Part shown: in pieces, positions 1 through 64,000 of the stretch
Layout of the letters: each line of letters starts with the position of its first letter
Numbering within the stretch: the stretch's first letter is position 1
Notes under the pieces: model-generated
Seen by the model: only the letters and a program-made list of their open reading frames with translations
Told to the model about the DNA's origin: nothing
Databases searched by the model: none
Source of the DNA: Bacteroidota bacterium
GTDB lineage: Bacteria; Bacteroidota; Bacteroidia; UBA7662; CANHCV01
Length of the DNA stretch: 64,000 bases
Direction: 5' to 3'
Assembly: GCA_947501265.1 (NCBI GenBank)
Contig: CANMVY010000003.1
Span: 124,001-188,000 of the forward strand
Position numbers and translations under genes: made by a program

Positions 1-1021
1 TACTCAATGAGATCGCAATGAAAATTTTCTTCACATCTGCTCCTGAAAAACCAGTGGCTTTGAGGATGGCAATGGTATCCATTTTTTCATAAATCATCAT
101 ATTCAGGATGTTGTAAATGCCAAACCCGGCTACAATTAAAAGAACAATGCCTACTGAAAATGAAATGATGGTTCGTGCACTGCTACCCGTTTCAAACTGT
201 GCATTGGCTGTTTGAATATCTTCAGCATCTATTTTAAACAGTGCTGCGTATTCCTTTGCTAATTCGGGAGCCTTATCCATATCGTAGAGTTTGATTTGGA
301 TATCGGTCATGTAATTACTCGATTCGCCCAGGAGTTTCTGGCAGGTAGCCAAGCTCACATAACTTTGTACCTTGTCCAATTCCACCAAACCCGATTGAAA
401 AAAACCGACCACTTTTAGTGAAAATTGTTCGCCATAAATGGTAGTCACTTGGATCAGATCGCCTTTTTTTGCTTGCATTTTGTCGGCAATACCTTGTCCT
501 AAAATGATACTGTTGGAGCGGTTTTCTAAATCAAAAGCATTGCCACCAAACACGTAGTCTTGAAATTTAAACAATTTGGATTCTTGGCCCACTTCTACAC
601 CATTTACAACTCCATTGAGTTCAATATTTCCAAGATTGTAGAAAACTTGAGCCGACAATTTCGGCGCTACCCCAATCACCCGAGAATCGTTTTTGAGGCG
701 TTTGAAAATGGTTTCTACCTGGTAAATTTCTTTTCGGGCATTGGCAGGCTTAATGGAATGAATGAAATGATGGTAATTTTTAAAAGTTGAATCCAACGCT
801 ATCGGCTGATTATCAGATGGGCGGATGTCGTTATAGAGTCGAATATGGGGTGTTCTGTTTAACACCAACCCGTCAAGCAGGGTATTCAACCCTTCCATAA
901 AACCCAAAAGCGAAACGAAAAAAGCCACACTAAAGGCCACACCAATAGCAGCTACCAAAGTTTGTTTGGAGCGTGCAAGAAGCAAGGCTTTCGCTATTTC
1001 AAAAATGTGTTTGACTTTCAT
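1..1021 (-). CDS. ABC transporter permease, MacB/LolC-E (FtsX) type, cut by window edge
   Basis: Reading the minus strand from an ATG at 1021 gives at least 340 codons with no stop before base 1, so the C-terminus lies outside the window. It has an N-terminal membrane helix (about residues 20-45), a long extracytoplasmic domain (about 50-285) and a second helix with FSVGIVLLIVAGFGIYNI, followed by the MIYEKMDTIAILKATGFS segment. That layout and the EKxxTIAILKATG motif are typical of FtsX-like permeases of the MacB and LolC/E families, which act as mechanotransmission ABC exporters in the inner membrane. The ATG overlaps the TGA of the upstream adaptor gene (ATGA), so the two are translationally coupled. 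The ATPase partner is presumably further downstream. Substrate cannot be inferred. Confidence 0.85.
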   Translation of the reverse strand, partial: MKVKHIFEIAKALLLARSKQTLVAAIGVAFSVAFFVSLLGFMEGLNTLLDGLVLNRTPHIRLYNDIRPSDNQPIALDSTFKNYHHFIHSIKPANARKEIYQVETIFKRLKNDSRVIGVAPKLSAQVFYNLGNIELNGVVNGVEVGQESKLFKFQDYVFGGNAFDLENRSNSIILGQGIADKMQAKKGDLIQVTTIYGEQFSLKVVGFFQSGLVELDKVQSYVSLATCQKLLGESSNYMTDIQIKLYDMDKAPELAKEYAALFKIDAEDIQTANAQFETGSSARTIISFSVGIVLLIVAGFGIYNILNMMIYEKMDTIAILKATGFSGADVKKIFIAISLS

Positions 1022-2103
1022 TCTTTCGAAAGTTTGATTTTGGTATGCTCGTCTATTCCGCCGAGAACTTCTACAGTATTGAAATCCTTCAAACCCGTTT
1101 TGATGGAACGAAGGGTTCCATCTTCTAACATAACAGCCGTATCATTTATCAAATAGTTGCTGGGAATGGTTAAAACATTCGTTTTTTCCTTGATAAGGAT
1201 ATTTACCTCCAAAGAAAGGTTGGGGTACAGCACTTTTGGAGTTTTTGTGAAAAGGGCTTCTACCCGAAAGGCTCTTTTCCTTTCATCCATCATGGGATAG
1301 ATGAAACTTATGGTGGCCTCGAAAACTTGATCTTTGTAACTATCCATCCGGACCATCACTTTTTGACCATTTTTTATTTTAACAATATCTAATTCATCAA
1401 CATTGAACTCAATAACAAAATCACGTTTTCCGAGTACCGCTAAGGGTTTGGTTCCACTGGCAAATTCTCCTTTTTTGGCATTGATTTTATACACCACCCC
1501 TTCCAATTCACTTCGTATGATCAGGTTGTTTTCTGTAGATTGAGCTATTTTAAGGTTGTTTTTGCTTTGCTCTGAGGCCAGTTTCAGTTGCCGATTGAGG
1601 TCTTCATAAAGGACTTTGGCTTTTTTTAGATTGGCTTTGGCATTTTCATAACTCAGTTCTTGCTTCTCCAAATCAATTTTTGCTCCAATGTTTTGTTTCC
1701 ACAAGCTTTGTTGCCGTAAAAGGGAGATTGAATCGTTCGTTGCTTTCTTTTGAGCCAATTCAATGAAATTTTGGGCTTCCAAAAGTTTTGTTTTATTGCG
1801 TTGATAATCATTGCTGAATGCGGTTGCCAACGCATTTTTAGTGGATAATTTGGTACTGTTGTTTTCAAGCTGAAATAGGGGAGTACCTTTCTGAACAAAG
1901 TCGCCTTCTTTTACAAAAATGGTTTCAATTTTCCCATTCAACTCCGCAAAAACCTCGTATTGATGATTGCTTTTTACAATTCCTGCCGCATATACGCTTT
2001 CGGTTATGTTGGATTTCGTGGGAATGATCGTTTCAGTAGATTGGCTACATCCAAAAACTAGAAACAAGAATAAACAGTGGAAGATGTTGGAATAAGGTTT
2101 CAT
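1018..2103 (-). CDS. Efflux periplasmic adaptor lipoprotein (HlyD/MacA/RND-MFP family)
   Basis: 361 aa from the ATG at 2103. The N-terminus is a lipoprotein signal with a lipobox ending in Cys19 (LVFGC), so the protein should be anchored in a membrane facing the periplasm. It then shows a biotinyl-lipoyl-like half motif (NGKIETIFVKEGDFVQKGTPLF), a long alpha-helical hairpin (about residues 85-200) and the second lipoyl half plus beta-barrel (LEGVVYKINAKKGEFASG). This is the membrane-fusion adaptor that links an inner-membrane pump to an outer-membrane channel. It overlaps the FtsX-like permease by four bases, as in MacA-MacB operons. An upstream in-frame extension to 2145 was rejected because it would place extra residues before the signal peptide. 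Confidence 0.88.
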   Translation of the reverse strand: MKPYSNIFHCLFLFLVFGCSQSTETIIPTKSNITESVYAAGIVKSNHQYEVFAELNGKIETIFVKEGDFVQKGTPLFQLENNSTKLSTKNALATAFSNDYQRNKTKLLEAQNFIELAQKKATNDSISLLRQQSLWKQNIGAKIDLEKQELSYENAKANLKKAKVLYEDLNRQLKLASEQSKNNLKIAQSTENNLIIRSELEGVVYKINAKKGEFASGTKPLAVLGKRDFVIEFNVDELDIVKIKNGQKVMVRMDSYKDQVFEATISFIYPMMDERKRAFRVEALFTKTPKVLYPNLSLEVNILIKEKTNVLTIPSNYLINDTAVMLEDGTLRSIKTGLKDFNTVEVLGGIDEHTKIKLSKE

Positions 2104-2159
2104 TTCAATTTTTTTTAGGTATTGAAGCGTTCTTGAACAACGCAAAACGTAAGTCGGTG

Positions 2160-2182
2160 AAAAAAAACTCGGGCTTTCCCGA
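2160..2182 (-). terminator. Probable Rho-independent terminator after the thioredoxin-like gene
   Basis: On the minus strand a TCGGG/CCCGA stem (2169-2182, four-base loop) is followed by G-free sequence and an eight-T run (complement of 2160-2167). It lies between the thioredoxin-like gene and the adaptor gene and would separate their transcripts. The stem is short, so strength is uncertain. Confidence 0.5.
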
Positions 2183-2320
2183 TTGAAATAATGTTCTTAT
2201 TCTTGGCTAATGTAGTGTTTAATTTTCGTATTATGTGGATTGTTTGCAGCTCTAATTGCGCAGCTTTCAAATAGCCGTCCTGGATGCTCTCAGGGGAAAT
2301 AGGCGCCGGAATTGCCCGCT

Positions 2321-2382
2321 CCCTGAGGACCTCGAAGGGAGAAGGGAGCGAAGGGTGTCTTCGCCCTTCGACAAGCTCAGGG
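2321..2382. repeat. Dispersed inverted repeat of the CCCTGAG-N5-CGAAGGG type (REP-like)
   Basis: The only gap of about 300 bases in the window (2104-2407) holds this element. Two 19-base arms, CCCTGAG-N5-CGAAGGG at 2321-2339 and its inverted counterpart at 2364-2382, are separated by 24 bases. An internal CGAAGGG/CCCTTCG hairpin (2349-2355 with 2364-2370) offers an alternative fold. The right arm on the minus strand reads CCCTGAGCTTGTCGAAGGG, a sequence I recognise as a short repeat scattered through many bacterial genomes, which when mistranslated gives peptides like VPELVEG. Only this copy is present here. The rest of the gap (2183-2320, 2383-2407) shows nothing I can identify. Confidence 0.7.
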
Positions 2383-2407
2383 ACCGCAGACACCGGATGA
2401 TTGGAAA

Positions 2408-3001
2408 TTATTCCCCTAAAAACGCCTCGATCTCCGAATCAATGGCCTGTTGCTTGTTCTGGGCGTACCACTTGTGCAACTCGTCGGCGTATTTCGGGGC
2501 CGTTTCCGGATTCGATTTCAAAGCAATCACCATCTCTTGCGCAGCAACCGGACGTGGGCCCCACGCCTTTTGGAAGTTCCCGTGCTCATCCAATTGCAAT
2601 AACTTCGGAATGGAACGTCCGCCATTCGTGAGGTGGGCATCCATCAAATCCAAATGTTGATCCCGATACACCAACCGCAAGTCAATTTTTCCGGCCGAGG
2701 CTTCAGCTATTTTTGCAATCACCGGCACAATTTGCGACGCATCCCCGCACCAGGGTTCTGTGATCAACAACCACTGGATCGGACGCTCTAAGTTCTTCAT
2801 CACTTCCTGCGTGGAAGCGGACACATTAAAATGCTTTAAAATGCGCTGACTCCGCTGCCAATTCAGTGGCAGATACTGGTAATTGAAAACCTGATCACCT
2901 AAATTCAGAGATTTTTCAAAGTCTAAAACGTATTGTTCAAAAGAGATTCCCTTTTGGAAATGCTCCCCATAATTGACCGAAATTGGCGCTGCTTGTTCCA
3001 T
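2408..3001 (-). CDS. Thioredoxin family protein (Thioredoxin_9-like)
   Basis: 197 aa from the ATG at 3001; a TTG six codons upstream is possible but less likely. The thioredoxin-fold core includes LLITEPWCGDASQIVPVI, the RDQHLDLMDAHLTNGGRSIP stretch with the cis-Pro, and a C-terminal WGPRP. This matches the cytosolic thioredoxin-like family common in Bacteroidota. The active site is WCGDA: one Cys is present and the second Cys of CxxC is replaced, so ordinary dithiol exchange is not expected. No signal peptide is visible. The gene lies 54 bases downstream of an SRPBCC gene on the same strand. The role is not known. Confidence 0.8.
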   Translation of the reverse strand: MEQAAPISVNYGEHFQKGISFEQYVLDFEKSLNLGDQVFNYQYLPLNWQRSQRILKHFNVSASTQEVMKNLERPIQWLLITEPWCGDASQIVPVIAKIAEASAGKIDLRLVYRDQHLDLMDAHLTNGGRSIPKLLQLDEHGNFQKAWGPRPVAAQEMVIALKSNPETAPKYADELHKWYAQNKQQAIDSEIEAFLGE

Positions 3002-3055
3002 GGATAAATGACGATTCAAGCCGCAAAAATCTTCATTGTTTTCGAAAAAAAGAAA

Positions 3056-3457
3056 TCAATCTTTCAAATTTTGGACATACCGACCAAATTCATTCAAAAT
3101 GCTTTGCCAACCTTGCTCCTGCAACTCCTCCGAATTCTCCATTTCGGGTTCAAACGAGTGCGTTACCATCCCCGTTTCATCCGCCTTAAAAAACACCTTT
3201 CGGCCATCAGCTAAATGGTAATCCAGTTCGTAAGGTGCCGCAATTCGATCGAAAGTGCCTTCCAAATCAAAAGAGAAACTTCCATCTTTGGCTGCCATGG
3301 TGTACGAAAAATGCCCTCCGGGAACCAATTCGTTGGCAGCCTTCGGACAATGCCAATCAGCGCTGGCGAAATTCCAATGTTGGATGTGATCTGCCTGGGT
3401 AAAACAATCCCAAATTTTTTGGGCGGAAGCCTTAATTTGAACGGAAACGTCAATCAT
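3056..3457 (-). CDS. SRPBCC / AHSA1-like (activator of Hsp90 ATPase homologue 1-like) protein
   Basis: 133 aa. The sequence follows the START/Bet v1-like fold used by AHSA1-type proteins: an N-terminal strand with IKASAQKIWDCFTQADHIQHW, a central GGHFSYTM segment and a C-terminal helix ending in the EQGWQSILNEFGRYV pattern that defines this subfamily. These small cytosolic proteins have a hydrophobic cavity; ligands are usually unknown and the Hsp90 link does not hold for most bacterial members. Start is the ATG at 3457. It is the first gene of a likely two-gene unit with the thioredoxin-like gene. Confidence 0.85.
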   Translation of the reverse strand: MIDVSVQIKASAQKIWDCFTQADHIQHWNFASADWHCPKAANELVPGGHFSYTMAAKDGSFSFDLEGTFDRIAAPYELDYHLADGRKVFFKADETGMVTHSFEPEMENSEELQEQGWQSILNEFGRYVQNLKD

Positions 3458-3485
3458 GTGTGAAATTTTAAGGATGAAAACATCG

Positions 3486-3493
3486 TAGTTTTG
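3486..3493 (+). promoter_or_regulatory. TAGTTTTG, Bacteroidota -7 element
   Basis: Exact match to TAnnTTTG, 14 bases before the ATG at 3508. It gives a short leader for the secreted protein gene. Confidence 0.6.
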
Positions 3494-3507
3494 TAAAGAT
3501 AGCCATC

Positions 3508-4347
3508 ATGAAAAAATTGTTGATTTTCTCCCTGATTTTTTTGACCCAACTGGGATGGGCCCAAACCCAATCTTCGAAGTTAGACACCCAATGGTTGCAT
3601 CAAAAAAAATACTCCAATGGAAGATGGTCGGCCTATGCGTACCTCCTAAAATCCACCGGAAACGGAAAGGCCGCCTGCTTCACCCCACAAGGAAAAGTGA
3701 TGTTCGAATCGTCCATCAGCCGCAATCACGGCCACCATTCCGTTGCCTTTTGGCACCATGCAAACGGGGTCGTTAGCAAAGCAGAAATCTCCCAAGCGCC
3801 CGATGCCGGAATTCAATGGTACAAATCCCAAATCTACTTCAACGAAAAAGGGGAGAAGCTCAGGGAAGAACATCAAAGTCATGAAGATTTGGAACGAATC
3901 ATGCTAATCGATCCGCCCTTCGAAATACATCCTTCTGTTCCTCGCCCCCAACAACCATCCACCCCAATCGTTCCTCCATCGAAACCCGCCCAACCGTGTG
4001 CGGTCATTTACTCCAACGTTTTGGCAGTTGAAAACCTAACCGAGTTCCCCGTCCAAGTTCAATTTGCGGCCCGTCAACGCATCAAAACATGCATCATTGC
4101 GCCGGGGGAAAGCCGAAATGTAGATACGCTCATTCAGGCGCAATTCTTTCAAAATCCGACCAAAGAAGGCATCTTTCAAGTGGCATTCACCCAGAAACGG
4201 AAAAAATGGGAATGCGTCTCCATGCCCGCCATCGAAACAAAAACCTCCGACAGCTCCACCCATTTCACGGTTCAAATTCTTCAGAAAAAAAGGATTAATC
4301 CAAAATCTCGGCCCGCGCGAACAAACGCTCCTTCTCCTTCAAAATAA
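3508..4347 (+). CDS. Secreted protein of unknown function
   Basis: 279 aa with a clear Sec signal peptide (MKKLLIFSLIFLTQLGWAQ). I do not recognise a domain. The N-terminal half has weak MORN-like toxin-antitoxin-style strands (YSNGRWSAYAYLL, GKVMFESSISRNHGHHSVAF, YFNEKGEKLREE). A proline-rich linker (about residues 146-168) follows, then a beta-rich C-terminal half with LTEFPVQVQFAARQRIKTC and PGESRNVDTL, resembling a small immunoglobulin-like domain. The last 50 or so bases overlap the 3' end of the convergent antiporter gene. The C-terminal tail is very basic and Pro/Ser-rich. Export to the periplasm or surface is inferred from the signal only. Confidence 0.7.
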   Translation: MKKLLIFSLIFLTQLGWAQTQSSKLDTQWLHQKKYSNGRWSAYAYLLKSTGNGKAACFTPQGKVMFESSISRNHGHHSVAFWHHANGVVSKAEISQAPDAGIQWYKSQIYFNEKGEKLREEHQSHEDLERIMLIDPPFEIHPSVPRPQQPSTPIVPPSKPAQPCAVIYSNVLAVENLTEFPVQVQFAARQRIKTCIIAPGESRNVDTLIQAQFFQNPTKEGIFQVAFTQKRKKWECVSMPAIETKTSDSSTHFTVQILQKKRINPKSRPARTNAPSPSK

Positions 4348-6118
4348 AATCCAAAAACTCCTTATCGTTGTCTTCCAAAACAATCTTGGAATACCTCTTC
4401 AATTTTTCGGAGGTGTAAAAACGCGAAACGAACACAAAATCGGCTCCTTCGTCGTACAATTTCTTGGCTTCTTCCAAGTTTTCAGCGTGAACCGCCACTT
4501 GGGCCTCCTTGCACAAATGACGGAGGTGTTGCAAAATCTTCCGATTGGAAGTTCCCACCAAAATGGAATCGGGAATGCTAGAAATTACCACCTTCGCTTT
4601 GGAAATTCCCATGTGGTGCAGGGTATCCAAATGGCTAATATCTCCATAGCTGGCCGAAATGCCCTGATCTTTGAGTTTTTGAAGAACAACGGGGTTAAAA
4701 TCAATCACCAAAATTCGGTCTTTAATGTTCCGATCGGCATCATCTTCCACCTCTAAAAAATCGGCCAACAACGAACTTGCATGGTGGTGGAATCCAAGAA
4801 TAACCACGTCTTTTCCGTCGGTATTTTCATCTTCATCCTTGGAATGGGTTTCTTTTATTCCCAACTTGGACAGCGTTTTGGAGATGATTTTTTGGATGGA
4901 ATCGTTTCCTTTGATAAGGTAAGTGGCTCCAATGGAGGTGAATACAAAAATGAAAATGATGATGGACAAAACCGAACGATCGATGTGTCCAAAGCCAACG
5001 CCCAAAGAAGCGATTACCAGCGAAAATTCACTCATTTGGGCCAAATTGATGGCCGGTAAAATGCTCACCCGATTTCCGTTTTTGAGGAAGTGAAGCACGG
5101 GCCAAACGGAGAAAAATCGAGAGAGGATGAGAAATAAAGAAAGCGCTAATGCTCCTAAAAGAATGAGGGGTTGTTCCATGGGATTGGGAATTTGCATCCC
5201 GAGCGAAACAAAGAACAGGGTAACGAAGAAATCGCGCAGGTTCACCACCTTGGCCACCACATCCAAATTATACGGAAAACTGGCGATGCTGGCTCCAGCG
5301 ATCAAAGCGCCCATTTCCACGCTCAAGCCCAGGGCATTCGCCAATCCGCAAACGAGGAAACACCATCCCAGTGAAATCAAAAGCAGTAACTCGGGGAGTT
5401 TGGCGATGGAATGAAAAATTTTAGGCAGCAGGTATTTGGCACCGGCCACAGCGAGAAGGACAAGAAATCCGCCTTTCACGAAAGATAAAGCAATTTGGGT
5501 GATTTCCGGATTTTCCAAATTGGGCTGGATGCCCAACACGATGATGGCCCAAATGTCTTGAAAAACCAACACGCCCAAGGTAATTCTTCCGGCCATGGTT
5601 CCCAATTCGAATTTTCCGTACAGCAGTTTCACCACAATGGCCGTACTGCTCAGGGCCATCCCCACCGCTAAATACAGATGGCTGTAACCAATGGAGGGAA
5701 ACCACATCGAGGTGAGTTGGAAGAAGCCCAAACCCAATAAAACAGAAATGGGAAATTGGAGCAACCCCGTGAAAAGTAGGGATTTACCCGATTCTTTGAG
5801 CTTTTTAAAATCAATCTCTAAACCAATGAGAAACAGCAATAAAATGAGTCCGTAGTGAGAGATGGTCTCCACCTGACTTTCTTCGGAAATGAATCCAAAA
5901 CCCATGACCGGACCAATAATAACTCCGGTGATGAGGTACGCTAAGAGTAGCGGTTGTTTCAAACGGTGGGCGAGATAACCCAAAACGGCTGCAGCGAAAA
6001 TGGCTATTCCAACGTGTTCGATGAGGTTATTTCCTTCTGTTTGTCCGCTTGCGGAAGCAAAAAAAGGAAAAATGCAGAAGGATAGAAGGAGTAGGTTTGC
6101 TTTAAAAAACGAGCTCAT
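4295..6118 (-). CDS. Monovalent cation:proton antiporter, CPA2 (KefB-type) with TrkA-N domain
   Basis: 607 aa. An N-terminal signal-like helix is followed by about a dozen membrane segments to about residue 400, with the family motifs LLLFLIGLEIDFKKL, ALSSTAIVVKLL and VEMGALIAGASIA. Residues about 430-580 form a Rossmann-like TrkA-N (RCK) domain: VVILGFHHHASSLL, an acidic VIDFNP after the second strand, and YGDISHLDTL. The usual glycine-rich loop (GxGxxG) is replaced by GFHHHAS, so NAD(H) binding may differ. The protein should exchange K+ or Na+ for H+ at the inner membrane. It has its own promoter element upstream and ends inside the convergent secreted-protein gene. Confidence 0.88.
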   Translation of the reverse strand: MSSFFKANLLLLSFCIFPFFASASGQTEGNNLIEHVGIAIFAAAVLGYLAHRLKQPLLLAYLITGVIIGPVMGFGFISEESQVETISHYGLILLLFLIGLEIDFKKLKESGKSLLFTGLLQFPISVLLGLGFFQLTSMWFPSIGYSHLYLAVGMALSSTAIVVKLLYGKFELGTMAGRITLGVLVFQDIWAIIVLGIQPNLENPEITQIALSFVKGGFLVLLAVAGAKYLLPKIFHSIAKLPELLLLISLGWCFLVCGLANALGLSVEMGALIAGASIASFPYNLDVVAKVVNLRDFFVTLFFVSLGMQIPNPMEQPLILLGALALSLFLILSRFFSVWPVLHFLKNGNRVSILPAINLAQMSEFSLVIASLGVGFGHIDRSVLSIIIFIFVFTSIGATYLIKGNDSIQKIISKTLSKLGIKETHSKDEDENTDGKDVVILGFHHHASSLLADFLEVEDDADRNIKDRILVIDFNPVVLQKLKDQGISASYGDISHLDTLHHMGISKAKVVISSIPDSILVGTSNRKILQHLRHLCKEAQVAVHAENLEEAKKLYDEGADFVFVSRFYTSEKLKRYSKIVLEDNDKEFLDFILKEKERLFARAEILD

Positions 6119-6133
6119 GGATAACTAGAAACC

Positions 6134-6141
6134 CAAAATTA
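6134..6141 (-). promoter_or_regulatory. TAATTTTG -7 element of the antiporter gene
   Basis: Exact TAnnTTTG on the minus strand, 15 bases before the ATG at 6118, in the gap after the DUF1003 gene. It suggests the antiporter can be transcribed alone. Confidence 0.5.
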
Positions 6142-6148
6142 AGCAGAA

Positions 6149-6844
6149 TTATGTAGATTTTACTTTTTTGATCAAGTCTTCCAAATAGTCGATTTGCATT
6201 TCCTGGATTTCGAGAAGCTTTCGATTTTGGTGAATGAGCAAATGATCCAGTTTTTCACTGAGAATTTGAATTTCTAATTCGGCCTTTAGGTTGATTTGAT
6301 AATCGTGCTCAGAACGAATGCGGTCTTTTTGTTCTTGGCGATTCTGGCTCATCATGATGATGGGGGCTTGAATGGAGGCCAAGCAACTCAAAACCAAATT
6401 CAAAAGGATATAGGGGTAAGGATCAAATCCCTGGTTGTTGTACCAGAATATATTGAGAAGAATCCAAAAGAGAATACTGCCAAAAAAAAAGAGAATAAAG
6501 GTCCAACTCCCTCCAAATTGGGCAATACCATCAGCCATTTTTTCTCCCAGTGTCAATGGGTTTTCATGTTCCTCTTCCACATTTTCGGAAAGAATTTTAT
6601 TGCTCTTGATGGCCAATAAAACGTCTTTGTCGATTTGCGCCAATTCCCCTCGCTCTTCTTCCATCAACTTACTCAGATACATTCTTCGGAATTCGTTGAG
6701 CTCATCCAAACTCATGAAATCGTCCTTCGTGAAGGTGGGATGCATATCTTGAATTAGATTGAAAATTCTAGGTCGAATGTCTTGACCCTGAATGGTTTCC
6801 CCTTGACCAATGGGTAGGCTGGAAATTTTGCTGATATTGGACAT
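6149..6844 (-). CDS. DUF1003 family membrane protein
   Basis: 231 aa. It has an acidic N-terminal cytoplasmic region, two adjacent transmembrane helices (about residues 112-132 and 145-165) and a C-terminal coiled coil. The family signature is intact: FGGSWTFILFF, FDPYPYILLNLVLSCLAS, APIIMMSQNRQEQKDR, and the helical DYQINLKAELEI segment. DUF1003 proteins are widespread and of unknown function. The gene sits 26 bases after the TIP30-like gene, probably as the last gene of that operon. Confidence 0.9.
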   Translation of the reverse strand: MSNISKISSLPIGQGETIQGQDIRPRIFNLIQDMHPTFTKDDFMSLDELNEFRRMYLSKLMEEERGELAQIDKDVLLAIKSNKILSENVEEEHENPLTLGEKMADGIAQFGGSWTFILFFFGSILFWILLNIFWYNNQGFDPYPYILLNLVLSCLASIQAPIIMMSQNRQEQKDRIRSEHDYQINLKAELEIQILSEKLDHLLIHQNRKLLEIQEMQIDYLEDLIKKVKST

Positions 6845-6870
6845 GGGATTTGATTTTTATTCTTGCCAAG

Positions 6871-7524
6871 TTAAGTTTTTGCAGGAAAGAAATCGGCATA
6901 GTTCAAGGTAAAATGACCTATGTTGTGACTTTTACTGCAATGAACCATGGCTTTGGCGAGGTCTTTTGCTTCCACCGCCCGATATTTTGAAGGAGTGAGC
7001 CATCGGAAGATGGGAAAAATCCATTGTGCCATTCGTTCCCCCAAGCGAAATTCCCCCCGATTGCCTAACAACAAACTGGGTTGAAAAATGAAAATCGACG
7101 GGATTCCCGATTTTTTGATTTGAGTTTCTACTTCTCCTTTCAGTTTGAGGTAGAAATTTTTCGACTGGGCATCGGCCCCTATGGCGGAGACCAATAAAAA
7201 AGATTTTGCGCCCCATTTTGCACCGAATTCCGCCGCCTTGGTGGGAATCCATTCATCCACTTTTCGGTATGCGGCGGCATCTCCCTTTACTTTTTTCTGG
7301 GTGGTGCCAACAGCCGAAAAAATGATTTCTCCTCCCTGCATGGCCAGTTCAAACTTCGATGGATTTTGAAAATCGACCACACGCTCTTCCAACTTGGGGT
7401 GGGTAAACGGGAGCGGTTGACGTACCAGAACAATCACTTTGTCGAAGTCGCGATCCAGTAAAAGCTGGGTGAGGATTTCGTTGCCGACCAATCCGGTACA
7501 ACCCAATAATAGTGCGTTAGCCAT
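6871..7524 (-). CDS. NAD(P)-binding oxidoreductase, TIP30/HTATIP2-like atypical SDR
   Basis: 217 aa from the ATG at 7524. The Rossmann dinucleotide loop is LLGCTGLVGNEIL. Downstream are FSAVGTTQKKVKGDAAAYRKVD, LLVSAIGADAQSKNFYLKLKGEVE (with the YxxxK pair) and FQPSLLLGNRGEFRLGE, all diagnostic of the TIP30-like atypical short-chain dehydrogenase group. Substrate is unknown. Translation start overlaps the end of the upstream acyltransferase-like gene by eight bases. A long upstream extension of the same frame is spurious, since the protein motif begins immediately at this ATG. Confidence 0.85.
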   Translation of the reverse strand: MANALLLGCTGLVGNEILTQLLLDRDFDKVIVLVRQPLPFTHPKLEERVVDFQNPSKFELAMQGGEIIFSAVGTTQKKVKGDAAAYRKVDEWIPTKAAEFGAKWGAKSFLLVSAIGADAQSKNFYLKLKGEVETQIKKSGIPSIFIFQPSLLLGNRGEFRLGERMAQWIFPIFRWLTPSKYRAVEAKDLAKAMVHCSKSHNIGHFTLNYADFFPAKT

Positions 7525-8350
7525 GATCTTTTTTTGATGGGGGAAAAATGAAGAACGAAAAAAAGACGACCAACGATAGCCAAAGGAGGGCAAACAATGA
7601 AAATTTCCATCCGTGAATCCATCGCGACGAGCCCCAGGCGATGATGAAACTCGATCCAATGTAGATCGCCAAACTGTTTTTTCCCAAACGTTTCAGCCAG
7701 GGAAATTGGGGGATGAGTCTTGGGAAAGCGGTGATCGTTCCAAAGACTCCAGCGGCGAAGGTCAAGGAAATTGCCGAAATGGGGTAGTACCATTCCGAAT
7801 ATCCCAAACGGGTGTTGGGCGGAAACGCCAACAGGTACAGACTTCCCAAAAGTCCGAGGGTGAACCAAGCTGCAACACGGGGAAATGCGTTTCGAAATCG
7901 ACCTAATAGGAAGATCAAAAGCCAAGGCAGCGGAGGAAACCAACCTTGATGAAAGAGGTGGGGGAATCCAAACGAAATCGCGCAGGCTAACGCCACTAGA
8001 ATGGCAATGGGATTCCCCCAGGGTTGGTTGAATGGGATGGAAATCCAAAGTCCGATGCCCAAAACATACAACACATCCCATTCTTGGAAAGCGCCGATAT
8101 TCCATCCGAAGAGATCGATGATGACGGCCCAAAAGAGGAGAATGGCTCCTCGGAAGAACAGTTTTTGGGCCGATTGCCGCACCGAATAAAATCCGGCTAA
8201 CCCGATGAAGATGGGCGCCGGCAGGGAAAATAGGAATCGGAGCAACGGTGGGTGAGGGGCGAGGAGGGAACTGCCCGCCAAATTGGCGCCCAGCATCAAG
8301 AAAACCGCGAATCCGCGCCAAAGATCACCGTGAGTTTCTCGCTTTGCCAT
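7517..8350 (-). CDS. DUF1624/heparan-alpha-glucosaminide N-acetyltransferase-like membrane protein
   Basis: 277 aa from the ATG at 8350. It opens with LWRGFAVFLMLGANLAGSSL, the conserved start of DUF1624/YeiB-like acyltransferases, followed by eight or nine hydrophobic segments and a short basic tail. These proteins move acyl groups across the inner membrane onto sugars; a polysaccharide or cell-wall substrate is inferred only. The ATG is three bases from an exact promoter element on the minus strand. An in-frame extension to 8524 would overlap mtgA completely and was rejected. Confidence 0.7.
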   Translation of the reverse strand: MAKRETHGDLWRGFAVFLMLGANLAGSSLLAPHPPLLRFLFSLPAPIFIGLAGFYSVRQSAQKLFFRGAILLFWAVIIDLFGWNIGAFQEWDVLYVLGIGLWISIPFNQPWGNPIAILVALACAISFGFPHLFHQGWFPPLPWLLIFLLGRFRNAFPRVAAWFTLGLLGSLYLLAFPPNTRLGYSEWYYPISAISLTFAAGVFGTITAFPRLIPQFPWLKRLGKNSLAIYIGSSFIIAWGSSRWIHGWKFSLFALLWLSLVVFFSFFIFPPSKKDHG

Positions 8351-8353
8351 GTT

Positions 8354-8361
8354 CAAAGATA
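8354..8361 (-). promoter_or_regulatory. TATCTTTG -7 element, 3 bases before ATG
   Basis: Exact TAnnTTTG on the minus strand with only three bases before the ATG at 8350. The transcript is predicted to be leaderless. It faces away from the mtgA element at 8381-8388. Confidence 0.65.
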
Positions 8362-8380
8362 ACCTTTTCAAAACAATCCC

Positions 8381-8388
8381 TACCTTTG
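8381..8388 (+). promoter_or_regulatory. TACCTTTG -7 element, 5 bases before mtgA ATG
   Basis: Exact TAnnTTTG five bases before the ATG at 8394. This decides the start: an in-frame ATG at 8349 lies upstream of the predicted transcription start. Confidence 0.65.
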
Positions 8389-8393
8389 TCCTC

Positions 8394-9062
8394 ATGTTCA
8401 AGTGGATCTTTCGAATCGGGTTGCTTTTCCTGGTGTTCACCGTTTTCGGCGTGTTGATGTTGCGTTGGATTCCCGTAACGTACACGCCGCTGATGTTCAT
8501 CCGAAGCATCCAATCCCAAACCAACGATAAGCTTCCATCCGGAATTCACCACGATTGGGTTTCTTTGTCGGAAGCCGGCCCCTTCCCAACGTGTGTACAA
8601 GCCACCGAAGATCAGAATTTTTTCGATCACCACGGATTTGATTTCAAAGCAATTCAATACGCTTACGAATACAATAAAAACCACGAGAAAACCATTGGGG
8701 CCAGCACGATTTCCCAGCAAACCGCCAAAAATGTGTTTCTTTGGCCCAGTCGCAGTTGGGTGCGCAAAGGGTTGGAAGTGTATTTCACCGCCCTCATCGA
8801 ATTGCTTTGGGGAAAAGACCGAATCTTGGAAGTGTATTCCAACGTGGTGGAATTGGGGCCAGACATTTATGGCGTTGAAGCCGCTTCGCAACATTATTTC
8901 AACGTTTCTGCATCTTCCTTAAAAAATAATCAAGCCCTCAATTTGGCTACTCTTTTGCCTTCTCCCTTGAAATACAGCCCGATCGATTTGAATCCGGCTC
9001 AGAAAAGGAAGAAAAGTCGTGCAAAAAAGCACCTCAAGAAGAGCGGGGCTTTGAAGTTTTAA
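8394..9062 (+). CDS. mtgA: Monofunctional biosynthetic peptidoglycan transglycosylase
   Basis: 222 aa from the ATG at 8394. One N-terminal membrane anchor is followed by the GT51 glycosyltransferase domain, with the catalytic-Glu motif ATEDQNFFDHHGFD, the second motif GASTISQQTAKNVFLW, and KDRILEVYSNVVELG and YGVEAASQHYF. It polymerises lipid II into glycan strands at the outer face of the inner membrane and lacks a transpeptidase domain, so it is the MtgA type. Length is normal. The basic C-terminal tail (KRKKSRAKKHLKKS) is typical. It is followed 18 bases later by dnaX. Confidence 0.92.
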   Translation: MFKWIFRIGLLFLVFTVFGVLMLRWIPVTYTPLMFIRSIQSQTNDKLPSGIHHDWVSLSEAGPFPTCVQATEDQNFFDHHGFDFKAIQYAYEYNKNHEKTIGASTISQQTAKNVFLWPSRSWVRKGLEVYFTALIELLWGKDRILEVYSNVVELGPDIYGVEAASQHYFNVSASSLKNNQALNLATLLPSPLKYSPIDLNPAQKRKKSRAKKHLKKSGALKF

Positions 9063-9065
9063 CCG

Positions 9066-9073
9066 TATTTTTA
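9066..9073 (+). promoter_or_regulatory. TATTTTTA, near-consensus -7 element before dnaX
   Basis: One mismatch from TAnnTTTG (final G to A), seven bases before the dnaX ATG at 9081. It may give dnaX its own transcript in addition to read-through from mtgA. Confidence 0.4.
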
Positions 9074-9080
9074 CCCTCCC

Positions 9081-10202
9081 ATGGAACCTTACGTTGTCTC
9101 CTTCCGAAAATATCGACCCAACACCTTTGAATCGGTGGTGGGACAGGAACACGTAACGAATACGCTGAAAAACGCCATCCTCAACAACCAACTTTCTCAA
9201 GCTTACCTGTTTACCGGTCCACGTGGCGTGGGCAAAACAACGTGTGCCCGAATCTTGGCCAAGGTGATGAACATGGAAAATCCGGTAGAAGCCTTGAAAG
9301 ATGACTCCTATGCAACGGTTGACTTGGATATTTCCATGAACATTTTCGAGTTGGATGCCGCTTCACGAAACGGGGTAGAAGATATCCGCGACCTCATTGA
9401 GCAAGTTCGCTATGTTCCCCAAGGCGGCAAGAAGATTTACATCATCGATGAGGTGCACATGCTCTCTACGGCGGCCTTCAATGCGTTTTTGAAAACCTTG
9501 GAAGAGCCACCGCCGTATGCCATCTTCATTTTGGCAACCACCGATAAACATAAGGTTTTACCAACGATTCTTTCCCGTTGCCAAATTTTCGATTTTAAGC
9601 GCATCCAAACTTCAGACATTACCCATCATTTGGAATGGGTATGTGCGCAAGAAGGGGTGAAATTTGAAAAAGAAGGTCTCCATATCGTTGCTCAAAAAGC
9701 CGATGGCGGACTTCGAGATGCACTTTCTACCTTGGATCAGTTGATTGCTCTAACAGAAGGAGAATTGACTTATTCCAATGTGGTAAAAAGTTTGAATTTA
9801 ATCGACCACGAGCAGTTTTTTGCTGCTTGCGATTCCTTTCTTCAACAAGATGTATCGGCCTTGTTGAATCAGTATAACCAAATTACCGCTACCGGATTTG
9901 ATGGAGCCCAATTCATTGCCGGGTTGGCCGATCACGTTCGTAATTTGCTCCTTTCCCGCGACGCCAAAACCGTTCATTTGGTAGAAGGCAGCGAAGCCTT
10001 GAATCAGCGCTATTTGGAACAAAGTAAGAAGTTCAACTCCAGCTATTTGTTATCGGCTTTGGATCAAATCAATCGTACAGAAACAACTGCCCGAAATGTA
10101 AAAAATCAACGCTTGCACTTCGAACTTTGCCTGATGCGATTGGCCATGTTGCCTTCGGCCCAACGTCTTTCCATCTTATCGGAAGACGAAAAAAAAAATT
10201 AA
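9081..10202 (+). CDS. dnaX: DNA polymerase III clamp-loader subunit, gamma form (zero-frame product of dnaX)
   Basis: 373 aa in the zero frame. It contains the AAA+ core: Walker A GPRGVGKTTCARILAK (about residues 45-60), ELDAASRNGVEDIR, Walker B YIIDEVHML, the sensor and SRC segment TILSRCQIFDFKRI, and domain III ending LHFELCLMRLAML. The four-Cys zinc module that follows Walker A in E. coli DnaX is absent and replaced by a Cys-free loop. The frame ends at a TAA directly after ten A residues (10189-10198), with a last residue pattern DEKKN. This is the equivalent of the short gamma protein. The rest of the expected protein is present in the -1 frame (10199-10849). Confidence 0.9.
   Translation: MEPYVVSFRKYRPNTFESVVGQEHVTNTLKNAILNNQLSQAYLFTGPRGVGKTTCARILAKVMNMENPVEALKDDSYATVDLDISMNIFELDAASRNGVEDIRDLIEQVRYVPQGGKKIYIIDEVHMLSTAAFNAFLKTLEEPPPYAIFILATTDKHKVLPTILSRCQIFDFKRIQTSDITHHLEWVCAQEGVKFEKEGLHIVAQKADGGLRDALSTLDQLIALTEGELTYSNVVKSLNLIDHEQFFAACDSFLQQDVSALLNQYNQITATGFDGAQFIAGLADHVRNLLLSRDAKTVHLVEGSEALNQRYLEQSKKFNSSYLLSALDQINRTETTARNVKNQRLHFELCLMRLAMLPSAQRLSILSEDEKKN
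10189..10198 (+). promoter_or_regulatory. Ten-A slippery run, candidate frameshift or transcriptional slippage site in dnaX
   Basis: The zero-frame codons here are GAA AAA AAA AAT TAA, which contains the A AAA AAA slip heptamer directly before a stop codon. A -1 shift, or one extra A in the mRNA, joins the gamma frame to the tau tail as D-E-K-K-K-L-R-E. Thermus thermophilus dnaX uses transcriptional slippage on a poly-A run, and E. coli dnaX uses -1 ribosomal shifting on A AAA AAG. Only a small potential structure lies downstream (GGAG 10204-10207 with CTCC 10233-10236; AACG/CGTT 10217-10228). A homopolymer sequencing error is the main alternative. Confidence 0.65.
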
Positions 10203-10849
10203 GGGAGAAAATTCATAACGCTACCGTTGGTGCTCCTGCGATTCAGCCTCCAGTTGAAAATTCTGCACCATCACCACCACCACCAGCCCCAGTTTTGGAA
10301 GAATCCAAGCCTGCTTCGGGTTCCGAGCCTCTTCCTATCGCTCCACCTCCTTCGCCTTCTGCTCCTGCGTTGAAAAGCGGTAGTAGTCCCACCTCGGTAT
10401 TTGCCAAAGGCAAAGAGGGATTTTTGAAAAAGGTTAAAGAAGAAGTAAAGAAAATTCAGGAAGAAACGCCCAAAGGTGTCATCGATTCACAGGAGTTTCC
10501 TAAATTTTGGACTCAATTGCAAGTTGCTACCCAGAAAAATGAAGACCCGCATTTGTTGGCACTGCTTCAACGCTGTGAGCCAGAATTGAAAGGCGACCAC
10601 GAATTGGTGATTCCCTTCTTCAATGCCTTAGAGAAAGAAACGTTTGCCGAAAGAAGGGAATGGATGGCCGAGGAGTTTCGACGGATTTGCGGGGTTTATC
10701 CTCAAATTACTTTCGTAGAAAAGGAAGATTCCGAAGCCAAGAATGAAAGTTTGATTTATACGCCAAAGGAAAAATTGGAGTATTTTCTAGAACAGAACCC
10801 GTTGGTTTCTGATTTCATGAAAAAGTTTAATCTCGACGTAGATTTTTAA
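10199..10849 (+). CDS. dnaX: DnaX tau-specific C-terminal region, read in the -1 frame
   Basis: 216 residues open in the -1 frame relative to the upstream dnaX frame. Joined through the A run, the product would be 589 aa, the size of a normal tau. The segment has a proline-rich linker (about the first 60 residues), a basic helix GFLKKVKEEVKKIQEE, a folded domain (FPKFWTQL to FRRICGVYPQITF) and a conserved-looking tail LIYTPKEKLEYFLEQNPLV ending in LDVDF. In tau this region binds the replicative helicase and the polymerase alpha subunit. It has no credible independent start: the open frame reaches back to 10127 only as a shadow of the upstream frame. Confidence 0.82.
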   Translation, partial: LREKIHNATVGAPAIQPPVENSAPSPPPPAPVLEESKPASGSEPLPIAPPPSPSAPALKSGSSPTSVFAKGKEGFLKKVKEEVKKIQEETPKGVIDSQEFPKFWTQLQVATQKNEDPHLLALLQRCEPELKGDHELVIPFFNALEKETFAERREWMAEEFRRICGVYPQITFVEKEDSEAKNESLIYTPKEKLEYFLEQNPLVSDFMKKFNLDVDF

Positions 10850-10852
10850 ACT

Positions 10853-11872
10853 TTAAAAAAGGGAGCGAAACGTTTTTTTTCCACCTGCGTAATACTTCCA
10901 TACCACACTTTTACTCAGGCTTCCTGGAATTTTTTTCAAGGATAAGGGAGTTCCTACCTGTCGTTTTTTCATTTCTCTAGCTTTTTCAAAAAAAGCCCAA
11001 TGGGCACGAACGATTGCCCAAGTGTGTTTAGGATACCCTTCCAGCAAGAACTTAAATCCCGCAACAGCATCGAGAATCAAATGTGCAATTACTTTGGGGA
11101 GTCGCTCCGAGGGGTGAAGGTTTTTCCATAAACAGTAATAACTGTTTCGGAAATTGAGGTAGGTTTTGAACGGCGAACCGTAATTGAGGGTTCCTCCGCC
11201 CAAGTGGAAAACGGTAGATTGAGGAATGACTTTCACGGATGCGCCCACTCGATGCATTCGCCAACACAAATCGATTTCCTCCATGTGGGCGAAAAAATCG
11301 GGATCGAGTTCGCCGGCTTGGAGGTACCAATATCTTCGAACAAACAAGCAAGCGCCACTGGCCCAAAAAACTTCGGTTTCATCGTCGTATTGCCCCTGAT
11401 CCGTTTCAACGGTAGTGAAAATTCGCCCCCGCGTAAAAGGAAAACCAAATCGGTCAATCCAACCACCCGATGCGCCGGCGTATTCAAAATGGGTGCGCTG
11501 TTGATCGGCCAAAATTTTGGGTTGTGCAGCACCCAACTTCGGATCTTTTTCAAAAGCATCGGCTACGGCATCCAGCCAGTGGGGTGGGACTGCTACATCA
11601 CTGTTCAATAAACAAATGATTTCTCCGGTAACCTGCTTAAGCCCGTGAAAATAACCACCGGCGTAACCCGTGTTGGTTTGCAGTTGAACCCATTTGATTT
11701 TTTCGTGTCCCAATTCCTCCACCCATTTTTTGGATTCATCGGTACTTGCATTGTCGATGATGACCACTTCAAAATTGGGGTATTGCGTTTCAAGAACGGA
11801 AGGAAGGTAGGTTTGGAGGTGTTTTACTCCGTTCCAATTTAAAATGGCGATGGAAATAAAAGGACGCGGCAT
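10853..11872 (-). CDS. Glycosyltransferase family 2
   Basis: 339 aa from the ATG at 11872. GT-A fold motifs: SIAILNWNG at the start, VVIIDNASTDES, TGEIICLLNSDVAVP (the NSD is the DxD equivalent), WASGACLFVRRYWY and ARMEEIDLCWR-like acceptor motif HMEEIDLCWRMHRVG. This pattern matches rhamnosyl- and related sugar transferases that act at the cytoplasmic face of the inner membrane on surface polysaccharides. The C-terminal 80 residues are basic and amphipathic, suggesting membrane association. The start overlaps the stop of the GWxTD gene (TGATG), so the two are coupled. Confidence 0.87.
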   Translation of the reverse strand: MPRPFISIAILNWNGVKHLQTYLPSVLETQYPNFEVVIIDNASTDESKKWVEELGHEKIKWVQLQTNTGYAGGYFHGLKQVTGEIICLLNSDVAVPPHWLDAVADAFEKDPKLGAAQPKILADQQRTHFEYAGASGGWIDRFGFPFTRGRIFTTVETDQGQYDDETEVFWASGACLFVRRYWYLQAGELDPDFFAHMEEIDLCWRMHRVGASVKVIPQSTVFHLGGGTLNYGSPFKTYLNFRNSYYCLWKNLHPSERLPKVIAHLILDAVAGFKFLLEGYPKHTWAIVRAHWAFFEKAREMKKRQVGTPLSLKKIPGSLSKSVVWKYYAGGKKTFRSLF

Positions 11873-13368
11873 CAATTGTTGTTAAAGGTGCTCTCTAAAA
11901 TTCGGATGGATTCGGAATCGGCATTCGCCGGACGATCGCTGTCGATGGTGTTGCCCATGGGCGTGGTCCGGCGAAAAATTTCGAGTTTCCACTGCGGATT
12001 ATTGGTTTCGCCGAAAGCGGTGCTGTGCAGCAAACGGTACTCGCAAGCGGCAACTTCCTTGTTGTAGAATAAAAATCGAGCATCCCGTTGCCGCGCTCGT
12101 CCCGGACTCATGCGGTCCACCAGGTTGTAGTACCACCAAACTTCGTAGGGCAGTGCAACTGGGTCGGTTTTGCGTTCGGTTCGCTGATCGGGTGGCCCGT
12201 ATTGCAGGTAAACCCGTCCGCGTTCGGTTTCGTAACCTCGTTGGCGCGGGCAGGCAAACAGTCGATTAACTTCTGCCAATCTCCCGCGGTATTCCACCCA
12301 TCCTTCTTCAGGATTTCCCGGATTTTTTTCCACCCAAAACTGGGCAAAGAAAGGCTTCAGTCGGAAAGTGTCGGCGTATTTCGGATTTACCATTGGCAGT
12401 GCCAAATTTCGTTCTCCTGCACCCATCACCGGTAGAATACTACGGATGTGTTCCCGAACTTGAGCGGTGGTCATGGTGTCAACAAAGTAGGGCAATTTTC
12501 CATCTGAAATGGCTTGTTTCTGAACTTTCTTCGGAAGCGTTCGTCGAAAACCAAGGGCCTTTTGGTCGAGCAAATCGTATTTCATGTTCCTTGCTTCCAC
12601 CACCAATTGATAATTGCCAATGGGAAGGGAATTCAAAGGGATTTTGATGAAGAAGGGAAGAATTTTCGACGTGGTGACTTTATTACGGTTACCGTATTCA
12701 GCAAGGATTTCTTCGGAATTGGCTTTTTTGAGGTAGTAAACAAATAGAATCGAGGAATCGGGAAGGAGCGGAAACGTTTGGTACAATTCGGTGTAGGCCT
12801 GAAGCGTGTCGGATTCTTGACCAAAAATATCGTTGGGGTAGGGGATGATGAATTTTCCGCTCCGCTCCAAAGAGGGATTCGGGTTTTGTGCCGACCGAAA
12901 AAAGAACGGTTGACTAAAAAGCACTTCATCGGTCGGAAAGGTGCTCTCGAACGCGAATTTCGATTGATTTCGGTTGGTGGTGTCGTTCAAATCGGCAATC
13001 GTGATTTCCCCTTCGAATTGTCCAAGTCCGATGGAGTATCGTTCGAAATGGAGTAGCTCCGGCGATAAAATCCAAGCCGATGAAATTCCCAATTGAGCGG
13101 TGTCGATGGCCGGTGACTTCACGTTAAATCCGTCTTTCTGGACGATTTTTCCATCTTTTTTCAATTGGACAAAAACGGTGACTCCGCTTTCGGCTTTTCC
13201 CGAAGCATTCATTTTCCAGCGGAGGGATTCGGTGCGTACCAACAGATGAATTTCTGCCCAATTGCTGCTGCCGTCTTTCTTCAGGGTGGTGGTGCTCACC
13301 AAGGCCTGCAAGGCCCAAACGGGATTCATCCACAAAATCAGAAAAAAGCCCAGTAACTTTGCACGCAT
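11872..13368 (-). CDS. Secreted GWxTD domain-containing protein
   Basis: 498 aa from the ATG at 13368, beginning with a signal peptide (MRAKLLGFFLILWMNPVWA). The N-terminal 300 residues are beta-rich. The C-terminal domain (about 355-480) has VEYRGRLAEVNRLFACPRQR, GYETERGRVYLQYGPPDQR and YEVWWYYNL, the signature of the GWxTD domain found in exported Bacteroidota proteins. Function of the family is not established. Start codon: a TTG nine bases upstream is possible, but the ATG gives a proper signal peptide. This ATG shares the palindrome CATG with the ATG of the divergent wbqC-like gene. Confidence 0.82.
   Translation of the reverse strand: MRAKLLGFFLILWMNPVWALQALVSTTTLKKDGSSNWAEIHLLVRTESLRWKMNASGKAESGVTVFVQLKKDGKIVQKDGFNVKSPAIDTAQLGISSAWILSPELLHFERYSIGLGQFEGEITIADLNDTTNRNQSKFAFESTFPTDEVLFSQPFFFRSAQNPNPSLERSGKFIIPYPNDIFGQESDTLQAYTELYQTFPLLPDSSILFVYYLKKANSEEILAEYGNRNKVTTSKILPFFIKIPLNSLPIGNYQLVVEARNMKYDLLDQKALGFRRTLPKKVQKQAISDGKLPYFVDTMTTAQVREHIRSILPVMGAGERNLALPMVNPKYADTFRLKPFFAQFWVEKNPGNPEEGWVEYRGRLAEVNRLFACPRQRGYETERGRVYLQYGPPDQRTERKTDPVALPYEVWWYYNLVDRMSPGRARQRDARFLFYNKEVAACEYRLLHSTAFGETNNPQWKLEIFRRTTPMGNTIDSDRPANADSESIRILESTFNNN
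13354..13361 (+). promoter_or_regulatory. TAACTTTG -7 element, 5 bases before the WbqC ATG
   Basis: Exact TAnnTTTG located inside the first codons of the divergent GWxTD gene and five bases before the ATG at 13367. A leaderless wbqC-like transcript is predicted. Confidence 0.6.
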
Positions 13369-13954
13369 GGATTTCAAAAATTTCCGTAAAGTTAATCTTT
13401 CCGAACTGCAATGTTTGCCCTCCCTCGTTTTTTTTCAGGAGTGTTTGGGGAGTGATGCCTTGCTGTTGGAAGCCCATGAGTCGTACCAAAAGGGAGGGTT
13501 TCGAAATCGTTACTTCATCCAAACCTCGCAAGGCCCGTTGGAGATGAGCATTCCCCTTCAGGGCGGACGCAACGTTCGGGCCTTGATTCAGGAGGTAAAG
13601 GTGGATGACCGATTGCCTTGGCGTTGGAATCACCTTCAATCCATCGAAACCGCTTATCGTTCTACGCCGTATTACGAATACCTCGCTCCGGAATTGAAGG
13701 AAATTCTCCTGATGCCCACCGATTCGTTGTGGGAATTGAATCATGCACTCCTTCGGTGGGTGTGGTCGGTATTGCGATGGGATAAATTCATCGGGAAAAC
13801 CACCGATTTTTACTTGGATTATTCCGAAGGAAATGTGGTAGATTTACGGAAGAACGCAAAAAAGAAAGAGGGAGAATCTCTCAGTATTCTTCATTATTTG
13901 TTTCATTTTGGTCCTGAATTGGCATTAATATTGGAAAATGAAAATAACGGGTAA
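13367..13954 (+). CDS. WbqC-like family protein
   Basis: 195 aa from the ATG at 13367. The family pattern is visible: LSELQCLPSLVFFQECL near the start, SYQKGGFRNRYFIQTSQGP, MSIPLQGGRN, and WRWNHLQSIETAYRSTPYYE. WbqC-like proteins occur in O-antigen and surface polysaccharide loci and are thought to act in sugar modification or transfer, but the chemistry is unproven. The open frame extends upstream to 13262 only because it runs antisense to the GWxTD gene. The 3' end overlaps the Nif3-like gene by 17 bases, so the two, plus the zinc-ribbon gene, form an operon. Confidence 0.85.
   Translation: MDFKNFRKVNLSELQCLPSLVFFQECLGSDALLLEAHESYQKGGFRNRYFIQTSQGPLEMSIPLQGGRNVRALIQEVKVDDRLPWRWNHLQSIETAYRSTPYYEYLAPELKEILLMPTDSLWELNHALLRWVWSVLRWDKFIGKTTDFYLDYSEGNVVDLRKNAKKKEGESLSILHYLFHFGPELALILENENNG
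13387..13394 (-). promoter_or_regulatory. TAACTTTA, near-consensus -7 element for the GWxTD gene
   Basis: One mismatch from TAnnTTTG on the minus strand, 18 bases before the ATG at 13368 and inside the wbqC-like coding region. Confidence 0.35.
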
Positions 13955-15032
13955 ACATATTGCCGATTTGTTGGAACATTGGGCGCCCCTGTCGCTTCAA
14001 GAGTCGTACGATAATTCGGGCTGGTTGGTGGGCGATCTTGATAGCGAAGTCACCGGAGTGCTTTGCACCTTGGATTGCACCGAAGAGGTGTTGGAAGAAG
14101 CCAAATTGAAGGGTTTTAATTTGATTGTGGCCCATCATCCCATTTGGTTCGGAGGGAAGAAGCGATTGGGTTCCCACTATACGGATCGGGTGATTATCCA
14201 AGCCGTTCAGTGGGGCATCGGCATTTATGCTTGCCACACCAACGCTGATGCGGTAGAAAATGGGGTGAATGCGAAAATCTTGGAAAAAATGGGATTGAAA
14301 AACAGACGTATTTTGAGTCCGCGTTTCGAGAATTTACAGCAATTAACCACGTTTGTTCCGGTTCAACACGCCGATGAAGTTCGGCAGGCCTTGTTTGATG
14401 CCGGTGCAGGTTGGGTTGGGAATTATTCGCATGCGTCGTTCAATACTGAGGGAGTTGGGACCTTTTTAGGTGAAGAAGGGAGTTCGCCAACCATTGGCAA
14501 AGTTGGTCATTTGGAGCGGGTTCAAGAAATGAAGATTGAAGTACTTGTGCCGAAATGGAAACAGCGGGAAGTGATATCGGCTTTGCATCGGGTACATCCG
14601 TACGAAGAAGTGGCCTATTTTTTAACGTCGCTTCAAAATGAGCACCATCAAACGGGCATGGGCATGGTTGGTGAGTTGAATGAGGCGATTTCGTGGGAAT
14701 CGTTCGTTCATTTGGTAAAAACGGAATTCCATGTTCAGGTTGTACGTCATACCCGAGCCAAGGGCGACGTGAAGAAAATTGCCGTTTGCGGTGGCTCGGG
14801 CAGTTTCTTGTTGAACGATGCCATTCGGGCGGGAGCCGACGTTTTTTTGACAGCTGATTTCAAGTACCACGAGTTTTTTGAGGCCGATGGGAAGATCGTT
14901 GTTGCCGATATTGGTCATTACGAAACCGAACAATTTACTTCGGAAATATTTTGTGATTTAATTCAAGAAAAATTTCCTAATTTTGCCGTTCTCAAAAGTA
15001 CCACACGTACGAATCCTGTAAATTACAGTTAA
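13938..15032 (+). CDS. Nif3-like dinuclear metal centre protein (YbgI/YqfO, DUF34)
   Basis: 364 aa. Metal-binding motifs are intact: LIVAHHPIWFGGKKR near residue 55-70, ACHTNADAVENGVN near 95-110, and the C-terminal TADFKYHEFFEADGKIVVADIGHYETEQ. Between the two halves is an inserted domain (about residues 130-230: PVQHADEVRQALFDAGAGWVG to VHPYEEVAYFL), as in the long YqfO type. These proteins form hexameric toroids with a two-metal site; biological role is debated (GTP cyclohydrolase-like or metal handling). It overlaps the wbqC-like gene and shares its last stop base with the next ATG (TAATG). Confidence 0.92.
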   Translation: MKITGKHIADLLEHWAPLSLQESYDNSGWLVGDLDSEVTGVLCTLDCTEEVLEEAKLKGFNLIVAHHPIWFGGKKRLGSHYTDRVIIQAVQWGIGIYACHTNADAVENGVNAKILEKMGLKNRRILSPRFENLQQLTTFVPVQHADEVRQALFDAGAGWVGNYSHASFNTEGVGTFLGEEGSSPTIGKVGHLERVQEMKIEVLVPKWKQREVISALHRVHPYEEVAYFLTSLQNEHHQTGMGMVGELNEAISWESFVHLVKTEFHVQVVRHTRAKGDVKKIAVCGGSGSFLLNDAIRAGADVFLTADFKYHEFFEADGKIVVADIGHYETEQFTSEIFCDLIQEKFPNFAVLKSTTRTNPVNYS

Positions 15033-15781
15033 TGGAAAATACAATCGAAAACAAGCTCCGCACTTTGTACAATTTGCAATCCATCGATAGCAAAATTGAT
15101 CAATTGCAGGTATTGCGTGGCGAACTTCCCATGGAAGTGGCTGATTTGGAAGATGAAGTTGCCGGTTTAGAAACTCGCATTCAGAAGTATGGGGAGGATA
15201 TTCAGGAGTTGAAGAAATTTGTTGCAGATCGCAAAGATTTCATCCAACAGTGTTTGACTTTGAAAACCAAATACGAAGAGCAAATCAACAACGTAAAGAA
15301 CAGCCGCGAGTACGATGCACTTTCCAAAGAGATTGAATTGCAGGATTTGGAAAAGCAGGTAGCCGAGAAGAAAATTCGCGAAGCTTCTGTGCGCATCGAA
15401 CAAAAAAATGCCGAGTTAGAGGGATTGAATTCCATTTTGACTGAGCGTCATAAAGATTTAGAATCCAAGAAAACTGAATTAGATGCCATCGTTGCTGAAA
15501 CCGAAAAGGAAGAAGCAGATTTGAAAAAGGAATCGGATTTGGCTCGCAACAATGTTGAAGATCGTTACTTGTTAGCGTATGATCGCATTCGCACCAAGTT
15601 CCGCAATGGTTTGGCCGTTGCTACCATCCAACGCGATTCTTGCGGAGGATGTTTTAACCAAATTCCACCTCAGGTGCAGTTGGACATTTCATTGAGAAAG
15701 AAAATTACCGTTTGTGAACATTGCGGACGAATTGTGGTTGATCCACGCATCGCCGAGGAGTTCACCGAGACCGCCGAATAA
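15032..15781 (+). CDS. Zinc-ribbon coiled-coil protein (COG1579/CdsZ family)
   Basis: 249 aa. Residues about 1-190 form a long antiparallel coiled coil rich in Glu and Lys. The C-terminus carries two Cys pairs, CGGCFNQ and CEHCGRIVVDP, forming a C4 zinc ribbon. This architecture (HP0958-like) is conserved across bacteria; the Flavobacteriia often keep it directly after a Nif3-like gene, as here. Known members bind nucleic acid or act in translation control, but the role in this group is open. Start ATG overlaps the Nif3 stop. A strong terminator follows. Confidence 0.88.
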   Translation: MENTIENKLRTLYNLQSIDSKIDQLQVLRGELPMEVADLEDEVAGLETRIQKYGEDIQELKKFVADRKDFIQQCLTLKTKYEEQINNVKNSREYDALSKEIELQDLEKQVAEKKIREASVRIEQKNAELEGLNSILTERHKDLESKKTELDAIVAETEKEEADLKKESDLARNNVEDRYLLAYDRIRTKFRNGLAVATIQRDSCGGCFNQIPPQVQLDISLRKKITVCEHCGRIVVDPRIAEEFTETAE

Positions 15782-15784
15782 TTC

Positions 15785-15820
15785 AACAAAAAACCCCGAA
15801 GAAATTCGGGGTTTTTTGTT
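15785..15820. terminator. Bidirectional Rho-independent terminator
   Basis: CCCCGAA (15794-15800), loop GAAA, TTCGGGG (15805-15811), with A-rich sequence before and T-rich after. It serves both the zinc-ribbon gene (+) and the UbiA gene (-), whose stops face each other. The same stem-loop core recurs at 36371-36393. Confidence 0.9.
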
Positions 15821-15878
15821 GATATCAAGTGTTGACAATTCAGGGGTATTGAATTTGAGGAATATCCAAAATCTTTGA

Positions 15879-16751
15879 TTAACGCCAAACAGCCATGGCC
15901 AACAAACCTCCCAGCATTAATACCTTGAAGTAGTTGTTGGCCCAGTGGTAATGCATTTTCTTAGAACCCAGCCAAACGCCCAAAACTCCAATTCCGGAAA
16001 GGATCTCCATCCCTTCTACCAGTTGGGCTGAAAAATCCCAATGACCATTCCAAAACGACAAAAACCAGCCCAATGGAAATAGCCCAAGCCAAATCAGCGT
16101 GGCCATTCCTTTCGTGGTTTTACTTCCCCAGCGGGTGGCCACGGTTTCATATTGCGTTGCATTTTCCTCTTCCATCCCTTCCAATCCCTTCACCAATTCC
16201 CGAATGAAAATGATGATCCCCAAAAATCCTCCATATAAAAATGAATGTCCGTCCAACCGCTCAAAATATACCGCAACCCATCCAATCGACCCAACCGTTA
16301 ACAAGGTAGCCATCAATTCTCCCCAAAGGGTTTTTTTCTGGAATTTGTGCGAGTAGAAATACAAGCCTACGCTCATCGTAAAAAACAAAACGCCCACTTT
16401 CCAACTTCCTAAACCACCCAAAATTACACCAAGGCCATTGAAAATAAAGTACAACCGCAGTTGGGTGGCTTTGCTCACAAATCGCTCAAACAAAACTTTC
16501 TGTGGGCGATCCAATAAATCTTTTTCGGCATCGTAAAAGGCATTGATCAAGTATCCAGCCGCTAAAACGAAAACCATCCCCAACACAGAAAAATGAAAAG
16601 GGAAATCGGTGAGTAAAAGCCACTTGTTGGGAAAAGCTCTGAGTAAAAAGTGAGCAGCTGCGTAAGAAAAAAAGGCTGCTAAGATCAGATTATACCACCG
16701 AATCAGGGAGAGAAACGCAAAAGCTTTTACCCAAAATAGGCGAGATGGCAT
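15879..16751 (-). CDS. UbiA-family prenyltransferase
   Basis: 290 aa with about eight membrane segments. The first prenyl-diphosphate motif is NAFYDAEKDLLDRP (NxxxDxxxD form), and a second acidic motif lies at IRELVKGLEGMEEEN. In flavobacterial genomes the prenyltransferase found with mvaD and mevalonate kinase is often named geranylgeranylglycerol-phosphate geranylgeranyltransferase-like; that substrate is a family assignment, not proven here. It is two bases downstream of the mevalonate kinase gene, at the end of an isoprenoid operon, and would use the product of that pathway at the inner membrane. Confidence 0.85.
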   Translation of the reverse strand: MPSRLFWVKAFAFLSLIRWYNLILAAFFSYAAAHFLLRAFPNKWLLLTDFPFHFSVLGMVFVLAAGYLINAFYDAEKDLLDRPQKVLFERFVSKATQLRLYFIFNGLGVILGGLGSWKVGVLFFTMSVGLYFYSHKFQKKTLWGELMATLLTVGSIGWVAVYFERLDGHSFLYGGFLGIIIFIRELVKGLEGMEEENATQYETVATRWGSKTTKGMATLIWLGLFPLGWFLSFWNGHWDFSAQLVEGMEILSGIGVLGVWLGSKKMHYHWANNYFKVLMLGGLLAMAVWR

Positions 16752-16753
16752 GA

Positions 16754-17716
16754 TTAAAATCGGTGAATCACCTCAATAGGGTAGGCGGAAAGTTGCTTCT
16801 TCGCAGCTTCCAAATCGTGTGTAAAACCGAGAATATAGCCGCCACCACCAGAACCACAAAGTTTCAAATAGTACGAATTGGTTTCCAACCCTTTTTGCCA
16901 CAATTCATGAAATTTTTGGGGAATCATCGGTTGGAAATTCTCGAATACCAAACCCGAAAGTTTCTTTAAATTCTGAAACAACGGTTGAGTATCACCCTTC
17001 AAAAATGCTTCGATGCACGCATCGTTGTACTTTTTGAATTGGGTTTTGATCATATTACGGAAACCATCGTTTTTCAATTTATCCATGAAAATCTCCACCA
17101 TGGGTTGGGTTTTTCCCGGAGCCCCGCTGTTCAATAAAAAAATGGCTCCTCCGGCCGTTCCTTCTTCCGGTAATCCCACCGTATCCAATTCTTGTTTGGA
17201 CCGAATCAATACCGGGAAATTCAGGTAGCAAATGAGTGGATCTAAACCCGAACTCCTGCCGTGGAAATAGCTTTCCATTTGACCCAGTTCGGCTTTCAAT
17301 ATGGCTAGTTTTCCTTCTGAAGCGGCCGTTTCTGCCGAAATTTTTTGCTCCGCATACCGGTCGTACAAGGCCGCAACCAATGCCCCTGAACTGCCTACGC
17401 CAAATCCCTGGGGAATGCTTGATTCAAACCACAATCCTTTTTGAAGATCTTCTTCCAAGGCTTGGGTATTGATTTTCGATGTAAACTCAGGTGAATGATT
17501 GAGCTCCTTTAAAAATTCTAAGTATTTGAAAATCTCCTGATTGGAGTGTTCCGAGGTCATGTCATTGGCTTGAAAGCGCAAAATACCTCGGTAATTTTGG
17601 TAGGGAATCGAAAGACCCATGGAATCTTGAATGATTCCATATTCACCGAACAACAGCACTTTACCGTAATAAAGCGAGTTTTTTATTTTTTCAGATGTCG
17701 ATGCGTTTTGCCCCAT
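16754..17716 (-). CDS. Mevalonate kinase (GHMP kinase family)
   Basis: 320 aa from the ATG at 17716 (a GTG at 17731 is also in frame). GHMP motifs: YYGKVLLFGEYGI at the N-terminus, PQGFGVGSSGALVAALYDRY (ATP loop), YFHGRSSGLDPLICYLN, and the C-terminal KLCGSGGGGYILGF. It phosphorylates mevalonate in the cytoplasm. The first about 26 bases overlap the end of mvaD, which indicates coupling. The Bacteroidota type is divergent from canonical mevalonate kinase, so phosphomevalonate kinase remains a less likely alternative. Confidence 0.82.
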   Translation of the reverse strand: MGQNASTSEKIKNSLYYGKVLLFGEYGIIQDSMGLSIPYQNYRGILRFQANDMTSEHSNQEIFKYLEFLKELNHSPEFTSKINTQALEEDLQKGLWFESSIPQGFGVGSSGALVAALYDRYAEQKISAETAASEGKLAILKAELGQMESYFHGRSSGLDPLICYLNFPVLIRSKQELDTVGLPEEGTAGGAIFLLNSGAPGKTQPMVEIFMDKLKNDGFRNMIKTQFKKYNDACIEAFLKGDTQPLFQNLKKLSGLVFENFQPMIPQKFHELWQKGLETNSYYLKLCGSGGGGYILGFTHDLEAAKKQLSAYPIEVIHRF

Positions 17717-18725
17717 TTCCGATTTGATCACAAAGATAACGTTGGTTTTCTAAATACTGAGCAACCTCCTCGTTGATCCAATTCAGAACTTTTTCGTGTT
17801 CGGAATTGGGATAGAGAACGTGAACGTTTGCTCCAGCATCCAAGGTAAAACACATGGAAAGGCCTTTTTGTTTTCGGGCATCCCGTAATCGTTCAATGAT
17901 GGCGATCGTTTCGGGTTTGAAAAGCATGTAAGATGGATTTCCGGTCATCATCATGGCGTGCAAGGTCATGGCCTCTTCTTCCACCAATTCATAAAACAAG
18001 TCGAGGTGGCCATGCATCAAAATATCTTTTAATTTCGATAAATTTCGATGAGCTTGTTGGTAGCGGGCTTCCGCAAACGGGTGACCTACCATCAGCTCGT
18101 GCCCGGCTGTGCTGCTAACGCTTTTCTTTCCCGATTCTACGATAAGAATGGTATCTCGGAAATCTTGGAAGATGGGATGAATTTCAGCAAATGCGATGGA
18201 ATACCGATCGTTGCTTCCTTCAAAATCGGCGTGTTTTCCCCAAACGCCGCAAGGCCCCATGAGCGATCTTGCCGCCGAACCCGATCCTATTCTCGCTAAT
18301 TCTGAAGCAAAAGCAAGGGGATCTTCAACCTGGTTTCCCATTTGTTGATGAATATCGCTCAGGCATTGGGCCATCGCAGCAAAGGCCGAAGCCGAACTGG
18401 CAATTCCACTGCTGTGCGGAAACGTATTCGATGTAGCGATGGTGATATGATGCGTTTTCAACCACGGAACCAAGGATTCAATCCGCTCGAAAAAAGTGAG
18501 AATTTTGGGAATGAAAGAAGGTTTTCTTTCTCCATCAAACGTAAAATGAAGCGAGAAATTGCCGTCATCGGGTTTTGCTTCCACGTGCATGTGGCACGAT
18601 GTGGTGCAAGCGGAAAGGGTGAAACTGAGTGACGGATTAGCAGGGATTTGCAATTCTCCTTCTTTTTTACCCCAATATTTAACCAATGCAATATTCGATG
18701 GGCAGCTCCAAGCGGTTTCAAACAT
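17691..18725 (-). CDS. mvaD: Diphosphomevalonate decarboxylase
   Basis: 344 aa. Diagnostic motifs: SCPSNIALVKYWGKKEGELQ at the N-terminus, FPHSSGIASSASAFAAMAQC (GHMP ATP loop), ELARIGSGSAARSLMGPCG and CFTLDAGANVHVLYP. It converts mevalonate diphosphate to isopentenyl diphosphate with ATP. First gene of mvaD-mevalonate kinase-UbiA. The ATG is four bases from an exact -7 promoter element, so a leaderless transcript is likely. Confidence 0.94.
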   Translation of the reverse strand: MFETAWSCPSNIALVKYWGKKEGELQIPANPSLSFTLSACTTSCHMHVEAKPDDGNFSLHFTFDGERKPSFIPKILTFFERIESLVPWLKTHHITIATSNTFPHSSGIASSASAFAAMAQCLSDIHQQMGNQVEDPLAFASELARIGSGSAARSLMGPCGVWGKHADFEGSNDRYSIAFAEIHPIFQDFRDTILIVESGKKSVSSTAGHELMVGHPFAEARYQQAHRNLSKLKDILMHGHLDLFYELVEEEAMTLHAMMMTGNPSYMLFKPETIAIIERLRDARKQKGLSMCFTLDAGANVHVLYPNSEHEKVLNWINEEVAQYLENQRYLCDQIGNGAKRIDI

Positions 18726-18729
18726 GGTG

Positions 18730-18737
18730 CAAAGGTA
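18730..18737 (-). promoter_or_regulatory. TACCTTTG -7 element, 4 bases before mvaD ATG
   Basis: Exact TAnnTTTG on the minus strand; CACC separates it from the ATG at 18725. It lies just after the nadE stop at 18743. Confidence 0.65.
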
Positions 18738-18742
18738 GGGAA

Positions 18743-20389
18743 TTAACGAGGCATTTGACCTACCAAAGGTACCCGACGTCCCATTCCAAACGCTTTGCCC
18801 GAAACGCGCAAAATGGGCGGGGCTTGGTATCGTTTGTACTCGTTCCTGCTCACCAAATCCAAAACTTTTTTCACCACCACCGAATCAAAACGCTGTGCCA
18901 ACTCTTCCTCGGTGATGCGAAACTCCAAATGAGCTTCCAAAATGGAATCCAAAACCTCGTAAGGTGGAAGACTATCCGAATCTTTTTGATCGGGTCGCAA
19001 TTCAGCACTGGGTTCCTTGGTCAGGATGGAATTTGGAATGATCTCTTCCTTTTGGTTGATGTATTTGCACAAACCGTAAATTTGGGTTTTCGTTAAATCG
19101 CCAATCACGCCCAAGCCTCCATTCATGTCGCCGTACAATGTTCCGTAACCTACCGCTAATTCCGATTTGTTGCTGGTGTTCAGCAAGATGTAGCCGAATT
19201 TATTGGTGTAGGCCATTAACAAAGTACCCCGAATTCGGCTTTGCATGTTTTCTTCGGCTACGTTGAAACCCATGCCTTTGAAGGCCGGGTCGCACGCTTG
19301 CCGAAGGGCATCGAAAGAACCTTTGATGGGAATGGTTTCATGATTAATTCCGAGCTTTTTCGCCAATTCCAACGAATCGGTAATGCTGTGATCGCTGCTA
19401 AATTCACTTGGCATGAGCAACGCAAGAACTTTTTCTGGACCCAAAGCTTTGGCAGCTAGTACCGCAACCAAGGCCGAATCGATCCCGCCGGAAAGTCCTA
19501 AAATGGCTTTGTGGAATTTATTCTTATGGAAAAAATCCTGAATTCCCATGATCAATCCTTGGTAAATATCTTCCATGGTTTGAAGGGATTCGAATGGGAT
19601 TTGTTCCTCTGATCCAAAAAAATCACCGTCTTCAAAAACTACCGGTAGCAAGGACGATTGAAACGCATCGGCTCCAGCGACCATTTGACCATTTTTGTTG
19701 ATAGCCCGACTTCTGCCGTCGAAAAGAAGTTCGGTATTCGCTCCCACTTGGTTAAGATAAAAAAGTGGTTTTCCTGTTTTTTGCTGTGTTTTTTGGAAGA
19801 TATTCTGACGTTCTTCTTCGTGATTTTTGCTGTATGGAGATGCAGAAATGCAAATGATTCCGTCGGTCGAAACCTGTTTTAATGGATCAATTGCATATAA
19901 ACCAGGTGTTTGATCGTACCATAAGTCCTCGCATATAGCAACGGAAAAGGAATAATCGTTCAGAACAAATGCTCCGGTTTCGGTTCCCGGCTGAAAGTAC
20001 CGCGCTTCATCGAAAACATCGTACGTTGGCAACAATTGCTTTCGGAATGAGTGCTCAATTTTCCCGTCTCTCAATAAAAATGCGCTATTGAACAAGGGTT
20101 TTCCAGGTCCCGTATTTCGTTCGGGAGCTCCAATGAGCACCGTGTATTCGGGGAATTCTCGGGCCAACCCTTCCAACGCTTCCTCGCAATCGCGCAACAA
20201 CGATGGATATTCCAACCAATCCAATGGGGGGTAACCGCAAAGGGCCAATTCTGGGAAAACAACCAAGTCGGGTGTGCCGCCAAGTAGTTCTTCCCATTGG
20301 TGGATCGACTGCAAGGTGGCGGCAATCCGGCGGGCATTTCCCACCACATCGCCCACGGTCGGATTAAATTGAACGCCTAAAAATAGCAT
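18743..20389 (-). CDS. nadE: Glutamine-dependent NAD+ synthase
   Basis: 548 aa, the two-domain form. The N-terminal nitrilase-type glutaminase has the Glu-Lys-Cys triad in VVFPELALCGYPP (Glu47), FRKQLLPTYDVFDE and SVAICEDLWYD. The C-terminal synthetase has the P-loop GLSGGIDSALVAVLAAK, followed by NLQSRIRGT-like MQSRIRGTLLMAYTNK and the TSNKSELAVGYGTLYGD segment. It amidates deamido-NAD in the last step of NAD synthesis. It follows the beta-barrel gene by three bases on the same strand. nadE beside gldB is a known arrangement in flavobacteria. Confidence 0.95.
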   Translation of the reverse strand: MLFLGVQFNPTVGDVVGNARRIAATLQSIHQWEELLGGTPDLVVFPELALCGYPPLDWLEYPSLLRDCEEALEGLAREFPEYTVLIGAPERNTGPGKPLFNSAFLLRDGKIEHSFRKQLLPTYDVFDEARYFQPGTETGAFVLNDYSFSVAICEDLWYDQTPGLYAIDPLKQVSTDGIICISASPYSKNHEEERQNIFQKTQQKTGKPLFYLNQVGANTELLFDGRSRAINKNGQMVAGADAFQSSLLPVVFEDGDFFGSEEQIPFESLQTMEDIYQGLIMGIQDFFHKNKFHKAILGLSGGIDSALVAVLAAKALGPEKVLALLMPSEFSSDHSITDSLELAKKLGINHETIPIKGSFDALRQACDPAFKGMGFNVAEENMQSRIRGTLLMAYTNKFGYILLNTSNKSELAVGYGTLYGDMNGGLGVIGDLTKTQIYGLCKYINQKEEIIPNSILTKEPSAELRPDQKDSDSLPPYEVLDSILEAHLEFRITEEELAQRFDSVVVKKVLDLVSRNEYKRYQAPPILRVSGKAFGMGRRVPLVGQMPR

Positions 20390-20392
20390 GAT

Positions 20393-21100
20393 TTAGAAAA
20401 ATACTCCGACTTGCAATCCAACCATGGAGTTGTTCGATTTCAGATTTGGATCTGATAATTGATTGGTAAAACCTTTATCGAAAAATAAAGCACCAAACAT
20501 CGAGGTTTTTCCGCCTAAATTATACTCAAATCCGCCCTGAATCAACAAACTAGCACGAACAGGAATGATGTTATCTTTTCGAAAAAAATCCAGATTGTCG
20601 TTTTCTTTTTTATTGACAAAAAACCAATCGGCCGTAGTCGTGTTAGAACTTTCCAAATTTCTTGCTCGGGCACTTGATAAAATACCAGGTTTAATTCCAA
20701 ATGACGCAAAATACTTCAAATAGCCGATTTCGTTGGTTTTTAATTTTAGTGAAATCGGAAGTTCAATCCATTGGTTTTTGTATTCGTAAGTTACTCCGGG
20801 TTTTTTTTCTGTGATGATCCCACCTGATGGATTAGGGAATTGATATTCAAGTGTGTCATAAGTTAGTCTACCTCCATTTTGCCCAATTTGGAATCCGAAG
20901 TTGAAGGCGTAATTATCTGAAAATTCATAATCAGCGGTTATTCCATAGCCAAAATTGAGATTGGAGCCGGCTGCCTTTAAATATTTCGTTTGAGGAGTGT
21001 ACCATCCCAAACCGCTATTCCCCGTAATTCCAAAACGAAATCCTTGTCCATAGGAAATCGTTGAAACCAAAATGGCCATGAGTAAAAAACATTTTTTCAT
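20393..21100 (-). CDS. Outer-membrane beta-barrel protein (PorT-like family)
   Basis: 235 aa from the ATG at 21100. Signal peptide MKKCFLLMAILVSTISYGQ, then alternating beta strands typical of an eight-stranded barrel (FGITGNSGLGWYTP, YAFNFGFQIGQNGG, NQWIELPISLKLKT, MVGLQVGVFF with a terminal aromatic). The IELPISLKLK segment is common in PorT-family outer-membrane proteins. A role in type IX secretion cannot be claimed from this alone. It lies between nadE and the divergent gldB. Confidence 0.75.
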   Translation of the reverse strand: MKKCFLLMAILVSTISYGQGFRFGITGNSGLGWYTPQTKYLKAAGSNLNFGYGITADYEFSDNYAFNFGFQIGQNGGRLTYDTLEYQFPNPSGGIITEKKPGVTYEYKNQWIELPISLKLKTNEIGYLKYFASFGIKPGILSSARARNLESSNTTTADWFFVNKKENDNLDFFRKDNIIPVRASLLIQGGFEYNLGGKTSMFGALFFDKGFTNQLSDPNLKSNNSMVGLQVGVFF

Positions 21101-21115
21101 AAAAATTCTTTTTGT

Positions 21116-21123
21116 CAAAGGTA
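21116..21123 (-). promoter_or_regulatory. TACCTTTG -7 element for beta-barrel gene and nadE
   Basis: Exact TAnnTTTG on the minus strand, 15 bases before the ATG at 21100. Confidence 0.6.
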
Positions 21124-21152
21124 AAAAGCAGTTTTGATTCTTTTCTACTTAA

Positions 21153-21160
21153 TATTTTTG
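21153..21160 (+). promoter_or_regulatory. TATTTTTG -7 element, 4 bases before gldB ATG
   Basis: Exact TAnnTTTG; AGCT separates it from the ATG at 21165. A TTTG at 21133-21136 lies 16 bases upstream and could be the -33 part. Confidence 0.65.
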
Positions 21161-21164
21161 AGCT

Positions 21165-22250
21165 ATGATTCAACGAAAACACCTTATTTTCTTCGGCATC
21201 ATGGCTGCTGCTTTGTTCGGTTTACTCTACTGGATGTTGCAGCCATCTTCGTCCAGCTCTACCAGCATTGCTAAAGTCGAAAAAGACAACGATGTCGTGG
21301 AGAAAGCAGATTTTCAGCTGATACGATTTGATCGAGATGTAGCAACTCTAAAGTCTGGAGAGTTCAACGCGCAATACGGAAGTCTCAAAAAAAAGTACGG
21401 GGATTGGGTTGATATTTACCTTTTTCAAATTTTGGGCTTGGATCCTAAAATGCCGGCCGATCAATTGGCCGTTTATGTTCAAGGTGTTTTGAAAGAAAAG
21501 AATATTTCTGAAGTTGATCGATTGGTGGCTATTAAATATGCCAATTCTGATTCTCTTAAAAAAAGCATGTTACCTCTGGTTGGCTATTGGAATAAGTATT
21601 TTCCCCAAATGCCCATCAAAAGAATTGTTACCATGAATTCCATTTTTGGACTTCAAAATGGTTTGATAAAAGGCGGATTACTGGACGATTCAACCCTTTT
21701 CATTTCGTTGGAATGTTTTTTGGGTGAAAGCTTTGATTACAACAAACTCGGCGAAAAAATGTATGCCTACCAACGGTTTGCTACGAAGCCCGAATTCATG
21801 GTTCCTACTTTGGCCGACGCTGCGCTAGGGAATTTAATGGGTTACGGATTAGAGGGCGCTCCTTTGGTGGATCAAATGGTTTATTGGGGGAAATGGAGTT
21901 TTGTAAAAAAACGGTTGCTTCCCGATTTTAACGACTCTTTGATCATCGAATTGCCTGGAGAAAAAATGAGCTGGTGCTTAAAAAGTGAAGGCAGCATTTG
22001 GGGATTTCTTACCTCGAAAAACGTACTTTTCTCCAATGAAATTCGAATCGTTTCCCGGTACATCAACGATGCTCCGTTTACTCCAGGTATGCCCAAAGAA
22101 AGTCCTGGCAAAATTGGCCGATGGATTGGGTGGCGCTTGGTAGAGCAGTACATGAACCAAAATCCTGAAATTACCTTGGACGAGTTGATGAAAAATCAAA
22201 ATTTTCAACAAATCGTAAAAAAATCGGGGTATAAACCTAAAACCAAGTAA
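21165..22250 (+). CDS. gldB: GldB-like gliding motility protein
   Basis: 361 aa. A single N-terminal hydrophobic segment (about residues 7-25) is followed by a soluble domain with ADFQLIRFDRDV, GDWVDIYLFQILG, LFISLECFLGESFDYNK and YGLEGAPLVDQMVYWGK, the pattern of GldB proteins from Bacteroidota. GldB is needed for gliding in Flavobacterium johnsoniae but occurs widely, including in non-gliders. No Cys is present near the N-terminus, so this one looks membrane-anchored rather than a lipoprotein. gldC, the usual next gene, is absent; folK follows instead. Confidence 0.85.
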   Translation: MIQRKHLIFFGIMAAALFGLLYWMLQPSSSSSTSIAKVEKDNDVVEKADFQLIRFDRDVATLKSGEFNAQYGSLKKKYGDWVDIYLFQILGLDPKMPADQLAVYVQGVLKEKNISEVDRLVAIKYANSDSLKKSMLPLVGYWNKYFPQMPIKRIVTMNSIFGLQNGLIKGGLLDDSTLFISLECFLGESFDYNKLGEKMYAYQRFATKPEFMVPTLADAALGNLMGYGLEGAPLVDQMVYWGKWSFVKKRLLPDFNDSLIIELPGEKMSWCLKSEGSIWGFLTSKNVLFSNEIRIVSRYINDAPFTPGMPKESPGKIGRWIGWRLVEQYMNQNPEITLDELMKNQNFQQIVKKSGYKPKTK

Positions 22251-22271
22251 ATTTTGTTGAACTTTTATTGT

Positions 22272-22279
22272 TAAATTTG
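22272..22279 (+). promoter_or_regulatory. TAAATTTG -7 element upstream of folK
   Basis: Exact TAnnTTTG. Two bases later is an ATG (22282) that opens a 14-codon frame ending at 22326, not the folK frame. Confidence 0.45.
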
Positions 22280-22297
22280 CAATGAAAATTAAACAGG

Positions 22298-22786
22298 TTG
22301 AAATTAGTTGGAATTGGATTAGGTAGCAATATCGAGCCAAGGATTGAAGCAATTGAAAAATCCATTCTTTGGGTTGAATCGTTGGTCGGAAAGATTGTCC
22401 GAAAATCAAAAGTATACGAATCTGAACCCTGGGGTGTTCTGGACCAATCCCATTTCCTAAACCAAGTTGTTTTGGTAGAGTCGGACTTGAACCCGATCGA
22501 GATCTTGGATTACCTGAAAAAAATTGAGTCCTTATTGGGAAGAGAAGAAGGAGAGCGATGGGGCCCCCGCAAGATCGATTTGGATTTACTGTTTTTAGAT
22601 CGAGACATTTTTCACAGCTCAGATCTTTTGTTGCCTCATCCATCCCTGCATGAACGTAACTTTGTTCTTCTTCCTTTGCAGGAAATATTTCCGGAATGGA
22701 TTCATCCTACTTATCAGATGAATGTTCCGGAATTGCTTCGTTATTGTAGAGATGAAGGAATTGTAACGTTGTACCGTGAAGCATAA
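22298..22786 (+). CDS. folK: 2-amino-4-hydroxy-6-hydroxymethyldihydropteridine pyrophosphokinase
   Basis: 162 aa with a TTG start at 22298; the frame is closed upstream at 22283. HPPK motifs: LVGIGLGSN at the N-terminus, SKVYESEPWGVLDQ, FLNQVVLVE, GPRKIDLDLLFLD and LPHPSLHERNFVLLPL. It transfers pyrophosphate from ATP to the pterin in folate synthesis. Length is normal. An ATG at 22282 sits right after a promoter element but in another frame, so either TTG initiation is real or a one-base difference exists in the leader. The 3' end overlaps the deoxynucleoside kinase gene. Confidence 0.9.
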   Translation: MKLVGIGLGSNIEPRIEAIEKSILWVESLVGKIVRKSKVYESEPWGVLDQSHFLNQVVLVESDLNPIEILDYLKKIESLLGREEGERWGPRKIDLDLLFLDRDIFHSSDLLLPHPSLHERNFVLLPLQEIFPEWIHPTYQMNVPELLRYCRDEGIVTLYREA

Positions 22787-23411
22787 GTTTATTGTTATTG
22801 AGGGAAACATAGGATCGGGGAAAACATCCCTTTCTATGATGTTGGCTGAAAAATACCAAACGGGAATATTATTGGAGAAATTTATCGATAATCCCTTTCT
22901 TCCTAAGTTTTACCAAGAGCCGGAACGGTTTGCATTTTCGGTTGAAATGGCATTTTTGGCCGAACGTTACCACCAATTTCAAAAGGAGTTTGTGCCACTT
23001 CGCGATAGTGGATTGCCGGTTATTTCCGATTACAGCTTTTACAAGAGTTTGATTTTTGCCCAGGAAAATTTGGAGACAACGGAATTTGAGTTGTTTTCGA
23101 ATTTATTCCAAATCATCAATCGGCAACTGCCCCAACCGCAACTGTTTGTTTATCTGCACAATGGGGCAGATCAATTGCTTCAAAATATCAAAAAAAGAAA
23201 TCGGGAATTCGAACTCGATCTTTCAAATACCTACCTCAACAAAATCGCTCGCGGCTACTTCCGATTTATGAACGAAGCTACTGGACTTCGGTACCTCGTT
23301 ATTGAAACCGATAACCTCGATTTCATTTCAAATTCAGATGATTTTGAGTGGATCAATTCCCTCATTCAGCAAGATTATCCTTACGGAATTACGCGAGTAA
23401 GGAAGGATTAA
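22776..23411 (+). CDS. Deoxynucleoside kinase (dAdo/dGuo kinase type)
   Basis: 211 aa from a GTG at 22776, inside the end of folK. P-loop VIEGNIGSGKTSLSMMLAEK, then ERFAFSVEMAFLAERYHQF, the DRS-like SDYSFYKSLIFAQENL, and the lid region QNIKKRNREFE. This is the deoxyadenosine/deoxyguanosine kinase family of Firmicutes and Bacteroidota, a cytosolic salvage enzyme making dNMPs. The stop codon shares the TTAA palindrome with the stop of the convergent mechanosensitive channel gene. Confidence 0.88.
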   Translation: MKHKFIVIEGNIGSGKTSLSMMLAEKYQTGILLEKFIDNPFLPKFYQEPERFAFSVEMAFLAERYHQFQKEFVPLRDSGLPVISDYSFYKSLIFAQENLETTEFELFSNLFQIINRQLPQPQLFVYLHNGADQLLQNIKKRNREFELDLSNTYLNKIARGYFRFMNEATGLRYLVIETDNLDFISNSDDFEWINSLIQQDYPYGITRVRKD

Positions 23412-24250
23412 GCCTGCTTCAAGTGAACAACCCGCTGAGGGTAGGGGAGAACTACCCCATTTTCTCGAAACGATTTCTCGATGGCGTAATGAAGATCGCT
23501 CAAAATCTTTTGGTATCGTTCGGGTTGATCAACGTACACAAACAGGGAAACCTCGATTCCATTCTCGGAAAACGATGGGATGAAAACATCGGGTTTGGGT
23601 TCTTGAACCACCCAAGGATGCAATTGGGCAATGTCCAAAAGCAATCGCTTCATCAACATGATATCGGTCCCATAGGCTACGTGGAATTGGGATGCAATTC
23701 TGACAGAGCGCTGGTAGGATAAATTGATAATTGCTCCTTCCAACATTTTAGCATTTGGAAGAATAACAATTTCGTCGTTCAAAGTGAGAAGTTGGGTAGC
23801 TCGATTGGTGATTTTTACCACTTTTCCTTCTACTGTCCCAACCTTCACAAATTCCCCCATTTTGAACGGCTTTTCAAAAAGAATGATCAGTCCGCAAATG
23901 AAGTTATTAACGATGTTCTGAATTCCGAAACCTACCCCCACCAATAAGGCTGCCGAACCTGCCAAAACAGAGGTTAAGGGAAATCCAGCTGTTCGGAAAG
24001 ACAATAAAATTCCAATCAGCATGACCGCAAAATGAAGGATTTTATTGTAGGTAAGAATCTGACTGCGGTCGAAATTCTTTCTCTTTTTTAAATTTCTTGA
24101 AACAACTTTCCGAAGAATAAAGGAAACAACGTATACGCTTAATAGTACCAACACCATTACCACCAAGTCTAAAAAGGTGAAACTGCCGTGGCGAGTGTGA
24201 AAAAGTTCAAAATTGAGCGACTCCAACATGCGAACAAAATTAGTCATCAT
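23408..24250 (-). CDS. Small-conductance mechanosensitive channel, MscS family
   Basis: 280 aa. Three membrane segments (about residues 25-48, 70-88 and 95-125); the pore helix and beta domain carry TSVLAGSAALLVGVGFGIQN, NFICGLIILFEKPFKMGEFV and EGKVVKITNRATQLLTLND, the MscS hallmark stretch. It releases solutes under membrane tension. The C-terminal domain (IASQFHVAYGTDIMLMKR) is of normal length. The start is either of two adjacent ATGs at 24250/24247. Convergent with the deoxynucleoside kinase gene with overlapping stops. Confidence 0.92.
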   Translation of the reverse strand: MMTNFVRMLESLNFELFHTRHGSFTFLDLVVMVLVLLSVYVVSFILRKVVSRNLKKRKNFDRSQILTYNKILHFAVMLIGILLSFRTAGFPLTSVLAGSAALLVGVGFGIQNIVNNFICGLIILFEKPFKMGEFVKVGTVEGKVVKITNRATQLLTLNDEIVILPNAKMLEGAIINLSYQRSVRIASQFHVAYGTDIMLMKRLLLDIAQLHPWVVQEPKPDVFIPSFSENGIEVSLFVYVDQPERYQKILSDLHYAIEKSFRENGVVLPYPQRVVHLKQA

Positions 24251-24277
24251 TTTCTTTGTTTATTCCTTCCAATTGTG

Positions 24278-24285
24278 GAACTTTG
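24278..24285 (+). promoter_or_regulatory. GAACTTTG, one-mismatch -7 element before the PrcB-like gene
   Basis: Differs from TAnnTTTG only in the first base; six bases before the ATG at 24292. Confidence 0.3.
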
Positions 24286-24291
24286 AAAACA

Positions 24292-24753
24292 ATGAAAAAA
24301 CTACTTCTTTTGCTGGCCATTTTGGCGTTTTCTAACGAATCATTTTCTCAAAAATTGGTTTTTAACGATGTAACCACCTCCTTCGAGGCATTTCAATCCA
24401 ACGAACCTTTCGAAAAAGTTTTTACATCTCAAAGGCAATTTTTTCAATTCTGCGAAGAATACAAAATAAATCCACCAGCCAATTTCGTGTTCCCAAATGT
24501 GGATTTTTCGAAGAATTACTTGGTTTTTATCTGTTCTGGAGTTCACCGAACAGGGGGGACTGAATTAGAAATAAATAAAATGAGTAAAGGTAAATCAGGT
24601 CTATTGATTAACTTTACCATTCGAAATCCACAACCTGGGTGTCCGGTAACCGACGCAATCACGTATCCCATTCGTGTTGCAACTGTTAAAAGATTTTCAG
24701 GTTTAGGAAAACCAACGTTTTCTAAAAAAGTGGTTCTCGTTCCTTGCATTTAA
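24292..24753 (+). CDS. Secreted PrcB-domain protein
   Basis: 153 aa from the ATG at 24292. Signal peptide MKKLLLLLAILAFSNESFSQ. The mature part has the PrcB-type core: an early segment with FQFCEEYKIN, then VDFSKNYLVFICSGVHRTGG, LEINKM, and the conserved NPQPGCPVTDAITYPI followed by a C-terminal VLVPC. PrcB was named as a lipoprotein partner of a Treponema surface protease; in Bacteroidota the domain is common and its role unknown. No lipobox Cys is visible here. A C-terminal processing protease gene lies 540 bases downstream. Confidence 0.72.
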   Translation: MKKLLLLLAILAFSNESFSQKLVFNDVTTSFEAFQSNEPFEKVFTSQRQFFQFCEEYKINPPANFVFPNVDFSKNYLVFICSGVHRTGGTELEINKMSKGKSGLLINFTIRNPQPGCPVTDAITYPIRVATVKRFSGLGKPTFSKKVVLVPCI

Positions 24754-24766
24754 AACATTTCATTTT

Positions 24767-25186
24767 ATGAATCAAAATACCCCGATTTCAGAAGTAATGA
24801 CTGCACACGTGATCGTTGGTCATCCTTCTTCAACCTTGCACCAGCTGAAAGATTTGTTCATGAATTTCTCATTGCACCATTTGGTGATTACCGATGAGGG
24901 TTCCGGCAAAGTGGTTGGTATTGTAACTGCATCCGATTTGTTGAAATTTACGTTGAATAACCCCAACGCAGATTTGGATCACACTCCTGTGAATGATATC
25001 ATGACCAAGGATGTGGTTTTCGTAACGCCTTCAACACCTCTTGGAGAATCTGTGGCTCGTTTAAATAAAGCTAATTTCAGTGCTTTGGTGGTTGAAGAAG
25101 ACCATAAACCTGTCGGTTTCATGTCGGTTCGTGACCTTCCTCGCATCATGAGTTTCATGTTTACTGAGAATTACAATTACGATTGA
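24767..25186 (+). CDS. Stand-alone CBS-domain protein
   Basis: 139 aa containing two tandem CBS motifs: ISEVMTAHVIVGHPSSTLHQ to ITDEGSGKVVGIVTASDLL, and VNDIMTKDVVFVTPSTPLGE to GFMSVRDLPRIM. CBS pairs bind adenine nucleotides and usually act as energy sensors; without another domain the target is unknown. Cytosolic. It begins 13 bases after the PrcB-like gene and is closed by a strong terminator. Confidence 0.9.
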   Translation: MNQNTPISEVMTAHVIVGHPSSTLHQLKDLFMNFSLHHLVITDEGSGKVVGIVTASDLLKFTLNNPNADLDHTPVNDIMTKDVVFVTPSTPLGESVARLNKANFSALVVEEDHKPVGFMSVRDLPRIMSFMFTENYNYD

Positions 25187-25205
25187 TCAAATTTGAAAAA
25201 TGACG

Positions 25206-25238
25206 AACCGCTCAACATCATTGAGCGGTTTTTTTTTG
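25206..25238 (+). terminator. Rho-independent terminator after the CBS gene
   Basis: AACCGCTCAA (25206-25215), loop CATCA, TTGAGCGGTT (25221-25230), then a long T run. A perfect 10-bp stem. Confidence 0.92.
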
Positions 25239-25296
25239 CTTTTTCGAAACAAGTGCATCCGATTGTATTTAATTTCGTTTCTCTGAAAATTTTCCT

Positions 25297-27402
25297 ATGA
25301 AATTCTGGTCAAAAAAATCATTCCATCTTTCCTTTTTATTGGTTTCATTCGCGTTATTCTCCTTCGTTTCCGATGATATGGATTTGCGTCGGAAAGCCAT
25401 CGTTGGAATTGCTTATCAAGCGCTGGATGGGACCCATTTCAATCCAAGATCCCTCAACGATACCTATTCCAAAGACGTATTTCAGTTGTATTTAAAGCGG
25501 ATGGATTACCGCAAATTGTACCTCACCCAAAGCGATTTAGCTGCCCTAAAAAAGCACGAAAATCAAATTGACGATCAGGTCAAAGTTCAGGATTTCCAGT
25601 TTTACCTCGACGTTGCTTCTATGATGGATCAACGCACGCTTCAAGTTGAAAAAATGGTGTCGGAAATTTTAGCCCAACCGTTCACGTTCGTGGCAGCTGA
25701 AAAAGTGGAGTCCGACCCCGAAAAATTGGATTGGGCCAAAGATGAAGTAGAATTGAAAGATCGTTGGAGGAAAGGATTGAAGTTGCAGGTTTTGAATCAA
25801 GTGTACGACAAAGAACAAGCCCAAGTAGAAGCTGCGTCGAAATCGGATACGGTGAAAATTCAAACCCGAGAAGAATTGGAAATCCAAGCGCGAAAAAAAG
25901 TTCAAGAGAATATGAACGACCAATTTTCGCGCATCAAAAAACAAAAAGAATTGGATCGTTTTTCTTATTTCGTGAACGTTTTGGTTGGCGTTTATGATCC
26001 GCATACCAACTTTTTCCCTCCGGCCGACAAAAAACAGTTCGACATTTCCATGTCGGGAAAAATGGAAGGCATCGGAGCCAAACTTCAACAAGTAAACGGC
26101 TATTTGAAAATTACTGAAATCGTTCCCGGTTCTCCATCTTGGAAGCAAGGGGAATTGCAGGTAAACGATCTAATTATGAAAGTGGCGCAAGGCCCTTCCG
26201 AACCGGTTGATATTGGTGGATGGGACCAAGACGAAGCCATTTCGTTGATTCGAGGTAAAAAAGGAACCGAAGTTCGCTTGACCGTTAAAAAACCAAACGA
26301 CGAAATGAAGGTCATTCCCATCGTTCGAGATGTGATTGAGTTGGAAGAAACCTTCGCTCGTTCTTTGGTAGTAGAAGTAGAAGGAACCGGCAAGAAAATC
26401 GGGTACTTGCACCTTCCGAAATTTTATGCCGATTTTGCCGATGCCAACGGTCGCCGTTGCGCAGCCGACGTGAAGAAAGAGTTGGAAAAACTCAAAGCCG
26501 AAAACGTAGATGGATTGGTGATGGATTTGCGAAATAACGGAGGCGGAAGCCTTTCCGATGTGGTAAAAATGGCCGGCTATTTTATTCCTTCAGGGCCAGT
26601 CGTTTTGGAAAAACGCCGCGGACAGGAGGCCTTCCAACACGCCGATCCCAGCAGCAATGTCGAATTTGAAAAGCCGCTCATTGTTTTGGTGAACCATTTC
26701 AGCGCTTCAGCATCGGAGATCTTCGCTGCTGCCATGCAAGATTATCAACGAGCGATCATCATGGGCACTTCCACCACTTTTGGAAAGGGAACCGTTCAAA
26801 ATTTCTTTGATTTGGATAACGGACTCCCAAACAACAGCGAATTGCGCCCAATAGGCCAGGTGAAAGTAACCATTGCCAAGTTCTACCGCATCAACGGCTC
26901 TACGACACAGAAAAAAGGAGTCATTCCCGATATCATTTTCCCCGATCTTTATCAGTATATCCCCAACGGAGAGCGCGCAGAAGATTTTCCCATGGCCGAT
27001 GATCAAGTGCCGGCGGCGAAATACCAGGTTTATCGTGGAACAGGAACTGCGAACTGGACTTCCGCCATCAGCAATGCGCAAAAGAGAATTGCAAAAAATG
27101 AATATTTCATCTATCAACATAATACAGCCTTGAAGGCGAAAAAGAACAAAGAACAATCTTCAGTAACCTTGGACTACAACGCATACGGCGTAAAGAGAAA
27201 ACAGGATAAAACCGAGGCTGATGCCGGAAACAAACTGGTAAAGGAATTGAATGGATGGAACTTCTTCAATCTCAAGTCGGATTTGCCGGCCATTCAATAC
27301 GATACCATCAATGTGAAGAAAAACGAACAATGGGTAAATGGCTTGAAGAAAGACCAGCAATTGTTCGAAGCCGTTCAAGTTATGAAAGATTTGCTTAAGT
27401 AA
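25297..27402 (+). CDS. Carboxy-terminal processing (tail-specific) protease, S41 family
   Basis: 701 aa with an N-terminal signal anchor. Order: an all-alpha N-terminal domain (about 40-235, with LTQSDLAALKKHENQID), a PDZ domain (MSGKMEGIGAKLQQVNGYLK, SPSWKQGELQVNDLIM), the S41 protease domain (DGLVMDLRNNGGGSLSDV, catalytic Ser in NHFSASASEIFAAA, catalytic Lys in FGKGTVQNFFD), and a C-terminal Tsp-type helical domain ending in VMKDLLK. This is the long Prc/Tsp architecture, which trims or degrades periplasmic proteins by their C-termini. It is four bases upstream of yaaA. Confidence 0.94.
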   Translation: MKFWSKKSFHLSFLLVSFALFSFVSDDMDLRRKAIVGIAYQALDGTHFNPRSLNDTYSKDVFQLYLKRMDYRKLYLTQSDLAALKKHENQIDDQVKVQDFQFYLDVASMMDQRTLQVEKMVSEILAQPFTFVAAEKVESDPEKLDWAKDEVELKDRWRKGLKLQVLNQVYDKEQAQVEAASKSDTVKIQTREELEIQARKKVQENMNDQFSRIKKQKELDRFSYFVNVLVGVYDPHTNFFPPADKKQFDISMSGKMEGIGAKLQQVNGYLKITEIVPGSPSWKQGELQVNDLIMKVAQGPSEPVDIGGWDQDEAISLIRGKKGTEVRLTVKKPNDEMKVIPIVRDVIELEETFARSLVVEVEGTGKKIGYLHLPKFYADFADANGRRCAADVKKELEKLKAENVDGLVMDLRNNGGGSLSDVVKMAGYFIPSGPVVLEKRRGQEAFQHADPSSNVEFEKPLIVLVNHFSASASEIFAAAMQDYQRAIIMGTSTTFGKGTVQNFFDLDNGLPNNSELRPIGQVKVTIAKFYRINGSTTQKKGVIPDIIFPDLYQYIPNGERAEDFPMADDQVPAAKYQVYRGTGTANWTSAISNAQKRIAKNEYFIYQHNTALKAKKNKEQSSVTLDYNAYGVKRKQDKTEADAGNKLVKELNGWNFFNLKSDLPAIQYDTINVKKNEQWVNGLKKDQQLFEAVQVMKDLLK

Positions 27403-27405
27403 TCT

Positions 27406-28164
27406 ATGATCATTCTTGTTTCTCCCGCTAAAACCCTCGACTACCAAAAGTCCTATCCTTTTACTTCCTCGGAGATGCCCCGTTGGATGGAACAATCGGA
27501 AACGATCGTAAAAAAGATGAAAGGATTTTCGGCCAAGAAGCTGATGGATTTGATGGACATTTCCAAGGACTTGGCCGAATTAAATGTTGGACGCTTCCAA
27601 GAATGGAGCGTACAGCCCAATAACGAATCGGTGCGTCCTGCCATTTTTGCTTTTGCGGGCGAGGTGTATTCCGGCTTGGATGCGCATTCCATGACTGAGG
27701 ATGTTTGGCAACGGGCTCAAAAACAATTAAGGCTGTTAAGCGGTCTGCATGGCGCATTGCGCCCCTACGAATTGATTCAGCCGTATCGGTTAGAAATGGG
27801 TACCCAAGTGAGTGTTGGCAGAAAGAAAAATTTGGTAGAATTTTGGAAATCAACCGTCACCCAATCCATCAAAGAAGAAATCGAAGAAGGAATTTTGGTG
27901 AATTTAGCTTCCGCCGAATACGCACGAGTGGTTGATTTTAAGTCGATCGCTAATCCGGTCATTGAATGTCAGTTTTTGGAATTTTCCAACGGAAAGTACA
28001 AACCCGTGCAGTTCTTTTTGAAGAAGGCAAGAGGCCTGATGGCCAGGTACTTACTGGATATTGATGCCCAAACTATGGATGATGTTCGGGGTTTTAATCG
28101 GGAAGGGTACCGTTGGAGCGAAGCGGAAAGTTCTGGAAACAAGTTGGTGTTTTTACGCGGATAG
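27406..28164 (+). CDS. yaaA: Peroxide stress protein YaaA (DUF328)
   Basis: 252 aa. Opens with the family signature MIILVSPAKTLDY and contains FAGEVYSGLDAHSM, LRLLSGLHGALRPYELIQPY and ARGLMARYLLDIDAQ, then FNREGYRWSEAESS. YaaA lowers free iron and protects DNA from peroxide in E. coli; the fold is a nucleotide- or DNA-binding one. Length is normal. It is tightly spaced after the protease gene, while dcd after it has its own promoter-like element. Confidence 0.93.
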   Translation: MIILVSPAKTLDYQKSYPFTSSEMPRWMEQSETIVKKMKGFSAKKLMDLMDISKDLAELNVGRFQEWSVQPNNESVRPAIFAFAGEVYSGLDAHSMTEDVWQRAQKQLRLLSGLHGALRPYELIQPYRLEMGTQVSVGRKKNLVEFWKSTVTQSIKEEIEEGILVNLASAEYARVVDFKSIANPVIECQFLEFSNGKYKPVQFFLKKARGLMARYLLDIDAQTMDDVRGFNREGYRWSEAESSGNKLVFLRG

Positions 28165-28167
28165 TCG

Positions 28168-28175
28168 CATCTTTG
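28168..28175 (+). promoter_or_regulatory. CATCTTTG, one-mismatch -7 element 4 bases before dcd ATG
   Basis: Same octamer and similar spacing recur before the genes starting at 59231 and 62351, which suggests a real variant of TAnnTTTG. Part of it lies after the yaaA stop. Confidence 0.4.
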
Positions 28176-28179
28176 CAGC

Positions 28180-28713
28180 ATGATTTTAACCGATACTTCC
28201 ATCCTACATGCCATTCAAGAGGGCAAGATTGTGATTGAACCTTTTGATCGATCCGCTTTGGGAACCAATTCCTACGATGTACATCTTTCCAAACATTTGG
28301 CCATTTATTCCAATAGGGAGTTGGATGCGAAAATGGATAATCCGATTTCTGAGTTTGAAATTCCAGAGGAGGGTTTTGTATTGCAACCTGGAGAATTGTA
28401 TTTGGGCAGCACCATGGAGTACACCGAAACCCACCATACGGTTCCGTTTTTGGAAGGGAAAAGTTCGGTGGGAAGGTTAGGGATTGATATTCATGCTACC
28501 GCTGGTAAGGGAGATGTAGGCTTTTGCAATTATTGGACGTTGGAGATTAGTTGTGTACGTCCGGTACGGGTTTATGCGGGAATGCCCATTGGTCAGTTGA
28601 TTTATTTTCAGGTTGAAGGTGGTATTGAGAATTTGTACCATTTGAAAAAGAACGCCAAATACACTCAAAAGAGTCCGAAACCCCAAGCTTCCATGATGTG
28701 GAAGAACTTCTAA
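28180..28713 (+). CDS. dcd: dCTP deaminase
   Basis: 177 aa. dUTPase-fold trimeric enzyme: SALGTNSYDVHLSKHLA, GFVLQPGELYLGSTMEYTE, EGKSSVGRLGIDIHATAGKG with the conserved Ser-Arg pair, and the C-terminal GMPIGQLIYFQVEG. It deaminates dCTP to dUTP to feed thymidylate synthesis. The AGxGDxGF region (KGDVGFCNYWTLE) is intact. The bifunctional DCD-DUT form is not indicated. Confidence 0.93.
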   Translation: MILTDTSILHAIQEGKIVIEPFDRSALGTNSYDVHLSKHLAIYSNRELDAKMDNPISEFEIPEEGFVLQPGELYLGSTMEYTETHHTVPFLEGKSSVGRLGIDIHATAGKGDVGFCNYWTLEISCVRPVRVYAGMPIGQLIYFQVEGGIENLYHLKKNAKYTQKSPKPQASMMWKNF

Positions 28714-28757
28714 GAAAAAATTAACTTAGAGATATTGGAATAATCGGTTGGTTTTCC

Positions 28758-28765
28758 TACCTTTG
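28758..28765 (+). promoter_or_regulatory. TACCTTTG -7 element of the rplM operon
   Basis: Exact TAnnTTTG with a TTG at 28735-28737, 20 bases upstream, matching the expected -33 spacing. It leaves a leader of roughly 30 bases before the GTG at 28802. Confidence 0.75.
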
Positions 28766-28801
28766 CAGTCCTTTAAAGGAATAACTAAAATTTTTTATAC
28801 A

Positions 28802-29254
28802 GTGAAACCTACGTTAAGTTACAAAACTGTCTCCGCCAACAGCGCAACTGTTGAGAAGAAGTGGCACGTTATCGATGCCGAAACGGAGATTGTGGGTCGC
28901 TTGGCAACTGCTGCTGCAACGTTGTTGCGCGGCAAGCACAAGCCGTCTTACACCCCACACGTAGACTGCGGTGATTGTGTTATCATCATCAACGCAGACA
29001 AAGTGAGGTTTACCGGAAACAAAATGGCTGAAAAGGACTATTGGTTCTACAGTGGCTATCCCGGTGGTAAGCGTTTCGTTGCAGCCAAGGACATGATCCA
29101 GCGCCGTCCTACGTACATCGTAGAGAAGGCCATCAAAGGCATGTTGCCTCGCACCAGATTGGGCCGCGAAATGTACCGCAATTTGTTTGTGTATGCCGGA
29201 AACGAGCATCCGCACGAAGCGCAACAACCTCAACCTTTAAAAATTAAGAAATAA
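28802..29254 (+). CDS. rplM: 50S ribosomal protein L13
   Basis: 150 aa from a GTG at 28802; the frame is open further upstream, but that would start before the predicted transcript. L13 motifs: [59 protein letters not shown], and [20 protein letters not shown] large-subunit assembly protein. First gene of rplM-rpsI-rpsB-tsf. Its TAA overlaps the rpsI ATG. Confidence 0.96.
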
Positions 29255-29640
29255 TGGCAGCGATTAATACCGTTGGTCGCCGTAAAACCTCTGTTGCGAG
29301 GGTTTATTTGACTCCCGGGAGTGGTACAATTACCATTAACGGCCGTAAATTCGAAGAGTACTTCCCAACCATGATTTACCAGCAAGAAGCTATTCGTCCA
29401 TTAACTGTGGCGAACGTTGCTGGTCAATTCGATATCAAAGCCAACATTGTTGGTGGAGGTATCAACGGACAGGTGGGTGCTTTTTCATTAGCAATCGCTC
29501 GTGCCTTGAACGAACACGATGCTGAACTTCGCGGACCTTTGAAATCCGAAGGTTTGTTCACGCGTGATCCCCGTATGGTGGAACGCAAAAAGTTCGGTCG
29601 TCGCAAAGCTCGTCGTCGTTTCCAATTCTCAAAACGTTAA
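29254..29640 (+). CDS. rpsI: 30S ribosomal protein S9
   Basis: 128 aa. Conserved start [17 protein letters not shown], the [19 protein letters not shown] segment, and the C-terminal tail [17 protein letters not shown] whose last Lys-Arg reaches the P-site tRNA. Start ATG shares one base with the rplM stop (TAATG). Confidence 0.97.
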
Positions 29641-29645
29641 TCTTC

Positions 29646-29651
29646 AGGAGG
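29646..29651 (+). promoter_or_regulatory. Strong Shine-Dalgarno sequence AGGAGG before rpsB
   Basis: Seven bases before the ATG at 29659. Perfect anti-SD match, unusual here because most starts in the window have none. Confidence 0.85.
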
Positions 29652-29658
29652 AACATTC

Positions 29659-30420
29659 ATGGCACAAGTTACTTACCAAGAACTATTGGACGCTGGGGTT
29701 CACTTCGGACACCTCAAGCGCAAATGGAACCCGAAAATGGCTCCATACATCTTCATGGAGAAAAACGATATTCACATCATCGATTTGAACAAAACTCAAG
29801 TGATGTTGGAAGATGCTTGCAAAGCAGCCAAGCAAATCGTAAAATCCGGTCGCAAGATTCTATTCGTTGCAACCAAAAAACAAGCTCAAGAAATCGTTCG
29901 CGAAGAAGCGCAGCGTTTGAATATGCCTTTCGTAACCGAACGTTGGTTAGGTGGTATGTTGACCAACTTCGCTACCGTTCGCAAATCCATCAAGAAGATG
30001 ACTACCATCGACAAAATGGAAACCAACGGAACTTGGCAAACGTTGAACAAAAAAGAACGTTTGATGATCGCTCGTGATCGCGCTAAATTGGAAAAAGTAT
30101 TGGGCGGTATTGCCGACCAAAATCGTCTTCCAGCTGCGTTGTTCATCGTTGATATCAAAAACGAGCACATTGCTGTAGCAGAAGCGCTTCGTTTGAACAT
30201 TCCTACCATCGCTATGGTTGATACCAATAGCGACCCAACTCAAGTAGATTTCGCGATCCCATCTAACGATGACGCAACGAAATCCATCGCTTTGATCACC
30301 AAAATGATCGGTAAAGCCATTGAAGAGGGATTGGAAGAGCGCAAACGCGAGAAAGTTGAATCTGCCGAAGGAGAAGCACAAGAGGCTCCAGCGGAAGAAG
30401 CAACTGCTGAGAAAGATTAA
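29659..30420 (+). CDS. rpsB: 30S ribosomal protein S2
   Basis: 253 aa. Motifs: [58 protein letters not shown], and [20 protein letters not shown]. The C-terminal 30 residues are a Glu/Ala-rich extension, common in this phylum. Preceded by a strong Shine-Dalgarno and followed by a hairpin before tsf. Confidence 0.97.
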
Positions 30421-30445
30421 TTTCAGAGCCCATTGCTCCAACTCA

Positions 30446-30486
30446 AAGCTCGCGGAGCAGTTTCATACTGTTTCGCGGGCTTTTTT
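30446..30486 (+). terminator. Hairpin with T run between rpsB and tsf (attenuator or partial terminator)
   Basis: Interrupted stem: GC, CGCG (30451-30454) and CAGT (30458-30461) pair with ACTG (30467-30470), CGCG (30474-30477) and GC, followed by six T. It lies inside what is normally a single operon and no clear promoter follows it, so partial read-through to tsf is likely. Confidence 0.6.
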
Positions 30487-30516
30487 AATAAATAGGAAAA
30501 ATTAAATCAATACAAT

Positions 30517-31350
30517 ATGAGCATTACAGCATCAGATGTGAACAAATTGCGCCAAATGACCGGTGCCGGCATGATGGATTGCAAAAAAGCGTTGGAAGAA
30601 GCTGCGGGGAACTTCGAAGAAGCCGTGGTTATCCTACGTAAAAAAGGACAGAAAATTTCGGCCAGTCGTGCCGATCGTACAGCTTCAGAAGGAGTTGTCA
30701 TCGTTTCTGTTTCCAACGACGGAACTCAAGGAGTGATCGTTGAATTGAATTGCGAAACCGATTTCGTTGCCAAAAACGACGATTTCATGACGTTCGCCAA
30801 CAAAATTGCAGCCGTTGCTTTGGAAAACAAACCAGCTGATTTAGAAGGATTAATGGCACTTACCATGGATGGTCTTGCTATTTCTGAGCTCGTTATTGAG
30901 TACACTGGAAAAATCGGTGAAAAGATCGATTTGTCCCGTTACATGTTGGTTTCTGGCGCTAACTTGGTTGGCTATATCCACTCCAATAACAAATTGGGTG
31001 TAATGGTTGAAATGAATAACGCTCCAACTGAAGCCAATGAAGTAGCAGGAAAAGATGTTGCTATGCAAATTGCAGCCATGAGCCCAATCGCCGTTGACGA
31101 AAATGCAGTTGATCCTGCCATCATCGCACGTGAAATGGAAATCGGTCGTGAGCAAGCGATTGCCGATGGTAAGAACGAGCAAATGGCAGAAAACATTGCT
31201 CGTGGAAAAGCAAATAAGTGGTTGAAAGAAAATACTTTGTTGCCTCAGCCTTTCGTGAAGGATGGTAGCAAAAGCGTGAAAGAATATTTGAACAGTGTTG
31301 AAGAAGGACTAACCGTGGTTAGTTTCAAGCGCATTGCTGTAGGTTCTTAA
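30517..31350 (+). CDS. tsf: Elongation factor Ts
   Basis: 277 aa. N-terminal LRQMTGAGMMDCKKALEEA, the UBA-like module, followed by IVELNCETDFVAKNDDFMTF and AMQIAAMSPIAVDENAVD in the core domain, and a C-terminal helical region. It recycles EF-Tu by GDP/GTP exchange. Ends before a strong terminator. Confidence 0.97.
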   Translation: MSITASDVNKLRQMTGAGMMDCKKALEEAAGNFEEAVVILRKKGQKISASRADRTASEGVVIVSVSNDGTQGVIVELNCETDFVAKNDDFMTFANKIAAVALENKPADLEGLMALTMDGLAISELVIEYTGKIGEKIDLSRYMLVSGANLVGYIHSNNKLGVMVEMNNAPTEANEVAGKDVAMQIAAMSPIAVDENAVDPAIIAREMEIGREQAIADGKNEQMAENIARGKANKWLKENTLLPQPFVKDGSKSVKEYLNSVEEGLTVVSFKRIAVGS

Positions 31351-31370
31351 TTTCTACTCGAATGATTAGC

Positions 31371-31405
31371 ATAGCCCCATCCAAAAGATGGGGCTATTTT
31401 GTTTC
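31371..31405 (+). terminator. Rho-independent terminator of the ribosomal protein operon
   Basis: ATAGCCCCATC (31371-31381), five-base loop, GATGGGGCTAT (31387-31397), then a T-rich tail. A perfect 11-bp stem. Confidence 0.92.
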
Positions 31406-31474
31406 AAAACGCTTTTTTTTTCTGTTTTGAAACAACACATTAAATAAAAAAATAAATTGAAGAAAAAAACCTAT

Positions 31475-31482
31475 TAGTTTTG
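31475..31482 (+). promoter_or_regulatory. TAGTTTTG -7 element of the T9SS cargo gene
   Basis: Exact TAnnTTTG, 17 bases before the ATG at 31500, with a TTG at 31457-31459. Confidence 0.65.
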
Positions 31483-31499
31483 CATTACAAAAATTTATT

Positions 31500-33911
31500 A
31501 TGCAAACAAAATTACTTTTAGGACTTTTCCTTTTTTGTGGACTTGTTGGATTTTCTCAAGTTCCTGCCTATTTGCCTTCAAATGGATTACTTGTATGGTA
31601 TCCTTTCAATGGTAATTACAACAATCAGTCGGGTTCGAACGCCAACCACTTATCCAATGCTGGTGCCATGAGCTTTACTTCCGATCGCGATGGTATTGCA
31701 AATTCCTCCGCTAATTTTTCAGGTAATAGTAATGCCATTCTTACTTTAAATTCTCCTAACTTTTCCTTGAATAATCCAACCGGTGAGTGGAGCATCAGTT
31801 ATTATGTTCGACGGGATGATGCAACTTCCACTACTCGCATCTGTATGTTTGGTGGTAGTCAGAGTAGCAATGCCTTTCAATGGTTATTGAGTCATGGAAC
31901 TTTTGGCTGTCAAAAAACTGGTGGAACTTGGACCTGGAATACAGTTAGTGCTCAGAATTCGACTTGGGACCATTTTGTCTTTACCTATAAGGACGGAAAA
32001 ATGAGAGTGTATAAAAATGGTTCATTGTCCAATTCTACCAATTACAATAAACAAGGGAATAACAATACTCCTACGATATGGATAGGAACTGATCCACAGG
32101 GTCAACGTTGGAAAGGCCAAATTGATGATATTGCGATTTATAATCGTGAACTTTCTTCTTCGGAAATTGGTTCGATCTATAGTCAGTGTAACTCAGCTAC
32201 CCAAGGAGGAAGTATTTCAGGTCCTTCTTCCGTTTGTTCTGGTACAAACTCATCCACTTTATCGCTTACTGGACACACTGGAACCATTTCAAAATGGCAG
32301 TTTTCTAACGACAATTCCAATTGGTCAGATGTTTCTTCTTCTTCGGGTCAAAGCTCCATTGCTGTAACTAATTTAAATGCAACAAGATATTACCGTGCGG
32401 TTGTAACACGTACGAATTGCCCAACCGCTAATAGTGGGGTTTTAACGGTGAGTACTACCCACAAAAAGTGGAATGGTAACTCTAGTACTCAATTCTCGAA
32501 CGCTAGCAATTGGTGTGGGGGAGTTCCATCTGCCACCGAGGTGGTTGAAATTCAAAACGTAGTGAGAGTTCCTCAGCTAACCGAGTCACGAACCTTTGGT
32601 GGTCTTATTCTTAATGGAAATTTGGATTTGAACGGAAACCAAATCACCATTAATGGACCGGTTACTGGAAATGGAGGATTTGTGAGTCATGTGAACAGTA
32701 CCATCATTCTTGGAGCTTCTTTTTCTACCGATTCTTTAAAATTCTCTAACAATAATCCGGTCGTAAAAACCCTTTCGTTGAATTCAAATGTTCAGCTCAA
32801 GTTGAATAAAAGTTTAGTCATCCGTGATTCGTTGTTAATTAATAACGGTAAAATCCTTTTAGGAAACAATCACCTTTCAGCCCGTGTTTTTACCCAAGGT
32901 TCGACTGCCAGTTATGTTCAAACCAACAGTACTGGAAAACTCTTTTCTACCATCGGAACTTCCTCAAAAACATTGCCGGTTGGAAATTCAAGTTATAATC
33001 CCATCACCATTTCCATGCAATCCGGTACCGATTCCTTTGGTGTTTCTATTTCTGATCAAATTCGCACGTTGGGTACTTCTGGAACAACATTAACCAACAG
33101 CAATGTTCAGGTAACTTGGGACATTCAACGTGTTGCCCAAAATGGCTCACCCGTTAATCTTTCTTTTTCTTGGAACGCAAGTCAGGAACAAACCGGATTT
33201 TCTCGAAGTTTGTGTTATGCAAGCCATTATAATTCTGTTTCTCAAGCCTGGGAAAAATTGGCTTCTGGTTCAAAAAGTGCTACGGGTACAGGTCCTTATC
33301 AGCTTTCCTACACGAATTACACAGGATCCTTCTCTCCCTTCGGAGTTGGTTCTGGAAACGGTGCTTTACCGGTTGAATTGTTGTTTTTTAATGCAGAAAA
33401 GAAGAATCAAGTTCATTTGTTAACTTGGGCAACCGCCGCAGAAAAGCAATTCAGCCATTTCGAAATTCAGCAATCGTTCGACGGGAAATCATTCGAATCC
33501 TTAGATCGCGTTATTTCCAAAGGAGGTTCTACTCAAGGAAGTCAGTACGAAAAACAAATCCTTAGCAATCATCCTGGAAAGGTGTATTATCGTCTTGCCA
33601 TGGTTGATTTGGATGGGACCATTCAATATTCGTCCATTCGAGCTATTCAAAATGCAAATGACGCATTTCAGGTTTATCCCAATCCTGCAACCGATCAATT
33701 GAATGTTAAGTTTGATGCTACAAAAGGTGGAATGAATGAATTGGTTATTTCCAACATGCTTGGACAAGAAGTGGTTAAAAGATGGGTGAATTTAAAGGAT
33801 GGTGTGAACCACCTCATGATCCCAGAATTTGATTCGCTCCCTAAAGGAACCTATCTTTTAACGGTATCGATCCAGGGAGAAGGCCATTCACAGAAGTTCA
33901 TTAAACCATAA
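31500..33911 (+). CDS. Secreted LamG-like protein with type IX sorting domain
   Basis: 803 aa. Signal peptide MQTKLLLGLFLFCGLVGFSQ. Residues about 25-240 form a concanavalin/LamG-type lectin domain (LLVWYPFNGNYNNQSG, WISIYYVRRDD-like WSISYYVRRDD, IDDIAIYNRELSSSEI). Next is an Ig-like segment (about 245-320), then beta-solenoid-like strands (about 330-480), the Bacteroidota module LPVELLFFNAEK to YYRLAMVDLDGT, and a C-terminal T9SS type A domain (FQVYPNPATDQLNVKF to YLLTVSIQGEG). It should be exported by T9SS and attached at or released from the cell surface. Ligand unknown. Confidence 0.88.
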   Translation: MQTKLLLGLFLFCGLVGFSQVPAYLPSNGLLVWYPFNGNYNNQSGSNANHLSNAGAMSFTSDRDGIANSSANFSGNSNAILTLNSPNFSLNNPTGEWSISYYVRRDDATSTTRICMFGGSQSSNAFQWLLSHGTFGCQKTGGTWTWNTVSAQNSTWDHFVFTYKDGKMRVYKNGSLSNSTNYNKQGNNNTPTIWIGTDPQGQRWKGQIDDIAIYNRELSSSEIGSIYSQCNSATQGGSISGPSSVCSGTNSSTLSLTGHTGTISKWQFSNDNSNWSDVSSSSGQSSIAVTNLNATRYYRAVVTRTNCPTANSGVLTVSTTHKKWNGNSSTQFSNASNWCGGVPSATEVVEIQNVVRVPQLTESRTFGGLILNGNLDLNGNQITINGPVTGNGGFVSHVNSTIILGASFSTDSLKFSNNNPVVKTLSLNSNVQLKLNKSLVIRDSLLINNGKILLGNNHLSARVFTQGSTASYVQTNSTGKLFSTIGTSSKTLPVGNSSYNPITISMQSGTDSFGVSISDQIRTLGTSGTTLTNSNVQVTWDIQRVAQNGSPVNLSFSWNASQEQTGFSRSLCYASHYNSVSQAWEKLASGSKSATGTGPYQLSYTNYTGSFSPFGVGSGNGALPVELLFFNAEKKNQVHLLTWATAAEKQFSHFEIQQSFDGKSFESLDRVISKGGSTQGSQYEKQILSNHPGKVYYRLAMVDLDGTIQYSSIRAIQNANDAFQVYPNPATDQLNVKFDATKGGMNELVISNMLGQEVVKRWVNLKDGVNHLMIPEFDSLPKGTYLLTVSIQGEGHSQKFIKP

Positions 33912-33915
33912 ATGA

Positions 33916-33938
33916 GGTTTCAAATTTGTTTTGAAACC
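33916..33938. terminator. Hairpin after the T9SS cargo gene, weak terminator candidate
   Basis: GGTTTCAAA (33916-33924), five-base loop, TTTGAAACC (33930-33938), but no T run follows. Two other small hairpins lie in the same gap (33982-33995; and 34012-34040 with AAAAAGGG pairing CCCTTTTT). Together they probably separate this gene from the regulator downstream. Confidence 0.4.
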
Positions 33939-34042
33939 AATAAATCCAAACCCATTTGAAAAGATCATCTAATTTTGAATAGGCTTTTTCAAGCCGTGTT
34001 TGTGTTGAGGTAAAAAGGGTCAATTGATTTGGCCCTTTTTCT

Positions 34043-34050
34043 TATTTTTA
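34043..34050 (+). promoter_or_regulatory. TATTTTTA, near-consensus -7 element before the AraC-type gene
   Basis: One mismatch from TAnnTTTG, five bases before the ATG at 34056. This supports the ATG rather than an upstream in-frame start at 34029. Confidence 0.4.
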
Positions 34051-34055
34051 CGGAT

Positions 34056-35213
34056 ATGTACTGGATTGATTTATTCCACTTTTTAATTTTAGCCATTAAC
34101 ATTGGGTTTGGCTTTTTCTTTTTATTTGGACCCCATTACAACCCATTTCAAAGTCGATTGTTGGGATTCTTTTTTATTCTTTCGAACGTTCGTTTTCTAA
34201 ATTTTCTTTTACTAAAGTATCATTTGTCGGCATTTGCGCCTCATTTTTATATGATTGGTGGAATTCTGATGTTTTTCACACCTCCCATTCTTTGGTTTTA
34301 TTTGCTTTCCATTCTTGATAGAAAAAACAAATTTGAACGCTCCGATTGGTTGCATTTTGTTCCAGGAGTTTTCCTAACTATTTGGTTGTTGCCCAATTTC
34401 TTTTTGCCAGAATCAGAAATTTTGGGACAAATGAAGGTCATTGAAGAAATGGAATCGGCTAAGGTGTTTTTTATTACCCTAACAGAACAAGGTCCCAATA
34501 TTCAATTTGCCATTTCCATAGTTATTTTTTATCTGATTTACCTCGGGATGTATTGGAAGAAAATCATTCCGTTTCTATCCCCAAAGGCCGAGAAGATTTT
34601 TGAACCCGCCACTCGATTTTGGCTTGTCTGGGTTTTTGCAGGATACTCCATCGTTTTTATTTTAACACTATTATTGACATTGTTGAATCGGAAATGGGTC
34701 TCGGGTTTAACTTTGGAATTAGGGATTGAATTGGTGTACTGTCTTCGAACCATTATGGTTTTGGTGATGGTGGTTCTTTTGTTGAAGAACCGAGAATTGA
34801 TGTTCGGAGTGGTTACCGTAGATACGGATGAAATGCTAGTAGAAGAAAAACACATTGACCTTTCTCCTGAAGAAGAAATGCAGACTTGGTTTCTCATCAA
34901 CCATTATCTTTCTGGACATCCATATGTTCAACAGCAATTTAATTTGCAAGTCATGTCAAAATCCATTCAATTGAATGGGAGTACCATTTCTACGTTAATT
35001 CGTAAAAAGTATGAAAAGTCCTTTGTTGAGTTTCGAAATGACTTAAGAGTGGAGTATGCTAAAAATTTAATGGAACAATATCTTCACAAAACCCAAACCT
35101 TAGAAAGTATAGGGCGAATGTCGGGTTTTGCTTCTCGAACCACTTTTTTCAATTCGTTTAAGAAGAGTACGGGAAAAAATCCAAGTCAGTTTATTGAAGA
35201 AATGGATGGTTAA
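34056..35213 (+). CDS. Membrane-bound AraC-family transcriptional regulator
   Basis: 385 aa from the ATG at 34056. The N-terminal 250 residues hold about seven membrane helices. The C-terminal 100 residues are an AraC-type double helix-turn-helix: first HTH with NLQVMSKSIQLNGSTISTLIRK, second with TLESIGRMSGFASRTTFFNS, then FKKSTGKNPSQFI. The 7TM-plus-AraC arrangement is common in Bacteroidota and is thought to sense a membrane or external signal and control transcription directly. The regulon is unknown; the divergently oriented neighbours give no hint. Confidence 0.88.
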   Translation: MYWIDLFHFLILAINIGFGFFFLFGPHYNPFQSRLLGFFFILSNVRFLNFLLLKYHLSAFAPHFYMIGGILMFFTPPILWFYLLSILDRKNKFERSDWLHFVPGVFLTIWLLPNFFLPESEILGQMKVIEEMESAKVFFITLTEQGPNIQFAISIVIFYLIYLGMYWKKIIPFLSPKAEKIFEPATRFWLVWVFAGYSIVFILTLLLTLLNRKWVSGLTLELGIELVYCLRTIMVLVMVVLLLKNRELMFGVVTVDTDEMLVEEKHIDLSPEEEMQTWFLINHYLSGHPYVQQQFNLQVMSKSIQLNGSTISTLIRKKYEKSFVEFRNDLRVEYAKNLMEQYLHKTQTLESIGRMSGFASRTTFFNSFKKSTGKNPSQFIEEMDG

Positions 35214-35238
35214 TCATCCGAGAAACAAAATCCTTCCT

Positions 35239-35246
35239 TATTTTTG
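35239..35246 (+). promoter_or_regulatory. TATTTTTG -7 element, 3 bases before the DUF5606 ATG
   Basis: Exact TAnnTTTG; TTC separates it from the ATG at 35250, so a leaderless transcript is predicted. Confidence 0.65.
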
Positions 35247-35249
35247 TTC

Positions 35250-35681
35250 ATGGAAATTTCATTGCCTCGTATTGTGAATATTACAGGAAAACCCGGTTTG
35301 TACCGCGTGATTACTGCTACAAAGAATTCTTTTGTCGTTGAATCCATCGAAGAAAAACCGAAAAAGATGGTGGTTGCTGCCACCCAACGAATCGCTTCGC
35401 TGAACGACATCTCCATCTTTACTGTTGAAGATTACATCATGCTCTCCGAGGTTTTTGCTCGCATGCAAAACAAAGAGAATGAGCATAATCCAAAAGAAGT
35501 TGGATCCGATAATTATGCGGTAATGGAATATTTCGAGCAAATTGTTCCAGAATACGACGAAGATAAAGTTCATTCTTCCGATATGCGAAAAGTGGTAAAA
35601 TGGTTCAATTTATTGAGACCATTCATCGATTTCGTGGCCTACCACGAAGAACAAAACAAAGGAAAAGAAGCAAAAGCATGA
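35250..35681 (+). CDS. DUF5606 family protein
   Basis: 143 aa. Begins with SLPRIVNITGKPGLYRVI, then a second strand pair FVVESIEEKPKKMVV, and SLNDISIFTVEDYIMLSEVF, the pattern of this Bacteroidota-specific family. Function unknown; small, cytosolic, mixed alpha/beta. The C-terminal EQNKGKEAKA tail is charged. Its stop overlaps the purQ ATG (ATGA), so the two proteins are made together; whether they interact is not known. The in-frame TTG at 35244 is upstream of the predicted transcript start. Confidence 0.85.
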   Translation: MEISLPRIVNITGKPGLYRVITATKNSFVVESIEEKPKKMVVAATQRIASLNDISIFTVEDYIMLSEVFARMQNKENEHNPKEVGSDNYAVMEYFEQIVPEYDEDKVHSSDMRKVVKWFNLLRPFIDFVAYHEEQNKGKEAKA

Positions 35682-36364
35682 AATTCGGAGTCGTAACATT
35701 TCCCGGTTCAAATTGCGATTTTGATACCATTTATGCCCTTCGCGATTTGTTGGGGCAAGAAGTCGTTTCCCTTTGGCACAAAGACACCAACCTGCAAGGA
35801 GTTGACTTTGTATTTATTCCCGGCGGATTTTCTTACGGTGATTACCTGCGTTCTGGGGCCATTGCTCGATTCTCTCCCATCATGAATGAAGTTATTGCTC
35901 ACGCCAATCGCGGAGGATATGTGATGGGAATTTGCAACGGCTTTCAAATCATCACCGAGGCTGGTTTAGTGGATGGCGCACTTCGCCACAACGATAGCCG
36001 AAAATTCATTTGTAAAAATGTTTACCTGCGAACCGAAACGAATCAATCCTTAATTACTCAGGGAATGAGTAAAGGAGAGGTTATTCAAATCCCCATCGCT
36101 CACGGCGAAGGAAATTTCTACGCATCCGAGGATACGCTGAAGCGATTGAATGACGACGATTGCGTTTTATTCCGCTATTGCGATGCTCATGGGCAAATCA
36201 ATGCAGAAGCTAATCCCAATGGAGCTTGCGAGAACATTGCTGGGATTACCAACAAAAAGCGAAATGTCTTTGGTATGATGCCTCACCCCGAAAGGGCATC
36301 GGATCCGATCTTAGGAAATACCGATGGATTGAGGATATTAGAATCCATTTTAGCATTAGTATAA
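35678..36364 (+). CDS. purQ: Phosphoribosylformylglycinamidine synthase, glutaminase subunit
   Basis: 228 aa from the ATG at 35678. Class I glutamine amidotransferase: VVTFPGSNCDFDTIYAL, the PGGFSYGDYLRSGAIAR segment, catalytic Cys86 in MGICNGFQI, and the His-Glu pair in MMPHPERASD. It supplies ammonia to PurL in step four of purine synthesis. Length fits the separate small subunit. Terminator follows. Confidence 0.95.
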   Translation: MKFGVVTFPGSNCDFDTIYALRDLLGQEVVSLWHKDTNLQGVDFVFIPGGFSYGDYLRSGAIARFSPIMNEVIAHANRGGYVMGICNGFQIITEAGLVDGALRHNDSRKFICKNVYLRTETNQSLITQGMSKGEVIQIPIAHGEGNFYASEDTLKRLNDDDCVLFRYCDAHGQINAEANPNGACENIAGITNKKRNVFGMMPHPERASDPILGNTDGLRILESILALV

Positions 36365-36366
36365 CA

Positions 36367-36399
36367 AAAAAGCCCCGAAGAAAATTCGGGGCTTTTTTT
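36367..36399. terminator. Bidirectional terminator between purQ and pdxH
   Basis: AGCCCCGAA (36371-36379), five-base loop, TTCGGGGCT (36385-36393), flanked by A and T runs. The T run overlaps the pdxH stop codon. Same core as the element at 15794-15811. Confidence 0.92.
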
Positions 36400-37042
36400 A
36401 TGGTTGTAAACGGCCGATTTTCCAATTTCCTGATTCGTCCTTTTCGTAGAAAATACGATCATGGAGTCGGGAAGGGCGGCCTTGCCAAAACTCGAAATAA
36501 TTGGGGATAAGCCGATAGCCGCCCCAATGTTCCGGACATGGAACGGAATCTTCGTTTTCATAGTGTACTTCCACTTTTTGCGCTTTGTTTTGGAGCGCTT
36601 CTTTCGATTCGATTGGCCGACTTTGGTCGGAGGCCCATGCTCCTAATCGATTTCCTTTTGGACGTGAGTGAAAGTAAGCGGTGCTTTCTTCTAGGGAAGT
36701 TTTTTGAACGGTTCCTTCAATGCGGACTTGGCGTTCCAGTTCAGGCCAAAAAAAGTTGAGAGCAGCTTGGGGGTTTTCTAGGAGATTTTGTCCTTTTTTT
36801 GATTCGTAATTGGTGAAAAACGTTAAACCAAGCTGCGAAATTCCCCGAAGTAAAACGATTCGAGAGCTTGGTTTCAAGTCATTTCCCACGGTACTCAAAG
36901 TCATGGCATAAGGTTCAATCAAATCTGCGTCAAGGGCTTCGTTCATCCATCGTTCAAATTGCTGAATAGGGTTGGAAACTACATCTGAAACATCCAGAGA
37001 TTCTTTCGAGTATTCAAGGCGCAAATCTTTGATTGGTTTCAT
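36398..37042 (-). CDS. pdxH: Pyridoxine/pyridoxamine 5'-phosphate oxidase
   Basis: 214 aa. FMN- and PLP-binding motifs: SSRIVLLRGISQLGLTFFTN, ALNFFWPELERQVRIEGTV, FHSRPKGNRLGAWASDQS and the C-terminal FWQGRPSRLHDRIFYEKD with the substrate-contacting Arg-x-His. It makes PLP in the cytoplasm. It starts one base after the manC stop. Confidence 0.96.
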   Translation of the reverse strand: MKPIKDLRLEYSKESLDVSDVVSNPIQQFERWMNEALDADLIEPYAMTLSTVGNDLKPSSRIVLLRGISQLGLTFFTNYESKKGQNLLENPQAALNFFWPELERQVRIEGTVQKTSLEESTAYFHSRPKGNRLGAWASDQSRPIESKEALQNKAQKVEVHYENEDSVPCPEHWGGYRLIPNYFEFWQGRPSRLHDRIFYEKDESGNWKIGRLQP

Positions 37043-37043
37043 A

Positions 37044-38132
37044 TTAAGTGAATTTTTCTCCTTTTATTCGTTTGATGTCGTTGTAAAAATTCTTCAATTT
37101 TTCTTCATCGCCTTTTGGGGCAATCAGCAAAGCATCTTCGGAATCAACCACAATGTAGTCTTCTAGTCCATCAACAACCACTAATTTGTGATCGGGCGCC
37201 AAGATGGTAGAATTTGACGTGTTATAAACAACCACATTGCTTCCGTTTACAGCATTTCCAAGATAGTCTTTTTCATGAGCTTCCCACAAGTGATTGAAAT
37301 TGATGACCCGTTTAAAATCAAAATTTCCAACAAAACAAAACGCTTTTGATTGTTTGTATAGGATTTCAAATCGAAAGGCCACATTTCTGCACAAAGGATA
37401 AATTTTATCAAGGCTAGGTTTTTCCTTTTTGGTATTCAACCATTTCCCTGAATCTTGAAACAGTTCCAATAAATCGGGAGCATGTTCCTCATAGGCATTG
37501 AAAAGGAAGGTTAGGGGAGCGCAGAAAAGGGAGGTGTTCCATAAGAATTCTCCACTTCTGATGAAGGTTGTAATGAGTTCAGGAATGGCAGAATCGGCGA
37601 AAGTTTTGACGGGGTAAACTTGGTCGCTTACGGCTTTGTTGGTTTGAATTTGAATGAAACCAAAGGTAGGTTCTAGCGAAGCAGGTTTTACTCCCATAAC
37701 CATCATGCACGCATTTTCCCTTGAATAGGAAATCATTTTTTTGATGTCTTCAGCAAATTTTTCTCCTTCATTGGTGTGAAAATCGCAATTGCTTTGTAAA
37801 ACCAATGCATTGGGATTCTTAAGTTGAATTTTTTTCAAGGCGTATAAAAAGCCGGGCGCTGTATTTTTTCGAAGGGGTTCGAGGATTAGGTTTCCTGGTG
37901 ACAAAAAAGGCAACTGCTCCGTGACCAAACTTGCGTAGGAATCATGGGAGATGACAAAAATATTTTCTCTAGGAACAAATTCCGAAAAGCGTTCAAAGGT
38001 CATTTGAAGCATGGTTTTGCCCTGGGAGAGCAAATCATAGAATTGTTTGGGCTTATTCGTCTTGCTCAGTGGCCACATCCTTGTGCCCAATCCTGCGGCC
38101 TGGATGACGATGTACGTATCTTGTAAATTCAA
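37044..38132 (-). CDS. manC: Mannose-1-phosphate guanylyltransferase
   Basis: About 362 aa. Nucleotidyltransferase signature IQAAGLGTRMWPLSKTNKPK, with the PKQF motif following, and KTFADSAIPELI and GEFLWNTSLFCAP later. It makes GDP-mannose for glycan synthesis. Only non-ATG codons are available: GTG 38159, TTG 38150, 38138 and 38132. I chose 38132, since a TAAATTTG element at 38148-38155 would start transcription between 38147 and 38138 and the N-terminus then matches family length. The start is uncertain by up to nine codons. Single-domain (no phosphomannose isomerase part). pdxH follows in the same operon. Confidence 0.85.
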   Translation of the reverse strand: MNLQDTYIVIQAAGLGTRMWPLSKTNKPKQFYDLLSQGKTMLQMTFERFSEFVPRENIFVISHDSYASLVTEQLPFLSPGNLILEPLRKNTAPGFLYALKKIQLKNPNALVLQSNCDFHTNEGEKFAEDIKKMISYSRENACMMVMGVKPASLEPTFGFIQIQTNKAVSDQVYPVKTFADSAIPELITTFIRSGEFLWNTSLFCAPLTFLFNAYEEHAPDLLELFQDSGKWLNTKKEKPSLDKIYPLCRNVAFRFEILYKQSKAFCFVGNFDFKRVINFNHLWEAHEKDYLGNAVNGSNVVVYNTSNSTILAPDHKLVVVDGLEDYIVVDSEDALLIAPKGDEEKLKNFYNDIKRIKGEKFT

Positions 38133-38147
38133 AGTCAATAAATTACG

Positions 38148-38155
38148 CAAATTTA
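38148..38155 (-). promoter_or_regulatory. TAAATTTG -7 element for manC-pdxH
   Basis: Exact TAnnTTTG on the minus strand. It excludes the GTG at 38159 as start if used. Confidence 0.5.
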
Positions 38156-38177
38156 CCACGAATTCAATAAACTAAAG

Positions 38178-38185
38178 TACCTTTG
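38178..38185 (+). promoter_or_regulatory. TACCTTTG -7 element for the nfu-like gene
   Basis: Exact TAnnTTTG, 29 bases before the ATG at 38215, divergent from the manC element. Confidence 0.6.
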
Positions 38186-38214
38186 TGGTGTTAATGAAAT
38201 GCAAATAAAAAACG

Positions 38215-38790
38215 ATGAGCGCTCCTTTTCAAATAGTTAATATTTACACCGAATCTACCCCCAACCCGGAAACCATGAAGTTCGTTACGAATCGATTGTT
38301 GTCGGGTGAGGTACTTAATTTTACTTCCGTTCAAGAGGCTGTAGATAGCCCATTGGCTCAACGGTTATTTGATTTTCCGTTTGTAAAGGCGATTTTTATT
38401 TCTCAGAATTACATCACCATTACCAAAGGGGATGATGAAGATTGGGATGAATTGATTCCTGTTGCAAAAGATTACATCAAGAATTACCTGGAATCGGGTT
38501 TGCCTATTTTCGAAATGAAGAAAATTGAATTGGAAGATCAAAGCGAAGATCAAAGCCCAATTGCATTAAAGATTAAAGATATTCTCCGTACCTACATTCA
38601 ACCTGCGGTGGAGCAAGATGGTGGAGCCATCTTTTTTAAGCATTTTGAACCCACTTCTGGGGTGGTTACGGTAAGCCTTCAAGGCAGCTGTAAAGGATGT
38701 CCTTCTAGCATCATTACTTTGAAATCAGGAATAGAAAACATGCTGAAACGTATGATCCCTGAGGTGACTGAAGTGGTGAGCGAAGGGTGA
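38215..38790 (+). CDS. Nfu/NifU-like iron-sulfur scaffold protein
   Basis: 191 aa. Residues about 8-100 are an Nfu N-terminal domain (YTESTPNPETMKFVTNRLL, SPLAQRLFDFPFVKAIFISQ). Residues about 115-185 are the NifU C-terminal domain with YIQPAVEQDGGAIFF and the cluster-binding pair CKGC in LQGSCKGCPSSIITLKSG. It assembles or delivers 4Fe-4S clusters in the cytosol. The full Nfu architecture is intact. Closed by a terminator; succinate dehydrogenase, an iron-sulfur enzyme, is convergent. Confidence 0.93.
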   Translation: MSAPFQIVNIYTESTPNPETMKFVTNRLLSGEVLNFTSVQEAVDSPLAQRLFDFPFVKAIFISQNYITITKGDDEDWDELIPVAKDYIKNYLESGLPIFEMKKIELEDQSEDQSPIALKIKDILRTYIQPAVEQDGGAIFFKHFEPTSGVVTVSLQGSCKGCPSSIITLKSGIENMLKRMIPEVTEVVSEG

Positions 38791-38793
38791 TCA

Positions 38794-38827
38794 TAAAAAA
38801 ATCCTGCCGAGGCAGGATTTTTTTATG
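38794..38827. terminator. Terminator between nfu and sdhB
   Basis: ATCCTGC (38801-38807), loop CGAG, GCAGGAT (38812-38818), with an A run before and a T run after, so it can serve both convergent units. Confidence 0.9.
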
Positions 38828-38843
38828 TGGTATATTTTGCTGA

Positions 38844-39587
38844 TTAGCTTAACAAAGCATTTCTGAATTCGGAGTTCAATCGAGCAATGTTTTCTAGGCT
38901 GATGCCTTTTGGACATTGAACAAAGCAAGCACCGGTATTGGTACATGCTCCGAAGCCTTCTTCATCCATTTGGTGCAACATTTTGGTTACACGTTCTTTT
39001 CGCTCTACTTGTCCTTGAGGTAAAAGGGCCAATTGGCTCACTTTAGCGGATAGGAACAAGGTGGCAGAAGCATTTTTACAGGTGGCAACGCAAGCACCAC
39101 AACCAATGCAGGTAGCAGCATCAAATGCTTTATCGGCATTGGGTTTTGGAATTGCGATGGCGTTGGCATCCAAGGTGTTTCCGCTGGTGTTCACGCTAAC
39201 GTAACCCCCGGATTGGATGATTCGGTCGAAAGCCGAACGGTTCACCGCCAAATCTTTCACCACGGGAAAAGCTTTCGCTCTCCAAGGTTCGATGAAAATG
39301 GTTTCACCGTCTTTGAACGAACGCATGTGCAATTGGCACGTAGTTACTCCTTTTACAGGACCGTGTGCTTCGCCATTGATGAACAACGAGCACATTCCGC
39401 AAATTCCTTCACGGCAATCGTGATCGAACGCAATGGGGTCATCGCCTTTTTCGATTAATTCTTCATTCAAAACATCCAACATTTCCAAAAACGACATGTC
39501 GTCGGATACGTTGTTGGCTTGGTAATCTACCATGCGCCCTTGATCGTTTTGACCTTCTTGACGCCAGATTTTTAGTTTTAAGTTCAT
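38844..39587 (-). CDS. sdhB: Succinate dehydrogenase iron-sulfur subunit
   Basis: 247 aa. 2Fe-2S ligands in [22 protein letters not shown] followed by CQLHMRSF; two further clusters from [13 protein letters not shown] and the C-terminal [15 protein letters not shown]. It passes electrons from the flavoprotein to the membrane subunit. A GGAGG Shine-Dalgarno (39595-39599) precedes the ATG by seven bases. Third gene of sdhCAB. Fumarate reductase of the same class cannot be excluded by sequence. Confidence 0.95.
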
Positions 39588-39601
39588 GGTAAGACCTCCG
39601 A

Positions 39602-41605
39602 TTATTTATATGAACGTTGTTGCATTTTTACGAAATCGTAATTCAATTCTTCTTTGTGGAGAACTGCTTTTCCTGGATCTCCTTGGAATTCCCAAGCAGC
39701 TACATAAGCGTAATTTTCATCGTCGCGAAGAGCTTCTCCTTCTGCCGTTTGGAATTCCTCCCGGAAGTGACCTCCACAACTTTCATTGCGGTTCAAAGCA
39801 TCGATGCACATCAACTCGCCTAATTCCAAGAAATCTGCCACGCGACCAGCTTTGTCCAATTCAGGGTTATAGCGATCTGCTTTTCCTGGAACGCGAACAT
39901 TTTGGTAGAAATCATCGCGCAACTTACGGATTTCAGCAATGGCATAATCCAAACCTTCTTTACTTCGTGCCATTCCGCAGTAATCCCACATCAATTTACC
40001 CAACAAACGGTGGTAATGGTCAACCGTTTTGGTTCCTTTGTTATTCAGAAAGAAAGAGATGCGATCTTTAACTTCTTTTTCTGCTGTTTCAAACGCCGGA
40101 TGATTAGTATCGATTTTAGGCGTTCGAATATCATCGGCTAAGTACTCACCGATGGTGTAGGGGAGAACGAAATAACCGTCGGCCAAACCTTGCATCAATG
40201 CTGATGCACCCAAACGGTTGGCTCCGTGATCGGAGAAGTTGGCTTCACCAGCAGCGAAACAACCTGGAACCGTGGTCATCAAGTTGTAATCTACCCAAAG
40301 GCCACCCATGGTATAGTGTACCGCAGGGTAAATCATCATCGGTGTTTCGTATGGATTGTCGGCCGTAATTTGTTTGTACATGTCGAACAAGTTCCCGTAC
40401 TGCTTTTCCACTACGATTTTTCCCAATGCAAGGATTTCTTCTTTGGATGGATTTTTCAATCCTTTCAAATTCGCTTGGGTTTTTCCATATCGTTCCATCG
40501 CAGAAGCGAAATCCAAATAAACGGCTTCTCCTGTTTTATTAACACCAAATCCTGCATCGCAACGCTCTTTTGCTGCTCGAGAAGCAATGTCGCGAGGAAC
40601 CAAGTTTCCGAAAGCCGGATAACGGCGCTCCAAATAGTAGTCGCGATCTTCTTCCTTCAACTGGGTTGGTTTCAATTTGCCGGCACGAATGGCTTCAGCG
40701 TCTTCTTTTTTCTTGGGTACCCAAATGCGACCATCGTTACGAAGCGATTCCGACATCAAAGTCAACTTCGACTGATGGTGTCCGGAAACAGGAATACAAG
40801 TTGGGTGAATTTGAGTATAACAAGGATTCGACATGAAAGCACCGCGTTTGTGTGCTTTCCAAGCTGCCGTAACGTTAGAACCCATGGCATTGGTAGAAAG
40901 GAAAAATACGTTTCCGTATCCGCCTGTACACAAAACTACAGCGTGAGCTCCGTGACGTTCTACTTCACCGGTTACCATGTTGCGGGCAATGATTCCGCGA
41001 GCTTTACCATCAACTACAACCAAGTCAACCATTTCGTGACGGCTGTGCATGGTTACTTTTCCTTTGGCAATCTGACGGCTGATGGCAGAATAGGCTCCTA
41101 ACAACAATTGCTGTCCGGTTTGTCCTTTCGCGTAGAAGGTACGAGAAACTTGTACACCACCGAAAGAACGGTTGTCCAATAAACCGCCGTAATCGCGGGC
41201 GAAAGGAACACCTTGTGCTACGCACTGATCGATGATGGAAGTGGATACTTCGGCCAAACGGTAAACGTTGGCTTCGCGAGAGCGATAATCACCACCTTTG
41301 ATGGTATCGTAGAACAAACGGTAAACGGAGTCACCGTCGTTCATGTAATTTTTGGCTGCGTTGATACCGCCTTGTGCTGCGATAGAGTGAGCACGGCGGG
41401 GGGAATCTTGGAATGCGAATGCTTTCACGTTGTACCCCATTTCGGCAAGGGAAGCTGCTGCAGAAGCACCGGCCAAACCGGTACCAACTACAATAACATC
41501 GATGCGCATTTTATTGGCGGGACTCACCAAACGGATGTGTCCTTTGTGATTTGACCACTTCTGCTCTAACGGTCCGGCAGGAGATTGTGCGTTTAATTTA
41601 CTCAT
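39602..41605 (-). CDS. sdhA: Succinate dehydrogenase/fumarate reductase flavoprotein subunit
   Basis: 667 aa. FAD-binding [20 protein letters not shown], the flavinylation region [18 protein letters not shown], active-site [14 protein letters not shown] and [13 protein letters not shown], and the second FAD motif [20 protein letters not shown]. Length (about 670) and the three-gene order fit the Bacteroidota SdhA of the single cytochrome b type. It oxidises succinate at the cytoplasmic face. Confidence 0.96.
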
Positions 41606-41619
41606 ATCTGTATCTCCAA

Positions 41620-42381
41620 TTAATCGTTTTCAACTTCGATAAGGGTGGATTTCGCTTTGTACGATTCCGATTTCTGAATTTCTTCAGCACTAGGAATGAA
41701 ATGATACACGTACAAAGGAATGATGGCAAATGCCATGGGAACGACGATGGAGAAAATAACTCCAACGCGTTTTACCAACAAGGTTAGGTTTTCGTGAATC
41801 AATCCGAGGGTTCGGAAAGCACTTTGAAATCCGTGGTACAAATGGAATCCAATGGGAATCATGCACAACACATACAACAACATGTATGGGAAACTGTGAA
41901 AAGCTTCCACGACTTCCAAATAAAGGTCTTTTACCTCTTTTCCATTATCCAATTTGAACGTTGGTTTCATTTCGAAATGCATTTCGAACCAAAAGTCTGA
42001 CATGTGAATGATGATGAACGCCAACATGGCAGTTCCCAAGATTCCCATGTTTCTAGAAGCCCAAACGGAGCTCGTGCTGGCTCTTTCGTGAGCGTAGCGT
42101 TGTGGACGTGCGGCACGATTGGCCATCACCAACATGATTCCATCGATGGCGTGAAACAAAATGGAAAAATAGGTTACGTAAGATAAAATCTTCACGAGCG
42201 GGTTGGTCGTCATGAACTGGGCATAAGCATTGAATGATTCTGCCGCATGTGTGGGGTCACTAATAAGCAACTGGAGATTTCCTGCGAGGTGACCTACTAA
42301 AAAGGTACACAGGAAAAGCCCCGTTAATGCCATCCACCATTTTTTCGCAATGGATGATTTAATGAGTACTGAATTTGCCAT
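41620..42381 (-). CDS. sdhC: Succinate dehydrogenase cytochrome b subunit (b558 type)
   Basis: 253 aa with five membrane helices. The haem-binding His residues fall in [46 protein letters not shown] and [17 protein letters not shown]. This single-subunit anchor (type B) carries two haems b and donates to menaquinone. It is the promoter-proximal gene of sdhCAB. Confidence 0.95.
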
Positions 42382-42398
42382 ACATTTTACTTTTGGTG

Positions 42399-42406
42399 CA
42401 AAGGTA
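42399..42406 (-). promoter_or_regulatory. TACCTTTG -7 element of sdhCAB
   Basis: Exact TAnnTTTG on the minus strand, 17 bases before the ATG at 42381. Confidence 0.65.
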
Positions 42407-42441
42407 AGTTTTTATTTTTAACGATGAAGGGGTGAATTTGT

Positions 42442-43785
42442 TCACAAATTATTCGAAACTGTTTTTTCCAAGGTGCTTAAAATGATTTGTGGTTTCCCCG
42501 ATTTGGTGGCTGGAATTTGATCAACTTGTTTGAAAGTAATCTGAAGAACTTCACCCGCCTTGTCATTCATGATTTGATGAATTCGAGAAAGTACTTCCGG
42601 TTTAAAGGTTGAAGGGTCGGGAATGTATTCAATTTCAAATCGGTCCAATTGATGTTGAATGACCCTAAATTGATAAATTTCTTGGAAATACTCCCAAATT
42701 CCCGTGAAGAAATGCACAATCAAAATTTTTCCAGAAGGGGTTTTTACCAAATCGGTATCTCTTCCAACAATCTTTTCTAAAAGGGGAAAGTTTCTACCGC
42801 AAGCGCAGGGTTGTGGGTTTTTAGGACGAATGGCAATGTCTCCCAAATAAAATCGGATCAACGGCATTTTATGAGCGTCTAATCGGGTTACAACCACAAA
42901 TCCTGGTTCTCCATCGGGAACGGGATTCCCCGATTCATCCAACAATTCCAAATAATTCTGTGCAGAAATCTGGTGGTAATTTCCCATTTCACACTGGCTG
43001 GCCATCATAAATCCCTCCGTACATCCATACGTGTCAAAAACTTTGGTGTGAAATACCTTTTCAATTTTCTCACGGTAATGCGGAAACATTTTATCGCCCA
43101 AGGAAATGACTGATTTGAATTTTATTCCGGTAATTCCTAACTGTTCTGCTTTTTGAGCATATCCATAAAGGGCCGAGGCATAGCCGATGAAAAAGTCGGG
43201 ATTTCTTTTTTCATTTTTCAACAAGGCTTTTTTTACCACTTCATCGGAAATGTTGTACGCCAATTGATAATCGGTTCTCAGGAAAATGTCCTTCATTCGT
43301 TTCATGAACGACCTTTTAGGAGACATCCCTAATTGTAGAATTTTGCCACCGATTCGAAATCCACCCCATTCCCAAAAACTGGTTTGAACAGCTTGCCCTC
43401 GCAAGTATTCCCGTTGGGTAAGGAAAATTTCGCTCTGTAAGCCGCTCGATCCACTGCTTTTTTGGCAAATGATGTCCTTCCCCTCAAGAGAACCAACCAC
43501 CAATTCCTTACCAACTTCTCTTAAGGTAGATTTGTGAATAATGGGGAATTTTTTGATGTCCTCTAAAGCATTTCCGGTAAGAACGAATTCCAATTTTTGG
43601 TAAAAAGGAACATTTTCTTTCGCATATTTCATAATGGCATTCAATCTTGTTTCTTGAAGCGCATCAAGTTCATGTTTTGAACGAAAAGGAATTTTTCGAT
43701 ATTCCTTCAATGTTTTCATGAATTCTGTTTTGAAATACCAATCTCCGAATGGTAAAACAAACTTTTCTAAAAAAAATCCCAACAT
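42442..43785 (-). CDS. CapK/phenylacetate-CoA ligase-like adenylate-forming enzyme
   Basis: 447 aa from the ATG at 43785. ANL-superfamily motifs: CQKSSGSSGLQSEIFLTQRE (phosphate loop), FDTYGCTEGFMMASQC, EPGFVVVTRLDAHKMPLIRF, GDIAIRPKNPQPCACGR and the C-terminal LVKTPSGKILIVHFF. It belongs to the CapK-type branch related to phenylacetate-CoA ligase; members occur in capsule and natural-product loci and activate an unknown acid with ATP. The Lys in the last region (PATKSGKPQIILS) is intact. Promoter element six bases upstream of the ATG. Confidence 0.82.
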   Translation of the reverse strand: MLGFFLEKFVLPFGDWYFKTEFMKTLKEYRKIPFRSKHELDALQETRLNAIMKYAKENVPFYQKLEFVLTGNALEDIKKFPIIHKSTLREVGKELVVGSLEGKDIICQKSSGSSGLQSEIFLTQREYLRGQAVQTSFWEWGGFRIGGKILQLGMSPKRSFMKRMKDIFLRTDYQLAYNISDEVVKKALLKNEKRNPDFFIGYASALYGYAQKAEQLGITGIKFKSVISLGDKMFPHYREKIEKVFHTKVFDTYGCTEGFMMASQCEMGNYHQISAQNYLELLDESGNPVPDGEPGFVVVTRLDAHKMPLIRFYLGDIAIRPKNPQPCACGRNFPLLEKIVGRDTDLVKTPSGKILIVHFFTGIWEYFQEIYQFRVIQHQLDRFEIEYIPDPSTFKPEVLSRIHQIMNDKAGEVLQITFKQVDQIPATKSGKPQIILSTLEKTVSNNL

Positions 43786-43791
43786 GCTCCA

Positions 43792-43799
43792 CAAAAGTA
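43792..43799 (-). promoter_or_regulatory. TACTTTTG -7 element, 6 bases before the CapK-like ATG
   Basis: Exact TAnnTTTG on the minus strand. It supports the ATG at 43785 rather than the in-frame TTG at 43794, which lies inside the element. Confidence 0.6.
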
Positions 43800-43863
43800 A
43801 GGCATGAAAGTTGAATAATACGAAATCACACCATCCATGGAATTGTTTTCTGAGGATGTTTTA

Positions 43864-43871
43864 TACCTTTA
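43864..43871 (+). promoter_or_regulatory. TACCTTTA, near-consensus -7 element abutting lon
   Basis: One mismatch from TAnnTTTG. It directly abuts an ATG at 43872 and is six bases before the second ATG at 43878, which fits the spacing seen at other genes. Confidence 0.4.
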
Positions 43872-43877
43872 ATGCAT

Positions 43878-46334
43878 ATGATTCAATATTTTGAAAACGA
43901 CGATTTTGAAATGGAAATGAATACCGTGGATGTAGTTGAACTTTCTAACGATGAGATTTCTGCCAACATGCCCGCAAAACTGCCAATTCTACCTCTTCGA
44001 AATATGGTACTTTTCCCATCTACGGTTATTCCCATTACCGTTGGAAGGGCAAAATCCATCAAGCTGATCAAAGAATACAAAAAGAACGGGAATTTCTTTG
44101 GCGTAGTAACCCAAAAAGATCCCAATGTTGAAGATCCAACAACCGATGATTTGTATAAAATTGGGACCTTAGCCAAAGTAATCAAAACGTTCAAACTCCC
44201 TGATGGAGAAACGACGGTGGTTATTCAGGGAGTTTCTCGATTTGAAATGCTGGAATTAATAGATACTGAGCCTTACCTAATGGCCAAGGCCAAGGAAATA
44301 GATGAGGAAATACTCGACGCCAATTCCCCCGAATTGCAGGCTTTGGTATCTTCTCTTAAGGAAGCGGCATTTAACGTGATCAATATTTCCAACTACATTC
44401 CGAATGAGACCGTTAACGCACTTAAAAACGTTACCAGTCCTCGTTTCTTGGCCAATTTAATTGCCACCCATTTACCCATTTCTGTAGAACAAAAACAGTC
44501 CATCCTTGATGTGCTTCCATTTTCAGAAATGGCCCTCAAACTCATTGAATTGCTTCAAAAAGAGTTTAACCTTCAGGAAATTAAAAATCGTATCCAGGAC
44601 AAAGTTCGTTCTGATATTGATCAACAACAAAAAGAGTATTTTCTCCATCAGCAGTTAAAAACCATTCAAGAAGAATTGGGCGGGAAAACTCCTGATTTAG
44701 AAGTTCAAAATCTTCGAGAACGTGGAAAACTGAAATCTTGGCCCGCAGAGGTAGCCGAATTCTTCAACAAAGAGTTGGATAAATTGCAGCGAATGAATCC
44801 TGCAGCTGCCGATTACTCTGTAGTTCTCAACCACGTAGAGCTGCTGTTGGATTTGCCTTGGAACCAATACACCGTGGATCACTTCGATATTAAAAAGGCA
44901 CAAAAAATTCTTGAAAGAGATCATTTTGGCTTGGATAAAGTCAAAGACCGAATTCTGGAATACTTGGCTGTCCTCAAGTTGAAATCCGACATGAAAGCCC
45001 CCATTTTGTGTTTGGTTGGCCCTCCTGGAGTCGGAAAAACTTCTTTGGGCCGTTCCATTTCCGAAGCCATTGGCCGAAAATATGTTCGCATGTCGTTGGG
45101 TGGCGTTCGCGATGAAGCGACCATTCGTGGCCACCGAAAAACGTACATTGGGGCGATGCCTGGACGCATTATTCAGTCCATTAAAAAAGCGGGTTCATCC
45201 AACCCCGTCATTATCCTCGATGAAATTGATAAAGTAGGCTCTGATTTTCGAGGGGATATCTCCTCAGCATTGTTAGAAGTACTTGATCCTGAGCAAAATT
45301 CCACATTTTCCGATCACTACCTCGAACTTGATTACGATTTGTCGAAGGTCATGTTCATCGCCACAGCCAACTCCCTTTCAACCGTTCAACCCGCCTTGCT
45401 CGACCGAATGGAAATCATTGAAATCAATGGTTACACGATGGAAGAAAAGGTGGAAATTGCTAAGAAATACCTCGTTCCTAAACAATTATCCGAGCATGGT
45501 TTAAAAAAGAAAGATTTGGATATTGGGCCCAATGAATTGGAATTTGTAATTGATGGATATACCCGAGAAAGCGGAGTGCGAAACCTTGATAAACAAATCG
45601 CTTCCTTGATTCGGGGGACTGCTAAGGAAAAAGCTTTGGGCAATTCGTTCAACAAAAAGATGTTGAAGGAAGATGTTCGAAAAATATTAGGAATACCTCG
45701 ATTTGAACACGATCGATACGAAAATTCATCGGTAGCCGGAGTGGTTACCGGACTTGCATGGACGGCCGTTGGAGGAGATATTTTGTACATTGAATCTTCC
45801 ATTTCTCCTGGAAAAGGCCGATTAACCATCACCGGAAACCTTGGAGATGTAATGAAGGAATCTGCCTCCATTGCTCTTGGTTATATCAAAGCCCATTTTT
45901 CACAATGGAATATCGATCCGAAATTGTTTGATGCCACCGATTTACACATTCACGTCCCCGAAGGGGCAACTCCCAAAGACGGGCCATCGGCTGGAATTAC
46001 GATGTTAACTTCTTTGGTATCGTCTTTCACTCAGCGACAGGTTAAAGCTGGAATTGCCATGACCGGTGAAATTACCTTAAGAGGAAAGGTTTTGCCAGTT
46101 GGTGGAATTAAAGAGAAAATACTAGCTGCAAAACGAGCGGGCATAAAAACCATTCTACTTTGCAAGGAAAATCGGAAGGATATTGAAGAAATTAACCAGG
46201 ATTACATTCGCGATTTGGAGTTTATTTTCGTAGATCGAATGGAAGAAGTTATTCAACACGCTATTTCAACAGAATTGGTTGAAAATTCAGTCGATTTAAA
46301 AGCAATTTTAGCGCAATCGAATTCCAATAAATGA
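43878..46334 (+). CDS. lon: ATP-dependent protease Lon
   Basis: 818 aa from the ATG at 43878 (an ATG two codons upstream is equally in frame). N-terminal substrate domain starting at LPILPLRNMVLFPSTV; AAA+ module with Walker A LVGPPGVGKTSLGRSI and Walker B NPVIILDEIDKV; S16 protease domain with catalytic Ser in PKDGPSAGITML and catalytic Lys in KVLPVGGIKEKILAA. A cytosolic quality-control protease degrading misfolded and regulatory proteins. The stop overlaps the rsgA ATG (ATGA). Confidence 0.97.
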   Translation: MIQYFENDDFEMEMNTVDVVELSNDEISANMPAKLPILPLRNMVLFPSTVIPITVGRAKSIKLIKEYKKNGNFFGVVTQKDPNVEDPTTDDLYKIGTLAKVIKTFKLPDGETTVVIQGVSRFEMLELIDTEPYLMAKAKEIDEEILDANSPELQALVSSLKEAAFNVINISNYIPNETVNALKNVTSPRFLANLIATHLPISVEQKQSILDVLPFSEMALKLIELLQKEFNLQEIKNRIQDKVRSDIDQQQKEYFLHQQLKTIQEELGGKTPDLEVQNLRERGKLKSWPAEVAEFFNKELDKLQRMNPAAADYSVVLNHVELLLDLPWNQYTVDHFDIKKAQKILERDHFGLDKVKDRILEYLAVLKLKSDMKAPILCLVGPPGVGKTSLGRSISEAIGRKYVRMSLGGVRDEATIRGHRKTYIGAMPGRIIQSIKKAGSSNPVIILDEIDKVGSDFRGDISSALLEVLDPEQNSTFSDHYLELDYDLSKVMFIATANSLSTVQPALLDRMEIIEINGYTMEEKVEIAKKYLVPKQLSEHGLKKKDLDIGPNELEFVIDGYTRESGVRNLDKQIASLIRGTAKEKALGNSFNKKMLKEDVRKILGIPRFEHDRYENSSVAGVVTGLAWTAVGGDILYIESSISPGKGRLTITGNLGDVMKESASIALGYIKAHFSQWNIDPKLFDATDLHIHVPEGATPKDGPSAGITMLTSLVSSFTQRQVKAGIAMTGEITLRGKVLPVGGIKEKILAAKRAGIKTILLCKENRKDIEEINQDYIRDLEFIFVDRMEEVIQHAISTELVENSVDLKAILAQSNSNK

Positions 46335-47236
46335 ATGAACTGAAAGGATTGGTGGTAAAGTCCACCGGTAGCTGGTACCGAATTTGGACGAACGGGGCCT
46401 TTATGGATGTTCGAGCTGCCGGAAAAATCCGTCTAAAAGGATTAAAAACCACCAATCCAATTGCCGTTGGCGATTGGGTCATTGTTAAGAATGATCTCAT
46501 TCAAGAAGTGGTAGAACGAAGGAATTACATGATCCGTCGATCCACCAATTTAAGCAAGCAATACCATATTTTGGCCGCTAATCTCGACGCGGCAATTTTG
46601 GTAGCCTCCATTACGCGGCCACGCATTGCTCCGGGGTTTATCGATCGTTTTTTGGTAAACGCCGAAGCGTACCAAATCCCGGCTGTTCTCATCATTAACA
46701 AAATTGATTTGGTCGATGCCGATGATGAGGAGCTAGAAGACTTAGCGTTCCTTTACCGAAGTGTTGGTTATCCTGTTTTTTTATTGTCAACCGAAACCAA
46801 TGTTGGTCTTCAATCTTTTGTTGAATCAATTGTTGGTAAAACAGTGCTTTTCAGTGGATTTAGTGGGGTGGGGAAGAGTACACTTTTGAATCGAATTGAT
46901 CCGTCCATTGAACAAAAAACGGGGGAAGTTTCGGTTTCAAATGAAAAGGGAAAACACACCACCACCTTTGCAGAAATGTTCATGCTAAACGATGGTACCA
47001 ACATTATTGATACACCAGGAATCAAAGAAATGGGATTGGTTGATTTTCAAGCTTGGGAACTATCTCATTTCTTTCCCGAGATGAAGAAGCACTCGAAAAA
47101 CTGCCGCTTTAACAATTGCGTCCATAAAAATGAACCGGGGTGTGCCGTGAAGAAGGCCGTTGAAGATTCAGAAATTCATCCATTTCGATACCAGAATTAC
47201 CTCAGTATGATGGAGGAAAATTTTAATTCTAACTAA
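46331..47236 (+). CDS. rsgA: Ribosome small subunit-dependent GTPase A
   Basis: 301 aa. N-terminal OB fold; circularly permuted GTPase with NKIDLVDADD (G4) first, then FSGFSGVGKSTLLN (G1) and IDTPGIKEMG (G3); zinc motif CRFNNCVHKNEPGC near the C-terminus. It checks late 30S maturation. Translationally coupled to lon by a four-base overlap. Confidence 0.96.
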   Translation: MNELKGLVVKSTGSWYRIWTNGAFMDVRAAGKIRLKGLKTTNPIAVGDWVIVKNDLIQEVVERRNYMIRRSTNLSKQYHILAANLDAAILVASITRPRIAPGFIDRFLVNAEAYQIPAVLIINKIDLVDADDEELEDLAFLYRSVGYPVFLLSTETNVGLQSFVESIVGKTVLFSGFSGVGKSTLLNRIDPSIEQKTGEVSVSNEKGKHTTTFAEMFMLNDGTNIIDTPGIKEMGLVDFQAWELSHFFPEMKKHSKNCRFNNCVHKNEPGCAVKKAVEDSEIHPFRYQNYLSMMEENFNSN

Positions 47237-47253
47237 TTCAAACCCAAAACAAG

Positions 47254-47261
47254 TACCTTTG
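47254..47261 (+). promoter_or_regulatory. TACCTTTG -7 element of the DEAD-box helicase gene
   Basis: Exact TAnnTTTG, 34 bases before the ATG at 47296. The leader contains a small GACC-ATTT-GGTC hairpin (47273-47284). Confidence 0.6.
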
Positions 47262-47295
47262 TACTTTTTAAAGACCATTTGGTCAACCCCATTGC

Positions 47296-48411
47296 ATGAC
47301 ATTTGAACAACTCGGCTTAATCAAGCCCATCTTACAATCCTTATCCGCTGAAGGTTACGAAAGTCCAACACCTATTCAAGAAAAATCCATTCCCACCCTT
47401 TTAAAAGGCACCGATTTATTGGGTTGTGCCCAAACTGGAACTGGAAAAACAGCCGCATTCGCGCTTCCCATTTTGCAACAATTGCAAGCTGAACCCATCG
47501 ATTTTAAGAATCGAAAAATCAAAGCACTGATTGTTACACCAACCCGAGAACTTGCCATTCAAATTGACGAAAGTTTTAAAACATACGGGAAACACCTTCC
47601 ACTTAAATCAACGGTAATTTTTGGGGGAGTTAACCAATCAAAACAAGTTGAAATCCTCAAGAAAGGAGTCGATATCTTAACAGCCACTCCGGGTCGTTTG
47701 CTTGATTTGCATCAACAAGGTTTTATTTCACTGCGTGATTTAAAGGTTTTTGTTTTGGATGAAGCAGATCGCATGTTGGACATGGGATTCATTCACGATG
47801 TAAAAAAATTACTGAAGATTATTCCTGAAAAGCGCCAATCTTTGTTTTTTTCGGCCACGATGCCACCGCCCATTCAAGAATTAGCAAAAACAATTCTGCG
47901 GAATCCAACGCTGGTTGAAGTAACTCCGGTGTCCTCTACAGCTGAAACCATCCAGCAAAAAATTTACTTCTGCGAAACCGCTGAAAAGAAGAATTTATTG
48001 GTTGACCTCATTCATGACAACCGCATGAAGTCGGTTTTGGTGTTTACTCGTACAAAACACGGAGCAGATAAAGTGGTGAAGTGGCTGCTTAAAAACCAAA
48101 TTACTTCCATGGCAATTCATGGTAATAAATCGCAGAATGCCCGACAAAATGCCTTGAATTCGTTTAAAAAAGGCGAAATTACTGCTTTGGTGGCCACCGA
48201 TATTGCCGCTCGCGGTATTGATATTGATGAGCTTAAATGGGTAATTAACTTTGAAATCCCCAATATCCCAGAAACCTACGTTCACCGAATTGGTCGATCG
48301 GGTAGAGCAGGAAACGAAGGAATTGCCTTTTCCATTTGCGATCCTACCGAGCGTACCTATGTTCGTGATATCGAGAAAATCATCAAAAAACAAATTCCTA
48401 GAGGGAATTAA
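47296..48411 (+). CDS. DEAD-box RNA helicase (RhlE-like)
   Basis: 371 aa. All core motifs present: Q motif [71 protein letters not shown] and [13 protein letters not shown]. It ends just after the helicase core with no RNA-binding tail, the shorter RhlE type. Likely roles are ribosome assembly or cold-related RNA remodelling. Its stop codon directly abuts the stop of the convergent FkbM gene. Confidence 0.94.
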
Positions 48412-49140
48412 TCACGATTTTTTTCGGAATACTGCGTCGTAAAAGTCGCCAAATCCGTGTTTGATTTTACCAGCCAAGATGTATCCGTTTTTTTCAAGAA
48501 TTTGAGTAATCTCCTCAAAGGAGTGAGAATTCAAATACATATCGTCGTTGTGAACCTCCAACTGAATGAATTCGATGGAATGCTTCAAGGGTTCAGAAAA
48601 TAATCCATGCAAACAAGCCAGTTCATGTCCCTCAGTATCAATTTTCAAAACATCAATAGGGCCGTGAACGGAATGGTTGATGTAATGAGAAAGGGTTGTG
48701 ATTTCAACAGGATAACTTGCTTTAATGATTTGATCGGGAGTAACTCCAAGAACTTTCGCTTTTCGCTGTAGGTATTCAGAATCTTGATCCAGCGGTTCGA
48801 AGGAAGAAGTTGAATGGAAAATGTTTTCATAGAAAGTCTTTGTTCCAATTTCATCACTGATGCCTAGAGGCTCTAAAACAACGTTGTTATTCTTTTGGTA
48901 TCTTTTTTTTAGATTTGAAAAAAGCGATGGATTTGGTTCAAAAGCAATGATTTCACACGATTCATTCACCTTCAAATATTCGTCGATCGTTTGCCCCAAA
49001 TTGGCACCAACATCGATGACCCGCTGAACTTTTTGGGGCATCTCCTTGGCATAGAATTTCATGAGTCGACGTGAGAAAACCCATTTTTCGTTCCATTCAA
49101 TGATTTGTCGGATGAGGGAAATGCGCAATTGGTTCAGCAT
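48412..49140 (-). CDS. FkbM family methyltransferase
   Basis: 242 aa. SAM-binding motif I VIDVGANLGQTIDEYL, a CEIIAFEPNPSLFSNL second strand, and VLKIDTEGHELACLHGL, the FkbM signature, then IQLEVHNDDMY. These O-methyltransferases often act on sugars or secondary metabolites; the substrate is not known. It is four bases after the YqgE gene, as the last gene of pruA-yqgE-fkbM. Confidence 0.88.
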   Translation of the reverse strand: MLNQLRISLIRQIIEWNEKWVFSRRLMKFYAKEMPQKVQRVIDVGANLGQTIDEYLKVNESCEIIAFEPNPSLFSNLKKRYQKNNNVVLEPLGISDEIGTKTFYENIFHSTSSFEPLDQDSEYLQRKAKVLGVTPDQIIKASYPVEITTLSHYINHSVHGPIDVLKIDTEGHELACLHGLFSEPLKHSIEFIQLEVHNDDMYLNSHSFEEITQILEKNGYILAGKIKHGFGDFYDAVFRKKS

Positions 49141-49144
49141 AGTT

Positions 49145-49717
49145 TTAGTTTAAATTGGGGTCAATGGGGTAGCGGGTTAATTCAGAAAAGTTACCGCCTA
49201 AGCTTTTGAGGACTTTTTTCCAAAGTTGATCAACATCGGGGTCGAAAACAAAAGGTGTAGGAACATGAGCAACTACCCAGCTGTCGTTTTCACATTCATC
49301 GCGCAACTGACCAACTTTCCATCCCGAATATCCCAAAAGAACCTTTACCTGTGATTTTTCGGCCAATCCTTGTTCAATTAACTCGAACAGGCGGGTAAAA
49401 TCGCTACTCCACCACAAATCAGAAGTAACTTCGATGCTTTTGGGTAGCATTCCAAGTCCTAAATTGTGCAGGAAAAAAATGGTGTCTTGCTGAACAGGTC
49501 CTCCAAGAAAAACCGTGAGCTCCATTCCTTCGGGAACGTCAATGAGTTCTGATAAAAGAACATCAGAAAGTGGTTTGTTGACCACGAAGCCAATGGTTCC
49601 TTGTTCGTTGTGCTCTACCAATACTAAAACACTCCTGAAAAATTGAGGGTCTTGGAGGTAGGGTTCGGAAACCAAAAATCCACCAGCTTGAAGTGAAAAT
49701 GTGGGTTTTGAGGACAT
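49145..49717 (-). CDS. YqgE/AlgH family protein
   Basis: 190 aa from the ATG at 49717. Family motifs: LQAGGFLVSEPYLQDPQFFR, GTIGFVVNKPLSD, VFLGGPVQQDTIFFLH, and VLLGYSGWKVGQLRDE with ENDSWVV. Conserved, cytosolic, function unresolved. The ATG shares one base with the pruA stop (TAATG). The in-frame region upstream of it lies inside pruA. Confidence 0.92.
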   Translation of the reverse strand: MSSKPTFSLQAGGFLVSEPYLQDPQFFRSVLVLVEHNEQGTIGFVVNKPLSDVLLSELIDVPEGMELTVFLGGPVQQDTIFFLHNLGLGMLPKSIEVTSDLWWSSDFTRLFELIEQGLAEKSQVKVLLGYSGWKVGQLRDECENDSWVVAHVPTPFVFDPDVDQLWKKVLKSLGGNFSELTRYPIDPNLN

Positions 49718-51345
49718 TAATCTGGCTGGTGGAATGGGTATTCCCAAGAAGTTGGTGGATTAAGATTTTCTTTGATGGTGCGAGCGCTAACCCAACGCAT
49801 CAAATTCATCGCTGCTCCGGCCTTATCGTTGGTGCCTGAAGCTCTGCCTCCACCGAAAGGTTGTTGTCCTACTACAGCGCCCGTAGGCTTGTCGTTGATG
49901 TAGAAATTCCCTGCGCTGTGGCGGAGTTTATCGGTAGCAAGCTGAATAGCATAGCGATCGGTTGAAAGTATGGCTCCGGTTAGCGCATAAGGCGATGTTT
50001 GATCCACCAAATCCAAAGTGGCTTCAAATTGGTCGTCTTCGTACACGTAAATGGTTAGAACGGGCCCAAAGATCTCTTCGCACATGGTGCGGTATTTGGG
50101 ATCGTTAACTTGAATAACGGTTGGTTCAATAAAGTAACCTTTAGATTTATCGTAATTTCCGCCAGCGATAATGGTTTGGCCGTCGGCCTTGGCACGATCA
50201 ATGAAGGCGGAAATGGTGTTGAATGAATTTTCGTCGATAACGGCATTGATAAAGTTGGTGAAATCTTCAACAACCCCCATCTTCATTCCTTTCAAATGTT
50301 GAACCAGCAATTCCTTAACTGCAGGCCAAATGCTGGCAGGAACGTATGCACGCGAAGCTGCAGAACACTTTTGACCTTGGTATTCGAAAGCACCACGACT
50401 TAACGCGGTAGCAACAACTTCAGGCTTTGCAGAGGCATGAGCTACGACAAAATCTTTTCCTCCCGTTTCTCCTACGATGCGGGGATAACTTTTGTATTTG
50501 GGAAGATTATTTCCAATGGTTTGCCAAAGGGTTTGAAAAGTTTCGGTAGAGCCTGTAAAATGCAATCCAGCGAAATCAGGGTGGCTAAATACTACTTCCC
50601 CTGCTTCACGGCCACCAACAAGTACCAAATTGATCACTCCATCGGGTAGTCCTGCTTCTTTATACAATTGCATCAAGAAATAGGCTGAATAAATTTGGGT
50701 TTCGGATGCTTTCCATACCACGGTATTTCCCATCATGGCTGGTGCACAAGCCAAATTGGCACAAATCGAGGTAAAGTTAAATGGAGTAAGGGCAAAAATA
50801 AATCCCTCTAAAGCGCGGTATTCGCTGCGATTCCAAGTCAATGGTAAACTTTCAGGTTGCTCGCGGTAAATTCCATCCGCATACTGAACGTTGAACTTCA
50901 AAAAGTCGATCAACTCGCATGCCGCATCAATTTCGGCTTGAAATGAATTTTTAGATTGGCCCAGCATGGTTGACGCATTGATCAAAAAGCGGTAGGGACC
51001 GGCCAATAATTCTGCCATTCTTAAAAAGATAGCTGCCCTTTGTTCCCAAGGCAAATTTTCCCAATCCTTTTTGGCTTTCAAAGAAGCATCAATGGCCATT
51101 TGAACGTGGCTTGCATCACCTTTATGATAATGGGCAAGTGTGTGTTGATGGTCGTGCGGAGGCGCTATGCGTTTGGTATTGCCGGTGCGAATTTCTTTTC
51201 CACCGATAATCATCGGAATATCAATAACTTTAGAACGTAGTTCTTCAAGTGTTTCTTTAAGTTTTTTTCGCTCAACTGATCCTGGAGCGTAACTCATTAC
51301 AGGTTCGTTTTTAGCGATGGGCGGAGTAAAAATTCCAAAAGCCAT
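49717..51345 (-). CDS. pruA: L-glutamate gamma-semialdehyde dehydrogenase (P5C dehydrogenase)
   Basis: 542 aa. Aldehyde dehydrogenase with catalytic Cys in EYQGQKCSAASRAYVP and general-base Glu in RIVGETGGKDFVVAH. The N-terminal GGKEIRTGNTKRIAPPHDHQ and the length match the P5CDH branch common to Bacteroidota and eukaryotes. It completes proline degradation to glutamate with NAD+. No proline dehydrogenase is present in the window. First gene of a three-gene unit. Confidence 0.93.
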   Translation of the reverse strand: MAFGIFTPPIAKNEPVMSYAPGSVERKKLKETLEELRSKVIDIPMIIGGKEIRTGNTKRIAPPHDHQHTLAHYHKGDASHVQMAIDASLKAKKDWENLPWEQRAAIFLRMAELLAGPYRFLINASTMLGQSKNSFQAEIDAACELIDFLKFNVQYADGIYREQPESLPLTWNRSEYRALEGFIFALTPFNFTSICANLACAPAMMGNTVVWKASETQIYSAYFLMQLYKEAGLPDGVINLVLVGGREAGEVVFSHPDFAGLHFTGSTETFQTLWQTIGNNLPKYKSYPRIVGETGGKDFVVAHASAKPEVVATALSRGAFEYQGQKCSAASRAYVPASIWPAVKELLVQHLKGMKMGVVEDFTNFINAVIDENSFNTISAFIDRAKADGQTIIAGGNYDKSKGYFIEPTVIQVNDPKYRTMCEEIFGPVLTIYVYEDDQFEATLDLVDQTSPYALTGAILSTDRYAIQLATDKLRHSAGNFYINDKPTGAVVGQQPFGGGRASGTNDKAGAAMNLMRWVSARTIKENLNPPTSWEYPFHQPD

Positions 51346-51361
51346 AAGGTTAATTTTTTTG

Positions 51362-51369
51362 CAAAGTTA
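51362..51369 (-). promoter_or_regulatory. TAACTTTG -7 element of pruA
   Basis: Exact TAnnTTTG on the minus strand, 16 bases before the ATG at 51345, just after the rnr stop. Confidence 0.6.
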
Positions 51370-51386
51370 ATGCTTGGGGAACAATC

Positions 51387-53528
51387 CTAACCTCGAATTT
51401 GTTCAACCCATCCAAAATCCATTTGTCGTTTCTTTAAATCAATTTTCTTTATGCGTACTCGTACTTTATCACCGATGGTTAAGGTGTTTCCCCACCGGCG
51501 TCCAACCAACTGAAATCCATTTTTTTCGAGGAGGTATCGATCGTCTCGAACATCGGCCAAGCGAACCAAGCCTTCTGCTAAGTTGAAGCCAATTTCTACA
51601 TAAAACCCAAAGTCTTTAATTCCACTGATGACTCCTTCAAACTCTTCGCCAATGCGATCGGTGAGCATTTCCAATTGCTTGAATTTTGTGCTTGCCCGTT
51701 CTGCTTTTGCGGCCGACATTTCACGTTCAGAACTTTTCCTACAAGCTTTTTTCAAATCCTCCATGTGCGGCAGGTTATGAAGGTTTTCTTGTAAATATTC
51801 ATTCAATAAACGATGAACAAGAACATCTGGATAGCGTCGAATGGGGGAGGTGAAATGCGAATAGTGGGTAAAAGCCAGTCCGTAATGCCCAATGTTTCCG
51901 GTGTCGTAAATGGCTTTTGCCATGCTTCGAATGCACATTTGCTCGATGATGCCTTTTTCTGCTTTTCCTTGAAGAGCTTCCGTTAAGGCATTGATCGATT
52001 CTGCAATGTTTTTGCTGCTATTGATCTTTAATGAGTATCCAAAAAGTTCAACAAACTCCCTGAGCTGCTTCAATTTATCGGGATCAGGGGAATCGTGAAT
52101 CCGGTAAACAAACCGATCCCTGTATTTTCCATCTTTAAAATCCGACACCCAACGAGCCACTTGACGATTTGCTAAAAGCATGAAATCTTCGATCAACATG
52201 TGAGCATCCTTTCTGCTTTTATAGGTCACTTTTTCGATGTTCCCTTTTTCATCCAAAACGAATTTTATCTCAGGTTTTTCAAAAGATATGGCTCCATTTG
52301 CAAATTTCTCTTTTCGTAACTTATGAGCCAGGTTGTTTAGAATATTTATTTCGTCGGAAAAATCGCCTTTTTTCGTTTCGATAACTTCTTGTGCTTCTTC
52401 GTAAGTAAAACGTCGGTCTGAGTAAATAATCCCTTTTCCAAACCATTCGGAAATGATTTTTGCATCTGGATTTAGTTCAAAAACAGCCGAAAAAACCAGT
52501 TTATCTTCATGAGGACGTAGCGAGCAAACCCCGTTCGATAAATGTTCGGGCAACATGGGAATTACTCGATCGACCATGTAAACGGAGGTTGCCCGATTGT
52601 AGGCCTCGCGATCTAAAAAAGAACCGGGTAAAACGTAATGGCTTACATCGGCAATATGGACTCCAATTTCATAGTTACCATTGGAGAGTTTTTGGAAAGA
52701 GATGGCGTCATCAAAATCTTTTGCGTCGATCGGGTCGATGGTGAAAGTGGTTATTTTCCTAAAATCCCTTCGATTTTTCAGATCTGCATTTGGGATTTTT
52801 AGTGATATTTTTTCGGCCTCTTGAAGAGCTTCCTTGGGGAAACTCAATGGGAATCCGAACTCCAACGCAATCCCTTTCATGGCCGTGTCGGATTCTGTTA
52901 GGTGAGAGAGGGATTCTACAACCTCCCCAATTGGTTGTTTTTGTCCGTTTTCCCAGGAGATCAGTTTAACGATGACCGATTGACCATCTTGAAGGTTTTT
53001 AGCTTGATTGAAAGGGATTTCGAAGTCGACCTGAATATTCTCGTCGGTGGGGACAAAGAAGGCGAAATTGTTACGAATTCGAAGGGTTCCCATGAATTGT
53101 TCCCGACCGCGTTGGAGAATGGAAATGACCTTTCCTTTCATTCGGCCGCCTCGTTTGAGTTTTAGAACTTCAATGGAAACGGTATCTCCGGGAAGAGAAG
53201 TGCTTAAATTTTGTTCTTCTACTATTACATCCTGATCTATTCCTTCAACGGAAACGTAACCTTCTCCCGATTTTCCCATCGAAATGATTCCTTCAGCCAA
53301 TGAAATGGGTGGGAGTAGGAGGAATTTGCCACGATCTGGCATTTCTAAGAGTCCTTCCGAATGCAATTCGGTTAAAATTCGAATGATTTTATTTCGCTCT
53401 TTATCTTTCGAAATCATCAAACGTCCAGCAACTTCTTTGTAATTAAGAGGTTTTCCAGCCTCGTTTTCAAAGACTTTTAGAATGTAGCTGCGTAATTTTT
53501 TATCGGTTAATTTGGGGTTTTGTGCCAT
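51387..53528 (-). CDS. rnr: Ribonuclease R
   Basis: 713 aa. N-terminal winged-helix region, cold-shock domains with KFLLLPPISLAEGIISMGKS and MGTLRIRNNFAFFVPTDENI, RNB catalytic domain with TIDPIDAKDFDDAISF (metal-binding Asp residues) and AFTHYSHFTSPIRRYPDVLV, and a C-terminal S1 domain (FEGVISGIKDFGFYVEI). A 3'-5' exoribonuclease able to digest structured RNA. It follows the peptide-ABC ATPase gene by 13 bases. Confidence 0.96.
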   Translation of the reverse strand: MAQNPKLTDKKLRSYILKVFENEAGKPLNYKEVAGRLMISKDKERNKIIRILTELHSEGLLEMPDRGKFLLLPPISLAEGIISMGKSGEGYVSVEGIDQDVIVEEQNLSTSLPGDTVSIEVLKLKRGGRMKGKVISILQRGREQFMGTLRIRNNFAFFVPTDENIQVDFEIPFNQAKNLQDGQSVIVKLISWENGQKQPIGEVVESLSHLTESDTAMKGIALEFGFPLSFPKEALQEAEKISLKIPNADLKNRRDFRKITTFTIDPIDAKDFDDAISFQKLSNGNYEIGVHIADVSHYVLPGSFLDREAYNRATSVYMVDRVIPMLPEHLSNGVCSLRPHEDKLVFSAVFELNPDAKIISEWFGKGIIYSDRRFTYEEAQEVIETKKGDFSDEINILNNLAHKLRKEKFANGAISFEKPEIKFVLDEKGNIEKVTYKSRKDAHMLIEDFMLLANRQVARWVSDFKDGKYRDRFVYRIHDSPDPDKLKQLREFVELFGYSLKINSSKNIAESINALTEALQGKAEKGIIEQMCIRSMAKAIYDTGNIGHYGLAFTHYSHFTSPIRRYPDVLVHRLLNEYLQENLHNLPHMEDLKKACRKSSEREMSAAKAERASTKFKQLEMLTDRIGEEFEGVISGIKDFGFYVEIGFNLAEGLVRLADVRDDRYLLEKNGFQLVGRRWGNTLTIGDKVRVRIKKIDLKKRQMDFGWVEQIRG

Positions 53529-53541
53529 AAATAGAGGATGC

Positions 53542-55215
53542 TCACCAAGTCGGAATGGAACGAAGGAGATTTTGGGTGTAAAGAGATTTTGGGTGGTTGA
53601 ACAAATCCATTGAAGGTTGAAATTCTTCGATTTTTCCTTTGTTCAAGACGAGAATTTCATCACAAAAGTACTGAACAACCGACAAGTCATGAGAAATAAA
53701 AATGTAGGTAAGACGAAGCTGATCTTTTAAATCGTTCAATAAATTCAATACCTGAGCCTGCACACTCACATCCAAGGCGGCTACAGATTCGTCCAAAATC
53801 AATGTTTCGGGTTCCATCATCAGTGCTCGGGCAATCACCATGCGTTGTTTTTGCCCACCGCTGAATTGATGGGGGTATTTCGAAATTTCATTTTTGTTAA
53901 TTCCAACCAATTCAATGATTTCAAGTACTTTTTTTAAAGTATCACTTTCGGTTTCATTGAAATGAATTTTACGGGGTTCAATCAGTGCTTGCCGAATGGT
54001 TAATCTCGGATTTAAGGCAGAATCTGGATTTTGGAAAATGTATTGAACCGACTTTCGAAAATCGTTTAGTTCGGATTGCGAGAAGGATTGAGTGTTTTTC
54101 TCCTTCCACAAGATGTTTCCTGAACTGGGTTGTTGAAGACCGATGAGGGTTTTGGCTAATGTTGACTTACCTGAACCGCTTTCACCAACAATTCCCAAGG
54201 TTTTGTTTTTGGAAATTTCAAACGAAATGCTGTCCAATGCCTTGAAAAATGATGGTTGAGAAAAAAGGCTTTTTTTTTCTGAATATTCAACACTTAAATT
54301 GTTGATTGAAAATAAAATGGAGTGATCTGATTCAATTTTTTCTTTAATATTTTTGTCGATGGATTTTCCTTGAATAACATCCTCAACAGTAAGAAGTCGG
54401 TGTGGTTTTTCACCCAATTTGGGTTTCGTTAATATCAATCCTCGGGTGTAATCGTGTTTGGGGTTGTTCATGATTTTCGAAGTGGTTCCTTGTTCCACCA
54501 ATTCGCCTTTTCGTAAAACCATCATTCGGTCGCAAATGGAAGCTACAAGTGGCAAATCATGGGAAATGAACAAAAGCGACAAGGGGCGAGAGGTGTTTTT
54601 TCGATTTGCAATGATTTCTTTGAGCAAATCCATCATTTCTGCTTGGATGCAAACGTCTAAGGCTGTGGTAGGTTCGTCGGCAATGATGAGTTGCGGTTGG
54701 GCGGCCAAAGCCATGGCTAAACATACTCGTTGTTGTTGGCCGCCAGATATTTGATGTGGATAACGCTCGAAAATAGATTCTGGATTCGGAATTTTTACTT
54801 CAATCAACGATTGAATTGATTTGCGCTTAGCTTCTGAATTTGAAATGGTTGGATTGTTTCTTTGGTATACCTCTTTTAGTTGGTTTCCAAGAGTCATGGA
54901 TGGATTCAAGGCCGACATGGGTTCTTGGAATACAAAGGAAATTTCATGTCCTCTCAAAGCAATTTTTTCTTTTTCACCATCTATTTGCTGTCCCTTCCAA
55001 AACAGTTTTCCCCCAATTTTTAACGATGGTGGCAATAGGTTTAAAAATGAATAACAACAGATGCTTTTGCCTGATCCTGATTCGCCTACCATCCCTACAA
55101 TTTCTGATTCTTCAACAGAAAAAGAAAAATTGTTCACGAGTTTTTTATCCATTGATGAAATGGATAAGTTGTTAATGGTGAGTAAATTTAATCTTTTCGC
55201 TTCAACTGAAACCAT
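53542..55215 (-). CDS. Peptide/nickel-type ABC transporter ATPase, DppD-DppF fusion
   Basis: 557 aa with two complete nucleotide-binding domains. First: Walker A GMVGESGSGKSICCY, signature HQISGGQQQRVCLAMALA, Walker B QLIIADEPTTALDV. Second: Walker A GIVGESGSGKSTLAKTLIG, signature HQFSGGQKQRMVIARALM, Walker B ETLILDESVAALDV. Each is followed by the oligopeptide-family C-terminal extension. No permease or binding protein is in the window. The first 28 bases overlap the end of the TPMT gene. Confidence 0.9.
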   Translation of the reverse strand: MVSVEAKRLNLLTINNLSISSMDKKLVNNFSFSVEESEIVGMVGESGSGKSICCYSFLNLLPPSLKIGGKLFWKGQQIDGEKEKIALRGHEISFVFQEPMSALNPSMTLGNQLKEVYQRNNPTISNSEAKRKSIQSLIEVKIPNPESIFERYPHQISGGQQQRVCLAMALAAQPQLIIADEPTTALDVCIQAEMMDLLKEIIANRKNTSRPLSLLFISHDLPLVASICDRMMVLRKGELVEQGTTSKIMNNPKHDYTRGLILTKPKLGEKPHRLLTVEDVIQGKSIDKNIKEKIESDHSILFSINNLSVEYSEKKSLFSQPSFFKALDSISFEISKNKTLGIVGESGSGKSTLAKTLIGLQQPSSGNILWKEKNTQSFSQSELNDFRKSVQYIFQNPDSALNPRLTIRQALIEPRKIHFNETESDTLKKVLEIIELVGINKNEISKYPHQFSGGQKQRMVIARALMMEPETLILDESVAALDVSVQAQVLNLLNDLKDQLRLTYIFISHDLSVVQYFCDEILVLNKGKIEEFQPSMDLFNHPKSLYTQNLLRSIPTW

Positions 55216-55766
55216 AACTCAGTATTTGCCCTGGGCGGAATGGAACAGGGACAACTTTCCCACAAGATAAAATCAAAATACGGTTTAAAGATTTTTTCAT
55301 AATCTTGAGCACTTCCTCCAAATGGTGGGCCACCAACAAATTCGCGATCAAAGAGAACGCCTTGAAGGATTCCACCCGACTTTAATTTTTGATGCATGTT
55401 TTGAGCATAGCGTGTTCTCGATTCGGGTAAAATGGCGCAGAAGAATGTTTGCTCTAAAATCACATCAAAATCCTTTTCTTCCCATTCGAAAAAATCTGCA
55501 CAGATCAAATGGTCTGAAGGGAAATGGGGAAGTTGAGATTGAATTTGTTGAACAGCCTTTTCCGAAATATCAATCAACCAAAGGTTTGAAAAGCCTAATT
55601 CCATGAGAGCTTTTGCCTCGTGTGCAGATCCACAACCTGGGATTAGGATTTTTGCATCCTTGTTGGTTATTTTCTTCATCAATTCCATCAATGGTGGCGA
55701 TGCTTGTCCTAAATCCCATCCGGTTTGATGGGTTTCATACCTTTTTTCCCAAAACTCTTTTTCCAT
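55188..55766 (-). CDS. Thiopurine S-methyltransferase (TPMT) family methyltransferase
   Basis: 192 aa. N-terminal FWEKRYETHQTGWDLGQASP, SAM motif ILIPGCGSAHEAKALMELG, DISEKAVQQIQ, and CADFFEWEEKDFDVILEQTF with FCAILPESR. The family methylates small thiols and related compounds; natural substrate unknown. 12 bases after the HDAC-like gene; overlaps the ABC ATPase start. Confidence 0.88.
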   Translation of the reverse strand: MEKEFWEKRYETHQTGWDLGQASPPLMELMKKITNKDAKILIPGCGSAHEAKALMELGFSNLWLIDISEKAVQQIQSQLPHFPSDHLICADFFEWEEKDFDVILEQTFFCAILPESRTRYAQNMHQKLKSGGILQGVLFDREFVGGPPFGGSAQDYEKIFKPYFDFILWESCPCSIPPRANTELWFQLKRKD

Positions 55767-55778
55767 GGCATTTTAACT

Positions 55779-56690
55779 TTATTTTTTCATCAATGGTTCC
55801 CACTTACAAGCTTCTAAAATGGTGTTTTCGTGAGCTTGGAGAATTGGTGTCAGATTTTTTTGGTATCCTCCTCCCATGGTGGTTACCGTTGGAATGCCAT
55901 TGCTTGCGGCGTTTTTGTAAACCAACTCATCCCTTTTTCTGCATCCTTCCAAGGTAATTTGCAAAGTTCCAACGTCGTCTCCTTCTAAAATATCTGCACC
56001 TGCATTGTACAAGATCAACTCTGGTTTTATTTCATGCATTAATAGTGGGAGGTGTTCTTCCAGCGTTTGAAGGTATTCGTCATCTTTTGTTCCAGGCGCA
56101 AATGCACGGTCCAAATCACTTTTTTCTTTGCGAAGCGGATAGGTTTTTTCGGCATGCATGGAAAATGTAAAGCAATGGGGATTGTCTCTTAAAATGCTAG
56201 CCGTACCGTTTCCTTGATGTACATCCAAATCGAGGATGAGGATTCTGGTTAATCCCGCTAGTACCCCTAGATTGGCACCAATAGCAAGATCATTCAATAA
56301 ACAGAATCCTTCACCTTTATCGGCAAAGGCATGATGGGTTCCTCCAGCAATGTTAACTCCAAAAGATTGGTTTTCGTAAGCGTATTGGATGAGTTCCCAA
56401 GTGCCTTGAACAATTCTTCTCTCTCTTTCCCAAAGTTGGGCTGACCATGGAAATCCGATTTTACGTTCTTCTAGTTTTTCCAAGGTGCCTTTTTGTAACT
56501 TTTCAATGTATTGCTCCGAATGTGTCGATTTTATCCACTCCTCTTTCATTGGATTGGGGGTAATCCACACATCTTTATTTTGTTCAAAAATTCGATCACA
56601 AAAGTTTTTCAACTTTTGGTACTTTTCCATCGGGAAACGATGATTTTGAGGCAATGGGTGAATAAAAGAAGGATGGAAAGCAATTTTCAT
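55779..56690 (-). CDS. Histone deacetylase family protein (class II/AcuC-like)
   Basis: 303 aa from the ATG at 56690. Zn-hydrolase motifs: NIAGGTHHAFADKGEGFCLL with the catalytic His pair, LILDLDVHQGNGTASIL (metal-binding Asp and His), YNAGADILEGDDVGTL (third metal ligand Asp) and TMGGGYQ. Bacterial members deacetylate acetyl-lysine, acetoin-related or polyamine substrates. Promoter element six bases upstream. First gene of HDAC-TPMT-ABC-rnr. Confidence 0.92.
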   Translation of the reverse strand: MKIAFHPSFIHPLPQNHRFPMEKYQKLKNFCDRIFEQNKDVWITPNPMKEEWIKSTHSEQYIEKLQKGTLEKLEERKIGFPWSAQLWERERRIVQGTWELIQYAYENQSFGVNIAGGTHHAFADKGEGFCLLNDLAIGANLGVLAGLTRILILDLDVHQGNGTASILRDNPHCFTFSMHAEKTYPLRKEKSDLDRAFAPGTKDDEYLQTLEEHLPLLMHEIKPELILYNAGADILEGDDVGTLQITLEGCRKRDELVYKNAASNGIPTVTTMGGGYQKNLTPILQAHENTILEACKWEPLMKK

Positions 56691-56696
56691 GGAATG

Positions 56697-56704
56697 CAAA
56701 TGTA
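56697..56704 (-). promoter_or_regulatory. TACATTTG -7 element, 6 bases before the HDAC-like ATG
   Basis: Exact TAnnTTTG on the minus strand, divergent from the helicase element at 56763-56770. Confidence 0.65.
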
Positions 56705-56762
56705 CTGAAAAATTGACCTTGAAAACTTATTCACATTGACTTCGTTACCGGGTTGAACTTGG

Positions 56763-56770
56763 TATTTTTG
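56763..56770 (+). promoter_or_regulatory. TATTTTTG -7 element, 4 bases before the helicase ATG
   Basis: Exact TAnnTTTG; TGAG separates it from the ATG at 56775. Confidence 0.65.
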
Positions 56771-56774
56771 TGAG

Positions 56775-59123
56775 ATGGATTTTTTGAAGGATTTAAATGA
56801 AAATCAACAACAATCGGCCACCGCATTGGAAGGCCCTGTCATGATTGTTGCTGGTGCGGGTTCTGGAAAAACCAGGGTTTTAACCTACCGAATCGCCTAT
56901 GCGATGGCGTTAGGAAACGATCCATTCCGCATTTTGGCATTGACCTTCACCAATAAAGCTGCCCGTGAAATGCGGGATCGAATTGAGAAGTTGGTTGGTT
57001 CGAATGCGCGCAATTTGTGGATGGGAACCTTTCACTCCATTTTTGCGCGCGTTTTGCGTGCAGAGGCTAAACACCTCGGATTTGAAAGCGATTTTTCCAT
57101 TTACGATTCCGATGATTCCAAATCGGTCATCAAGGGCATTGTAAAAGAATGGGGCCTCGACGATAAACTGTACAAAATCAATTCGCTTGCCTCCAAAATA
57201 TCCAGTTTAAAAAACAAACTGATTGGTCCCCAAGATTTGCCCAATCATCCGAATTTTATTGAGGAAGAACTATTGGCCGGTAGAAAACGATTCCCAGAGT
57301 TGTTCGTGGAATATCAAAAAAGATTATTCAAATCCGGTGCAATGGATTTCGATGATTTGCTGTACAAAACTTGGTGGTTATTCAATACCAACCCGGAAGT
57401 GCTTTACAAGTACCAACATCGATTTCATTTCATTTTGGTTGACGAGTACCAGGATACCAATCCGGTTCAGTATGAAATCATCAAAATGCTCAGTGCTGTT
57501 TTTCGCAATATTTGCGTGGTAGGTGACGATGCTCAATCGATCTATGGATTTCGAGGTGCCGATATTTCTAACATTCTTAATTACGAAAAGGATTATCCCG
57601 ATTATCGTTTGTTCAAATTAGAGCAAAATTATCGTTCCACCAAAACCATCGTTGCAGCAGCTTCCGATATTATCAAGAATAACCTGAAGCAAATCGAGAA
57701 GAACATTTGGACGGATAATGATATTGGTGAAAAAATAACTATTACTCGTTGCTCCAACGATACCGAGGAAGGAAAAATGGTAGCCCAGAGCATTTTTGAA
57801 GAAAAAATGCGCCGACAAAAAAGGAACAACGATTTTGCAATCCTTTACCGAACCAATGCGCAATCTCGTTCCATGGAAGAAGCGTTGCGTCGGTTAAATA
57901 TTGCTTACCGAATTTACGGGGGATTGTCGTTTTACCAACGAAAGGAAGTCAAAGATCTCATTGCTTATTTACGATTAATCGCCAATCCGAGCGATCAAGA
58001 AGCACTGAAACGGATCATCAATTATCCGGCCAGGGGAATTGGCGATAAAACCATTCAAAAATTGGTGGTGGTAGCCGATCAAAACAACATGTCCATTTGG
58101 AGCGTCATTCTGCATGCTTCTTCTTTGAATTTGGGAACGATCGCCAACAAGGTTTCTGAGTTTGGAACCATGATTGAAAGTTTCATGATTGAATCCAAAA
58201 AAATGAATGCTGCAGATTTAGCAGAGTTGGTGGCGAAACAAAGTGGAATTCTTCACGATTTGCATTCGGATAAATCGGTAGAAGGGTTAGCAAGATTTCA
58301 AAATTTGGAAGAACTTCTGAATGGTATTCGGGAATTTGTTGACGATGAAAATCAGGAAGACAAATCTCTTTCTGCTTATCTGCAAAACATTGCCTTGGTT
58401 TCCACCACCGATACCAATAACGATGAGGAAGAAAACGATAAAGTAACCTTGATGTCCATCCACATGGCAAAAGGATTGGAGTTCCCGTTTGTTTATTTGG
58501 TGGGCTTAGAAGATGGGCTCTTCCCTGGAAACATGAGTTTAACCGATAAAGCTGAGTTGGAAGAAGAACGACGTTTGTTTTATGTGGCAGTTACCCGAGC
58601 CGAAGAAGTATTGAAGATTTCTTATGCGGTTACTCGATTTAAAAATGGAAGCATTATTTTTTCGGAACCGAGTCGGTTTTTAGGGGAAATAAATCCGGCC
58701 TATGTAAGCATTGAAGGAAACATGAACTCGGTTAGGCCGGTTTACGGCGGATCAGGAACATCTGGATACGGGAATCGCCCCGTTTATCAACGACCCAATG
58801 AAGTAAAAACTCAATCAACAGAGAATGAATTAACGTTTACACCAATATCGAAAAGCAGTCCGTCCTTCGCTTCCAAAGGGAAAACACCACCTCCCATGTT
58901 TTCATCGAAAAAAGATTCTAGTGCTCCTTCTAACAATGATTTTATTTCATCTGATCCTTCCGAGATATTAGAAGGTTGCCAAGTCGAACACGCTCGTTTT
59001 GGAATTGGAGTAGTTGAAAAAATAGAAAAAATTGGAGGCGATTCCAGAGCTTCCATTCGTTTTGGCTCTGAAACGAAAAGTCTGGTTTTGAAATTTGCTC
59101 GATTAAGGGTTCTTCCTTCTTAA
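56775..59123 (+). CDS. UvrD/PcrA-type DNA helicase
   Basis: 782 aa. SF1A motifs: NENQQQSATA (Q), GAGSGKTRVLTYRIA (I), LALTFTNKAAREMRDRI (Ia), ILVDEYQDTNPVQYE (II), VGDDAQSIYGFRGADI (III), LEQNYRST (IV), LMSIHMAKGLEFPFVYLVGL (V) and RRLFYVAVTRAEEVL (VI). The C-terminus has a low-complexity linker and a Tudor-like RNA-polymerase-binding module (CQVEHARFGIGVVEKIEKIG), as in PcrA. It unwinds DNA in repair and removes stalled complexes. 107 bases of unstructured sequence follow. Confidence 0.95.
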   Translation: MDFLKDLNENQQQSATALEGPVMIVAGAGSGKTRVLTYRIAYAMALGNDPFRILALTFTNKAAREMRDRIEKLVGSNARNLWMGTFHSIFARVLRAEAKHLGFESDFSIYDSDDSKSVIKGIVKEWGLDDKLYKINSLASKISSLKNKLIGPQDLPNHPNFIEEELLAGRKRFPELFVEYQKRLFKSGAMDFDDLLYKTWWLFNTNPEVLYKYQHRFHFILVDEYQDTNPVQYEIIKMLSAVFRNICVVGDDAQSIYGFRGADISNILNYEKDYPDYRLFKLEQNYRSTKTIVAAASDIIKNNLKQIEKNIWTDNDIGEKITITRCSNDTEEGKMVAQSIFEEKMRRQKRNNDFAILYRTNAQSRSMEEALRRLNIAYRIYGGLSFYQRKEVKDLIAYLRLIANPSDQEALKRIINYPARGIGDKTIQKLVVVADQNNMSIWSVILHASSLNLGTIANKVSEFGTMIESFMIESKKMNAADLAELVAKQSGILHDLHSDKSVEGLARFQNLEELLNGIREFVDDENQEDKSLSAYLQNIALVSTTDTNNDEEENDKVTLMSIHMAKGLEFPFVYLVGLEDGLFPGNMSLTDKAELEEERRLFYVAVTRAEEVLKISYAVTRFKNGSIIFSEPSRFLGEINPAYVSIEGNMNSVRPVYGGSGTSGYGNRPVYQRPNEVKTQSTENELTFTPISKSSPSFASKGKTPPPMFSSKKDSSAPSNNDFISSDPSEILEGCQVEHARFGIGVVEKIEKIGGDSRASIRFGSETKSLVLKFARLRVLPS

Positions 59124-59218
59124 CGTTTCAATTCCAGAAATCAATCATTACCTACAGCCTTAACAAAGAATAAACAAAACTAATTTTCTTAAACTGGGTT
59201 ACTTTTCAAAATAATTAT

Positions 59219-59226
59219 CATCTTTG
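59219..59226 (+). promoter_or_regulatory. CATCTTTG, one-mismatch -7 element 4 bases before a TTG start
   Basis: Same octamer and spacing as before dcd, here ahead of the TTG at 59231. Confidence 0.4.
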
Positions 59227-59230
59227 CGCC

Positions 59231-60022
59231 TTGATTCATTACAATACTTTCGAAATTAGTTCAGATCGCCCGTGGGTTACCTTCGTTCATGGAGCGGGTG
59301 GAAGTTCTAACATTTGGTTCAAACAATTGCGCAGTTTTCGTCAAGAATTCAATATTCTATTGTTGGATTTACGGGGACACGGTGGCCATCATCAAGGCAT
59401 GCCCAAAGATGTATTAAGCAAAAAATATACTTTCGACTCCATTGCTCAAGATATCATTGAAGTAATGGATCACCTTAAGATAGAAAAGTCTCATTTCATT
59501 GGTATTTCCTTGGGAAGCATTCTTATTCGACATTTGGCGGAGAAACATCCTGATCGGGTTGCGAGCATGATTTTAGGAGGTGCAATTCTAGAAATGAATG
59601 CGAAGTCAAAACTTTTAATTTGGCTAGGTAATAATCTGAAACACGTTTTTCCTTATTTGGTCTTGTACCGTTTTTTTGCTTTTGCGATCATGCCCAAAAA
59701 AAATCACAAGCAATCTCGAATTTTATTCATCCAAGAGGCAAAAAAACTCTATCAAAAGGAATTTTTGAGGTGGTTCAAACTCACCGCAGAGCTAAAGCCG
59801 TTGCTAAAATGGTTCCGTCAAGTTGAATTGCCAATTCCTACCTTGTACATCATGGGTGAGGAAGATTATTTGTTTCTACCATCAGTACGCGAGGTGGTTT
59901 CCCAACATCAAGCTTCATCTAAGTTGCATGTGATTCCCCAATGCGGACACGTGGTCAATGTGGAACAGCCAACGGTTTTTAACCAGGTTGCGATGAGTTT
60001 TATCACCAATCAATCGCGCTGA
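59231..60022 (+). CDS. Alpha/beta hydrolase
   Basis: 263 aa with a TTG start at 59231; the next in-frame Met is about 80 residues in, past essential strands. Motifs: FVHGAGGSSNIWF (oxyanion), LLLDLRGHGGH, nucleophile Ser in HFIGISLGSILIRHLAE, Asp in YIMGEEDYLF and His in IPQCGHVVNVEQP. The cap region is basic (about residues 135-190). It fits esterase/lipase or haloperoxidase-like enzymes; the substrate is unknown. Its last 13 bases overlap the convergent IS200-like gene. Confidence 0.88.
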   Translation: MIHYNTFEISSDRPWVTFVHGAGGSSNIWFKQLRSFRQEFNILLLDLRGHGGHHQGMPKDVLSKKYTFDSIAQDIIEVMDHLKIEKSHFIGISLGSILIRHLAEKHPDRVASMILGGAILEMNAKSKLLIWLGNNLKHVFPYLVLYRFFAFAIMPKKNHKQSRILFIQEAKKLYQKEFLRWFKLTAELKPLLKWFRQVELPIPTLYIMGEEDYLFLPSVREVVSQHQASSKLHVIPQCGHVVNVEQPTVFNQVAMSFITNQSR

Positions 60023-60447
60023 TCCTTCGACTGAAGGTATTCCATCTCTTGACGGAATGTTACCGTTTGATGGAATTTTTTCTGATTAGAAATGAAGCGC
60101 TCTACCAAATGCAAATCCCCCAAACTAACCGATAACGCTGTGAATCCAGACATCCATTCAAATCGATGGGTGAGAAGGAATGTTTGATTCACCCTTCTTG
60201 ACATTTCCCTTTTCGATTGGTCCAAAATTTCAATTAAATTGTGGCTACCGAGGTAACGAATAAGCAAATGAACATGGTCGTGGGAGCAATTGATGGACCT
60301 GGTTTCGCAGCCCATACTTTGTAAAACAGACGGCAATTCATCTTGAATCATCCGTTCTAAATCGTTCACCAATAGGTTCTGTTTGCCTTTTACCCCCAGG
60401 GTAACGTGCATCCAAAGGCTTAGCACGGGTTCTCTTCTCTTTTTCAT
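60010..60447 (-). CDS. IS200/IS605-type HUH (Y1) transposase-like protein, catalytic Tyr replaced by Phe
   Basis: 145 aa. It aligns along its whole length with TnpA of the IS200 group: an N-terminal LWMHVTLGVKGKQNLL, the HUH metal motif HVH (residues 58-60, in CSHDHVHLLIR), a FEWMSGFTALSVS segment (normally FEWQ-GYGAFSYS) and a C-terminal ERFISNQKKFHQ. In active relatives, recalled from memory, the last helix reads KYILNQ and its Tyr is the nucleophile; here that residue is Phe118. The protein is full length, but I see no IS ends nearby. It is probably an inactive or domesticated copy. REP-associated transposases are a related alternative. Confidence 0.8.
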   Translation of the reverse strand: MKKRREPVLSLWMHVTLGVKGKQNLLVNDLERMIQDELPSVLQSMGCETRSINCSHDHVHLLIRYLGSHNLIEILDQSKREMSRRVNQTFLLTHRFEWMSGFTALSVSLGDLHLVERFISNQKKFHQTVTFRQEMEYLQSKDQRD

Positions 60448-60481
60448 GGTAATGCAAGAATAGAAAAGAAAATTTAAGGAG

Positions 60482-60504
60482 CCGTTTCTTTTTTTTTGAA
60501 ACGG
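60482..60504. repeat. Hairpin with nine-base T loop (7-bp stem)
   Basis: CCGTTTC (60482-60488), nine T, GAAACGG (60498-60504), in the gap between the cyclophilin stop and the IS200-like start. It could be a weak terminator for the cyclophilin gene or a remnant of a mobile element end. Confidence 0.5.
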
Positions 60505-60524
60505 ATAAATTCTTCAAAATTGAA

Positions 60525-62351
60525 TCAATAGCGGAAGCTGGCCTTGGTAATAAAATCGCCTACCTTTAATTGATGGGCAACATCCATCCCTTGAATGACT
60601 TGTCCCCAAACGGTATACCTGCCATCCAAATGTGGAGTTGGGGCCAATGAAATGAACCATTGCGAACTTTCGGTATCGGCCCCGGCTGAAGCCATTCCAA
60701 CGGCTCCACGAACAAACGGGGCCTCTGAAAATTCACTGCGCATGATGAATCCCGGACTTCCCCAACCATCGCCTCGCGGACATCCCGTTTGAGCAACAAA
60801 ACCAGGAACCACGCGGTGAAAGAATTTGTTCGAATAATATCCATTTTCAACCAATTCAACCATTTTACTTACCGTTTCCGGCGCTAAATCTGGACGCAAT
60901 TGAATGATGATTGTTCCTCGGTTCGTTTCAAACGTAATGGTTGAAGCCATTGTTATTTTTGAATTAACCTTACCTTTTTCCGCCTCCGAAGGTTGGTGCT
61001 TGCTTTCCCATCCTCCAAAAAACTCAATGGTTTTTTGAAGTTCCAATTTCGCTTCCTCTTGTTGGGGTAACTTACATTTTCTTAAAGCTTCAAACATAAA
61101 GTCCAAACTCTTTACGTACTTTAAAAAGGGATAGGCGGGATTTCGAAGGTTTTCTGCTGCAACGCATATGGCAGCATCATCCCCAGATCGAACACATCGT
61201 TCCAAAAGAGGGTAAAAAAGGCCGCAAATGCTATCAGCCTGATCTGAATTTTGGTTGATCATGTTTTTCAACTGCTCCCCTAATGCCAACATCCCGTAAT
61301 TCCATAAAACTGGTAAATTCTCCTTTTCGCAGTACGCTAAAATTGACGAGGATTGATTTGGAATTTGCCCCATCAGTTCCAAACAAAATCCTCGAATGTA
61401 GGGATCTGAAATGGTGTCGATTTGGTTCCACATCAATTGTTCGTTGGCCTTTGAAAAGGATTGTTGAGCAATAAAAACTTTGGCTAAGGCGCAACTCACT
61501 TGACTTACCACCTGTCCGCTGTGTTCAATCGCAAATCGGGTAGCATCGCATGAACGTTTGTTTCTTTGCAAGTATTCGGCTACGGCAAGCCCAATGCTGG
61601 TATTTGTTTCTTTTTGAAATAAATAATCCAGTGTTTTTAAAATGAGGTTATTTGATGGCGATGACGAATCGGTTAAGGGCGGAGTAGCTCTAATCAATTG
61701 GACCAAATTATCCACTTCACTTTCTTTACGGATTAATTTTTTCCAAACCGGTAGCCATAATTTTTCTTCTTTCCATGCTTTCGAAAATCCGTACAAAAAG
61801 AAACGTTGTTCTGAATTTAAAGATGAAGATTTGGAGTACATGAATTTCCAAGCGTTCCATCCTTTTGTAGGTTTCAAACGGCCAAATACCGAGTACCAAG
61901 CAATCGGAATTTTTTTCTCATTTTGAAAAATTTCAAGTGCAAGGGGTTCGATGTCAAAACCATTTCCAGCCATGCACCATTGAAAGGCCCATTTTCCGGC
62001 CCATAAGGTTGCATTTTTCTTTTTATACATTTCCCAAACGGGTTTAATCCCGTCTTTTTCGCCGGTTTTAGCCAAGGCCTCTCCGGTTAATTCTAACCAT
62101 TCCTCTTGGTCGTTGGGAACCGATTCTAAGATGGTGTAGAGTTTGATGTAATCTTCTTTTCTTTTGTGTTGCCCGACCGCCCAAACGATCGTTTTTTTCA
62201 TTTCTGTAGATGAAGATGGAAAAGCCTTCCAGAGTTTTTCGATGTTTTCTTCACTGGGGTGGCTGCCCCAATCGCGAACCTGAGAAAGGGATTGAGCGAA
62301 GGAAATGGAAGAAAGAAAGAGACCGATAACGAGTCCAAAAATGTACTTCAT
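60525..62351 (-). CDS. Secreted peptidyl-prolyl isomerase (cyclophilin) with long helical N-terminal region
   Basis: 608 aa from the ATG at 62351. Signal peptide MKYIFGLVIGLFLSSISFAQ. Residues about 21-440 are helical with HEAT-like repeats and no domain I recognise. Residues about 455-608 are a cyclophilin domain: FFHRVVPGFVAQTGCPRGDG, FVRGAVGMASAGADTESSQW, HLDGRYTVWGQVIQGMDV. It should catalyse proline isomerisation in the periplasm or outer membrane; the N-terminal part may bind clients. Normal secreted cyclophilins are about 200 aa. It is 28 bases downstream of the MBOAT gene. Confidence 0.85.
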   Translation of the reverse strand: MKYIFGLVIGLFLSSISFAQSLSQVRDWGSHPSEENIEKLWKAFPSSSTEMKKTIVWAVGQHKRKEDYIKLYTILESVPNDQEEWLELTGEALAKTGEKDGIKPVWEMYKKKNATLWAGKWAFQWCMAGNGFDIEPLALEIFQNEKKIPIAWYSVFGRLKPTKGWNAWKFMYSKSSSLNSEQRFFLYGFSKAWKEEKLWLPVWKKLIRKESEVDNLVQLIRATPPLTDSSSPSNNLILKTLDYLFQKETNTSIGLAVAEYLQRNKRSCDATRFAIEHSGQVVSQVSCALAKVFIAQQSFSKANEQLMWNQIDTISDPYIRGFCLELMGQIPNQSSSILAYCEKENLPVLWNYGMLALGEQLKNMINQNSDQADSICGLFYPLLERCVRSGDDAAICVAAENLRNPAYPFLKYVKSLDFMFEALRKCKLPQQEEAKLELQKTIEFFGGWESKHQPSEAEKGKVNSKITMASTITFETNRGTIIIQLRPDLAPETVSKMVELVENGYYSNKFFHRVVPGFVAQTGCPRGDGWGSPGFIMRSEFSEAPFVRGAVGMASAGADTESSQWFISLAPTPHLDGRYTVWGQVIQGMDVAHQLKVGDFITKASFRY

Positions 62352-62354
62352 GTT

Positions 62355-62362
62355 CAAAGATG
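62355..62362 (-). promoter_or_regulatory. CATCTTTG, one-mismatch -7 element 3 bases before the cyclophilin ATG
   Basis: Third copy of this octamer with three to four base spacing to a start (see 28168 and 59219). Confidence 0.4.
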
Positions 62363-62379
62363 AGAAGAAAAGGTGGGAA

Positions 62380-63849
62380 TTAAAATTGGAAATAAATGAA
62401 GGGTTGAATGTCTGCACTAGCAACTTGTGAGACCACCCAAACAATCATGGCAAACATCAATCCTTGTAGGACAATGGGGGCGGTAGAAAACGTGGTTTCT
62501 GCCCAATCGTCTACCTTTTTCGGGCTGAAATGGAGGAATAAGCCACCCACTAACATCCAACAAACGGTTTGATAACCCCAAAAGAAATCCGGAACCAAAC
62601 TCCAATTGGTTTGATTGAAGATTTGGTTTACGACTTCCATGCCTTGTGAAAAGGAATCGGCCCGGAAGAAAATCCAACAAAAAGCAACGAAATGGAACGT
62701 AAATAAAATTCCAACCACTTTTCGCCAACCGGTTTCCGTTCCCGCTTTTCGCTTTCCCCAGCGGAGTTTGTCCAAGGCCAAAGCTGCACCGTGAAGTCCT
62801 CCCCAAGCCATGAATTTCCAGCTTGCTCCATGCCAAAGACCTCCCAAAAGCATGGTCAACATCAAGTTGATATACGTTCTAAACTTCCCTTTTCGGTTTC
62901 CTCCAAGAGCGATGTACAAATAATCTCGAAGCCAGCTGCTCAAACTCATGTGCCATCGGCGCCAAAACTCGGTAATGCTGGCACTTTGGTAAGGAACATC
63001 GAAATTGGGCACAAACCGATAGCCCATCAGCCAAGCCAATCCAATAGCCATGTCACTGTATCCCGAGAAATCGTAATAAATCTGCAAGGAATACCCGTAA
63101 ACCGCAACCAAATTCTCAAATCCAGAATACAAAAGCGGTTGATCAAACACCCGATCTACAAAGTTCACCGAAATGAAATCGGCAATCACCGCTTTTTTGA
63201 TCAATCCCGTCATGATGAGGAAAAATCCTTTCCCGATTTCTTCATTTTTAGGATTGGGATTCACTTTTGTTTGAGGCAAAAAATCGTAAGCACGAACAAT
63301 TGGGCCTGCAAAAAGCTGAGGGAAGAAAGTAACGAAGAAACAGAAATCCAAAAGGTTACGCTCTGCTTTCATGTCTCTGCGGTACACATCAATGGCGTAA
63401 CTCATCGTTTGAAAAGTGAAAAAGCTGATGCCAACGGGTAAGAAAATGTTTTGTTCTGGCCATTGCATCCCCAAAAGAGAATTGGCAGTATCAATGAGTA
63501 AATTCCAATACTTGAAATAACTCAACATTCCCATATTAAAAACAATCGAAGCGATTAGAAACAACTTCCTCTTCCATGGTGTTTCACTTCGATCGATTAA
63601 AATTCCGATGCAATAATCTACCACCGTACTGATCAACAGAAGGGCGAAAAACCAACCGTTTGATTTGTAATAAAAGAAAAGAGAGAAGGCAATAACCCAA
63701 AGATGTCGAATTTGATGGGTTTTCTTGAAAAGTGCGTAAATGGTATAGAAACCAATGAATAGCACCAAAAATAATCCGCTGTTAAAGAGCAAGGGCTCTT
63801 TGGAATTATAATTGAAAACATTCGCTATTTTTTCCCAATCAATGGTCAT
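62380..63849 (-). CDS. MBOAT family O-acyltransferase (AlgI-like)
   Basis: 489 aa from the ATG at 63849. About ten membrane segments. MBOAT signatures: FFPQLFAGPIVRA, SLQIYYDFSGYSDMAIGLA, ITEFWRRWHMSLSSWLRDYL and the catalytic His in LGGLWHGASWKFMAWGG. AlgI-type proteins pass acetyl groups across the inner membrane to exported polysaccharide. It overlaps by 11 bases the end of an SGNH hydrolase gene, the usual partner that completes O-acetylation. Confidence 0.93.
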   Translation of the reverse strand: MTIDWEKIANVFNYNSKEPLLFNSGLFLVLFIGFYTIYALFKKTHQIRHLWVIAFSLFFYYKSNGWFFALLLISTVVDYCIGILIDRSETPWKRKLFLIASIVFNMGMLSYFKYWNLLIDTANSLLGMQWPEQNIFLPVGISFFTFQTMSYAIDVYRRDMKAERNLLDFCFFVTFFPQLFAGPIVRAYDFLPQTKVNPNPKNEEIGKGFFLIMTGLIKKAVIADFISVNFVDRVFDQPLLYSGFENLVAVYGYSLQIYYDFSGYSDMAIGLAWLMGYRFVPNFDVPYQSASITEFWRRWHMSLSSWLRDYLYIALGGNRKGKFRTYINLMLTMLLGGLWHGASWKFMAWGGLHGAALALDKLRWGKRKAGTETGWRKVVGILFTFHFVAFCWIFFRADSFSQGMEVVNQIFNQTNWSLVPDFFWGYQTVCWMLVGGLFLHFSPKKVDDWAETTFSTAPIVLQGLMFAMIVWVVSQVASADIQPFIYFQF

Positions 63850-64000
63850 ACGTTTCTTTTTGAGCTCTTTCGAGCGCTTCAATCAATAAAAATCCTTGGA
63901 GGTTGTACCCCGTTTGGGTGAGATGCACGAGGTCGTCTTGGGCCAAACGTGCCCGATTCCATGTTTTCATGGATCCTTTGCCTCCCATTACTTCCCGAAA
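63839..64000 (-). CDS. SGNH/GDSL-type hydrolase, C-terminal fragment at window edge
   Basis: Only the last 53 residues are inside the window. The fragment has a GGKGSMKTWN segment and DDLVHLTQTGYNLQG, which contains the Asp-x-x-His of SGNH block V (catalytic Asp and His). The pattern is typical of the SGNH hydrolases encoded beside AlgI-type MBOATs. The stop overlaps the MBOAT start by 11 bases. The gene continues beyond 64000. Confidence 0.7.
   Translation of the reverse strand, partial: FREVMGGKGSMKTWNRARLAQDDLVHLTQTGYNLQGFLLIEALERAQKETYDH

Follow-up and report, generated by a model that had tools for sequence, protein, structure and literature searches.

How could two operons leave a single point of the DNA in opposite directions, with nothing between them to house a promoter? 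The question is raised by a CATG found in the window (the whole stretch of 64,000 nucleotides analysed here, which sits on contig C3 of G000, a genome of 2.33 Mb from an uncultured member of the Bacteroidota). Direct reading of the sequence places one ATG at 13367-13369 on the plus strand and another at 13368-13366 on the minus strand, the former opening the gene of a WbqC-family protein, the latter that of a protein with a GWxTD domain (Table 1). A first-pass annotation of this DNA had seen in these starts the two strands of one CATG and had claimed that the intergenic space was nil; the coordinates say as much, and the two genes even share 2 bp (13367-13368). As the spacer is absent, the promoter of either operon must fall in the coding sequence of its partner. 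The answer that we propose, as judged from the letters of the DNA, is that two small operons, with their starts fused in one CATG, are probably each driven by a sigma-ABfr-type promoter embedded in the opening codons of its counterpart.

The two genes and their neighbourhood

The wbqC gene comes first in a plus-strand run, wbqC-NIF3-zinc-ribbon. With 91.7 bits against PF08889, for which the Pfam gathering score is 21.3, its product belongs to the family. The minus-strand product reaches 24.2 bits against PF20094, under the curated cut-off of 26.9, and on that score it is GWxTD-like, not a formal member of the family; we call it GWxTD for brevity. Our search of the literature on GWxTD and WbqC found no information on function. 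The WbqC of this genus (13830-13954) is devoid of a segment, Y..QVF..K.GF, which most homologues of the class retain close to the C-terminus.

Table 1. Features of the wbqC/GWxTD junction and related loci in the window
Feature	Position	Strand	Basis or remark
CATG, start codon for both strands	13366..13369		Sequence; identical in 3/3 congeners
WbqC-family protein gene, 195 aa	13367..13954	+	Pfam PF08889, E 8e-26; AF2 model
GWxTD-domain protein gene, 498 aa	11872..13368	-	Pfam PF20094, E 3e-5, sub-cut-off; orthologues in 3/3 congeners
DUF34/NIF3 family gene, overlapping the end of wbqC	13938..15032	+	Pfam
C4-type zinc-ribbon (CT398-like) gene	15032..15781	+	Pfam
GT2 glycosyltransferase gene, downstream of GWxTD	10853..11875	-	Pfam
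Junction stretch, 3 variable sites (13363, 13372, 13375)	13303..13425		Three congeners aligned
-7 element TAACTTTG, predicted wbqC promoter	13354..13361	+	5 nt ahead of ATG; GWxTD codons 3-5
Predicted wbqC transcription start, leader 0-1 nt	13366..13367	+	4-5 nt spacing from F. johnsoniae
-7-like element TAACTTTA, predicted GWxTD promoter	13387..13394	-	18 nt ahead of ATG; wbqC codons 7-10
Predicted GWxTD transcription start, leader 13-14 nt	13381..13382	-	F. johnsoniae spacing
Predicted leaderless ORF starts	18725 (-), 21165 (+), 35250 (+), 56775 (+), 8394 (+), 8350 (-), 24229 (-)		TAnnTTTG 3-5 nt before ATG

Are the start codons correctly placed?

Translated from the ATG at 13368, GWxTD has the N-terminus MRAKLLGFFLILWMNPVWALQA, which by eye resembles a signal peptide. 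Three codons further upstream, a TTG at 13377 offers an alternative start; it is missing in the congener G002. The case of wbqC calls for more discussion, as annotated long divergent overlaps have been reported to be mostly the result of misplaced starts (PMC2478687). Were wbqC to begin downstream, at the TTG of 13415 or at a CTG, an ordinary short spacer would separate the genes, the wbqC mRNA would have a leader and the minus promoter would lie outside coding sequence. This would agree with the fact that the N-terminus of our WbqC is longer than that of most homologues of the class, and that several homologues of the order seem to begin four to five residues ahead of the LP motif. We nevertheless hold it to be improbable. 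There is no ATG, GTG or TTG between residues 1 and 17 of the wbqC frame, the next possible start being precisely that TTG, at residue 17 (an ATG at 13411 was discarded, being out of frame). In the AlphaFold2 model, built on 35 sequences with a mean pLDDT of 91.5, strand 1 is made of residues 9-13, so that a start at residue 17 would delete this predicted strand; WbqC homologues of the class start just ahead of it. In addition, a -7 element lies at leaderless spacing from the ATG of 13367, and the published misannotations are overlaps longer than 60 bp, against 2 bp here (PMC2478687). Both assigned starts therefore hold up as credible, and with opposite strands and 5' ends that overlap by 2 bp the two genes make a genuine divergent overlapping pair.

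A predicted promoter inside wbqC's partner

The first-pass annotation had located a plus -7 element, TAACTTTG, within the GWxTD coding sequence and a near-consensus minus element within that of wbqC. Both are where it had put them, TAACTTTA being the reverse complement of 13387-13394. In Flavobacterium johnsoniae transcription starts 4-5 nt past the -7 element (PMC6847099), hence an element 3-5 nt upstream of an ATG has the geometry expected of a leaderless mRNA. A survey of this genome over 544 kb, with genes called by a home-made gene finder, found TAnnTTTG at this distance from 30 of 406 genes starting with ATG, 19 of them at exactly 4 nt; none had it at 0-2 nt, and a second, broad class was found at about 10-39 nt. 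Permuted motifs gave no peak at 3-5 nt in this genome, and the chance of meeting TAnnTTTG 3-5 nt from an ATG, estimated in antisense coding DNA, is 0.0004-0.0007. Over the window as a whole the motif is not enriched (59 matches for 55.9 expected). G seldom occupies either variable position of the genome's -7 element (5% each), as in F. johnsoniae (PMC6847099). The plus element thus conforms to TAHHTTTG, the sigma-ABfr-type consensus, with the support of a genome-wide positional enrichment, and the wbqC mRNA is predicted to be leaderless.

No -33 element (TTTG or TTG) is visible upstream of 13354, and none is clear on either strand of the junction. A clear -33 consensus is also absent when the promoters of this genome are tabulated by composition, and in F. 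johnsoniae the element is described as much less evident (PMC6847099). Among other candidates, promoters of the sigma-70 type were sought between 13200 and 13560 and none was found, and the window has no Rfam match that would place an RNA element at the junction.

The window contains seven more ORF starts preceded by TAnnTTTG at 3-5 nt, predicted to be leaderless (Table 1). Two of these, at 8350-8394, form a divergent pair with a gap of 43 bp, in which leaderless-type -7 elements of both genes stand back to back, so that the two promoters must overlap; a second pair of this back-to-back kind, with a gap of 46 bp, is found on contig C1 (134598/134645). An observation of another nature concerns dnaX, which appears to be interrupted where ten consecutive A precede TTAAG (10185-10205): the zero frame ends at once, after 373 aa, and another frame runs on to 10849. 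Both the A-run and the stop are identical in the congener G002. The arrangement looks like programmed frameshifting or slippage, which would yield a short and a long DnaX.

The minus-strand element

The minus element departs from TAHHTTTG by one change, the loss of the final G. It might then be a chance match, GWxTD being transcribed from another site within wbqC: the deviation affects the most conserved G of the consensus, and the probability of finding TAnnTTT[AG] 6-39 nt from a start, as evaluated in antisense coding DNA, is 0.010-0.016, that is 1-1.6%. We find this rather unlikely. TAnnTTTA is enriched 3.3-fold over background at 10-30 nt before the genes of the same genome, where it is the sole enriched one among the single-change variants tested, and 9.6-fold at 3-6 nt; the site is, moreover, identical across the three congeners. 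Another candidate, AATTTTTG, placed right before the minus ATG, was rejected, since upstream of genes AAnnTTTG shows no enrichment.

Conservation in the genus, the order and the class

The arrangement in relatives, which the first-pass annotation had proposed to check, is strictly kept nearby, the exact CATG and both elements being identical in all three species of the genus that were compared. When the three congeners are aligned, positions 13320-13425 vary at 3 sites, where a 106-bp window has 19.2 on average; windows as invariant as this one are those with starts at 13303-13320 and no others, 18 out of 3054 across 11872-15032. The differences are discreet: that of 13363 is silent in GWxTD, that of 13372 exchanges Asp and Glu in WbqC, and that of 13375 is silent in WbqC. 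It had been suggested that each promoter constrains the N-terminal codons of the partner, and this low variation speaks for a constraint at the DNA level on both N-termini. Coding in both strands extends over 2 bp only and cannot account for it; embedded promoters can. With three genomes, part of this low variation could also be an effect of local recombination.

At a larger scale, WbqC was found in all 21 genomes of the order, and GWxTD adjoins wbqC divergently in 20 of them, the last one (L021) not being judgeable as its contig ends nearby. Outside the genus the spacing, which hinges on the choice of starts, extends from an overlap of 29 up to a gap of 44. It varies between genera, and the exact fusion in one CATG is consequently a trait of the genus, not of the order; G020 might offer a second fusion of this type, with a downstream GWxTD start that is likelier. 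Among 17 loci of the order from outside the genus, which are not independent of one another, a plus -7-like site with at most one change is present upstream of a wbqC start in 15 and lacking in two, and a minus -7-like site precedes the signal-peptide start in six (in G020 via an upstream ATG). In the class, 138 of 149 genomes have WbqC, a count that includes five members of the order, and a GWxTD match was found beside wbqC in one (L092) of the 26 loci fetched outside the order. In three genomes of one other family of the class, f42 (L103, L110 and L112), a relative of the window's GT2 glycosyltransferase lies divergent near wbqC, with no GWxTD match detected between them. Sequence comparison thus confirms that the head-to-head pair is real and conserved in close relatives, and that it is kept order-wide with a varying spacing.

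Such closeness need not have a regulatory meaning. Deletion drift could have fused the pair, with purifying selection keeping the promoters, an explanation to which we give an even chance. Coding density is 0.91-0.96 in the stretches sampled, other compact divergent pairs exist in the genome, and the wide range of spacing within the order fits with this passive compaction as well. What it explains less readily is that 20 of the order's 21 genomes have kept the same pair, against 1 of 26 loci of the class outside it. This suggests that something keeps the pair together within the order, where common descent alone could suffice.

Leaderless spacing across the lineage

We counted -7 sites by their distance from any ATG in frame, using our home-made gene finder and a 3-5 nt window set after the peak of our own genome had been seen, in seven genomes of the order and in 12 genomes of eight other families, the latter chosen for their long contigs, not randomly, at 100 kb each. 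In the order, 76 of 236 sites fell at 3-5 nt; the genomes from other orders of the class had 14 of 149 there (Fisher p 1.3e-7, pooled counts treating sites as independent). Without our own genome, 36 of 117 remain (p 1.3e-5) in the other six of the order, G003, G006, G009, G011, G018 and G020. Considered genome by genome, the leaderless fraction is 0.26-0.75 in the order and 0-0.30 outside (Mann-Whitney p 8e-4; 7 versus 11 genomes, G127 having been dropped from this test with zero -7 sites). A stricter first count had given 57 of 183 in the order versus 6 of 68 in eight outside genomes.

These figures may be compared with transcript maps of model species. Leaderless mRNAs represent 5.5% in F. 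psychrophilum, leaders of less than 10 nt 3.7% in Bacteroides thetaiotaomicron, and leaders of 10 nt or less 13% in F. johnsoniae (PMC6847099). A survey of leaderless genes published in 2011 detected only Pribnow-like promoters, as its text has it, and might undercount Bacteroidetes (PMC3160421), and a paper of 2017 mentions earlier work in which their leaderless fraction was high (PMC5397173), a figure that finds no support in the transcript maps of the species covered. What we predict shares with the known leaderless mRNAs of Bacteroidota a start at the AUG and a TAnnTTTG promoter 4-5 nt upstream; it differs in that they are a minor class in mapped species, whereas here they would correspond to about one third of the recognisable -7 sites, by prediction only. 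It appears, from promoter spacing, that one lineage of Bacteroidota uses leaderless mRNAs several times more than model species do; no report of such a leaderless-rich lineage was found in the open-licence literature.

How the junction would operate

If both promoters are used as predicted, transcription of wbqC would start at the ATG or one base earlier, making a leaderless mRNA, and that of GWxTD would start at 13381-13382, with a leader of 13-14 nt. With each promoter inside the partner gene, the two would face each other, their predicted starts about 15 bp apart, and each polymerase, having started inside the partner gene, would cross the shared CATG and the opposing promoter, the first 15-17 nt of both mRNAs being complementary. 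A spacer of zero length would be workable because a leaderless wbqC needs no leader. The footprint of RNA polymerase extends from about -40 to +20. The two footprints would overlap in this setting, which makes simultaneous open complexes unlikely. That the promoters exclude each other, as the first-pass annotation thought probable, is therefore sterically plausible with facing predicted starts so close together, and a strong promoter on either side would make competition between polymerases likely, without any regulatory role being required.

One may go further and ask whether the facing promoters and complementary 5' ends are a regulatory switch that lets only one of the two operons be expressed at a time. 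The facing starts would be suited to this role, and both the retention of a tight divergent pair throughout the order and the strong conservation of the junction could be understood in this way. We regard it as doubtful: the precise geometry is not kept, since spacing differs between genera, and the WbqC and GWxTD proteins show no obvious functional opposition. Five bidirectional promoters of Escherichia coli are reported to have a basal transcription too weak for competition, which may appear once transcription increases (PMC12825309). The interpretation that we started from is thus partly supported, its anatomy being right and mutual exclusion being plausible, and to it we add a predicted leaderless wbqC mRNA, a face-to-face promoter geometry and an order-wide conservation of the pair.

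Rarity and relation to known systems

Divergent overlaps require that two start regions and two promoters be accommodated in a single stretch, which makes them rare, and they are strongly under-represented among prokaryotes. In 58 prokaryotes, 331 were counted for 12737 co-directional overlaps, and 274 of the 331 are at least 5 nt long, which leaves 57 shorter ones (PMC2174442); they account for about 1% of 42,055 overlaps in another survey (PMC2478687). In the 544 kb of our genome, a mechanical count gave shared-CATG starts in 4 of 60 divergent pairs, and in the other three inspection of the N-terminus points, in our judgement, to a downstream start as likelier. Our pair resembles divergent overlapping genes in sharing sequence between the 5' ends of oppositely oriented genes; its particularity is an overlap made up precisely of the two ATGs that a single CATG contains, flanked on either side by a candidate sigma-ABfr promoter. 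The accessible portions of the literature on divergent overlaps yielded no case of such a fusion with flanking sigma-ABfr promoters.

With bidirectional promoters of the type described by Warman and Grainger the locus would have in common overlapping footprints, with which opposed polymerases could not bind together. Those promoters, however, have one shared -10 and starts that diverge, mostly 18 bp apart (PMC12825309), whereas here two separate -7 elements, 25 bp apart, have predicted starts that converge, which led us to discard a shared bidirectional promoter. The excludon of Listeria is likewise based on a transcript antisense to the start of the divergent neighbour, but its antisense leader is very long and covers whole genes (PMC4179725), when the complementarity predicted here is of some 15-17 nt; a longer transcript might still issue from some other promoter. 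The locus is well supported as a rare, conserved architecture, not categorically new, its kind being that of divergent overlapping genes.

Putting these elements together, one could conceive that roughly one in three main-sigma promoters of the order is leaderless, that leaderless initiation let divergent operons fuse at one CATG, and that face-to-face promoters, admitting one polymerase at a time, made of the junction a minimal switch between a secreted-GWxTD operon and a wbqC-NIF3 operon; we offer this complete scenario as a tentative one, which may well fail in some of its parts. Whatever its fate, the junction is a concrete and conserved example of such an arrangement, which comes with a reason for its viability: no leader is needed. 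To our knowledge, the phylum Bacteroidota does without Shine-Dalgarno leaders, and a leaderless-rich lineage within it would therefore make the question of how translation is initiated there directly testable.
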